Below, one piece after another: positions 1 through 37,068 of a stretch of 37,068 bases of DNA. Under the pieces are notes generated by a model. The model was not told the origin of the DNA. It was given only the letters and a program-made list of their open reading frames with translations, and searched no databases. The translations under genes and the position numbers were made by a program. Source of the stretch: Oligoflexia bacterium (GTDB taxonomy: Bacteria > Bdellovibrionota > Bdellovibrionia > JABDDW01). The first letter of the stretch is position 1, and every line of letters begins with the position of its first letter. Where the stretch lies: NCBI GenBank assembly GCA_034439615.1, contig JAWXAT010000006.1, positions 1 through 37,068 on the forward strand. Reading direction: 5' to 3'.

Positions 1-239
1 TTTGTTCAAATCACAATAAACTCAAAGCACTTCACACATTTGGTAAATCGACAATGGATCGCTATTTGGAGAGTTGATGGTTGATTGGGAGTTTCATGGC
101 ATTTGGTTGATAGACAATTAGATCTATTTTTGAATCTTGCTTATTATGAATCGCAATTTGGAGAGTTGACGCTCGATGTAGATCGGTCATCAATCACTAA
201 GCATCAGGTTGTGGCACAACTGCCATTGCGTACAAGCAA
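1..239. other. AT-rich non-coding stretch downstream of ispH
   Basis: No convincing gene is seen. It lies 3' of the minus-strand ispH. It contains a near-perfect direct repeat (listed separately) and a tight inverted repeat, GTTGTG-G-CACAAC, around 200-215. No T-run follows that repeat in the ispH direction, so it is not a clear terminator. What lies to the left is outside the window. Confidence 0.5.
58..171. repeat. Direct repeat, two 22-bp copies 92 bp apart
   Basis: The copies at 58-79 and 150-171 share the core ATTTGGAGAGTTGA and match at 20 of 22 positions. They flank AT-rich sequence with no gene. They could be leftovers of a local duplication or paired binding sites. No function can be assigned. 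Confidence 0.6.
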
Positions 240-1145
240 TTAAATAATCTCAGCAATACGGCTACGAACTTTATCAATCAAAACGTGCGGTGTGCTGGCA
301 CCAGCTGTAACGCCGATACTTTTAAAACCCGAAAACCATTCTGACTTCAATTCAGCTTCGGTCTCAACAAGATAAGCTTTTTGGGAAAGTTCAGAGCAAA
401 TATCGTAGAGTTTTTGTGTGTTTGAGGAATTACGTCCGCCGATAACTACCATGCAATCCACATTGGCTGCAAGTTCATGGGCCGCCTCTTGACGATCTTT
501 AGTGGCACTGCAAATTGTATTATGAAGTTTCACTTCGGCAAATTTTTCTTTGCATTTCTCAACTACTAAATCCAAAACTTTTCTTTTTAAAGTGGTCTGA
601 CAAATTACACCTACTTTTGCACGCTCTGGCAAATTTGCCACTTCATCTGCACTTTTGATCACCGCAACTTCATCATTAGGCACATAACTTCTCACCCCTT
701 TGATTTCAGGATGATTGGCATCACCTACGATAATGACGAAATAACCATTTTGAGAAAGTTTTTTTGCAAAATTTTGGGGAACTTTCACAAGAGGACATGT
801 GGCATCAACGATTTTTAGACCTTTATCTTTAGCCTTTTCTTGAACTTGAAGGGTCACACCGTGACTTCGAAATACAACTGTACCTTCAATATTATTAATA
901 TCTTCAGCGACTTTTAAACCACGTGATGAAAGATCAGCTACGGCTTGAGGATTATGTATCAATGGGCCAAGTGATGAAATAGGACCAGAAATTTCTTTAA
1001 TGGCTTTTTCGCTTAGATCTAAAGCTCTTTCTACACCAAAACAAACCCCTGCAGTTTGAGCAGCTAAAATCGTAACACCATTTTTAACAATGGGCTGGTT
1101 GCTATATGGGAGATTTGTTTGGGGTTCTTTCATTTCAGCTGACAT
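240..1145 (-). CDS. ispH: 4-hydroxy-3-methylbut-2-enyl diphosphate reductase IspH
   Basis: Last enzyme of the MEP isoprenoid pathway: a cytosolic [4Fe-4S] enzyme that reduces HMBPP to IPP and DMAPP. All three cluster cysteines are visible at C35 (AGVCFGVERA), C117 (DATCPLV) and C212 (NTICSATKDRQ). The substrate-binding residues are also there: H64 (PLIHNPQ), H95 (RSHGV), H145 and E147 (ANHPEIKG), the QTT motif at 183-185, the S-x-N motif in GGRNSSNT, and AGASTP near the C-terminus. The length of 301 residues is normal, with about 20 extra residues before the first strand. An AAAAGG ribosome site sits just upstream of the ATG. It follows cmk with 34 bp between them, so co-transcription is likely. 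Nothing looks damaged. Confidence 0.96.
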   Translation of the reverse strand: MSAEMKEPQTNLPYSNQPIVKNGVTILAAQTAGVCFGVERALDLSEKAIKEISGPISSLGPLIHNPQAVADLSSRGLKVAEDINNIEGTVVFRSHGVTLQVQEKAKDKGLKIVDATCPLVKVPQNFAKKLSQNGYFVIIVGDANHPEIKGVRSYVPNDEVAVIKSADEVANLPERAKVGVICQTTLKRKVLDLVVEKCKEKFAEVKLHNTICSATKDRQEAAHELAANVDCMVVIGGRNSSNTQKLYDICSELSQKAYLVETEAELKSEWFSGFKSIGVTAGASTPHVLIDKVRSRIAEII

Positions 1146-1179
1146 TAAAACCTTTTCAATTTTGAAGATATATCAAACA

Positions 1180-1899
1180 CTATTGAGATTTCTTACTCTC
1201 AACAACTTTCACGATCTTATCAACAACTTCGTCAATACTCAAGGTAGAGGTGTCGATTTCGATAGCATCGTGGGCTTTAGCCATGGGAGCCACTTTGCGC
1301 TGTGAATCAGCCTCATCTCGCTGGGCAATATTTTTGATGAGTTCTTCGCTTGTGGATTTATATTCTGAGGAGCGTCTTTGAGCGCGCATATCAAGACTAG
1401 CGGTAAGGAAAATTTTCACATCAGCGTCAGGAAACACAACGGTTCCACAATCTCGGCCTTCAGCAATAAGACCTGCTGGGGGCTTGTTAAATTCACGCTG
1501 TGCCTCTAAAAGTGCTTTTCTAACTTGAGAGTATGCAGATATCCGACTAGCAATTTTTGCAGTTTCATCATTATTGATTTGTGCTGTGACATTTACATCA
1601 TCAATAAAAACTTGGGTGCCATACATGTCAGCATGAATACGAAAGCCTTGGTAATGAGCAAGGCTTGCAACTAAAACTTCATCGGTGATGTCGATTTTTT
1701 TGATTTTACAAAGCTCTGCTAAACCCCTGTAAAAAGAACCTGTTGTGAGAAAAGTCATGTTGAGTCGTCGAGCGAGTTTTCCACTCACTGTCGACTTGCC
1801 GCTTCCTGCCGGCCCGTCTATGGTAATCACAAATGCTCCCCCAAATTTTCGATTCATGTAACGTCGCTTTACCTTGTCATCTGTAGTATTTGAATCCAT
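1180..1899 (-). CDS. cmk: Cytidylate (CMP/dCMP) kinase
   Basis: Phosphorylates CMP and dCMP with ATP in pyrimidine nucleotide supply. The P-loop GPAGSGKST lies at about residues 29-37. The family signature GRDCGTVVFPDADVKIFL follows near residue 148, then RAQRR, and DTSTLSIDEVV at the C-terminus. The start is uncertain. The first ATG (1899) has no clear ribosome site, and the internal ATG at codon 15 (MNRKFGGAF, 1857) gives a length closer to the family's usual one. The gene is divergent from the hydantoinase-like locus, with only 33 bp between starts, so any promoter for one overlaps the other's coding sequence. Confidence 0.93.
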   Translation of the reverse strand: MDSNTTDDKVKRRYMNRKFGGAFVITIDGPAGSGKSTVSGKLARRLNMTFLTTGSFYRGLAELCKIKKIDITDEVLVASLAHYQGFRIHADMYGTQVFIDDVNVTAQINNDETAKIASRISAYSQVRKALLEAQREFNKPPAGLIAEGRDCGTVVFPDADVKIFLTASLDMRAQRRSSEYKSTSEELIKNIAQRDEADSQRKVAPMAKAHDAIEIDTSTLSIDEVVDKIVKVVESKKSQ

Positions 1900-1932
1900 A
1901 ATCTGATCTAATGGAGCCGTAGAGTCAAGCTT

Positions 1933-3252
1933 ATGTCATGGCAATGTGCTGCCCATATTCGAGAAATGTTTGTCGACTTTGCCGCAAGTGATGGCAAGCG
2001 CGCATTTCTATATCGAACACTCAATAGAAAAGACCAGCTTCTCATTGGCCTTATTGAAGCCCTTTCTCTTTTGCCAAAAGAATTTAAACCTGAAAACACA
2101 GATTTATTTCTGGCTACAGATTTAGCAAAAGTTTCGCTACGCGAAAAATGGGGTGCAGCAACGGCACTCCTAACAACTGAAGGGTTTGAAAATCTTTTGG
2201 AAATTGGCACTCAAGAAAGACTTTCTTTATTTGGGCTTCAAGCAAAAAAAAATACTTCACTTGTGCCGCGCGATTTGGCTTTTGGCGTAACTGAAAGAAC
2301 AAGTGCTGATGGTTCAATAGAAATTGAACTTGATGAAAAAGAAATTGAATTTGTAATTAGTAAACTTAAACTTACCGATACCAAATCAGTAGCCGTTTGT
2401 TTTTTGCATTCTAATATTAATCCAGCCCATGAAAAACAAGTAGGGAAAAAACTTACCGAAAATGGTTATAGCGTCATTTTATCACACCAATATGAAGGAA
2501 ATGAACTCGACCGAGCCCTCGCTGCAACTGAAGCTGCATTTTTGATTCCGACACGTGATTAGTTTTTAGAAGATATTATTAAACTTGGGTTTAACAAAGA
2601 TCGAATTCATATTAGAGAAAATATTCCGGCTCCGAAAAACTCACAAGCAGTTCACATTACTTTTTTAGAAGATCGTATTTGGCTAGAAAAAGTTACACCT
2701 CAAAAAACAAATCACTTCACACAGCTCTCCACTTCAGCTCTCAATCTTATTTCAAAAGATAACGGCGGCCTTATTCATGTGGGTCCAGAAAAAATCGATG
2801 GAGAACCAGGACCAGCTTGTTTTGGAAAAGGTTTAAATTTATCTTTAATGGATCTTCTCGCTTATGATCGAAAAATCATTTGTGAAGGTGTACCTCGAGC
2901 AAGAGTTGATATTAACCGGGTTACACGATTATTAGCACCACTAGCAAAACAACTTCGCATGCATCAAGACGACTGCGCCGCTCAGTATATAGATTTAGCC
3001 TGTTCACAATTAGCCTTAGAAATTGAGAACTATTTTAAAAAAGAAAAATTAGTTTTATCTCAAACTGATTTTATTTTTGAAGGATGGCTTGAGCCTTTAT
3101 TTGCTCATCAATTGGCAAAATTATTAGGTATTTCTAATTGGAAAACGTCACAATTAAGCAATTGGTCAAATTGCCTAAGACTTTTTGAAAGTCCACTACC
3201 CCAAACTATTGAAATTCAACAGGGTGTTTTTCAATTGGGAGGAGCGACATGA
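1933..3252 (+). pseudogene. HyuA/5-oxoprolinase A-like gene with in-frame TAG and lost motifs
   Basis: One frame stays open from 1933 to 3252 except for a single TAG at 2560-2562. It therefore reads as a 209-residue part and a 229-codon part in the same frame; the first internal ATG downstream is at 2779. Family landmarks are clear: LLTTEGFENLLEIGTQ, AVCFLHSNINPAHE and GPEKIDGEPGPACFGKG. What is missing matters. The N-terminal nucleotide-binding signature (usually a VDIGGTFTD form) reads HIREMFVDFA. The HGTT-type motif is absent. The middle of the Hydantoinase_A domain (SGPAGG and DMGGTS motifs) is not seen. The total of 439 codons is well short of the usual 500-700. The stop overlaps the hyuB start (ATGA). 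I read this as a decaying or heavily remodelled A subunit; a sequencing error could explain the TAG but not the lost motifs. Confidence 0.75.
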
Positions 3253-4787
3253 TTACGGATCCTTTTAAAACTGAAAAATTTCGCTACTCATGTAAAAGCA
3301 TTTTAAATAAATTAGGTGAGTCTTTTAAGAATTTCTCTGAAGTAAATGTTGCCCTTCTTGATCATCGTGGAGATCTTATTGAAGTAACGGGGTCAAACCC
3401 TCTGCATTTTGCTTCTTTTGAATTTTGCAGCAAAGCCATTAAAAAATACATCACCCCAAAACATGGGGAAATACTTATTACCAATGATCCCTACAGTGGC
3501 AACACAAGACTTTGTGATCTATTTTTTATTCAAGGTGCATTTGGAAAATCTCAAGCCAATGACTTACGTTATTATTTAGTGCTCCAAGTTTCTGTACCTC
3601 AACTTTTAAATAAGAATTTAAAAACACTTTTCACAACCGTTGAAGACGAGGGTTATCGCATTCCACCAACGCCACTTGATGTTCAAGGATTAGTGAATCC
3701 GGCGTTACTAGATTACTTATGTCAATCGGGCATGAATCGCGATGAGCTGATGCAACTTATTGGTGAAGTAAAAATCAGACTTAAAGAAGCTACAGAACAA
3801 ACCATTCAAATAGAAACAACAATAGGTTCAGATAAAGTATCAAAAATAATTACAGAACTTCGCACATACTCTGAAGATCGAATGCGCTCAGCGCTACTTG
3901 AAATCCCTGATGGTGAATATTTGGCCCATGATTATTTAGACAACGACGGCTATGACTCATCACCTATTCGCATTCAATGCCAACTCACCTGCCAAGGCCA
4001 TAATATTTTACTAAGTTTTGCCGGAAGTTCGAAGCAAACCAAAGGCCCCATGAATCTAAATTATGCGACAACTCTAGGTGCATGTTTTTGGATTATTAGA
4101 AGTTTAGTTAAAGAAGATATCCCGGTAAATTCAGGGGCATTTAAAGCGTTTTCTATTGAAGCGCCTGAAGGTACTATCGTCAATGCACGCTACCCAGCCC
4201 CTATGCTTGGCGGATATTTTGAAACATCAAAGCGCATCGTAGATGTGATTATGAGTTGCTTAAGTAAAGCTCTTCCACTTGAAATTCCAGCTCTGAGTGG
4301 TGGCTCATCTAATGTGACGCTTATGAAATCAGGTGATCAACTTTTTGTTGATGCCATAGGCTGTGGCGTTGGTGCAAGTAGAGATCACCAGGGCTCAGAT
4401 TGCATTCAGACAAATCTTCACAACACATCACTTACTTCAATTGAAGTTTTAGAAAAAACATATCCTCTACAGGTTACCCATTGCTCAATTCGTGATTCTT
4501 CAGGTGCAACAGGTAAAAAATCTGGCGGAAACGGAATCACCCGCGGTTATAAATTTTTAAAACCCACAACTCTCATGCTTCTTTCAGATCGCAGACATTA
4601 TAAACCCCATAGTCTTTTTGGCGGTGTATCAGGCTTACCTGGTGAAAATGTTGTAATTAAAAGTGGTGAGAAGAAAAAAATTCATAATGAGAAAAAAGTT
4701 ATCGAAATGAACCCAGGCGACACGCTGATAATAAATACCCCAGGCGGCGGAGCTTGGGGCAAAGAAGAAATTCAAGTTGAGAATTAG
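3249..4787 (+). CDS. Hydantoinase B / 5-oxoprolinase B-like subunit
   Basis: This is the Hydantoinase_B family partner of the preceding gene, which normally forms an ATP-dependent hydantoin, 5-oxoproline or related ring-opening hydrolase. Landmarks are NDPYSGNTRLCDL at about residues 79-91, LLSFAGSSKQTKGPMNLN, PVNSGAFKAF, GGYFETSKRIVDV, ALSGGSS and the C-terminal NTPGGGAWG. The 512 residues approach the family's usual length and the frame is intact. GGGAGG a few bases before the ATG is a good ribosome site. The substrate cannot be told from sequence. With its A partner interrupted, activity is doubtful. Its last 54 bp recur in diverged form at 6233-6286. It converges on the glycosidase gene with no spacer. 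Confidence 0.85.
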   Translation: MITDPFKTEKFRYSCKSILNKLGESFKNFSEVNVALLDHRGDLIEVTGSNPLHFASFEFCSKAIKKYITPKHGEILITNDPYSGNTRLCDLFFIQGAFGKSQANDLRYYLVLQVSVPQLLNKNLKTLFTTVEDEGYRIPPTPLDVQGLVNPALLDYLCQSGMNRDELMQLIGEVKIRLKEATEQTIQIETTIGSDKVSKIITELRTYSEDRMRSALLEIPDGEYLAHDYLDNDGYDSSPIRIQCQLTCQGHNILLSFAGSSKQTKGPMNLNYATTLGACFWIIRSLVKEDIPVNSGAFKAFSIEAPEGTIVNARYPAPMLGGYFETSKRIVDVIMSCLSKALPLEIPALSGGSSNVTLMKSGDQLFVDAIGCGVGASRDHQGSDCIQTNLHNTSLTSIEVLEKTYPLQVTHCSIRDSSGATGKKSGGNGITRGYKFLKPTTLMLLSDRRHYKPHSLFGGVSGLPGENVVIKSGEKKKIHNEKKVIEMNPGDTLIINTPGGGAWGKEEIQVEN

Positions 4788-6116
4788 TTATTTTACGAGG
4801 CATTTAACAATACCTGAGCAACTGACCTTTTGCCTAAATACACGTTTGAATTTATCAGTTCGCGATTCCGGCAATCGATAGGGTTGTTCTAAACACGCGG
4901 TGAGTTGTTTTTCACCACGCAAGAGTTTTGTTATGTCTCCAGCAACACGCAAATAAAAATCTGAAGAAATATTTTTTCCATCAGCATCAAGTGTTAGAAA
5001 CTTCTGGCTCACTGGACTCATCGATGCATTTTCTGCAGCTTTAGCAATAGCTGTTGATTCATCGTATTCATCAAACATCGCAATAAATGCTGAGACTCCT
5101 AATTTTTTAGTCCAATAAGCTTGTGCCCAAAATAAATCACCCGCTGCACGAGGAATCATATTAAATTTTCCACCATTCCAATTTGACCATGCAAACCCCG
5201 GAAATATAACTCTCTGATAAAGAACATTATATTGATCACAAAGTTTTTTATCATCAATATGCATTTTTACATGATTATTTAATAACTCGAGAGCAGATGC
5301 ATAAACACCCACTGACCAAGGTTGCACCATATCGAATTTTAAGTATGTCGAAAGCCAATTTGCTTTTGAATTATTAATTCCCTGACGCCACCAATAAGGA
5401 ACTCCGCCAATTACCATAAAACCTTTTTCATGAAACCAACGAATGAGTTCCAACGCTTGCTCTTGAGTACCTGGGCGATCAGTATAACCAAAACCCCAAA
5501 GTGCAATGACCGGCCGACCTTTGTGTTTTGCGTATTGTGGAGAATCTAAAACTTTTGTCTCAAGTTCTAACCAATCTTTTTTAATATCAGAAACTAAAGT
5601 AGCTTCATTAGAACTCGTGATGTCATATTCCATATAAAAACTGCGATCATACTTCTGGGCATTTTGTCGAACAAGAACTGCAACATCATCACGTAACATT
5701 TTTTGAAAAGGAAGATTTAGCTCTGAGACAAATCGTTGCAGAGCAACTCCGTCTATTCCATATTCTTTCATCCAACGAAAATGTGTATCAACTACTCCTG
5801 CTCGATCAGAGGCAAAAAGCATTGAAGGTTGGCCATTGCCCAGTACACCTAAACCTGTTTCTTGAAGATCATCAGCGTTGTATTCACGTACATCAGGATA
5901 AAGTTCAAATTTAATCTGACCTACAGAAGGTATTTGACCCGCGTTCCAATGTGTCCAAATTCCATTTTTGCTTAACTTTTGTGTGCTAAACCAACCCTGG
6001 TAGCCCGCGAATGTTTGCTGCAAAAATTCTTTATTTGGTGTTTTGGAAATTAAAGCTTTTGCATCCAGACTAAAAAAACCCGCAAATAAACATATGAAAA
6101 GAAAACGATGATTCAT
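4788..6116 (-). CDS. Secreted GH71/GH99-like glycoside hydrolase
   Basis: The N-terminus MNHRFLFICLFAGFFSLDAKA is a typical signal peptide. The mature part has the hallmarks of GH71/GH99-like TIM-barrel hydrolases of bacteria: FAGYQGWFSTQ, the WTHWNAG segment, LYPDVREYNADDL, MKEYGIDGVALQRF, YMEYDITSS, VIALWGFGYTD and FIAMFDEYDESTA. Relatives act on alpha-mannan or alpha-glucan chains, but the substrate here is unknown. I chose the ATG at 6116 because AGGGTAGGGG lies directly upstream and the signal peptide begins there; a GTG seven codons earlier is possible. A four-cysteine C-terminal region (ACLEQPY, VSCSGIVKCL) may be disulphide-bonded. The gene is flanked by the hyuB end and by the mosaic scar, so it may be a recent arrival. 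Confidence 0.75.
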   Translation of the reverse strand: MNHRFLFICLFAGFFSLDAKALISKTPNKEFLQQTFAGYQGWFSTQKLSKNGIWTHWNAGQIPSVGQIKFELYPDVREYNADDLQETGLGVLGNGQPSMLFASDRAGVVDTHFRWMKEYGIDGVALQRFVSELNLPFQKMLRDDVAVLVRQNAQKYDRSFYMEYDITSSNEATLVSDIKKDWLELETKVLDSPQYAKHKGRPVIALWGFGYTDRPGTQEQALELIRWFHEKGFMVIGGVPYWWRQGINNSKANWLSTYLKFDMVQPWSVGVYASALELLNNHVKMHIDDKKLCDQYNVLYQRVIFPGFAWSNWNGGKFNMIPRAAGDLFWAQAYWTKKLGVSAFIAMFDEYDESTAIAKAAENASMSPVSQKFLTLDADGKNISSDFYLRVAGDITKLLRGEKQLTACLEQPYRLPESRTDKFKRVFRQKVSCSGIVKCLVK

Positions 6117-6200
6117 ATCCCCTACCCTCTGATTCACGTTTTCGTTTTATTTAAGTTGAATGTAAAGAACTAAGAGAAAATTATAAACGTTACACGGCTA

Positions 6201-6286
6201 AAATGAATGAGATCACTCATTCGATTATGATTAATACCCCAGGCGGTGGAGCCTGGGGCAAAGAAGAAGTTCAAATCGAAAGTTAA
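6201..6286. pseudogene. Mosaic scar: ilvA-like fragment fused to hyuB 3'-end fragment
   Basis: Bases 6201-6235 match 10718-10752 inside ilvA at 33 of 35 positions, in the same orientation as at the ilvA locus; the minus strand reads INHNRMSDLIH versus INHNRMSDRIH. Sharing the bases AAT, positions 6233-6286 then match the last 54 bp of hyuB (4734-4787) at 46 of 54 positions. They read NTPGGGAWGKEEVQIES-stop on the plus strand. Five of the eight differences are at third codon positions and the three amino-acid changes are conservative, so the fragment descends from a functional but diverged allele. Neither fragment can be a gene. It marks a recombination joint between two versions of this locus. 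Confidence 0.8.
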
Positions 6287-6293
6287 AGAAATT

Positions 6294-7343
6294 TTAAACG
6301 ACGTTTTTTGCCATTAATTTCAAACTAGTTTTCTTAAGATAAGCAATCATCAGTAGTGGAAGTGTTAAGAGTACAAGAGGAGGAGCGCCTGGGCCACCCT
6401 TTCCACTGTCTTTTGCATTAACTATTCCACAGCCCATCCCTTTTTCTGATGTTTTCTTTTGTGCAACACAAGCATGCTGTTCACAACCACTAGCAGGACA
6501 TTCGGTAGTAACACCTGCAGAAAGATCATCAGTAGAATTATAAAGAGCAATATTCCATTTCATCGTTGTCGCCTCTGGATTTAAAGCGCAATAAGCGAGC
6601 ATCAATTTTGAAAAAATACGATCAGTACACTCAGACTTTGCCTTACTTAATGCTGATACCTTGCCAATGTTATGTTTCACATGATCCACACTGATATCTG
6701 CAGAACTGTATGCTGGCAAATTGCCATCAAAAATAACACAGGATCCATATTGAACTGGTGGTGGCAACGTTGGCGTTGGCTCTGAAGCAGGTGCCCGCTC
6801 TGAAACTGACAGTACCGGCGTTGCGGCCGGTGTTGGCGCAGTTGTGGTCACAGGTGTTGGAGTTGCAACAGGTAGTGGCGCTGGTAATGATAATGGTGGC
6901 CTTGGACATGTATGAGAAACACATCCAGTTATTGCACATCCTGATATAGCATTGACAGGTTCGCCTGCAGAATAATATGCAGCAACTCCCCATTGTGCAG
7001 AAGTAATTTTTGGATTTGCTGTACAGTACACATCCATCAATTCTAGGAAAACACTATCGGTGCACGCAGTCTGAGCACTTCCAAATGTTGTCACATTCCC
7101 AATATTACGTTTCACATAAACTGAACCTTCATTTGCAGCAGCATAAGCAGGAAGACTTGTACTTTCACTGCGAATAACACAAGCACCATATTGCACACTT
7201 GGCACTGGCGTTGGTGTTGCGATCGGAGTTGGTGTTGGTGTTGAGCCAGACTTGGCTAGGTATTGTTTAATAATTACATCCTTAAACACACACACTCGAA
7301 AAACTATTTGGAGGAAGCGTGTTGGCTTGACCATAAATATCAC
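6294..7343 (-). CDS. C-terminal part of split cysteine-repeat surface protein, with membrane sorting tail
   Basis: This frame carries two copies of a roughly 95-residue cysteine-rich repeat (DNA 6906-7196 and 6468-6755), Thr/Pro linkers, and a C-terminal tail. The tail has GMGCGIVN, a GKGGPGAPP spacer, a hydrophobic stretch (LVLLTLPLLMIAYL) and basic residues (KK). That layout matches the Cys-containing C-terminal sorting signals of surface proteins such as MYXO-CTERM types. There is no signal peptide at the front. The only starts, GTG at 7343 or ATG at 7334, have no ribosome site. It continues the upstream gene with a one-base frame change at the GT tract 7286-7295. I regard it as the distal part of one gene, not an independent one. 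Confidence 0.7.
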   Translation of the reverse strand: MIFMVKPTRFLQIVFRVCVFKDVIIKQYLAKSGSTPTPTPIATPTPVPSVQYGACVIRSESTSLPAYAAANEGSVYVKRNIGNVTTFGSAQTACTDSVFLELMDVYCTANPKITSAQWGVAAYYSAGEPVNAISGCAITGCVSHTCPRPPLSLPAPLPVATPTPVTTTAPTPAATPVLSVSERAPASEPTPTLPPPVQYGSCVIFDGNLPAYSSADISVDHVKHNIGKVSALSKAKSECTDRIFSKLMLAYCALNPEATTMKWNIALYNSTDDLSAGVTTECPASGCEQHACVAQKKTSEKGMGCGIVNAKDSGKGGPGAPPLVLLTLPLLMIAYLKKTSLKLMAKNVV

Positions 7344-7773
7344 AAATATTTACGAGACAAGATTCCTGTGTTGTGTAGAGACCCTTTGTAATATTACTTC
7401 CATCAACCATATCAAGCCTGCAAATGTCATATGGATTTGGCGTTGGTGTAGCTGATGGTGCAATTGACGGTGTGGGAGTTGGTGTCGATGCAGGACATTT
7501 ATGATAGTCACACCCACTCGCTGCGCATCCGGTAACTTGATATGAGCCAACTGAATCATAAGCGGCTACACCCCATTGTACATTCTCCGCATTGGGGATC
7601 AGTGTACAAAAATTAACCATTAATTCCGCAAAAAATTTATCCGTACATGCTAACTGCGCTTGAGCATATGTTGTTACATTACCAATGTTACGTTTCACAT
7701 AGTTAGTTCCTACATCGGCAGCATAGTATCCGGGGAGATTTCCATTACGAATTATACACGACCCAAACTGTAT
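6468..7773 (-). repeat. Three copies of a ~95-residue Cys-rich domain across the split gene
   Basis: Copies lie at 7495-7773, 6906-7196 and 6468-6755 on the minus strand. The shared pattern is Q-Y/F-G-x-C, then LP-A/G-Y, VK-R/H-NIG-x-V, an A-x-x-x-CTD segment, an LM-x-x-Y/F-C segment, A-x-Y, GC-x-x-x-GC and H-x-C. Six to seven cysteines are conserved in position, suggesting disulphides outside the cytoplasm. The first copy is in the upstream frame and the other two are in the downstream frame. I do not recognise the domain. Confidence 0.75.
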
Positions 7774-10455
7774 CCCAGTCGCTGGGCTTGGTGTCGGTGT
7801 CGGATTGGGCGAGACAGGCGTAACTGTTAGTACTTGTGTATAAACACCAACTAAACCACTGCAAGTTACTGCGGCCACTTTGTAATAATATAATGTACCA
7901 CTGGTTACAGTTGTATCATCAAATTTATACATATTTGAAACTATGGAAGATGGTCCACCAATTGATAACCACGGGCCACTTGAATTTGTTGCACGCATAG
8001 TTACATAGTCGCATGCATCGGTCACAAGATTCCATTGTGCTGAAACTTTGTAATTTCCAGCAGTAAGTTGAAAACCAGTAGGAGCGGGCAACGATACTGG
8101 TGGGCCTACTGGCACGACGGATAAATTTTCAGGTGAATAAAGACCCTCGTTGCCATTACCGTCTATAGCGGCAACACGATAAAAATAAAGTGTCCCATTA
8201 ACAACAGTTAAATCTGCGAGTACAAATGTGTTTGAATTTAAAGATGTAGTTGGGCCATTCACTGTACTCCACGGACCTGAGGTACTTAACGCACGCTTGA
8301 TGCTATAACTACTTGCACCAGTAACTCGGCTCCACTGCACTCCGACTTGCTTATTCCCCGCTGTTAACTGAACCGTAGGCGCTGCAAGTTGCACTACCGT
8401 TCCCATTGGTGGTGTTGCACTTAAAATATTTGTATATACTCCAGGTTGGCTATTTGCATTTAGCGCTGCAGCTCGGTAGTAATAAGTCACACCGTTAAGA
8501 GCCGTTAGGTCTACTAAAACAAATCCTGAAGATGTTGTAGTCGTTGACCCATTCACTTCAGCAAAAGTTCCATTGGCAGACGGACTTCTTTGTACGGAGT
8601 AACCTGTAGCACCTGGTACGGCCTGCCATTGTATCAGTACTTCATTATTAGCTGTACCAAGTAGAAACATCGTCGGCGCTGGTAATTGTCCAACATTACC
8701 TTGATTGACGATCACGCCAATAGCTGCAGTATCAGAACTTTCATCGCCATATCCGTTTAACGCAGAAACTGCATAATAATAAGTAGTCCCAGCTACTAGC
8801 CCTGAATCAGTATATTGATTTAATGTAATCGTGGAAACAGTGTTCGGATAAGCCACTGCAATTTTAGTCAGTGCATTTGGAGCTGTACCCCTTTTTATGT
8901 GATACGCAAATGCTCCGTTATTATTTCCCCAAGACAAATTAACTTGGTGATTGCTCGTTGTTACATTATATGGCCACGGCGTTGTTGGAACTGAAACAAG
9001 TCGAGGTGTTGCAGTTGGCACTGGAGTTGATTGAGCTGATGGCGTGCACCCTATTTTATAAACATTTGATTTTCTGTATTTCACACCAGCAACTGATGAG
9101 GCTTCTTCATATGTTTCATAGGCATGACGAAAAAGATTCCCAGATTTATCGATAGTTAATTTCCCATGATCGCCTGAAGGATTTGCTAAGTTTGCATGCG
9201 CGACAGAACCGTTGAGCACTGTATTATTGAAAAATCGAAGTTGATTTGTGGCACAGTAACCTTGATTACAAATGCCTTCTTGCGATACCCAACTAATGCC
9301 TCCATCTGTGCTTCGTAATAGTTTACTAGCTGTATAGTTTCCACCTGTTGGATGAATGACAACATATAAATTGCCAAGATGATCTGCGCCTGTATTTAAA
9401 ATTCCATAAGAGCCCGTAAGAAGATTCTCGTACAATGGCAACATCGACCATTGGGTACCGTCAGAAGTCCCGCGAAGCAACGCTGGGTATTGCCCCCCAG
9501 TAGCTGGCTGTATATCAACAAACAACAAGATCTGATTTCTACTATTGAAATCATCATAGAATCCTGTCCTATAGCCGATAACTCCTGAACCTAATAACTG
9601 GGTCAATTGATTTAAATTTTCACCGACCGGAGTAGATTGAACTGTGTTCAATCTACGCGCATGATAAGCCCTTACATTTGAACCGTACGTACTAACTGTA
9701 CCAAATGTAAAAATATTACCTTTGCGATCTTTCAAATAATCCCAGGGGTAGAAACTTGAATTTACAGAATAAACAGTATCGTCCACAACAGTCCACCCAC
9801 CAGAGATGGTGTTGCGTTTTATTACTGAAACAGCATTACTAAAATTACCTGTGCCTGATCGTATGACTCCAAAAATATCGCCAACTTGATTTTCAAAAAA
9901 TTTCAATCTGAGAATAGAGTAATTATAATTTAATGAGGAAGTGGTTCGCATGGGATTAAATTTAAATTCAGGACCCTTGTACCATGAAGCTTGGTTGCTG
10001 ATGTAAATCACATTATTCATCACTCCGTTAGCAACCCCACCCGCATAGATATTTCCCAATCTATCAGATTCAGCTGAATCATTTGAGAATGACCAGGCAT
10101 AATTTTTTAATATATGGTTTTTAGAATCACGCATAAATATTGCGTTTGAATTAGCTACAAAAGAACCACCGTTTAATACAGATAAATTACCCTTACCAAC
10201 TACTACTGGTTGATCTGCTGAGCCAAAACTAAAAAAACCACGAGACTCTTCTTCGGTCGTATAAGCCGAAGAATTGTGATCTGAAAATGTAAACTCATCC
10301 GACAATGTCCAATCACCAGAATATGATGTCGTGCATATTTGAGGGTTGATGCTCGTATAATTAAAATTTTGGTATCCAACAAAAATAACAGAAAGAATTA
10401 GAAATACAGAAAATTTCTTGAGCCTATTTTTATATAGGTTTTTGCCCGTAAACAT
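7282..10455 (-). CDS. Large secreted fibronectin-III / Asp-box protein, N-terminal part of split gene
   Basis: The ATG at 10455 follows a GTGGAGGG ribosome site. Residues 1-35 are a basic then hydrophobic secretion signal. Residues about 40-480 look like a beta-propeller, with an Asp-box RSTDGGISW near 380-388 and related SDGTQW and DRKGNIF segments. Four fibronectin-III domains follow, starting at about 492, 590, 689 and 788; the last three open with L-P/A-APT, and all carry YYY/YFY-type strands. One Cys-rich repeat occupies about 894-987, then a Thr/Pro linker and a four-cysteine segment that ends at a TAA just after a (GT)5 tract. Reading on with one extra GT unit enters the downstream frame smoothly. 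The likely role is a surface-anchored adhesin or carbohydrate-binding protein; that is inference from domain layout. Confidence 0.8.
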   Translation of the reverse strand: MFTGKNLYKNRLKKFSVFLILSVIFVGYQNFNYTSINPQICTTSYSGDWTLSDEFTFSDHNSSAYTTEEESRGFFSFGSADQPVVVGKGNLSVLNGGSFVANSNAIFMRDSKNHILKNYAWSFSNDSAESDRLGNIYAGGVANGVMNNVIYISNQASWYKGPEFKFNPMRTTSSLNYNYSILRLKFFENQVGDIFGVIRSGTGNFSNAVSVIKRNTISGGWTVVDDTVYSVNSSFYPWDYLKDRKGNIFTFGTVSTYGSNVRAYHARRLNTVQSTPVGENLNQLTQLLGSGVIGYRTGFYDDFNSRNQILLFVDIQPATGGQYPALLRGTSDGTQWSMLPLYENLLTGSYGILNTGADHLGNLYVVIHPTGGNYTASKLLRSTDGGISWVSQEGICNQGYCATNQLRFFNNTVLNGSVAHANLANPSGDHGKLTIDKSGNLFRHAYETYEEASSVAGVKYRKSNVYKIGCTPSAQSTPVPTATPRLVSVPTTPWPYNVTTSNHQVNLSWGNNNGAFAYHIKRGTAPNALTKIAVAYPNTVSTITLNQYTDSGLVAGTTYYYAVSALNGYGDESSDTAAIGVIVNQGNVGQLPAPTMFLLGTANNEVLIQWQAVPGATGYSVQRSPSANGTFAEVNGSTTTTSSGFVLVDLTALNGVTYYYRAAALNANSQPGVYTNILSATPPMGTVVQLAAPTVQLTAGNKQVGVQWSRVTGASSYSIKRALSTSGPWSTVNGPTTSLNSNTFVLADLTVVNGTLYFYRVAAIDGNGNEGLYSPENLSVVPVGPPVSLPAPTGFQLTAGNYKVSAQWNLVTDACDYVTMRATNSSGPWLSIGGPSSIVSNMYKFDDTTVTSGTLYYYKVAAVTCSGLVGVYTQVLTVTPVSPNPTPTPSPATGIQFGSCIIRNGNLPGYYAADVGTNYVKRNIGNVTTYAQAQLACTDKFFAELMVNFCTLIPNAENVQWGVAAYDSVGSYQVTGCAASGCDYHKCPASTPTPTPSIAPSATPTPNPYDICRLDMVDGSNITKGLYTTQESCLVNICDIYGQANTLPPNSFSSVCV

Positions 10456-10493
10456 TGAAGCCCTCCACACGTTCCGCTCTTAAATTACCTATT

Positions 10494-10522
10494 GATATAC
10501 CGGTTTTTTTTAAATTTCTTAA
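10494..10522 (-). promoter_or_regulatory. Possible promoter of the fibronectin-III gene
   Basis: On the minus strand, TTAAGA (10517-10522) and TATATC (10494-10499) are 17 bp apart. Each matches four of six sigma70 consensus bases. The site lies about 40 bp before the start codon, in the 159-bp gap after ilvA. It is weak and unproven. Confidence 0.3.
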
Positions 10523-10614
10523 GGAAATTGAGAGGCTTATACGTGAACAAAATCAAATATACTGACAGTTCAGATTGACTAAACCTTAGACACTATCTCT
10601 AGGATCCATATGAA

Positions 10615-11826
10615 TTATTCTATGACCTTTGAACCCAGCGCAACAAAACCTTTTTTAATTTCATCGATCTGATCTTGCCCTGTGGTTTCTAAAGTGAACT
10701 CAATAATCGTCTCACGCAAATGAATGCGATCACTCATTCGATTGTGATTAATCTGTAAAACGTTAGCTCTTTTTTCAGCAATCAAAGTAGTAAGCTTATT
10801 GAGCGTCCCTGGAACATCCGGCGCTGCTACAGTGATTTTTGCTAAACGACCTGAAACTTGAAAACCTCGATCAATAATACGCTCAAGCATATTTAGATCA
10901 ATATTACCGCCACTCAAAAGAGCAACTGCCTTTTTACATTTAAATTTATCTTTGTGAGCCACAAGGGCAGCAAGTGATGAAGCACCCGCTCCTTCAACAA
11001 CTGTTTTTGCCCGTTCCATTAAAAACACAATGATCTTTGCAATCTCATCATCGCTGACAGTGACCACATCATCACAGAGTTTTGAAATAAAACTATCGTA
11101 CATAACTTGAGATGGTCTTTTCACAGCGATACCATCAGCAATGGTTGAAACAGGTTTTAATTCCATGACTAATTTTTTATCGCGAAAACTTTGAGCCATG
11201 CTGTCAGCACCAACTGCTTGAACACCAATGATTTTAATTTTTGGATTTAATGATTTAAGCGCAATGGCAATACCACTAAGAAGTCCGCCCCCACCAATGG
11301 GAATAAAAACTACTTCTGCATCTGGAATATCTTCAAAAATTTCAAGACCAATAGTGCCTTGACCTGCAATGATTTTTTCATCTTCAAAGGGATGAATAAA
11401 AATCGCGCCACTTATTTTTTGAAGCGTGAGTGCGTGCTGATAGGCCTCATCATAGGCCACACCTTTTAAAATAACTTCCGCACCAAATCTTTTTGTAGAA
11501 ACGACTTTAATGAGAGGACTCTGTTCAGGCATTACGATTGTCGCTTTAATACCCAATTTTTGGGCTATACAAGCAACACCTTGCGCGTGATTACCGGCCG
11601 AGGCTGCGATCACGCCTGCTTTTTTTTCTGCGTCAGTTAATTGGATGAGTTTATTTGCAGCTCCACGAATCTTAAAACTTCCTGTGAGTTGAAAATTTTC
11701 ATACTTTAAGAAAACATCAAACCCCGAAAGCTTGCTGCAGTTAGCAGAGTATTCTAAAGTCGTACGATTAATGTGCGGCTTTATGAGCAAACTGGCTTTT
11801 TGAATATCCGCTAACGTCACTTTCAA
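10615..11826 (-). CDS. ilvA: Threonine ammonia-lyase (threonine deaminase) with C-terminal ACT domain
   Basis: PLP enzyme that converts threonine to 2-oxobutyrate and ammonia, the entry to isoleucine synthesis or threonine catabolism. The PLP lysine is K52 in GSFKIRGA. SAGNHAQG (76-83) and the phosphate-binding GGGGL (178-182) are intact. The last 80 residues form an ACT-type regulatory domain (TVAAPDVPGTLNKL, then INHNRMSDRIHLRE). At 403 residues it belongs to the shorter TdcB/IlvA class with one ACT domain, not the 500-residue biosynthetic enterobacterial type. It starts 4 bp after the small zinc-ribbon gene, so the two probably share the promoter at 12133-12162. A 35-bp stretch of its ACT region recurs at 6201-6235. 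Confidence 0.92.
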   Translation of the reverse strand: MKVTLADIQKASLLIKPHINRTTLEYSANCSKLSGFDVFLKYENFQLTGSFKIRGAANKLIQLTDAEKKAGVIAASAGNHAQGVACIAQKLGIKATIVMPEQSPLIKVVSTKRFGAEVILKGVAYDEAYQHALTLQKISGAIFIHPFEDEKIIAGQGTIGLEIFEDIPDAEVVFIPIGGGGLLSGIAIALKSLNPKIKIIGVQAVGADSMAQSFRDKKLVMELKPVSTIADGIAVKRPSQVMYDSFISKLCDDVVTVSDDEIAKIIVFLMERAKTVVEGAGASSLAALVAHKDKFKCKKAVALLSGGNIDLNMLERIIDRGFQVSGRLAKITVAAPDVPGTLNKLTTLIAEKRANVLQINHNRMSDRIHLRETIIEFTLETTGQDQIDEIKKGFVALGSKVIE

Positions 11827-11830
11827 ATTT

Positions 11831-12088
11831 TCACCAGTATGCAGTTAGCCCCCGAATGGGTCCAAAATTATCAACCTTACCTGGAGTAAAGCGAGGATCT
11901 TTAAACAGATCAGGTTTTTGTTCTCCAGGTCTTACTTCATTGTCAGCGTAATCAATGATTTTACGCTTATCAAAGTAATAAAACGGCAAGAGTGACTTGT
12001 TACAAAACAAACATTTTATGATGTCATCACAACTCTCGGTTATTTTGCCACAGAGGTGGCAACGTCGAACATGAAGTGGTTGACTCAT
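11831..12088 (-). CDS. Small zinc-ribbon-like protein of unknown function
   Basis: 85 residues. Two Cys pairs, RCHLCGK at 9-15 and KCLFCNK about 13 residues later, look like a four-cysteine zinc ribbon. The rest is polar and includes FTPGKVDNFGPIRGL near the end. There is no signal peptide or membrane segment. AAGGAG precedes the ATG at good spacing, and the gene lies just downstream of a strong promoter. It is the first gene of a two-gene unit with ilvA. I do not recognise the family; a regulatory or RNA/protein-binding role would be a guess. Confidence 0.75.
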   Translation of the reverse strand: MSQPLHVRRCHLCGKITESCDDIIKCLFCNKSLLPFYYFDKRKIIDYADNEVRPGEQKPDLFKDPRFTPGKVDNFGPIRGLTAYW

Positions 12089-12132
12089 AGGTTCTCCTTA
12101 CCCCACAATTTGGTTAATTGCCCTATTAATAG

Positions 12133-12162
12133 AGTATAATAAACCAGACCTACGTCTGTCAA
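12133..12162 (-). promoter_or_regulatory. Sigma70-type promoter for the zinc-ribbon gene and ilvA
   Basis: On the minus strand a perfect -35 TTGACA (12157-12162) and a -10 TATACT (12133-12138, five of six) are separated by 18 bp. Predicted transcription starts near 12126, giving a leader of about 38 bases before the ATG at 12088. It is one of the two best promoter matches found in the window. Confidence 0.65.
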
Positions 12163-12191
12163 AGCACGCGCACTGCGGTATTTGAATTATG

Positions 12192-12224
12192 TTTGCGCCA
12201 AAGTGTCGAACGACTTGACGCAAA
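12192..12224. promoter_or_regulatory. Imperfect inverted repeat upstream of nrdJ
   Basis: TTTGCG (12192-12197) pairs with CGCAAA (12219-12224). Inside, CAA, GT and CG can pair with CGACTTG, with small bulges. It ends 27 bp before the nrdJ ATG. It does not resemble the NrdR box consensus and is far too short for a cobalamin riboswitch. It could be an operator or a leader hairpin. Confidence 0.35.
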
Positions 12225-12251
12225 ACACAGTTTTCATAGACTTAAAGCAAT

Positions 12252-13958
12252 ATGATTAAAAATCTGTTCACAGAAAATGCACTTACCGTACTTCACGATC
12301 GCTACCTTTGGCGTAAATCAAAGCGAAATGTGGAAACACCTGAGGAGATGCTCAAGCGAGTTGCAAAACACGTTGCCGGGCCTTCTAAGCAGCTAGAAAA
12401 GCGATTTCTGTTAGCACTGAGTGAGCTTGCTTTTTTACCCAACTCGCCCACTCTGATGAACGCCGGAAAAAAACAAGCTCAACTTGCAGCGTGTTTTGTT
12501 TTACCTCTAGCTGATGATCTGACAGAAATCATGAACACACTTAAATCAACAGCCCTCATTCATCAATCAGGTGGTGGGACAGGCTTTAGTTTTTCAAGCC
12601 TACGACCTGAAAAATCACAAGTGCAGTCAAGTAACGGTGTCGCTGCAGGCCCACTTGGTTTTCTCTCATTATTTAATGAACTAACTCAAACAATTAAACA
12701 AGGTGGCCTTAGACGTGGTGCAAATATGGGTGTTCTTTCAGTTGAACATCCCGATATTGAAGCCTTTATTCACTGTAAGACTGATATTTCTAAAATCACA
12801 AATTTTAATATCTCTGTAGCGGTCACAAATAAATTTATTAACGCTGTCAAAAATGATTCCTCATGGAATCTCATTGATCCTCATACGAGAAAAAAAGTAA
12901 AAACTGTATCTGCATCAAAATTATTTCAAGACATTTGTGAGGCCGCTTGGCTCACGGGTGAACCCGGACTCATTTTTATTGATGAGATTAATAAAAATAA
13001 CCCTACTCCCAAAAAAGGTATCATGGAGGCCACTAATCCTTGTGGAGAACAACCACTCTTACCCTATGAAGCATGTAATCTAGGAAGCATTAATCTCAAT
13101 GTCATTTATCAAAAAAATAATAGCGATTCAATTAATTGGAGTAAACTTTCCGAACTCACTGAAACAGGAGTTTTGTTTTTAGATCGTGTCATTGATACCT
13201 GCACTTACCCAGTTCCTGAGATTCATGATCTTTGCCATGCCAATCGCAAAATTGGTTTAGGAGTTATGGGTTTTGCGGATTTGCTATTGAAACTTAATAT
13301 CGCTTATGGTTCACCCGAATCATATGTTGTGGGTGAAAAAATTATGGAATTTATTCGTACACAAGCTGTACTTGTCAGCCAACAATTAGCAAAAAAACAC
13401 GGAGCCTTTGATGGATTCTCTCAAAGCCTCTGGAATAAACGCGGCCTTAAACCATTAAGAAATGCAACACTTACAACAATTGCGCCCACTGGCACCATCA
13501 GTCTTCTTTGCAATGCCTCTGCCGGAATAGAGCCTATATTTAGCTATGCCTATGAGCGACACGTGTTAGATAAAAAAATATTAAGAGAAGTTCACCCCTA
13601 TGCTGAGGCCGTTTTAAAAGAACGAGGTCTTTACAATGAATCACTTTTAAAAATCATGTCTCAAGAAGGCACGTTTAAAGACGCGTCGATTCCAGATGAT
13701 ATAAAAAATATTTTTGTTACAACCAGAGATCTTACTGCAACCCAACATGTAGAGATGCAAGCACGTTTTCAAAAACATTCAGATAGTGGCGTATCAAAAA
13801 CAATAAATCTTTCAAACAAAGCTTCAGTTCAAGACGTGCAAGTGGCTTTTATGCTCGCAGCTAAATTAAAATGTAAAGGCATTACAATATATCGCGATGG
13901 CACAAGACCTGATCAAGTTTTACAATTAAAAAATTGTCCTGATTGCACGAGAATTTAA
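12252..13958 (+). CDS. nrdJ: Class II (adenosylcobalamin-dependent) ribonucleotide reductase
   Basis: Makes deoxyribonucleotides with B12, without oxygen or a separate radical subunit. The redox-pair cysteines are C81 (LAACFVLP) and C275 (YEACNLGSINL). The thiyl-radical C264 and E266 sit in NPCGEQ at 262-267. Other landmarks are PNSPTLMNAG, GGGTGFSFSSLRP, GLRRGANMG, APTGTISLL and YRDGTRPDQVL. The protein ends at NCPDCTRI. Many relatives continue with a further Cys-rich tail after such a CxxC, so this one is short (568 residues). The remaining CxxC may serve as the C-terminal reducing pair. The ribosome site is weak. It stands alone, converging on the response-regulator gene. Confidence 0.93.
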   Translation: MIKNLFTENALTVLHDRYLWRKSKRNVETPEEMLKRVAKHVAGPSKQLEKRFLLALSELAFLPNSPTLMNAGKKQAQLAACFVLPLADDLTEIMNTLKSTALIHQSGGGTGFSFSSLRPEKSQVQSSNGVAAGPLGFLSLFNELTQTIKQGGLRRGANMGVLSVEHPDIEAFIHCKTDISKITNFNISVAVTNKFINAVKNDSSWNLIDPHTRKKVKTVSASKLFQDICEAAWLTGEPGLIFIDEINKNNPTPKKGIMEATNPCGEQPLLPYEACNLGSINLNVIYQKNNSDSINWSKLSELTETGVLFLDRVIDTCTYPVPEIHDLCHANRKIGLGVMGFADLLLKLNIAYGSPESYVVGEKIMEFIRTQAVLVSQQLAKKHGAFDGFSQSLWNKRGLKPLRNATLTTIAPTGTISLLCNASAGIEPIFSYAYERHVLDKKILREVHPYAEAVLKERGLYNESLLKIMSQEGTFKDASIPDDIKNIFVTTRDLTATQHVEMQARFQKHSDSGVSKTINLSNKASVQDVQVAFMLAAKLKCKGITIYRDGTRPDQVLQLKNCPDCTRI

Positions 13959-13974
13959 AATTCCAACCTATTTT

Positions 13975-14946
13975 TTAAGAAGCTTTATCTTGATACTCAT
14001 GAGGCATGAGTATACCAGAGCTCATCATGAGACTTGAAATTTGGGCTATCAATTGGCAAAAGCGAATATCACGATCATTAAACTTTGAATGCTCTCGATC
14101 CATGCGTGCACTAATAACACCATACATGGTGTTATTACGACTCACAGGGCAAACAATCATACTGTTAAATGAAATGCCTTTTACGAGATCTTTAATTTTT
14201 GCCAACATTGGGTCGTAGGCAAGATCTTCAATAACGATTGCTTTTTGACTATTCATGACGTGAAGCATTTCTGGATATTTATTCATGTCTAATTTAAAAC
14301 CCTTAGCATCACGATTATCGCTACTGGCCATGACAGTGCCGTCTTGCAAGTCTTCTGAGATCATCACTACTGAGCAACGTACCGCTTTGAGTGATATGGC
14401 AATCATCTTTGTAATATTAAGTAGAATTTCACTTTGTTTACGACCACTCAAAGTTTCTCGTAACACGATCTCAAGTAAGTGAAGGTAAACATCAGCACCT
14501 TCAAGTTTAGCAACTTTTTCTTTATTGGCATCGTGAACAAGTTCTCTTTTATTTTGGATATGAAACACAAGTCTTGTTAAAATGTCTTCATACTTATAAG
14601 GCTTTACAATATAGTCAGTAGCTCCGAGGGAAATACATTCTTTAATATTTTTTACGATATTATGTGCCGAAGTAACAAAAACTTTTGGTTTAATTTTAAT
14701 TGAGGCTTCTGCTTTAAGCCAACCTAAAACTTGAAAAGCATTACCATCTGAGAGAGTGAGGTCGCAAATAACAAAATTTGGTTTCCAATCGCGAATGCGT
14801 TCTTTAGCAGCAGATCCACTAGGAACAACCTCTACAGTAAAACCACGTTCTCTAAGAAAATCTTGAAGTCGACGTGAACCCGCGCCGTCATCATCGGCGA
14901 TAAGTACTTTAAAATTAGCCTGAACTGTATTTGCTTCTTCAGTCAT
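13975..14946 (-). CDS. Response regulator with REC and GAF domains
   Basis: Residues 12-130 are a receiver domain: acidic residues D18-D20, phospho-acceptor D62 (VICDLTL), T92 in FVTSAH, and K115 in IVKPYK. Residues about 160-310 form a GAF-type sensor domain (SVVMISEDLQDG, NSMIVCPVSR, MYGVISARM). There is no DNA-binding, GGDEF, HD or kinase domain. Output is therefore either through the GAF domain or through a partner protein. No histidine kinase lies next to it. A GAGG ribosome site lies eight bases before the ATG. The 3' end converges with nrdJ. Confidence 0.85.
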   Translation of the reverse strand: MTEEANTVQANFKVLIADDDGAGSRRLQDFLRERGFTVEVVPSGSAAKERIRDWKPNFVICDLTLSDGNAFQVLGWLKAEASIKIKPKVFVTSAHNIVKNIKECISLGATDYIVKPYKYEDILTRLVFHIQNKRELVHDANKEKVAKLEGADVYLHLLEIVLRETLSGRKQSEILLNITKMIAISLKAVRCSVVMISEDLQDGTVMASSDNRDAKGFKLDMNKYPEMLHVMNSQKAIVIEDLAYDPMLAKIKDLVKGISFNSMIVCPVSRNNTMYGVISARMDREHSKFNDRDIRFCQLIAQISSLMMSSGILMPHEYQDKAS

Positions 14947-15040
14947 TATTGAAACCTCATAAGTACTGTTTCGGTCATTTGTGAGAAATGATTTAATTTT
15001 GCTGACATGCTTAAAAAGCTATGACAATTTACGGGGTTAT

Positions 15041-15655
15041 ATGCCTTTTGTGACTTTTGAAGGTATCGATGGCTCAGGCAAATCGACCCTTTTAAAATTA
15101 TTTGCTCAACATTTGAAGCAGCTGGGCTTACCCGTTGAAATTACAAGGGAACCTGGAGGCTCAGACTTAGGGCGTGAACTTAGGGAAATCTTATTACGCC
15201 CCGAAGGGGTGCCTCCATGCCCTGAGGCTGAACTCTTAATTTACGAAGCTGACCGCGCTCAGCACGTCGCGACAAAAATTCGACCCTGGCTAGACCAAAA
15301 TATATGGGTTTTAAGTGACCGCTTTTACGATTCAAGCCTCGCTTTTCAAGGAGCCGGGCGAAAACTTAAAACCGAAGATGTTATTTGGTTAAATCAATTC
15401 GCAACCAAAGGTCTCAAACCAGCGCTCACCGTACTCACTGACTGCTCTGTCGATGTAAGCCAAAAAAGACGCCAAGCACGTAAAGCTGATCGCTTTGAAA
15501 ATGAAAAAACTCAATTTCACGAAACTGTAAGACAAGAATTTTTAGCCATCGCCAAAAAAGATCCAGAAAGATTTTTTATTATAAATTCTGAGAAAGCGCC
15601 CAATGAATTACTGCAAATGTTGTTAACTGAAGTAAAAAAACGGGGGCTCCTATGA
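15041..15655 (+). CDS. tmk: Thymidylate kinase
   Basis: Phosphorylates dTMP to dTDP. The P-loop EGIDGSGKST begins at residue 7, TREPGGSDLGRELR follows, then the DRFYDSSLAFQGAGR segment. The C-terminal part is normal. I chose the ATG at 15041 (MPFVTFEGIDG), which gives the usual 204-205 residues and has GGGG a few bases upstream. The frame stays open for another 20 codons upstream, but those residues match nothing in the family. The stop overlaps the holB start by 4 bp, so translation is coupled. It is the first gene of the tmk-holB-metG-tatD unit. Confidence 0.94.
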   Translation: MPFVTFEGIDGSGKSTLLKLFAQHLKQLGLPVEITREPGGSDLGRELREILLRPEGVPPCPEAELLIYEADRAQHVATKIRPWLDQNIWVLSDRFYDSSLAFQGAGRKLKTEDVIWLNQFATKGLKPALTVLTDCSVDVSQKRRQARKADRFENEKTQFHETVRQEFLAIAKKDPERFFIINSEKAPNELLQMLLTEVKKRGLL

Positions 15656-16629
15656 TTTTTGATAAAATTGTTGGACACACATCAATTGTAAAAGCGCTTA
15701 AAGAAGTTTTACATTCAAATCGGGGGCGGGCCCCTGCGTTTTTATTTTCTGGCCCCTCGGGTGTCGGAAAAAAACTTGTAGCCCTAGCTTGGGCACAAGG
15801 GCTTTTATGTAAGCAACCAAATGCACCTTGCGGAAAATGCTCCACATGTGATCGCATTTCGCGCAGTCAACATCCCGATCTTTTAATTGTAAGTCCTGGA
15901 GAAAGCCCAACACTTAAAATTGAACAAATCAGAGATATTCAAAATTTTATTTCGCTCAAATCTTACGAGGGTGCAGCAAAAGTTGTAATCATCGATGAAG
16001 CACAAACCATGAATGCTCAAAGTTCTAACGCTTTACTGAAAACATTAGAAGAGCCCCCGGCTCATTGTTATTTTATTCTTGTCACATCTAATAAGGGAGC
16101 CCTTTTATCAACTATCATTTCTCGTTGCCAAAGAGTATTTTTTGGATCACTTAGCACACAAGAACTTAAAAAAATTGTGCCAGAGGCCCCAGATTGGGCA
16201 TTGCCGTTAGCACAGGGGCGCGTTGATGCTGTTACAAAATACTCAGATGATTCTTTTAGAAAATTAAAATCTTCAGCCTTTAAAGTTTTTAAAGATATCA
16301 AACATACCCGTGCCTTTGAAGGGTTCACTCAAATGAATGAGCTCAGCGATGAACGCGAGAGTGCTCTATTTGCAATTCAATGCTGGGGGCAAATTATTAA
16401 ATCTGCGGCAGCCCTCAAGCTAGGGGCACACCCCCCGCTTTCATCAGAAGAAGCCGTTACGGCTGAAGAACTCAATACTGTTTATTCTCCCCAAACACTT
16501 CTTTTTTTAGGACAAAAAATTCTTAAACTCGAACAAGATATCCAAGCCAATGTGAATAAAAACCTGGCATTTGAAAAATTCTGGATTGACGCTAAACAAC
16601 TAGCAGAAAACGAAATAAAACATGGCTAA
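15652..16629 (+). CDS. holB: DNA polymerase III delta' subunit
   Basis: AAA+ clamp-loader subunit of the replicative polymerase. It opens with a VGHTSIVKALKEVL lid. The Walker-A-like motif GPSGVGKK has Lys where Ser/Thr usually coordinates magnesium, as often seen in the non-hydrolysing delta' subunit. The zinc module is CGKCSTC with an earlier Cys. Walker B is VVIIDEAQTMN, followed by NALLKTLEEPP and the SRC motif (IISRCQR). The 325 residues are normal. It overlaps tmk by 4 bp and metG by 8 bp. The tmk-holB pairing is common in bacteria and supports the call. Confidence 0.93.
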   Translation: MIFDKIVGHTSIVKALKEVLHSNRGRAPAFLFSGPSGVGKKLVALAWAQGLLCKQPNAPCGKCSTCDRISRSQHPDLLIVSPGESPTLKIEQIRDIQNFISLKSYEGAAKVVIIDEAQTMNAQSSNALLKTLEEPPAHCYFILVTSNKGALLSTIISRCQRVFFGSLSTQELKKIVPEAPDWALPLAQGRVDAVTKYSDDSFRKLKSSAFKVFKDIKHTRAFEGFTQMNELSDERESALFAIQCWGQIIKSAAALKLGAHPPLSSEEAVTAEELNTVYSPQTLLFLGQKILKLEQDIQANVNKNLAFEKFWIDAKQLAENEIKHG

Positions 16630-18217
16630 AGAATCTTTTTACGTCACAACACCTATATATTATGTCAATGACATCCCTCATTTAGGCACTGCTTATTGCA
16701 CCATTGCTGCTGATGTTTTAGCTCGCTTTGAACGATTAATGGGAGCAGATGTGCGTTTTTTAACAGGCACTGATGAACACGGCGAGAAAGTACAAGAAGC
16801 TGCAACGAAAAAAAATAAATCCCCACAAGAATTTACAGATGAAGTCGCCGCTGCTTTTAAAACCACCTGGGAAAAGATGGGAATCTCTTTTGACGATTTC
16901 ATTCGCACAACAGAAGATCGCCATAAAAAAGTCGTTCAATATTTTATTAAAAAATCTCTCGACTCAGGAGATATCTACCTTGGCAATTACGAAGGTTGGT
17001 ACTGCGTTCCTGATGAAACTTTTTGGACTGAATCGCAACTTAAAGAAAAAAAATGTCCTACTTGCGGACGAGATGTTAAAAAAATCAAAGAAGAAAATTA
17101 CTTCTTTAAAATTGGCAAATACGTACCAGCACTTTTAAAACACATTGAAGACAATCCTACTTTTATTTTACCCGAATCAAAGAAAAATGAAGTTGTTTCT
17201 TTTTTAAAAGAGGGCGTTAGGGATGTGAGTGTTAGTCGCACCAGCTTCACATGGGGCATCCCATTTCCTGAAGATGAAAAATCAACAGCCACAGCAAACC
17301 ACGTCATCTATGTTTGGTTTGATGCATTAATAAATTATGTATCGGCCTTAAATCCACTTGCAGACGAAACAGTGTTTAAAAAATATTGGGGTGAAAAATC
17401 CCAGCCAAAGGCAATTCACCTTATAGGTAAAGATATTTTGCGCTTTCACGCTGTATATTGGCCATGCCTACTTTTAAGCGTAGGATTCCCTTTGCCTAAA
17501 AGAATTTTTGCCCATGGATGGTGGACAATCGAAGGCCAAAAAATGAGTAAAAGTCTGGGTAACGCAATTGAACCCATAGCTTTCACCAATCAGTATGGCC
17601 AAGATGCTTTTAGATTATTTTTATTCCGAGAGTTCCCATTTGGACAAGACGGAGATTTTAATCTCAAAAATTTTAAAGATCGAGTGAATGCTGATCTTGC
17701 CAATAACCTAGGCAATTTAGTCAGTCGCACAACAAATTTAATTAAAAAAAATCTTGATTCAAAAATTAACCCACCACAAACTAGCGATACTGATCTTGAA
17801 CCTGTATTAAATAATATTCATAATGCTAAAGAAAAATATCTCAGCAAAGATAAAAATGGTGATCGCAAAATGGAACTCTTTGATTTCCACGATGTATTAC
17901 AAAATATTTTCCCTATTTTACTCTCGCTTAATAAATACATCGACACCAAGGCTCCATGGACTCTAGCTAAAGATCCAACTAAAAAAGAAGAATTAAGTAT
18001 TGTACTTAATAACGTTGCTGAGGGAATACGCATCGCCGCCTTATTTTTATGGCCATTTATCCCTACAACAAGCACTGAAATTTTAAAACGTTTAGGTCAA
18101 AAACCAATCACAGAGATCATTGATGGCAAAACAACTCTAGAGGCCCAGACCATTTGGGGCCGAGGGATTGCTTCTGAGATTCTTGAAGGCGGACCACTGT
18201 TTCCCCGTCTCACTTAA
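16622..18217 (+). CDS. metG: Methionyl-tRNA synthetase, short (type 2) form
   Basis: Charges tRNA-Met. The HIGH-type motif is PHLGTAY at about residues 19-25. EGWYCVPDETFWTE and KKCPTCGRDV mark the zinc-knuckle connective peptide with one CxxC, as in the B. subtilis-like class. KMSKSLGN lies near residue 307. The anticodon-binding helical domain follows (LANNLGNLVSR onwards). The 531 residues are typical for a form without the C-terminal tRNA-binding EMAP domain. The start overlaps the holB end by 8 bp, and tatD follows after 12 bp; the metG-tatD order is widely conserved. Confidence 0.96.
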   Translation: MAKESFYVTTPIYYVNDIPHLGTAYCTIAADVLARFERLMGADVRFLTGTDEHGEKVQEAATKKNKSPQEFTDEVAAAFKTTWEKMGISFDDFIRTTEDRHKKVVQYFIKKSLDSGDIYLGNYEGWYCVPDETFWTESQLKEKKCPTCGRDVKKIKEENYFFKIGKYVPALLKHIEDNPTFILPESKKNEVVSFLKEGVRDVSVSRTSFTWGIPFPEDEKSTATANHVIYVWFDALINYVSALNPLADETVFKKYWGEKSQPKAIHLIGKDILRFHAVYWPCLLLSVGFPLPKRIFAHGWWTIEGQKMSKSLGNAIEPIAFTNQYGQDAFRLFLFREFPFGQDGDFNLKNFKDRVNADLANNLGNLVSRTTNLIKKNLDSKINPPQTSDTDLEPVLNNIHNAKEKYLSKDKNGDRKMELFDFHDVLQNIFPILLSLNKYIDTKAPWTLAKDPTKKEELSIVLNNVAEGIRIAALFLWPFIPTTSTEILKRLGQKPITEIIDGKTTLEAQTIWGRGIASEILEGGPLFPRLT

Positions 18218-18229
18218 AGGATATAAATC

Positions 18230-19009
18230 ATGTGGATAGATGCACACACCCATCTTGAAATGCTTGAAGATAAAACTGATGAAGTTTTAACTTTAGCTAA
18301 AGCTTCGGGCGTTGATCGCATGATCACTATTGGTTGTCACCCCAATGACTTTGCTAAAGTTTGCGCCATATCAAAAGCTCATTATCCAATAGTCGCTGCT
18401 ACATTAGGGGTACATCCCCATGATGCAAAATTTTACACTGAGCAAATTGAAAATGAAATTCGTGAAACTGCCAAAGAAATTTTTATTATAGGTGTAGGTG
18501 AAATAGGTTTAGATTATTTCTACAACCATTCTGAGCAAGATATTCAACGCACTGTTTTTAATCAGCAAATGACTCTGGCAAACGAACTAAAATTGCCAGT
18601 GCAAATTCATTCACGTGATGCCGAAGATGATACGATTGAAGAACTTAATAAGTGGAACGGCAAAGTTACAGGAATGATGCATTGTTTTTCAGGCACTGAA
18701 AAACTAGCGCGTGCAGCACTTGACGTAGGGTTTTATATTAGCCTAAGTGGAGTTATCACTTTTAAAAATGCTCATAGTTTGCGTGAAATAGTAAAGAACG
18801 TGCCACTGGGTCGCCTACTTATTGAAACAGACGCGCCGTTTTTAGCACCAGTACCTATGCGTGGAAGAAAAAACACCCCTGCATTTGTGAGTCATACTGC
18901 CGCAAAAGTAGCTGAGATAAAGGGAATTTCACTTGAAGAATTAAGTGCAGCACTTTTAAATAATGTAAAAACACTATTTCCAAAGTGGCGATTTAACCTT
19001 GAGGCCTAA
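18230..19009 (+). CDS. tatD: TatD-family metal-dependent hydrolase/DNase
   Basis: TIM-barrel metallohydrolase of the TatD/YcfH family, whose members show 3'-exonuclease or deoxyribonuclease activity. The metal ligands are visible: H6 and H8 (DAHTHLE), E in GVGEIGLDYFY, H in PVQIHSRDA, H in MMHCFSG and D in ETDAPFLAP. The 259 residues are normal. It is the last gene of the tmk-holB-metG-tatD unit. Its end overlaps the end of the convergent glycosyltransferase by 17 bp, with no obvious terminator between them. Confidence 0.93.
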   Translation: MWIDAHTHLEMLEDKTDEVLTLAKASGVDRMITIGCHPNDFAKVCAISKAHYPIVAATLGVHPHDAKFYTEQIENEIRETAKEIFIIGVGEIGLDYFYNHSEQDIQRTVFNQQMTLANELKLPVQIHSRDAEDDTIEELNKWNGKVTGMMHCFSGTEKLARAALDVGFYISLSGVITFKNAHSLREIVKNVPLGRLLIETDAPFLAPVPMRGRKNTPAFVSHTAAKVAEIKGISLEELSAALLNNVKTLFPKWRFNLEA

Positions 19010-19727
19010 TCGTTATTGTTGATTGTTTTCGTCCATTAAATCGAATTGACCAAACGCGCCACATAGCTTCGCGAACAATAGCTGAAGACATTTTACTTTG
19101 CCCCTCACGTCTTTCTTCAAACATGATTGGGAATTCAGTAAATTTAAAACCCAACTGAACGGCACGATATTTAAGTTCGATTTGAAAACTATAGCCATCC
19201 GAACCAATGCTATCAAGATCAACAGCCTTTAAAACACGAGCATGCCAACCATTAAAACCACCAGTAAAATCACAAATCGGTACACCCAAAATCAAACGAG
19301 CATAAAGACTTCCAGCTTTAGATATCAGCTTTCGAAAAAAACTCCAATTAACAGAGCCGCCACCCTTTACATAACGAGATCCAATAACAAAATCAGTGGT
19401 CAATGCAACTCTTGTCATATCTGCAAGAAAACGCGGGGGATGGCTCCAATCAGCGTCCATTTCAATAATAAAGTCATAATTATTTTCAAGCGCCCACCGA
19501 AACCCAGCGACATATGCTTTTCCTAAACCCATTTTGCCAGAACGTTTTAGTAAGAATACGCGTTTGTCTTTTAGAGCAAACTCTTCGACTAGTGCAGCTG
19601 TACCATCAGGGCTACCATCATCAACAACAAGCACATGAGAATCAGGAGTGATCAAAAAAATCACTTTCATGAGTTCAACAATGTTATCGCGTTCATTGTA
19701 TGTTGGTATAACAATAAGCTTCTTCAA
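18993..19727 (-). CDS. Polyprenyl-phosphate mannosyltransferase-like GT2 (Dpm1/Ppm1 type)
   Basis: GT-A family 2 enzyme like dolichol- or polyprenol-phosphate mannose synthase, which transfers a sugar from the nucleotide form to a lipid phosphate at the membrane face. Motifs are VIPTYNERDNI at 6-16, LVVDDGSPDGT, the DXD-like EMDADWSHPP, FVIGSRYVKGGGSVNW, DFTGGFNGW and FEERREGQSKMS. There are no C-terminal membrane segments, as in the catalytic-domain-only bacterial and archaeal forms. The sugar cannot be told from sequence. It converges on tatD and has no sugar-transfer neighbours, so the acceptor pathway is unknown. Confidence 0.88.
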   Translation of the reverse strand: MKKLIVIPTYNERDNIVELMKVIFLITPDSHVLVVDDGSPDGTAALVEEFALKDKRVFLLKRSGKMGLGKAYVAGFRWALENNYDFIIEMDADWSHPPRFLADMTRVALTTDFVIGSRYVKGGGSVNWSFFRKLISKAGSLYARLILGVPICDFTGGFNGWHARVLKAVDLDSIGSDGYSFQIELKYRAVQLGFKFTEFPIMFEERREGQSKMSSAIVREAMWRVWSIRFNGRKQSTITIRPQG

Positions 19728-19821
19728 AGCGGTTCCCTGGTTCTTTGGTAAAAGACTTAATAAACCACCTTATATTTACTTAATTATTTTGAAAAGTCGA
19801 GCTCAAGGCTATAAAAATGCC

Positions 19822-20220
19822 CTAAATGACAATTTCACGCGTGGATTTTTTCTTACGCCCCGGGAGTCGAATTGGAGGTTTGCGGGCAAGCCAGACATCA
19901 GGATCTTCCTTACGGGCTTCTAGGTGTCTTTTAACTTTCTCACAGGCTTTCACTTGATCACGAACATAAACGATCGGGTCAAAAGCACAATGGGGGCATT
20001 CAGCGTCATAACGATTTCTAACCAGGATCCCGATTTCAATGATCATCAATGCAAGTACGAAAATAACCAATGCTCGAGGATCAAGCTGTTGCCAAAATAG
20101 AAAACTTGCAGCCATAGCTATACCTAAGGCTTGGATAAAGTTAATAAACGATACCGCCCTTTTGCGATAAATTTTACGAGGCATTTTACAAAATGCACAG
20201 TAACAGCTCTTATCTGACAC
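19822..20220 (-). CDS. Small membrane protein with two Cys pairs, unknown function
   Basis: 132 residues. The N-terminus has CYCAFCKMPRK, a CxxC-type zinc site. Two membrane helices follow at about 25-44 and 49-67, then a second CPHC pair soon after. The C-terminal 50 residues are highly charged (EKVKRHLEARKED, then GRKKKS). The two Cys pairs flanking a helical hairpin suggest one zinc site on the cytoplasmic side. I do not recognise the family. A monocistronic unit is likely, divergent from the small outer-membrane protein gene. Confidence 0.7.
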   Translation of the reverse strand: MSDKSCYCAFCKMPRKIYRKRAVSFINFIQALGIAMAASFLFWQQLDPRALVIFVLALMIIEIGILVRNRYDAECPHCAFDPIVYVRDQVKACEKVKRHLEARKEDPDVWLARKPPIRLPGRKKKSTREIVI

Positions 20221-20313
20221 AAATCCCCCTTATTTCATTATCACCTGTATAAAAAAAATGAAAAGTCAGATTTTTGACACGTCCACTGTAATCAAATCAG
20301 TTACACTAGAGGT

Positions 20314-20973
20314 ATGAAACGACTAATTAATTCTTTTATTACCGTCTCTTTAGTTACAACTTCAACGCTAGCCTTTGCGTTTGAGTTTCCAGATGAAGCT
20401 CCCTATTTGCCAAAAACTTCAAAAACCAAAATTCAAAGGCCTATGGTTACAGAAGATACAGAATCTGTTTTCGATGAAGTGAGAATTCATGCAGGTGTTG
20501 CTTTTGTAAATTCATTTCAAGACTTTGCAATAGCCCCTGGAGTTCGTGAGCGTGGTGGAATCAAAGGATTTGATCTTAACTTTGGCGTAGATTTATTCTC
20601 TGATCATTGGCTTGCTGAAGGACACATCATTAATTTTCCCGAATCTGGAATATCAGACACACGCATTTCTTCAAATGGTTTTGAACTTAGACTGATCTAC
20701 GATACTGCAATTTACGAAGGCCTCACTGTTCATGGCGGTGTTGGAGTTGCAAGTAGAACCTACTCCATTAAAACATCTCAACGCCCAGATAAATCGGTTT
20801 TGCGTAATGATAGATCATTTTCAAGCGGGGCAACTGTACTTGCCGCAGGAATGGATTATTGGCTTAACGGTTTATTTAGCACTGGTATTGAATTGGGCAA
20901 TCATATTCCCATGGCAAGTGGTGATGACCCTTCAAGTATGGATCTTACCATTAAGGTCAACGGACATTTTTAA
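20314..20973 (+). CDS. Small outer-membrane beta-barrel protein
   Basis: The signal peptide MKRLINSFITVSLVTTSTLAFA ends in an AxA-like cleavage site. After a proline-rich linker (DEAPYLPKTSK) come alternating hydrophobic strands typical of an 8-strand porin-like barrel (EVRIHAGVAFVN, LTVHGGVGVASRTYS, FSTGIELGNHIP). The C-terminal residue is Phe (IKVNGHF), the usual outer-membrane insertion signal. AGAGG before the ATG is a good ribosome site. Function unknown; a structural or adhesive barrel is the best inference. The next gene's ATG directly abuts its stop, so they are probably co-transcribed. Confidence 0.75.
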   Translation: MKRLINSFITVSLVTTSTLAFAFEFPDEAPYLPKTSKTKIQRPMVTEDTESVFDEVRIHAGVAFVNSFQDFAIAPGVRERGGIKGFDLNFGVDLFSDHWLAEGHIINFPESGISDTRISSNGFELRLIYDTAIYEGLTVHGGVGVASRTYSIKTSQRPDKSVLRNDRSFSSGATVLAAGMDYWLNGLFSTGIELGNHIPMASGDDPSSMDLTIKVNGHF

Positions 20974-21381
20974 ATGAAACTTCGCCCCAATTGTCTCCTC
21001 ACCCGCTACCCCTTATGTTTTATTCAAGAACCTACATCTTTTTGGAATTTTCTAAACCCTTGGAAAAAAACTCACCGATATTTAAAAGCCCATGGATACG
21101 AAGTCTATGTGCTAAATCACAATAAAAAACCTTTTCAAAGACTTGAACAAATCAAATCTAAACATGGAAAAGTTCATATCATCACTGCCCAACAAACAAG
21201 TTTAGAGAGTCTTACCAATCAAATAGGTATTGCGAGCCTTAATTATTTAGAGGGCACAAAAACTTCTTCGCCATCCATATCAACACAGCGCATCGTTAAA
21301 TCTAAAACAAAAAGCTTACATGAGATTATTCTGGATCATAGTATTTTCCTTGCAGAAAATGACTTAGCCACAGGAAGATAA
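20974..21381 (+). CDS. Conserved-looking protein of unknown function
   Basis: 135 residues, starting immediately after the previous stop and 4 bp before the Yip1-like gene. The first 90 residues look like alternating strand and helix (LLTRYPLCFIQEP, HRYLKAHGYEVYVLN, KVHIITAQ). This is faintly like the N-terminal part of an alpha/beta hydrolase of the PGAP1/lipase group, but no catalytic motif is present. The C-terminus is polar. The tight spacing on both sides supports it being real. I do not recognise it. Confidence 0.6.
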   Translation: MKLRPNCLLTRYPLCFIQEPTSFWNFLNPWKKTHRYLKAHGYEVYVLNHNKKPFQRLEQIKSKHGKVHIITAQQTSLESLTNQIGIASLNYLEGTKTSSPSISTQRIVKSKTKSLHEIILDHSIFLAENDLATGR

Positions 21382-21385
21382 ACTC

Positions 21386-22027
21386 ATGGAACAACCAAAA
21401 CGTCCGGTCACAGATCTTAACTGGCAAGATATAAAAGCGCGCATTCGTGAAGTCGTTTTTTTTCTACCTCAGTATCTCAAAAATCCAGTTGATGGAATCA
21501 AACGTGTTCCTTCATGGGATTGGACAACCGTCATTATTTTAGAAGTTTTAATATCTGCCGCTTGTGGACTCTTAGGCGGAATAGTAGCTCGTCATATTTT
21601 ATCAGTCCTTGGTGGTATCATCGTAGGCCCCGTGATGGGCTTGATCATGTCAGTAGTCCTTTCTGGCATTCTTTACTACGCAGGTTTATTTATTTTAAAA
21701 ACGGAATTAGAATACAAAAAAATATTTATCGTTGTTGTATTGGCTCAAATACCGGCTCAAATCATAGGTGTGCTTTCGCCCATTTCACGTGCAGTCACCC
21801 CATTTGCCATTCTCATATCGGCACTTTTGATAACTGTGGGCTTGGTTGATAATTTTATGCTTGAGAAAAAAAGAGTAACGAAAATTGTAGGAACCCTCAC
21901 AGGAATTGTACTTATATTTTGGATTTATTCAGCTGTATTAGACATCACCCGCCATCGCATTAAAGTTCAAGAATACACCCCAGAAAGCCTTGATCAAATC
22001 CATAAAGAACTAAGCGAAGGTAAGTAA
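21386..22027 (+). CDS. Yip1-like multi-spanning inner-membrane protein
   Basis: 213 residues with five predicted membrane helices between about 48 and 190 (VIILEVLISAACGLLGGIVA; GPVMGLIMSVVLSGIL; IFIVVVLAQIPAQIIGVL; FAILISALLITVGLV; IVLIFWIYSAV). The layout, a soluble N-terminus plus LAQIPAQI and a late W-x-Y, resembles bacterial Yip1/YIP1-like domain proteins. Their function is unknown. It is the third gene of a plus-strand group starting with the small barrel protein. Its last codons lie in the first copy of a direct repeat. Confidence 0.65.
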   Translation: MEQPKRPVTDLNWQDIKARIREVVFFLPQYLKNPVDGIKRVPSWDWTTVIILEVLISAACGLLGGIVARHILSVLGGIIVGPVMGLIMSVVLSGILYYAGLFILKTELEYKKIFIVVVLAQIPAQIIGVLSPISRAVTPFAILISALLITVGLVDNFMLEKKRVTKIVGTLTGIVLIFWIYSAVLDITRHRIKVQEYTPESLDQIHKELSEGK

Positions 22028-22071
22028 TTTTAATTTCAAGTTTCAGCAAAGGTAAGTAATTTTAATTTCAA
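22017..22071. repeat. Tandem direct repeat, 23 bp, 32-bp offset, at gene ends
   Basis: AAGGTAAGTAATTTTAATTT plus CAA occurs at 22017-22039 and again, identically, at 22049-22071. Similarity extends a few bases left (AGCG versus AGCA). The first copy contains the stop codon of the Yip1-like gene and the second runs into the 3' end of dut. It is a small recent duplication. No stem-loop is formed. Confidence 0.8.
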
Positions 22072-22517
22072 ACATTAACTCCAGTACTTCCGAACCCCTC
22101 TTTACCACGCACTGTAGTTGAAATTTCACCAACTTCTTGAAACTCAGCTTGAATGACAGGTGCTACGATGAGCTGAGCAATACGATCTCCGGGATTAATT
22201 ACAAAATTATCTTGCCCATGATTAATTATAATAATTTTTAATTCGCCACGATAATCGCTATCGATGGTTCCAGGGGTATTCACTAATGTAATCCCGCTTT
22301 TAATGGCAAGTCCACTTCGCGGTCTGACTTGAATTTCAAAGCCTTGAGGAATCTCTAAGCTTAACCCGGTTGAAACTAAAACACGTTTCCCTGGTTCAAG
22401 TATTACCGCTGTCTGAAGTGCCGCGCAAACATCAGCACCACTTGCTTCTTCAGATTGATACCCAGGAATTTTGCCTACAAAATTACCAAGTTTTTTTATC
22501 TTGATGATGGGTTTCAT
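22068..22517 (-). CDS. dut: Deoxyuridine 5'-triphosphate nucleotidohydrolase (dUTPase)
   Basis: Hydrolyses dUTP to dUMP and pyrophosphate, keeping uracil out of DNA and feeding dTMP synthesis. All five trimeric dUTPase motifs are present: ASGADV (I), PRSGLAIKSG (II), NTPGTIDSDYRGE (III), NPGDRIAQLIV (IV) and RGKEGFGSTG (V). At 149 residues it has the standard length. Its ATG overlaps the end of the M16 protease gene by 4 bp. It closes the long rimP-to-dut run. No terminator is visible after its end. Confidence 0.96.
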   Translation of the reverse strand: MKPIIKIKKLGNFVGKIPGYQSEEASGADVCAALQTAVILEPGKRVLVSTGLSLEIPQGFEIQVRPRSGLAIKSGITLVNTPGTIDSDYRGELKIIIINHGQDNFVINPGDRIAQLIVAPVIQAEFQEVGEISTTVRGKEGFGSTGVNV

Positions 22518-23764
22518 TTAATAAACTTCTCAACTTCACTGGATTTAATATCACCCATTACAAGTATTGCCATTTGGTCGAGATTAAATATTTTTTGAGC
22601 CAAGTCTTTAACTCCACTTGCCGTGACTTTATCAATACCTTCAACGATAGATTCTACAGGCATGTATTCGCCAAAAGTCATTTCATTTACACCAAGAGAA
22701 GACATGCGATTCTCCATATCATCTGCACCAAGTAAGATATTACCTTTTACTTGCTGTTTAAAAATTTGAAGGGCATGGGGCTTAAGTTTTTTTCTTTTTA
22801 AATCTTTAACGTCACGCTCAATGGCATCTAACACGGTTTTAACACTTTTTGCTTCAGTGCCTGCATAAACTGTTAGGGTGCCACAATCTACAAATGTAGT
22901 GAGATTTGAATAAACGGTATAAGCTAAACCCTTTTTTTCTCGAATGCTTTGATAGAGCCTAGAGCTCATTCCGCCGCCAAGCCATGCGTTTAACACAAAT
23001 GCATCAAAACGATTTGGATTAACAAACGATACACCTTCAAAACCAACAACAATATGAGTTTGTTCGCCATCTTTCTCGACTACTTCACGCACTCTTTGCC
23101 ATTTTGGTTTTTGACGACTTACTTTTTTGATTATTCGTTTTCTATTTTTAAAACTTTTCTCTACCTTTTCTACTACTTCATCATGTTCTAGCGCACCTGC
23201 TGCCGCTACGATTAGGTTTCTACCGGCATAGCGCTCACGATAATATTTCAAAAGTTGACCACGGGTTAAATTTTCTAAAGTTTCTTTGGTGCCTAAGATG
23301 GGCCAACCCAAAGAAGATTTTCCATAAATCTTTTCAAAGAAAAGATCGTAAATATATTCTTCAGGTGTGTCTTCCGTCATAGCAACTTCTTGAAGTATGA
23401 CATTTTTTTCTCGTTCAAAATCCCGCTCAGTGAACTGAGCATTGCAAACAAGATCTCCAAGGACATCAATGTCTAAAGCTAAATCATCTTTTAATGAAAG
23501 TGCGTGAAAACAAGTGTACTCACGTGTTGTGAATGCGTTGAGATCTCCACCAACAGCTTCAATGGCTCGCGCAATATCAGAAGCAGAGCGCCGCTTTGTA
23601 CCTTTAAAAACCATGTGTTCCACAAAATGGGAAGTACCCATGGTTTTTTGAGTTTCATCGCGGGTTCCTGTTTCAACAAAAACCCCCACCGCAACCGAAC
23701 GTTGATAACGATGGGCCTCTGTTACTACAGTAATTCCTGAATCAAGAACGGTCTTTTTGTACAT
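22514..23764 (-). CDS. M16-family zinc peptidase (processing-peptidase-like)
   Basis: Inverzincin protease. The zinc motif HxxEH is at H46, E49 and H50 in GTSHFVEHMVFKGT. The distal glutamate region follows (EREKNVILQEVAMTED). The second half has the glycine-rich segment and RLYQSIREKKGLAYTVYS, the R/Y motif that binds substrate. At 416 residues it equals the single-chain YmxG/PqqL-like class found between pnp and dut in many bacteria. No signal peptide, so cytoplasmic. It overlaps dut by 4 bp and lies 3 bp after the pnp stop. The natural substrate is not known. Confidence 0.92.
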   Translation of the reverse strand: MYKKTVLDSGITVVTEAHRYQRSVAVGVFVETGTRDETQKTMGTSHFVEHMVFKGTKRRSASDIARAIEAVGGDLNAFTTREYTCFHALSLKDDLALDIDVLGDLVCNAQFTERDFEREKNVILQEVAMTEDTPEEYIYDLFFEKIYGKSSLGWPILGTKETLENLTRGQLLKYYRERYAGRNLIVAAAGALEHDEVVEKVEKSFKNRKRIIKKVSRQKPKWQRVREVVEKDGEQTHIVVGFEGVSFVNPNRFDAFVLNAWLGGGMSSRLYQSIREKKGLAYTVYSNLTTFVDCGTLTVYAGTEAKSVKTVLDAIERDVKDLKRKKLKPHALQIFKQQVKGNILLGADDMENRMSSLGVNEMTFGEYMPVESIVEGIDKVTASGVKDLAQKIFNLDQMAILVMGDIKSSEVEKFIK

Positions 23765-23767
23765 TGA

Positions 23768-25885
23768 TTAAACGGGCTTGATTAAAAGCGCCTTGCGAGA
23801 CAGTTTAATTTTCCCTGCTCGATCGACATCTAAAACTTTAACCTCAAGCTCATCACCTTCTTTTAGTACTTCAGTTACTGTGCGTACACGGTCATGAGAA
23901 ATCTCAGAAATGTGTAGCAAACCATCTGTACCAGGAAGAATTTCAACAAATGCTCCGAAATCCATGATTTTTTTGACTTTACCTTGATAGGTTTTACCTA
24001 TTTCAGCTTCAGCACAAATACTCATGATCATCGCTTTTGCTTTTGCTCCGGCGATCGGATCACTTGTGGCAATATTGATCTTCCCGTCATCTTCGATATC
24101 GATCTTAACTCCAGTTGCTTCAATGATTGACTTAATCATCTTGCCTCCGGGGCCAATAATCTCACGAACTTTTTCAGGTTTAACTTGGATTGTTTCAATA
24201 CGTGGAGCATAGGGACTAATTTCACCACGATGAATATCGATAACTTTAAGCATTTCATTTAAAATATGAGCTCGGCCTTCAGCAGCTTGTGCTAAAGCTT
24301 TTTTCATAATTTCTAATGTTACGCCTTCAATTTTAATATCCATTTGAAATGCAGTGATTCCAGATTTACCACCAGCAACTTTAAAGTCCATATCACCCAA
24401 GTGATCTTCATCACCTAAGATGTCAGACAAAATTGCAATATCATCACCTTCTTTAATGAGACCCATAGCAATTCCTGAAACAGGCTCAACAATGGGAACA
24501 CCTGCATCCATGAGACCCATGCAACCAGCACATACAGTGCCCATTGATGAGGAACCGTTAGATTCTAAAACTTCACCTACAACACGCATGGTGTAAGGGA
24601 ACTTAGCAGGGTCAGGCAGTATGGCCTTAAGTGCACGCTCAGCTAATGCTCCGTGACCAATTTCACGACGGCCTGTAAAACCGATACGTCCAACTTCTCC
24701 TACGCTATAGGGAGGAAAGTTGTAATGAAGAATAAATTTCTTATAGTAATTACCAGAAACGGAATCAATGAGCTGTTCATCATCACTTGTACCAAGTGTA
24801 ATTGCTCCTAGAACCTGGGTCTCACCGCGAGTAAATAAACCAGAACCGTGGGCTCTTGGCAAAATACCTACTTCGCAAGTTATAGGCCGAATATCAGTTA
24901 CTTTTCGCCCGTCAATACGCACAGCTTCTTTTAAAATTGTTTGGCGTGCGACATTGTATTTTACATCTTCAACAATAGTACCTAATTCTTTTTTTCTAAT
25001 TTCCAAAAGATCTTCAGGCAAGTCAATCAAGAATTTTTCAGCAGCCTCAGCTTTTGCATCATCTACAGCTTGATAACGAGCTTGTTTTTCTTCAATTTTT
25101 AAAGCGGATTTCACCTTAGGAGATAAAAATTGTTCTACTTGTTTTCTAAACGCTTCATCAACTTCTTTTGGTTTGAATTCGCGCTTGGGTTTTCCGACTG
25201 CTTTTCTTAAGCGCTCTTGTGCTTCAATGGCAGGTTGGAATGAATCATGACCAAATTTCAATGCCTCAAGCATTGTTTCTTCAGAGATGAATTTAGCTCC
25301 GCCTTCAACCATCAAGAGAGCTTTACGTGTACCAGCAACAATCATTTCAAGATCTGCTTCTTCTATCTGCGCATACGATGGATTAGCAATATATTGACCA
25401 TTCACTCGAGCCACCTGACAGCTTGCTGCAGGGCCATTAAAAGGAATGTCACTGATATAAAGCGCAGTTGAAGCACCAATACCTGCTAATATTCCTGGTT
25501 CAATACTGTTGTCTGTACTTAAAACCGAAGCCACCACTTGGGTTTCAAACATATATCCTGTGGGAAATAGTGGTCTGATTGGCCGATCAATTAACCGTGA
25601 GGTTAATGTGGCATCGGTTGAGGGCTTTGCTTCACGCTTAAAAAAACCACCAGGGATTTTTCCGGATGAATAATATTTTTCTTGGTATTCAACCATGAGC
25701 GGAAAAAAATCTTTGTCAGTCGCTTTTCGACTAGAGACAACTGTTACTAAAACTCTAGTTTCATTGCATGAAACCAAAACAGAACCATCAGCTTGTTTTG
25801 CTAATTTTCCTGTCTCTAAAATTATTTCTTTATCACCAATCTTGAATTTCTCTTGGACGATATTCCAATTATGAGATTGAGCCAT
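23768..25885 (-). CDS. pnp: Polyribonucleotide nucleotidyltransferase (PNPase)
   Basis: Phosphorolytic 3'-to-5' exoribonuclease of mRNA decay. Two RNase-PH domains (about 1-225 and 300-540) are separated by the alpha-helical linker. The second holds the GSSSMGTVCAGCM and GDEDHLGDMDFKVAGG segments. A KH domain follows near 560 (EIIGPGGKMIKSIIE), then an S1 domain (GKVKKIMDFGAFVEILPG). I chose the ATG at 25885 (MAQSHNWNIV), giving 705 residues, because AGGAGG stands right before it. The frame is open 13 codons further up, but that part lies in the leader hairpin. It follows rpsO after a structured 140-bp leader. Confidence 0.96.
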   Translation of the reverse strand: MAQSHNWNIVQEKFKIGDKEIILETGKLAKQADGSVLVSCNETRVLVTVVSSRKATDKDFFPLMVEYQEKYYSSGKIPGGFFKREAKPSTDATLTSRLIDRPIRPLFPTGYMFETQVVASVLSTDNSIEPGILAGIGASTALYISDIPFNGPAASCQVARVNGQYIANPSYAQIEEADLEMIVAGTRKALLMVEGGAKFISEETMLEALKFGHDSFQPAIEAQERLRKAVGKPKREFKPKEVDEAFRKQVEQFLSPKVKSALKIEEKQARYQAVDDAKAEAAEKFLIDLPEDLLEIRKKELGTIVEDVKYNVARQTILKEAVRIDGRKVTDIRPITCEVGILPRAHGSGLFTRGETQVLGAITLGTSDDEQLIDSVSGNYYKKFILHYNFPPYSVGEVGRIGFTGRREIGHGALAERALKAILPDPAKFPYTMRVVGEVLESNGSSSMGTVCAGCMGLMDAGVPIVEPVSGIAMGLIKEGDDIAILSDILGDEDHLGDMDFKVAGGKSGITAFQMDIKIEGVTLEIMKKALAQAAEGRAHILNEMLKVIDIHRGEISPYAPRIETIQVKPEKVREIIGPGGKMIKSIIEATGVKIDIEDDGKINIATSDPIAGAKAKAMIMSICAEAEIGKTYQGKVKKIMDFGAFVEILPGTDGLLHISEISHDRVRTVTEVLKEGDELEVKVLDVDRAGKIKLSRKALLIKPV

Positions 25886-25902
25886 CACGGCCTCCTCTAT
25901 CG

Positions 25903-26019
25903 AAGAGTCGCGACGATTTACCAAGCAGCCAATAAGACTTACGAATTACGAAAATTCTTGAGAAACATCTCATAAATTTTAGTAATTCGTGGCTGCGAAA
26001 ATAGAATATCACGACTCTT
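25903..26019 (-). promoter_or_regulatory. Large nested stem-loop between rpsO and pnp
   Basis: Three coaxial pairings are visible. The outer stem is AAGAGTCG (25903-25910) with CGACTCTT (26012-26019), extendable to about 12 bp in RNA with G-U pairs. The middle stem is GCAGCC (25925-25930) with GGCTGC (25991-25996). The inner stem is ACGAATTAC (25941-25949) with GTAATTCGT (25982-25990), continued after one mismatch by AAAATT with AATTTT and capped by GAG with CTC around a six-base loop. It begins 6 bases after the rpsO stop and ends 5-6 bases before the pnp ribosome site. There is no T-run, so it is not a terminator. In E. coli a hairpin in this position is cut by RNase III and mediates PNPase autoregulation. 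Confidence 0.75.
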
Positions 26020-26025
26020 GGGTTG

Positions 26026-26295
26026 TTATTTACGTAAACCTAAGTTCTCAATGAGCATTTTATATTTATTTACATCATTTCGTTTTAGATATTCCAAAAG
26101 TCTGCGACGTTGCCCAACAAGTTTTAACAAACCACGACGTGAATGAACGTCTTTAACATGGGTTTTAAAATGACCCGTAAGTTCGTTAATTCGATTTGTA
26201 ATGAGAGCAACTTGAACCTCAGGACTACCTGTATCTAAATCATTACGACGGTGTTTTTTAATAACTGCTTGTTTGTTTTCTTTTGAGATAGCCAT
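26026..26295 (-). CDS. rpsO: Small ribosomal subunit protein uS15
   Basis: Primary 16S rRNA-binding protein of the 30S platform. The 89-residue form starts at ATG 26295 ([15 protein letters not shown]), preceded by AAAGGAG. A longer frame adds 11 residues that match nothing. Signature segments are [39 protein letters not shown] and the C-terminal NVNKYK-like segment ([17 protein letters not shown]). It sits between truB and pnp as in most bacteria, has its own promoter at 26396-26424, and has a hairpin just upstream of its ribosome site. Confidence 0.97.
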
Positions 26296-26310
26296 TTTAA
26301 CTCCTTTAAA

Positions 26311-26330
26311 GTGTGCACTAAATTGCACAC
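26311..26330 (-). promoter_or_regulatory. Hairpin in the rpsO leader
   Basis: A perfect 7-bp inverted repeat, GTGTGCA (26311-26317) and TGCACAC (26324-26330), with a six-base loop. It ends a few bases before the AAAGGAG ribosome site. Position and form suit a leader hairpin used in S15 translational feedback, which several bacterial lineages have in unrelated shapes. Function here is inference. Confidence 0.45.
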
Positions 26331-26395
26331 GTCTTACTGTTAAACAATCCGATATGGCCGGCGGCTAAGCGAACCAATCAGAAAAATTACTGTTC

Positions 26396-26424
26396 TTTTA
26401 ACAAGATACACGCAAAAGTGTCAA
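26396..26424 (-). promoter_or_regulatory. Sigma70-type promoter for rpsO(-pnp)
   Basis: On the minus strand, a perfect -35 TTGACA (26419-26424) and a -10 TTAAAA (26396-26401, four of six) are separated by exactly 17 bp. It lies in the 138-bp gap between truB and rpsO, about 100 bases before the rpsO start. It implies that rpsO and pnp can be transcribed apart from the nusA-infB run, as in E. coli. Confidence 0.6.
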
Positions 26425-26433
26425 CTTTAGTTC

Positions 26434-27333
26434 TTATGCGGGAGTCTCAAAAACCCGCCCTAGCTTCACACCTTTTTTAGCATCTTTTACCACGACAGCT
26501 AAGAGACTCCCCTGTTCGTTAATGAGTTTTACACCGTCTTTAATCGGATAATCCACCAACTGCCCAAAGATTCCCCTAGGGATTTGGCCGTTTTTAACTA
26601 AATCCACATCACGCCCAATGAGCCTTAAAACAGGCCAATCTGAGAGAGCATCTGCCAAAGGAATGAGTTTTTCAGCAGCTAATGTTTCATTTTCACTAAA
26701 TTTTGTAACTGTTTGACTTTGCTCAATATTAAAGCCACCAGAACGAGTACGCCTTAGTTTTGAGACCGTAGCGCCGACACCAAGTAGTTCTCCTAATTTT
26801 TCTGCCCATGAGCGAACATAAGTACCCTTGCCACAAGATAGTTCAATGGTGCAATAGCCCGGTTTAAAACTAGTTATCATTGCTGACTTAATGACCATCA
26901 GTTTTAAAGGTAGTACGACTTCTTTTTGGTCACGGGCATATTCATAGAGCTTCTTACCTGCGATTTTAATTGCTGAATATATTGGAACTTGAAGCATTAA
27001 GTCCCCCAACAACTCAGGCAAGCGAGCTTGGATCAATTCTTTTGTGATATGCTGAGCGTCTTTTTCTTGGATTACTTGACCTGTAATATCACCTGAATCA
27101 GTTTTAACGCCCAATTTTATTTCAACTTCATAAGCCTTATCATCTGACACCACAAACTGACTTAATTTTGTAGCTTCCCCAACAAGGCAAACAAGAAGTC
27201 CAGTTGCCAGTGGGTCAAGGGTTCCTGCATGGCCTACATCTTTTTGCTTTAAGATACGCCTGAGGCTGTCAACCACATCATGACTCGTGACAGATTCACT
27301 TTTATCAACAAGCAGAATTCCATTAAATGCCAT
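26434..27333 (-). CDS. truB: tRNA pseudouridine-55 synthase
   Basis: Makes pseudouridine 55 in the T-loop of all elongator tRNAs. The catalytic aspartate is D40 in GHAGTLDPLATGLL. Other landmarks are GILLVDKSESVTSHDVV, KAYEVEIKLGVKTDSGD, SAIKIAGKKLYEYAR and GTYVRSWAEKLGELLG. At 299 residues the length is normal and includes a C-terminal PUA-like part. It shares one base with the end of nrnA upstream, so translation is probably coupled. The promoter for rpsO follows it. Confidence 0.96.
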   Translation of the reverse strand: MAFNGILLVDKSESVTSHDVVDSLRRILKQKDVGHAGTLDPLATGLLVCLVGEATKLSQFVVSDDKAYEVEIKLGVKTDSGDITGQVIQEKDAQHITKELIQARLPELLGDLMLQVPIYSAIKIAGKKLYEYARDQKEVVLPLKLMVIKSAMITSFKPGYCTIELSCGKGTYVRSWAEKLGELLGVGATVSKLRRTRSGGFNIEQSQTVTKFSENETLAAEKLIPLADALSDWPVLRLIGRDVDLVKNGQIPRGIFGQLVDYPIKDGVKLINEQGSLLAVVVKDAKKGVKLGRVFETPA

Positions 27334-28307
27334 TATAGATGTCCTTGTGTTTTAAGTACTGAATCTAATTGTTTTTCAACTTGAGCTCGAACACCATGTA
27401 TCGTGCATCCGGCAGCTAATTTATGGCCACCACCGCCAAATTCTGTGGCGATATTAAGAACATTCGTATTACCGCGAGCTCTGAGTGAAAGTTTCCATTC
27501 AGTAGAAGTTTTCTCACTTAAAAAACAAACTATTTTAACACCCTCAACACCCCGTGGAAGATTGACAAAATTTTCTGACTCATCTTCTCCAGCCCCGACA
27601 GCCGCGAGGTCGTCTTGGGTCAGATAAAGTTTTGCAAGTTTTCCATCATTCTCAAATTTGAGCGAGCCCAATACTCGATGCATGAGTTTTAAACGTCGTT
27701 GAGTATACGTTTCATAAAGTGATTGGCTAATAACGTCAGGTTGAGCCCCAGCCTTTACCAGTAATGCCGCCAATGCAAATACATCTGAAGTTGCATTACT
27801 GTAGCGAAAACTCCCTGTATCAGTACTAAGTGTACAAAATAAATTCTGAGCGATAGCGGGTGTGATTTTAAACTTAGAAAAGCCTGAGAGCAGATTAAAA
27901 ACTACTTGCCCTGTACTACCCGCTTTAACATCAATGAAATTGTATTTTCCAAAACGTGTATTACTTTGATGATGATCAATATTCCAGATTTCTGAAAAAA
28001 AACTCTTATCTATTTTATTACCAAGTCTTCCTAAATCACCTGAGTCTACAGTAATGAGAATTGAATTTTTAAAAGTGTTGGGGATTTTGACTTTAATAAT
28101 TTCTGATTTAGGTAAAAAGCTAAGCCATTGAGGACAGCCATCGGGATTAAATGCTAAAACAGTTTTCCCTAATTGCTTTAAACCCAAAACCAAACCCAGG
28201 GTTGAGCCGATAACATCACCATCTGGTCCGTGATGACCTGAAATCACAAATTTTTTATGATTTTTAATAAGTGATGTAAAAGATTTTATTTGGACAGCAG
28301 ATAACAC
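27333..28307 (-). CDS. nrnA: DHH-family oligoribonuclease / pAp phosphatase (NrnA-like)
   Basis: Degrades very short RNAs and 3'-phosphoadenosine-5'-phosphate. The DHH domain has H25, H26, D29 and D31 (GHHGPDGD), D88 (VDSGD) and the signature D111-H112-H113 (NIDHHQSNTRFG). The C-terminal DHHA1 domain ends in FGGGGHKLAAGC. The 324 residues are typical. The gene lies between rbfA and truB, 3 bp after rbfA and sharing one base with truB; this position is common in Firmicutes and deltaproteobacterial groups and fits NrnA. Confidence 0.93.
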   Translation of the reverse strand: MLSAVQIKSFTSLIKNHKKFVISGHHGPDGDVIGSTLGLVLGLKQLGKTVLAFNPDGCPQWLSFLPKSEIIKVKIPNTFKNSILITVDSGDLGRLGNKIDKSFFSEIWNIDHHQSNTRFGKYNFIDVKAGSTGQVVFNLLSGFSKFKITPAIAQNLFCTLSTDTGSFRYSNATSDVFALAALLVKAGAQPDVISQSLYETYTQRRLKLMHRVLGSLKFENDGKLAKLYLTQDDLAAVGAGEDESENFVNLPRGVEGVKIVCFLSEKTSTEWKLSLRARGNTNVLNIATEFGGGGHKLAAGCTIHGVRAQVEKQLDSVLKTQGHL

Positions 28308-28310
28308 AGG

Positions 28311-28997
28311 TTAATTTCTTCTACGCTTTGGCTTTTTGACTTCATCAGACTCTTCATCTTGATCGTCATCATTGTCGTCGTCATCATCACTGTCATCGTC
28401 TAGATCGTCGTCGTCTTCATCTTCTTCGTCATCGTCATCTTCTTCGTCATCGTCATCTTCTTCGTCATCGTCATCATCATCTTCTTCAAGATCTTCGTCT
28501 TCATCATCTTCTAGATCGTCATCGCTATCGTCTTCGTCGTCCGCGTCCTCATCCAGATCATCCTCATCCAGATCATCCTCATCTTCGTCGTCGACATCAT
28601 CTTCGTCTTCGTTGCCAGATACCGCTAATGATTCTTCTGTTGGGACCTTATATGCAATTGAACCTAAGAGACTTTGAATTTTGTAACTATGTTCAAGCCC
28701 TTCATCGACAAAAAATTCTATTTTAGGCGTGAACCGAGTATGAAGCTGACGTCCGAGATGTTGACGAATTTCTTTTATTGATTCTTCAAGACCCTCAATG
28801 GTTTCAGCTTTTTCCTTATCAGTTCCATAGACGGTGTAATACACACGCGCAATCTGGAGATCTTTTGTCATATGAACTTGCGTGATAGTGACAAACCCAA
28901 TACGTGGGTCTTTGGCACCTTTTTGCAAATAACTTGCGACTTCTTTACGAATGAGATCGGCCATGCGATTCGGGCGGTGTGATGGGCGTTGTTCCAT
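28311..28997 (-). CDS. rbfA: Ribosome-binding factor A with long acidic tail
   Basis: Residues 1-125 are an ordinary RbfA KH-like domain, a 30S maturation factor: RPNRMADLIRKEVASYL, DPRIGFVTITQVHMTKDL, RVYYTVYG and RFTPKIEFFVDEG. Most RbfA proteins end near residue 120-135. Here residues about 129-219 are almost wholly Asp and Glu with a few Ser, Leu and Val, and the protein ends with the basic KKPKRRRN. The tail is written in GAT, GAC and GAA codons with exact 15- and 18-bp tandem repeats, so its length can change in frame. It lies 18 bp after infB and 3 bp before nrnA. Confidence 0.93.
   Translation of the reverse strand: MEQRPSHRPNRMADLIRKEVASYLQKGAKDPRIGFVTITQVHMTKDLQIARVYYTVYGTDKEKAETIEGLEESIKEIRQHLGRQLHTRFTPKIEFFVDEGLEHSYKIQSLLGSIAYKVPTEESLAVSGNEDEDDVDDEDEDDLDEDDLDEDADDEDDSDDDLEDDEDEDLEEDDDDDDEEDDDDEEDDDDEEDEDDDDLDDDSDDDDDNDDDQDEESDEVKKPKRRRN
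28421..28474 (-). repeat. Three exact 18-bp tandem repeats in the rbfA acidic tail
   Basis: The plus-strand unit CTTCTTCGTCATCGTCAT occurs at 28421-28438, 28439-28456 and 28457-28474 without mismatch. A second tandem array with a 15-bp unit (TCCTCATCCAGATCA) lies near 28550-28580. Both unit lengths are multiples of three, so copy-number change keeps the frame. Confidence 0.85.
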
Positions 28998-29015
28998 TGT
29001 ACTACTTCCTTAAAA

Positions 29016-31709
29016 CTAATTTAAAAGTGTTGCGACTTGTTCTTTCATAAAGGCTTCAATAACGTCGCCAACTTTCATATCGTTATAATTTTCAATCGCA
29101 ATACCACACTCATATCCGGTTTGAACTTCCTTAACGTCGTCTTTGAAACGCTTGAGTGAAGAAAGTTTTCCTTCATAAATTATGCGGCTTTCGCGAAGGA
29201 GTCGCACTGAAGCTTGTCTAGTAATTTTTCCGTCAGAAACAGAGCATCCAGCGATAGTTCCAAACTTTGGTACGCTAAAGAGTGATCTCACTTCTGCACG
29301 TCCCAAAGTCTTTTCAACAAAAGTAGGTGAAAGAAGACCCGTCATAGCCTTTTTAATATCATCGACTACTTCATAAATAATTGAGTAAGTCTTAATTTCA
29401 ATGCCTTCTCTTTGAGCAACGCTGTTTACTCCTGTTTCAGGACGTACGTTAAAACCAATAATTACAGCATTAGAAGCAGATGCTAGAAGCACGTCACTTT
29501 CAGTGATCCCGCCGACTGTACTTGCAATTACTTTAACTTTTACTTGATCAGCAGGCATTTTATTAATGAGTTCTTTTAGAGCTTCTGCTGAACCTTGAAC
29601 GTCTGCTTTTACTAATACAGAAAGTTCTTTGACGTCTGAGGTTTGTACTTTAGCGAATAAATCTTCTAACGTCATTTTCATAGCAGGCATTGCGGGGCCA
29701 GCTTTAAATTTACTTTTACGTTTTTCAACAATCTCTTGAGCCACTTCTTCGTTCTTTGCAATGTCTGCAGTGTCACCTGCAGCAGGCACAGCGTTTAAAC
29801 CCAATATCTCAACCGGATCACCAGGACCCGCTTGTTTAATTTGTTGTCCACGATCATTTATCATTGCGCGAATTCGACCAGTCGTAATGCCCGCAACAAT
29901 AATATCACCAACAACTGCAGTTCCTTGTTGAATCAAGACTGTTGCAACAGGGCCACGACCACGATCCAAACGTGCCTCAATAACGGTTCCAGATGCTGGG
30001 CGCTTGGCATCAGCTTTGAGTTCTAGAACTTCCGCTTGCAAAAGAACCATCTCAAGTAATTCTTTAATACCTTCTTTTTTCGCAGCAGATACTTTAGCAA
30101 CAATGGTTGAACCGCCCCATTCTTCAGGAACCAGTTCAAATTCTGTTAAACCTTGAAGCACACGCTGGGGATTAGCCTGTGGCAAATCCATTTTATTCAC
30201 GGCAACGATGATGGGAACACCCGCTGATTTTGCATGTAAAATAGCTTCTTTAGTTTGAGGCATAATACCGTCATCAGCTGCTACGACTAGGATAACAATA
30301 TCTGTGACTTTTGCCCCACGTGCTCGCATTGCGGTAAACGCTTCATGGCCTGGAGTATCTAGAAATGTAATCCTTTTGCCATTAACAACAACACTGTACG
30401 CACCAATGTGTTGAGTTATACCACCTGCTTCGCCACTGGCCACATTAGCTTGACGAATTACATCAAGTAGTGAGGTTTTACCGTGATCGACGTGACCCAT
30501 AACTGTAACAACCGGGGGACGTGTAGTTAAATTTTCTGGATTGGTCTCTGTAGCTTGTGCTTTGACGATTAATTGTTCTTCACTTAAATCTAAATTCTCA
30601 ATTTCAAATCCATATTCAGAAGCAAGTACCAACGCCGTCTCAAAATCTAAAACGTCATTGACGGTAACCATACTCCCCATAGCAATGAGTTTTTTAAGAA
30701 CAGCATTGTTTTTCACACTCATAGCTTGAGCTAATTGAGAAACAGTGACGCTGCCTTTAATTTTAATTTTACGTTTTGCAGCACCAGGTGTTGTAATTTG
30801 AGGTTTTTGAGCAGCTCTACCTGTGAGAGTTTTTTTCTTCTTAGGTTGAAAGAGCATTTCTCTTTTTCTGAAATCAGAAGCATTAAATGTTTCAATTTTA
30901 GTTTCACGAGCAAGAGCTGCAGCCTTTTTAGCTTGAACCAATGCTTCTTGCTTGATGAGTTTTCCAATGGCATCACGATCAAACTTATGAACCTCAAGAT
31001 TTGCCTGACTTGCAGCGCGCGCTTGTGCCGCGGCTTGCTCTGAGGTACCTGTTGATGTGGCACTCTGCGGCTCTGTTGGCTTTCGTGATTGAGGAGCACG
31101 CTCTCCCATAGTAGTACGCAAATCCATTCTAGAAATAACTTGAGCAACTCGGCCACCTTGGGAATCGGTTTTAGGCGATTGAGGTTTCTCTATTGTCTCT
31201 GAAGCATCAACTGTTTCTACTAAATCTGTTTCTTCAATATTTGTCGGCTCTTGAAAATCTTGTGTCGCTTCAGGAGCAGAAAATTCAGCAGCTCCCTCAA
31301 TATCACCAGCATCTTGCACATTGGCTTTACGTCTGATGACTGTTCTTGAGCTTTTTGCAGCGACCGCAGGTGTAGCTTTTGCTGATTTTGCAGCAGGAGC
31401 TTTAGCAGCAGTCTTCACTGCTGCCTTTTTAGTGGTCGTAGGAGCAGGAACAGCCACTTGTGATGCCTTCACAACTTTTGGAGTTGCAGGAGCAGCCGCA
31501 GTTACTTTGCGTTTTGTTGTCTTAGTAGTTTTAGAACTTGTTTTTGCTTTTTCTTCGTCAAAACGTGAACGAATCTGCTGGAGAAGATTATCATCCAATT
31601 CAGCCATATGGCTTTTTATAGGAATTTTAAATTCCCTTAGCTTATCCATGAGGGCAATGGTTTCCATGCCCAATTGTTTAGCTAATTCAAAGACCTTAAT
31701 GTTGTCCAC
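29016..31709 (-). CDS. infB: Translation initiation factor IF-2
   Basis: GTPase that brings fMet-tRNA to the 30S subunit. Residues 1-50 are an IF2 N-terminal module ([19 protein letters not shown]). Residues 60-290 are a low-complexity Ala/Lys/Thr/Gln-rich linker. A second IF2N-like module follows ([17 protein letters not shown]). The G domain has G1 [10 protein letters not shown] near 404, G3 DTPGHE near 450 and G4 NKMD near 505, then domains II, III and IV. The start is GTG at 31709, with AAAGGA upstream inside the last codons of nusA. The 897 residues are typical. The plus-strand frames opposite it are shadows. Confidence 0.96.
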
Positions 31710-31711
31710 GT

Positions 31712-33337
31712 TTATCCTTTTTGTTCGTTGCGGTATACTTCGGCATCATGCTTGAGTTGTTGCGCTTTCTTATCTCCGATACCTTCAATGGTACTGAGTT
31801 CTTCTAGTGGCTTAGCCAAAAGATCATCCACACTATGAACGCCTGCTACTCTTAATTGCTCAACTGTGGTTTCACCAACACCTCGTACTTGTAGAAGTTC
31901 GGCACGAGCTTCATCGGCTTTGATTTCTTCAGGAGTTTTTTCAACTGTGGTCTCACCTTTAGATTCGGCGGCTTTAAGAGCGTTTAATTCCATTTTTAGG
32001 CGAGCTTCAGCAAGCGACTTCGCATCTGAACCACCAGCTCTTGTAATAGCCACAGTTTCTGATTGTGGAAGTGGTGTTCCGCTATCAGCATACTGCTTAA
32101 TGAGATCCTTAACTGTAGTTATGAGCTTTTGAGCTTTCTCATCATCGTAACCTGGAATTTGCTTAAGATCTTCTGACGAAGCTTTTGCAATTTCATGAAG
32201 TGACGCAAAGCCAGATTGATAAATATTCTGAGCCATTGTTTCACTGATACCAGGGATAAGCATAAGATTGAAAATCGCCTCTTGGGTCTTTGCTTGAACT
32301 TTCGTTTCACTTAAAATGTCAAGTTTCCAACCAGTAAGCTTTGCAGCCAACCGAACGTTTTGTCCCTTTTTTCCAATTGCAAGACTGAGTTGATTATCAG
32401 GAACTACGATATCCATTTCACGTGAACCTTCATCGATAATAACTTTACTTACTTCAGCAGGTGCAAGTGCATTACAAACAAAACGTGAATGATCTTCGTT
32501 CCATTGAACGATATCAATTTTTTCGCCTTTAAGCTCTTGAACAATATTTTGAACGCGACTGCCCTTCATACCAACACAAGCTCCAACTGGATCAACAGAT
32601 GGATCTTTACTGATAACAGCAATTTTCGCACGACTTCCTGGTTCACGAGCGGCGGCTTTGATTTCAACTATGCCGTCATAAATTTCAGGAACTTCCATTT
32701 CAAAAAGTTTCATTAAATAACGATCATCAGAGCGAGACATAATAATCTGGGGGCCGCGAAGACTTTGACGAACATCAGAGATATACCCTTGAATTCGATC
32801 ACCGGGTTTAAACATTTCTCCGGGAATTTGTTCACGCTGAGGAAGATAGGCTTCTGTTCGACCAAGATCGACTACAATAGCGCCTCGTTCAACACGACGA
32901 GCGATACCACTGGCGATTTCACCTTTACGCTCTTGAAATTCAGCGTAAATAATATCACGTTCTGCATCACGTACTCGGCCAACAATGATTTGTTTTGCTG
33001 TTTGAGCAGCTATACGACCCAACTGAGATGTGTCTAATTTAATACCAAGACTGTCACCAATTTGAACTTCAGGATCCAGCTTGCGTGCGTCGTCTAATAA
33101 AATGTCTGTGTCTTCTACGTCAATTTCATCAACCACATTTTTAAATTCGAAAAGTTCAACTTCGCCACTGTCTTCGTTGAATTGAGCTTCGATCTCTTTA
33201 TTCATTCCGAATTTTTTGCGTGCTGCAGTTTCCATGGCCATTTCGACGGCTTCGATAATAATTTTTTTATCGATACCTTTATCTTTGCCGACCTGATCAA
33301 TCATTCGTGTCAGTTCAGAAAACAGATTCTCTGCCAT
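31712..33337 (-). CDS. nusA: Transcription termination/antitermination factor NusA
   Basis: RNA polymerase-binding elongation factor. Order: N-terminal polymerase-binding domain (about 1-125), S1 (GRVRDAERDIIYAEFQ onward, 135-200), KH1 (DPVGACVGMKGSRVQNI) and KH2 (DNQLSLAIGKKGQNVRLAAKLTGW). The C-terminal part holds two helix-hairpin-helix segments (LMLIPGISETMAQNIY and LLQVRGVGETTVEQL), comparable to the acidic repeats of E. coli NusA. At 541 residues it is slightly longer than average. It starts 1 bp after rimP ends, with GAAGG inside rimP as ribosome site, and ends 2 bp before infB. Confidence 0.96.
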   Translation of the reverse strand: MAENLFSELTRMIDQVGKDKGIDKKIIIEAVEMAMETAARKKFGMNKEIEAQFNEDSGEVELFEFKNVVDEIDVEDTDILLDDARKLDPEVQIGDSLGIKLDTSQLGRIAAQTAKQIIVGRVRDAERDIIYAEFQERKGEIASGIARRVERGAIVVDLGRTEAYLPQREQIPGEMFKPGDRIQGYISDVRQSLRGPQIIMSRSDDRYLMKLFEMEVPEIYDGIVEIKAAAREPGSRAKIAVISKDPSVDPVGACVGMKGSRVQNIVQELKGEKIDIVQWNEDHSRFVCNALAPAEVSKVIIDEGSREMDIVVPDNQLSLAIGKKGQNVRLAAKLTGWKLDILSETKVQAKTQEAIFNLMLIPGISETMAQNIYQSGFASLHEIAKASSEDLKQIPGYDDEKAQKLITTVKDLIKQYADSGTPLPQSETVAITRAGGSDAKSLAEARLKMELNALKAAESKGETTVEKTPEEIKADEARAELLQVRGVGETTVEQLRVAGVHSVDDLLAKPLEELSTIEGIGDKKAQQLKHDAEVYRNEQKG

Positions 33338-33338
33338 T

Positions 33339-33839
33339 TTAAACCTTCTTTCCCTTCTTAGGTGTGGTCTTTAATTCAAAATTTATATAGGCCTTTAACA
33401 CTGCCTCAACTGGTATCTTAACTTCATAGTTCTCAGCCTGAATTTTAAGATCTGTTCCATCAAATTCTTGGAGCAAACCTGTAATATTACGTCTCATTTC
33501 AAAAAACGATTCACTCCCGTTCCAGAGAGACAAGGGCTGTGAAGTGGTGACATGGATACTTTGTCCAAGTGCTCCGGTGAAATGCTCAGGCTTACGTAAA
33601 CTTCTATCAAGGCCTGGGCTACTCACTTCAAGATCAAAACTTCCTGCAACCAAATCATCAGTATCAAGTAATGGATTTAAAATACGACTTGTACTTACAC
33701 AGTCATCGATGCCGACAGTGCCGCCTTCTTTTTCAATCGTAACCCGAAGAATTCGACCAAAAAATTCAATGTCGTAGAGTCTAAAACCACTACCTTCAAC
33801 GACGGGTCGAATAACTGCTTCTAGTTTTTCTAAATCCAA
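33339..33839 (-). CDS. rimP: Ribosome maturation factor RimP
   Basis: 30S assembly factor. The signature EVSSPGLDRSLRKPEHF is present, with VTIEKEGGTVGIDDCVSTSR before it and an Sm-like C-terminal domain (ITGLLQEFDGTDLKI). The 166 residues are normal and the tail is basic (KKGKKV). AGGA lies about ten bases upstream of the ATG. It is the first gene of the rimP-nusA-infB run. The rimI terminator lies about 60 bp upstream, so rimP needs its own promoter in 33840-33900. That stretch is very AT-rich and I see no clear consensus match in it. Confidence 0.94.
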   Translation of the reverse strand: MDLEKLEAVIRPVVEGSGFRLYDIEFFGRILRVTIEKEGGTVGIDDCVSTSRILNPLLDTDDLVAGSFDLEVSSPGLDRSLRKPEHFTGALGQSIHVTTSQPLSLWNGSESFFEMRRNITGLLQEFDGTDLKIQAENYEVKIPVEAVLKAYINFELKTTPKKGKKV

Positions 33840-33900
33840 AAAAAATATCCTAAAGTTTTATGCGTGCATTTTTTTTAAATACACATATCTTGTTAAAACC

Positions 33901-33926
33901 AAAAAAAACGGGCCCTTCAAGGCCCG
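33901..33926 (-). terminator. Rho-independent terminator after rimI
   Basis: CGGGCC (33909-33914) pairs with GGCCCG (33921-33926) around a six-base loop. On the minus strand it is followed directly by eight T (A-run 33901-33908 on plus). It ends the surA-like/rimI unit before rimP. Confidence 0.9.
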
Positions 33927-33962
33927 GAGCAAAATGCTAATTACGTGAGAAACCTAGCAAAA

Positions 33963-34439
33963 CTATTGGGGTTTTGCAATATTTAGTTTCATACTGAGAC
34001 CATCAGAACCATCCGGGTAATAGGCCTTTCTGACATGCATTGTCGCAAAGCCCAGAGATATATAAAATTCAACAGCAGGACGATTTTTTTCGCTTACCTC
34101 TAGAAATACTTCAGAGTTTTGCGACTTTGAGTGCACCAGATCTAATAAAAGAGCTTTCCCCACTCCACGTCGCTGCTGACTTGAAACAACACCAATAGTG
34201 GTGATTTCAATGTCAGAACCCACATTTCGGGCAAAACAATACCCCAAGATGAGGGGTTTTGAAATTAAGCGATCGGATTGAAAATCAAAAGCCACCTTAG
34301 AAAAACTACATTCTTGATCATATTCTTGACGTATTTGCAAAGGACTCCAGGGGAATTGCTGAACAGAGTCGTTAATCTTTTGAATTTCAGGAAGATCTAA
34401 TTCACTGATTTGTCGAAGAGAAAGCGCCATGGGATACAT
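33963..34439 (-). CDS. rimI: GNAT acetyltransferase, RimI-like
   Basis: N-terminal protein acetyltransferase of the RimI type. The acetyl-CoA loop is QQRRGVGKALL at about 88-98, preceded by IEITTIGVV. NRPAVEFYISLGF near 119-131 and the late KAYYPDGSDGLSMKL match RimI proteins. The N-terminal FPWSPLQIRQEY segment also fits. The 158 residues are typical. The first ATG (34439) has AGGA at short spacing; the ATG three codons later is possible. It overlaps the end of the SurA-like gene by 38 bp and is followed by a strong terminator. Confidence 0.85.
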   Translation of the reverse strand: MYPMALSLRQISELDLPEIQKINDSVQQFPWSPLQIRQEYDQECSFSKVAFDFQSDRLISKPLILGYCFARNVGSDIEITTIGVVSSQQRRGVGKALLLDLVHSKSQNSEVFLEVSEKNRPAVEFYISLGFATMHVRKAYYPDGSDGLSMKLNIAKPQ

Positions 34440-35076
34440 TACTTCCTATAATATTTTTCACTTTATGTTTTTTGCGTAAAATTTCAAACCAATCACGCAA
34501 CCTATCTTCCGCATTTTTATTTCCTAAAAATCTTTTAATACTTACTTTAAATTGTTCAAATTCCATAGTACCGAATTTAAGTCTGTTTTTATTAAAATAA
34601 CTTTGAGCTTCTTCATCACTTACTTGAACAAAACTTGAATTTGATTTGTACTTAATAAATCTATTAGCCCGCATTTTACGCGATACCATTTCTTTAAGTT
34701 GCCCGTCAGTTAATCCAAATGAATTCCATTGCCCACGAAGATTTGGAGTATTCATAAGTTTTTTTTTCACATCGTTATAACTTTGTTCCACTTCTTGATC
34801 AGTAACCTTGGCAACGCCAAAGGCAGTGGCTTCTTCAGAAACCATCCATTCAATGAGGAGTCGATTTAAAGTGGTGTTAAATTCTTGGGTGTCAGTTGTG
34901 AGCGGGGTGTATTTCCCCTCATTATAAAGTACCCGATCGATAAGATAATTTGCTTCTACGTCACGATTCGTTAAGGTGCGTGTACCAACAACTCCAACGA
35001 GTTTCATCGCAAGTTGTCTTGCTGCGTGCACCTGGTAACTTGATATGAAAATTAGAATTATAATGAATGTTTTCAC
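34402..35076 (-). CDS. Periplasmic SurA-N-like chaperone without PPIase domain
   Basis: A secretion signal (KTFIIILIFISSYQVHAA) is followed by VVGTRTLTNRDVEANYLID, the start typical of SurA/parvulin N-terminal chaperone domains. A helical region resembling SurA_N follows (LTDGQLKEMVSRKMRANRFI; VSDEEAQSYFNKNRLKF). No parvulin PPIase domain is present; the mature part is about 205 residues. The annotated-looking ATG at 35121 is inside the terminator hairpin of the upstream gene, so I place the start at GTG 35076, just before the signal peptide; its ribosome site is weak. It probably helps outer-membrane protein folding, in keeping with the barrel gene upstream. Confidence 0.7.
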   Translation of the reverse strand: MKTFIIILIFISSYQVHAARQLAMKLVGVVGTRTLTNRDVEANYLIDRVLYNEGKYTPLTTDTQEFNTTLNRLLIEWMVSEEATAFGVAKVTDQEVEQSYNDVKKKLMNTPNLRGQWNSFGLTDGQLKEMVSRKMRANRFIKYKSNSSFVQVSDEEAQSYFNKNRLKFGTMEFEQFKVSIKRFLGNKNAEDRLRDWFEILRKKHKVKNIIGSNVSHGAFSSTNQ

Positions 35077-35093
35077 TTCTTTTAGAATGCCAT

Positions 35094-35121
35094 AAAAAAT
35101 GCCGCCCTTAAAGGGCGGCAT
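35094..35121 (-). terminator. Rho-independent terminator after the outer-membrane barrel gene
   Basis: ATGCCGCCC (35099-35107) pairs with GGGCGGCAT (35113-35121). The minus-strand hairpin is followed by a T-run (A-run 35094-35099 on plus). It starts 27 bases after the barrel gene stop and covers the apparent upstream ATG of the SurA-like gene. Confidence 0.9.
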
Positions 35122-35147
35122 AACTTTAAAATCTTAATTTCAATAGT

Positions 35148-36395
35148 TTAGAGTGTAAGCTTCAGGTTCAAAGTCGCAAAATAGTAGTTTAAACCTTCAA
35201 TGGGTGACCCGACTTGAGGCCCGTAGGTATATGCAAGAGCGTCATCAGTACGGTAACTGATGTTCCAGAGATACCGAACATCTGCTCCTACTGAAAGTTT
35301 TTTTGTAGCGCTAATATCAACACCAACAAGTAAACCGCCATCAAAAGCATTTGAACCGCTAATTGCTGTATTGCCTGTGTACCCGTAAGAAACACGATTT
35401 GTGTAATTACGACGAGTATAACCGACAATTGCGCCAACTACAGGTGTTACGCGCCCAGGAAGTATTCCATAAGTTGCAGCTCCTGAAAGATTCATTTGGT
35501 TCATTGTAACAACTAAGCTTTGACCACTGTAACAGTAGTAACAAGGCGTTACGTTTTTAATGTCATAACTTGAATACATAAATGATGCTTCAATTCCAAA
35601 TCTATCAGGCATTTGAAGATCAGCAGCCACACCAGCAGCGTAAGCACCGTTTACGTTACTTACAGAAGGATATGAACCCACACCAGCAAGACCACCAACA
35701 CGAAACTTTGATTGCTGTTCTAATTCTACAGGTTTTGTATCTTCAGTTTTAACCACAACACTGTTTTCAACAGGAACTGGTTGAACAACAATTTGTTGTT
35801 GCTGTTGAACTGGCGCTGGAGCAGGTGCTGGAGTTGCAACAGGCTGAACAACAACTTGTTGTTGCTGTTGAACTGGCGCTGCAGCTGGAGCAAATAATTT
35901 ATCAGCACGTTCTTTTTCAGATAAAATGCGATCATCTTCTAAACGTTGTGTAAGTCTATCTTCAGTTTGACGTTCCATATCTTCACGTTGTTTTCTCAAC
36001 TGATCAGCCTTTGACTCACGAATCGCTTGAGCCTCAACAGTAGTTGCTGGCTGAACTTGTGCCTGACCACTTTGAGTTGGGGGCTGAACTATATAGATAG
36101 GTTGAAACGTTGGTTGCGCAGGTTGCTGCACTTGTTGTTGCTGTTGTTGAACCTGAATAGTAGGTGAACCTTGAGTTTGAGCAGGTCTAACTGTCTGCAC
36201 TTCAACTCGTGTTGTATCACCGATATCAGCTTGAGCCAGTTTCACCCTCGTCTTTTTAGGACGCTTTGGATATAACTGCTCGATATCCTGATTCAACTCA
36301 TCTTTGAGCCCTTCGTTGTAATCAGCTGCATGAATAGTTACTGACATAACCATCATACTGACAACTGCTAGGGGCAACGCGATTAACTTCTTCAT
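35148..36395 (-). CDS. Outer-membrane beta-barrel protein with Gln/Pro-rich periplasmic linker
   Basis: Signal peptide MKKLIALPLAVVSMMVMSVTIHA. Residues about 25-230 are low complexity: poly-Gln runs, VQP and PAPAPA segments, and a charged coiled-coil stretch (ADQLRKQREDMERQTEDRL). Residues about 232-415 form a barrel of alternating strands (RVGGLAGVGSYPSV, IEASFMYSSYDIK, VTPVVGAIVGYTRRNY, VGADVRYLWNISY) ending in FATLNLKLTL. A CYYCY pair sits in a loop. AAGGAG before the ATG is a good ribosome site. The linker could span the periplasm or bind peptidoglycan; that is a guess. It ends at its own terminator. Confidence 0.8.
   Translation of the reverse strand: MKKLIALPLAVVSMMVMSVTIHAADYNEGLKDELNQDIEQLYPKRPKKTRVKLAQADIGDTTRVEVQTVRPAQTQGSPTIQVQQQQQQVQQPAQPTFQPIYIVQPPTQSGQAQVQPATTVEAQAIRESKADQLRKQREDMERQTEDRLTQRLEDDRILSEKERADKLFAPAAAPVQQQQQVVVQPVATPAPAPAPVQQQQQIVVQPVPVENSVVVKTEDTKPVELEQQSKFRVGGLAGVGSYPSVSNVNGAYAAGVAADLQMPDRFGIEASFMYSSYDIKNVTPCYYCYSGQSLVVTMNQMNLSGAATYGILPGRVTPVVGAIVGYTRRNYTNRVSYGYTGNTAISGSNAFDGGLLVGVDISATKKLSVGADVRYLWNISYRTDDALAYTYGPQVGSPIEGLNYYFATLNLKLTL
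35782..35883 (-). repeat. Internal duplication encoding the two poly-Gln segments
   Basis: A 39-bp block at 35782-35820 recurs at 35845-35883 with two or three mismatches (63-bp offset). Each encodes APVQQQQQ followed by a V/I-VVQPV motif. Each block also contains the inverted repeat AACAACAA / TTGTTGTT around one base. Confidence 0.8.
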
Positions 36396-36956
36396 TTTGG
36401 TCTCCTTAAAAACTTACAAAAGGACTGCGACAGAACCTCTAAGAGCAAGGCGCGTGCCCCCAAGCGTTGATTTGAATGATGAAGTTAAGTGTCTAAAATG
36501 ATTGAATTTTAAAAAGCCATCTTGACGATCATTGAAATCTTACACAGCAAATAACAGTCGTATTCATTGACAGTGACGACAGTTTTCGTCACTTGTTTAA
36601 GTGAAAATAAAGTGAAAATATGAAGTCATTTTAGTTAAAGTCGTAAAACTCACGCTGGTGGCCGGTTCCAGACTGGAGCTAAAACCCTTCAAATTGTAAT
36701 CAAACCTGTAATTTCTGACGTGATATCAATCGTCACATTCAACACAGCGCGTTTGAACTTGGCATTTAACTTGCTCAAGGGATCTCTGGGTTTTTCAATT
36801 TTATTTGGTTTTGTGCGCGTTCCCCCTACCCTTACCCCCTGCACACAGATCCAAAAACAATTGAAAACCCTTTTTTTTGCCTTTTTTCTGAAGAATCATT
36901 CCATTTGATTTCATTGAAGTGATCAATTACATCTAAATTTATTCTAAGTTCACGTT
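36396..36956. other. Gene-poor 560-bp stretch upstream of the barrel gene and tRNA
   Basis: No gene is supported. It should hold the promoter of the barrel gene (minus) and of the tRNA fragment (plus), but I see no strong consensus pair for either. It contains an inverted repeat AGTGACG (36572-36578) / CGTCACT (36587-36593) with an 8-base loop, a short tandem repeat around GTGAAAATA (36601-36621), and a C-rich tract near 36820-36840. A 62-codon open frame at 36720-36908 has no ribosome site and a low-complexity product. Confidence 0.5.
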
Positions 36957-37000
36957 GCCTCTGTGGCGGAACTGGTAGACGCGCTGGACTCAAAAGACAG
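36957..37000 (+). tRNA. 5' half of tRNA-Leu(CAA); 3' half absent or interrupted
   Basis: Positions 36957-36995 read as a normal tRNA-Leu: acceptor GCCTCTG, TG, D-stem GCG...CGC with AACTGGTAGA in the loop, G26, anticodon stem CTGGA (36984-36988) and loop CTCAAAA with anticodon CAA (36991-36993). The next five bases should be TCCAG but read GACAG, leaving only three pairs. After that no Leu-type variable arm, no TTCGA/TTCAA-type T-loop and no CAGAGGC acceptor strand occur in the remaining 68 bases. A complete gene would need an interrupting sequence with the 3' half beyond the window. Otherwise it is a truncated remnant. Confidence 0.7.
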
Positions 37001-37022
37001 GCGCAGTTTAAAAATTTTTGTA

Positions 37023-37055
37023 AGTGGTTGAAATTAAATCTTAATTTCGGTCACT
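37023..37055 (+). ncRNA. 15-bp RNA hairpin directly after the tRNA-Leu half
   Basis: AGTGGTTGAAATTAA (37023-37037) and TTAATTTCGGTCACT (37041-37055) pair fully around an ATC loop, using three G-U wobbles. This favours an RNA structure over a DNA palindrome. It lies 60 bases after the anticodon. It could be a stem of an inserted intron or an unrelated structured RNA. There is no T-run, so it is not a terminator on this strand. Confidence 0.5.
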
Positions 37056-37068
37056 GGTAGAAGAAAAA

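Follow-up and report, generated by a model that had tools for sequence, protein, structure and literature searches.

The segment at positions 6201–6286 of the window (the whole stretch of DNA that was analysed, 37,068 nt from the forward strand of contig JAWXAT010000006.1, Oligoflexia bacterium, assembly GCA_034439615.1) is a dead recombination footprint and no functional element: a piece of ilvA fused to the tail of hyuB, lying between two cargo genes that separate the intact copies of both parents. As such it is real but ordinary, a footprint of known kind. Among the histories considered, the most likely route to it, held tentatively, is the stacking of cargos at the hyuB–ilvA slot by recombination between two alleles, for which we infer a donor, an order of events and transformation. 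All coordinates refer to the window unless another contig is named (Table 1).

Table 1. Coordinates of the composite relic, its parent genes and the two cargo genes in the window
Feature	Positions	Strand	Description
ilvA' relic	6201–6235	−	copy of ilvA 10718–10752 (C-terminal ACT region), 33/35
AAT common to ilvA' and hyuB' at the joint	6233–6235		parents 9/14 alike in register
hyuB' relic	6233–6286	+	copy of the last 18 hyuB codons with stop (4734–4787), 46/54
hyuB, intact, hydantoinase B/oxoprolinase family	3249–4787	+	Pfam PF02538; hyuB' parent at 4734–4787
ilvA, intact, threonine ammonia-lyase (PALP + ACT)	10615–11826	−	Pfam; TIGR01127 above cut-off; ilvA' parent at 10718–10752
Cargo 1, predicted distant GH99-like glycosidase	4788–6116	−	stop codon directly abuts hyuB stop
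Cargo 2, FnIII-repeat secreted/surface protein	6294–10455	−	stop 7 bp past hyuB' stop

The genes of the window are ordered ispH (−), cmk (−), hyuA (+), hyuB (+), glycosidase (−), relic, FnIII gene (−), ilvA (−) and nrdJ (+). With a repeat finder, 6201–6235 was matched to 10718–10752 at 94% (33/35) and 6222–6285 to 4723–4786 at 83%; at codon level, 6236–6286 differed from hyuB 4737–4787 at 8 positions in 51 bp, which with the AAT gives 46/54. When 6150–6300 was searched by BLAST against the whole 3.0-Mb genome from which it comes, just two other places were matched, ilvA (E = 9.5e-9) and hyuB (E = 2.9e-12). The parents are exactly the two genes bounding the interval, and both copies are direct repeats of them, the ilvA piece preceding the hyuB piece; with parents so placed and both repeats direct, a chance origin of the matches is excluded. 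The sequence-only reading had given the same extents, identities and shared bases for the two pieces, all of them right, and had described a joint of tandem type, with which the order and direct orientation of the copies agree. A promoter-like site was sought in the relic and none was found; a terminator role was considered and set aside, the one weak hairpin (6204–6223) being unconvincing. Within 6204–6222, an inverted repeat that is imperfect in ilvA has been made perfect over 7 bp (GAATGAG-ATCA-CTCATTC) by one of the two ilvA' changes, in the manner of a quasi-palindrome correction.

Misassembly at the relic is unlikely. The contig is metagenome-assembled and the assembly is in 70 contigs, so that two strains or distant pieces might have been merged at this point; against this, the 3 exact bases shared by the parents at the joint (9/14 loosely) are too short for an assembly join, both pieces have substitutions of their own, and GC3 is uniform (0.22–0.29) over the flanking and cargo genes, and we give such a merger next to no credence.

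The family profile of the predicted glycosidase reaches GH99 endo-mannosidase structures at E = 0.0017, and one family member matches Pfam GH99 at 2e-5. Two paralogues (61% and 57%) are located elsewhere in the same genome, the GH99-like copies being those at 4788–6116, at L055 (G000:C69) 8093–9442 and at L056 (G000:C12) 7597–9432; among 144 genomes of the class, only two others have members of this family. The FnIII gene is read as two overlapping frames (6294–7343 and 7282–10470), with a short minus-strand GT repeat where they meet (7282–7343); its homologue in the relative G002 (C61, 4143–7262) is one continuous frame of 1039 aa, and the split is possibly a slippage switch, a mutation or a consensus error. 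Upstream of hyuB, hyuA (1933–3252) is broken by a single in-frame TAG at 2560–2562, the homologues in the relatives G001 and G002 being open, and two adjacent 54-bp repeats (89% alike) are present at 35775–35891, within an outer-membrane-like gene (35148–36395). Neither the ORFs of the interval nor their families include an integrase; an integrative element with an attachment site at a gene end was therefore rejected, the two repeats, moreover, belonging to different genes.

The closest genomes compared were two relatives of the same family, G001 and G002. In both, the same neighbours are found in the same order and hyuB and ilvA follow directly on each other in convergent orientation, with a gap of 200 bp in G001 and a 4-bp overlap of stop codons in G002. 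The relic was sought in 59 relative genomes, these two included, without a match; local repeats in the hyuB–ilvA regions of the relatives contained no tail relic, and a scan of the genome contigs for hyuB gave only an unrelated 25% match. The glycosidase is nowhere in G001 or G002, and the FnIII relative of G002 is on another contig (C61), the gap itself being without an FnIII gene. From this near-empty gap of the relatives, without glycosidase, FnIII gene or relic, the ~5.8 kb between hyuB and ilvA appears, as far as the genomes compared go, to be private to this lineage.

Throughout the class, hyuB and ilvA lie linked and convergent, with gaps of −4 to 5213 bp between species: overlapping or of a few bases in G005 and G048, 92 bp in G033, 142 bp in G024 and 0.7–5.2 kb in others. 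Elsewhere in the class the gap holds msrA with a solute-binding protein (SBP) gene, HNH, DUF4423, Ysc84 or unidentified genes. Because these contents differ between genomes, the interval is a slot filled differently by different species, and the pair is ancient and the slot between its members variable. The idea of alternative cargos in the interval, put forward for different strains from the sequence of the window, is in this respect borne out between species. The slot need not be special, since the next convergent gap of G002 (response regulator/nrdJ) also holds a 3.5-kb gene, L059 (G002:C92) 557–4060; that gap is closed in G001 and nearly closed in the window.

Aligned as in the relic, hyuB and ilvA match at 9/14 positions across the joint; when all 1525 hyuB 14-mers are set against that ilvA 14-mer, only 5 attain this. 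The exact microhomology is 3 bp (AAT), and given the 9/14 likeness it is to be read as 3 bp or more. The hyuB of G001 reads GTCATTAAC at the site where ilvA reads GTGATTAAT, so at the time of joining the two may have had more bases in common. Of the ilvA copy 35 bp are retained and the following ~100 bp of the ilvA 3' end are gone. When this lost end was sought to the left of 6201, right-anchored extension gave only a marginal result (p = 0.03) and local alignment left free was not significant (p = 0.72), so none is claimed; the spacers upstream of the glycosidase and of the FnIII gene had no homology to each other (p = 0.16). A simple tandem duplication does not describe the interval: the gene content to the left of the relic is not that to its right, and only the ends are repeated. 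A unit that was once duplicated, if there was one, must since have been replaced.

In the most likely, still tentative, history, a resident allele hyuB–FnIII–ilvA would have received DNA from a related allele hyuB∗–glycosidase–ilvA∗. The incoming DNA would have been exchanged homologously inside hyuB, and its ilvA∗ end would have been joined illegitimately to the resident hyuB tail at an ATTAAT-like microhomology, so that the new cargo was added, the old one was not replaced and the resident hyuB tail was left behind as hyuB'. Having no function, the bulk of ilvA∗ (~100 bp of its 3' end) would have been lost at the event or later. Such stacking is supported by the exact matches to the flanking genes, by the empty, relic-free gap in G001 and G002 together with the variable gap of the class, and by the parental likeness at the joint. 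Against it stand that no single-cargo strain is known, that a separate loss of the ~100 bp is required, and that a hyuB divergence of ~15% would reduce homologous exchange.

Within hyuB', 5 of the 8 differences are synonymous (one of them TAG/TAA) and the other 3 replace an amino acid conservatively (I/V, V/I, N/S); not one of the 8 is a transversion. A simulation on the 17 hyuB' codons was used to compare a model in which both copies were functional until recently with one in which one copy has been dead since duplication. The functional-allele model was favoured 2.6–5.4 fold over a dead in-situ copy across a range of assumptions (simulated likelihood ratio), and three or fewer nonsynonymous changes of 8 had a probability of 0.07–0.13 under the dead-copy model. 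The ratio is small, and between a live and a dead copy most of the changes that fall on the live branch are silent in any case. The two differences in ilvA', one synonymous and one R to L, are both on the relic side relative to the family; the suspicion that R to L had struck an invariant residue was ruled out, R occurring only in the three family members and the position being mostly G elsewhere. With both changes acquired by the relic, and one of them altering an amino acid, ilvA' lends the functional-allele reading no support. The claim, made at first sight of the sequence, that silent changes mark a diverged functional allele can thus be kept as a lean for hyuB', whose source may have been such an allele, and falls away for ilvA'.

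The ends of the genes lean the same way. The similarity of hyuB' ends at its stop codon (homology past that stop was sought and none was found), the FnIII stop follows 7 bp on, and the glycosidase stop lies 0 bp past the live hyuB, as expected if cargos were packed tightly behind a functional hyuB. For the stacking of cargos between alleles, both the mostly silent or conservative, transition-only changes of hyuB' and the placing of the FnIII gene, as if installed behind a then-functional hyuB, count in favour.

This architecture is also accounted for by a tandem duplication in situ, at microhomology, of the stretch that runs from the tail of hyuB to that of ilvA, FnIII gene included or not. 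It would have given hyuB–gap–ilvA'/hyuB'–gap–ilvA with both genes intact, after which the glycosidase would have entered the dead left unit, removing most of ilvA', and the copies would have diverged by drift. This history needs the fewest events, derives the truncation of ilvA' from the glycosidase insertion, suits the relic-side position of both ilvA' changes, and belongs to a class of event known in bacteria as microhomology tandem duplication (PMC3161906); it predicts, however, more nonsynonymous change in hyuB' than was observed, and the FnIII gene would have to end within 7 bp of an already dead stop, unless it predates the duplication. It is a serious contender, and weighs on the preferred history in that the likelihood preference for the latter is small and that ilvA' is less diverged (2/35), with changes resembling decay. 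A further point in favour of the in-situ duplication is a second gene-tail relic in the same genome. In 0.76 Mb sampled, about a quarter of the 3.0 Mb, one other composite relic of this kind was found, L117 (G000:C36) 9022–9149: a 49-bp 3' end and an abutting 79-bp inner piece of the neighbouring ATPase gene (12010–13206), 98% and 96% identical, located 3 kb from that parent in the gap after a convergent gene end. Gene-tail relics are, by this example, not unique to the hyuB–ilvA gap.

Templated filler is improbable. In this account, break repair with template switching at the insertion of a cargo would have copied short patches of ilvA (35 bp) and hyuB (54 bp) between the cargos, and a pair of directly oriented patches taken from close by and fused at microhomology does resemble complex junctions of E. 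coli (PMC3161906); the ending of the hyuB patch exactly at the hyuB/glycosidase boundary would, however, be a coincidence, and so would the tandem order.

The inter-allele stacking considered most likely has parts with known counterparts. In natural transformation, homology-facilitated illegitimate recombination combines one homologous anchor with one microhomology joint. It would give exactly an ilvA∗–hyuB joint, here from a putative donor and with competence presumed. Hotspots without mobile elements are documented to exchange their cargo through recombination in the core genes at their flanks (2017, PMC5635113). The present locus shares with these the conserved flanks, the variable cargo, a footprint such as recombination within the flanks could leave, and cargo genes among which, as far as examined here, no integrase or transposase was recognised; it differs in that two cargos are stacked, the relic would reflect an additive, partly illegitimate event, and the comparison is between species. 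In E. coli, duplications and template switches with microhomology at their joints have been described (PMC3161906); merodiploids from transformation, with events between long repeats, are a further parallel (PMC3784515). The former tandem duplications resemble the relic in their novel joint, end of unit then start of unit with short bases in common; in both studies the events were fresh laboratory ones over whole genes, whereas the relic is an old and diverged one, of which erosion has left 86 bp.

Gene-fragment pseudogenes occur in the intergenic regions of prokaryotes, and like them the relic consists of dead gene pieces between genes. It differs in that pieces from the ends of the two flanking genes are combined in it, and for that reason its order informs on the event. 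To take it as proof of a diverged functional allele or of alternative cargos at strain level goes beyond the evidence. That it records additive cargo uptake at a slot free of mobile elements, where illegitimate end-to-end joining stacks cargos instead of swapping them and leaves a scar each time, is a doubtful proposition for now. The relic would then be a footprint that carries direction and is datable by its divergence, of a second cargo added to an occupied gap without a recognised mobile element. If true, cargo gains in slots between convergent genes could be counted and put in sequence from their stacking scars, and if tail relics prove common, the order and the mode (replacing or stacking) of gene gains would become readable from single genomes.

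Follow-up and report, generated by a model that had tools for sequence, protein, structure and literature searches.

A large exported-protein gene interrupted at a short GT tract in an Oligoflexia bacterium, probably by a recent frame change

Two reverse-strand open reading frames (ORFs) that overlap beside a GT dinucleotide tract raise two questions: whether they are the parts of one interrupted gene and, if so, what interrupted it. The window, the whole stretch of 37,068 nucleotides analysed here, is one entire contig of a 3.0-Mb draft genome in 70 contigs (estimated completeness 96%), whose PNPase shares 77% identity with those of the Oligoflexia metagenome-assembled genomes SJ240 and nzgw168, so that its source is an uncultured relative within this group.

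The upstream fragment (7282–10455, reverse strand) begins with an ATG at 10455–10453, is preceded by a Shine–Dalgarno-like GGAGGG (10462–10467, reverse strand) located 6 nt 5′ of this codon, and ends with a TAA at 7284–7282. Its predicted product is composed, from the N to the C terminus, of a hydrophobic segment, a β-rich region of approximately 470 aa, FnIII domains, Cys repeat 1 and part of a small 4-Cys domain, in which the TAA falls. A preliminary description of the locus had assigned a signal peptide, an Asp-box propeller and four FnIII domains to this part. The N-terminal segment is indeed hydrophobic but has no obvious cleavage site, and three FnIII stretches are supported by Pfam, with the fourth not clear. 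The propeller, by comparison, did not hold up: the N-terminal region contains one good Asp-box (STDGGISW) and a propeller-repeat match below threshold, shows no relative in the PDB, and yielded a single-sequence structure model with a pLDDT of 34. The N-termini of the family to which the protein belongs carry the sequence YQNF or FQNF (window, 10320–10455; L033, 769–900; L034, 4116–4260; L031, 539–3913), whereas a lipobox-like YQNC stands at this place in several exported proteins that are neighbours or similar; the family leader resembles a lipoprotein leader in which Cys is replaced by Phe.

The downstream fragment (6294–7349, reverse strand) lies in the next frame, which is open from 7349 to 6297 and closes with a stop codon at 6296–6294. 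It encodes the remainder of the 4-Cys domain, the first half to most of which is left upstream of the break, followed by Thr-Pro linkers, Cys repeats 2 and 3, the tail and the stop. Cys repeat 1 with its linker is positioned at about 7450–7827 in the upstream fragment, and Cys repeat 2 with its linker (6852–7238) and Cys repeat 3 (6447–6830) in the downstream fragment, all on the reverse strand. Each repeat is about 95 residues long, and their mutual identity of 41–55% bears out the earlier count of one such repeat before the break and two behind it. The C-terminal tail (6330–6443, reverse strand) consists of a GCG motif (GCGIV), a Gly-rich stretch (including GKGGPG), a hydrophobic segment and Lys-Lys. 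Start codons of the downstream frame were checked for Shine–Dalgarno elements and none has a ribosome site, in agreement with the preliminary description, whose coordinates (6294–10455), tract (7286–7295) and account of the frame relation were also correct.

Comparison with related genes answers the first question. Two relatives, a paralogue of 1128 aa from the same genome (G000:C15) and a homologue of 1048 aa from a different genus of the family (G002:C61), are each encoded by one uninterrupted ORF, and both present the same order of an N-terminal hydrophobic segment with YQNF or FQNF, FnIII, a Cys repeat and the same type of tail. Because these homologues are continuous, Cys repeats occur on both sides of the break and there is no second start, the assignment of the two halves to one gene, already proposed in the preliminary description, is well supported by these comparisons, and the two ORFs should be annotated together as one interrupted gene. 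Homologues that end at this point and are followed by a second gene with its own signal peptide were looked for and are absent. The gene in the window is solitary, standing between a gene for an unassigned exported protein and one for a PLP-dependent (threonine-dehydratase-like) enzyme, whereas the paralogue and the G002 homologue are located in similar gene clusters, which indicates that it is a further paralogue. The shared cluster (L033, 769–7001; L034, 1309–11244) contains several large exported or lipoprotein-like genes and is absent around the window's gene.

The frame change is contained in a stretch of 65 bases (7285–7349, reverse strand) and, as both frames are open throughout it, the exact shift site is not set by sequence alone. 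The change required is +1 (equivalent to −2), which one extra GT unit supplies; the earlier proposal that adding such a unit joins the frames thus fits the offset, while the position is bounded only to 7285–7349, where a T5 run (7299–7303, reverse strand) is a second candidate, since a one-base event in this run would yield identical frames. The (GT)5 tract (7286–7295, reverse strand; (AC)5 on the forward strand), with the TAA directly 3′ of it, is the sole dinucleotide run of at least 4 units within the gene. A codon-usage model placed the best switch position at 7283–7311, a range over which the GT tract and the T5 run are not told apart. In 0.8 Mb of the genome, dinucleotide runs of 5 units number 7, and 0.05% of 65-base stretches contain a dinucleotide run of at least 5 units. 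As a tract of this kind would rarely occur here by chance (0.0005), far more rarely than a T5 run, sits at the break and matches the offset with a single unit, it is the likely slip site, and slippage within it likely caused the frame change, although this is inferred rather than proved. A search of 144 genomes of the class recovered no homologue of the 4-Cys domain that spans the junction, and neither did one at a relaxed threshold; precisely there, the joined frame thus has no relative with which to compare it. No close relative carrying the junction was found in the family, sampled at one genome per genus, and a contig search with the upstream protein was also empty.

The downstream half extends over 331 codons with no stop after the break. 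Under neutral drift, a stop is estimated to arise in half of such segments by about 2% substitution divergence and in 95% by about 9%; the open state of the downstream half implies that the break is recent or that the frame is occasionally still read. The dN/dS among the three Cys repeats is about 0.2–0.4, with synonymous sites near saturation. This shows protein-level evolution of the downstream part and carries no information on the time since the break. We favour, at a probability of roughly 0.55, a single gene whose product is large, exported and anchored by its tail, and whose frame was recently interrupted by a small and genuine change; slippage by one GT unit (2 bp) is the likeliest event, and we infer that the population really carries this allele.

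Slippage by one GT unit (2 bp) would shift the frame of the surface-protein gene, and ribosomes on the present allele would halt directly past the tract. The predicted product, about 1057 aa long and tail-less, would retain the N-terminal part together with the FnIII domains and a single Cys repeat, and would be deprived of two Cys repeats and of the hydrophobic and basic tail. Such a product would probably be either unanchored or lost. Its release, if it is exported and stable, is a fair guess by analogy, because TraA of Myxococcus is released outside the cell when its MYXO-CTERM tail is missing (PMC11980579). Should the mutation be fixed, the locus would represent an ordinary broken or shortened surface-protein gene. 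The preliminary description had named a mutation, an indel error, a switch by slippage and a programmed shift without ranking them; on the evidence assembled here a real, recent slippage mutation ranks first and a sequencing or assembly error lower, the positive evidence for a switch is confined to the tract, and programmed frameshifting, for which support was lacking, ranks very low.

An error of sequencing, assembly or consensus in this draft, metagenome-type genome, with the true gene intact, is not favoured and appears unlikely. The break is a single indel in a draft of 70 contigs, and the homologues are intact, both of which such an error would explain. Against it, the 143 proteins (41.6 kaa) that aligned between 0.8 Mb of this genome and 0.9 Mb of G002 showed no frame break, in a screen that recovered 59 of 73 planted single-base deletions, and we therefore judge the assembly not to be indel-prone. 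The remaining four (GT)5 tracts of the genome are all read in frame within intact ORFs, which we take, from a look at their sequences, to include genes for a DnaJ/helix-turn-helix-like protein, a metalloprotease, an EGF-like surface protein and an LpxH-like hydrolase. The gene contains no exact repeat of at least 15 nt that could cause a wrong join, and misassembly via internal repeats was rejected on this ground. Contigs C65 (L035, 1–45) and C68 (L036, 1–100) begin in Thr-Pro repeat DNA of other surface proteins, which suggests that the assembly breaks at such linkers and that similar genes may be cut at contig ends; this difficulty of the assembler with Thr-Pro-repeat genes lends the artefact some support. 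The ends of these two contigs were also considered as carriers of an alternative allele and were rejected, as they hold only Thr-Pro linker DNA of other proteins.

It is rather improbable that the gene is a contingency locus, in which reversible variation of the GT unit number within the population would make the protein alternate between an anchored, full-length form and a released one that is shorter and has no tail. Its layout is of the kind expected, with a dinucleotide tract inside surface-protein coding sequence that sets the frame by an offset of one unit, a stop directly behind it and a downstream half that remains wholly open. A comparable layout is found in mmyCImod of Mycoplasma mycoides, a phase-variable type III methyltransferase gene in which an AG repeat is followed immediately by TAA, and of which sister clones with 10 and 12 AG units differ in activity (PMC3498834). 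The window's gene shares with mmyCImod the dinucleotide tract within the coding sequence, the off-frame stop directly behind it and a remainder that is open in another frame; unlike this methyltransferase gene with 10 and 12 units, it encodes a surface protein, has 5 units and is represented by one allele known from sequence alone. It also resembles oipA of Helicobacter pylori, in which a CT tract in the signal-peptide region varies among isolates (PMC10564699), in being a surface-protein gene in which a dinucleotide tract sets the frame, but its tract is located about three quarters into the gene and is represented by one allele in one genome. The freeing of TraA in Myxococcus once its C-terminal sorting tail is removed (PMC11980579) would likewise accord with a switch between anchored and released forms.

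The tract itself argues against such switching. Its 5 units compare with 10 to 12 in the Mycoplasma example, and the genome shows no excess of (GT)5, with five occurrences in 3.0 Mb versus four of the reversed control pattern; the other four are in intact genes, one of which encodes a large EGF-like surface protein. The homologues, being without the 4-Cys domain, do not share the tract, and a single allele was seen, in the one genome of the genus. That an Oligoflexia-type bacterium uses a slippage switch to exchange an anchored for a released form via the C-terminal tail, instead of turning expression on and off, is accordingly a proposal to which we give low odds. A literature search of limited extent turned up no description of repeat-based phase variation in this bacterial group. 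If the switching were true, it would extend such variation to this group and to the choice between an anchored and a released protein.

Recoding at the tract, by a programmed ribosomal frameshift (+1 or −2) or by slippage of transcription, would yield both a short and a long product and is very improbable. After a step of two bases backwards the tract codons GTG TGT would again pair perfectly, the stop follows at once and the downstream frame is kept open, but −2 shifts are rare, the 100 nt downstream do not form a stimulatory structure (fold z = +0.67), and no Shine–Dalgarno-like element is positioned near the tract as in prfB. None of the homologues, which are continuous and do not contain the 4-Cys domain, has an equivalent arrangement, and neither a stimulatory element nor a conserved shift site was found. 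Least probable of all are two separate genes, the second translated independently or through reinitiation, for although the frames overlap and downstream-frame GTG codons occur at 7295 and 7289, close to the stop, the candidate starts are all without a ribosome site, the second part has no export signal at its beginning, and both parts reside within a single ORF in the homologues.

On the favoured reading, of a recent break in one gene, the part lost includes the tail, which the preliminary description had termed a Cys-type C-terminal sorting tail. The GCG motif, the hydrophobic segment and Lys-Lys are present, whereas the tail matches none of the NCBIfam models, and a role in sorting is suggested by analogy. 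Like the MYXO-CTERM proteins, which include TraA and are sorted by a myxosortase (PMC11980579), it has a C-terminal Cys motif, a hydrophobic segment and a basic end; unlike them, it is not recognized by the corresponding model (TIGR03901), and its own genome (96% complete) has no match to the CPBP-family protease (PF02517), which is present in 11 of 14 controls. An assignment to MYXO-CTERM was rejected for these reasons. With GlyGly-CTERM proteins and their rhombosortase (PMC3237569) it shares a Gly-rich stretch before the hydrophobic segment and a basic end, but it carries an invariant Cys and does not match TIGR03501, and all rhombosortase (TIGR03902) matches in its genome are below cut-off, so that this assignment was rejected as well. 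The tail of the G002 homologue scores 14.4 of the 15.5 bits needed for GlyGly-CTERM (TIGR03501) and 8.5 of 20 for MYXO-CTERM (TIGR03901), both below cut-off.

Among related genomes, counting entries in which the motif is plainly visible, tail-like segments occur in 23 of 40, often within ORFs of 630–650 aa. Across the class, the combination of GCGxV, a Gly-rich stretch and a hydrophobic segment is seen in ORFs of approximately 630–650 aa, about one per genome, and the loci with a GCGxV segment are L041 (G061:C1), L232, L236, L237, L239, L243, L246, L248 and L249. The designation as a sorting tail is an analogy, because the models and sortases are unmatched and similar segments occur elsewhere, one of them not at the end of its protein. 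This protein, encoded at L041 (G061:C1), is a subtilisin-like protease in which the hydrophobic segment is followed not by the protein end but by a domain of approximately 100 residues with a PilZ-like appearance.
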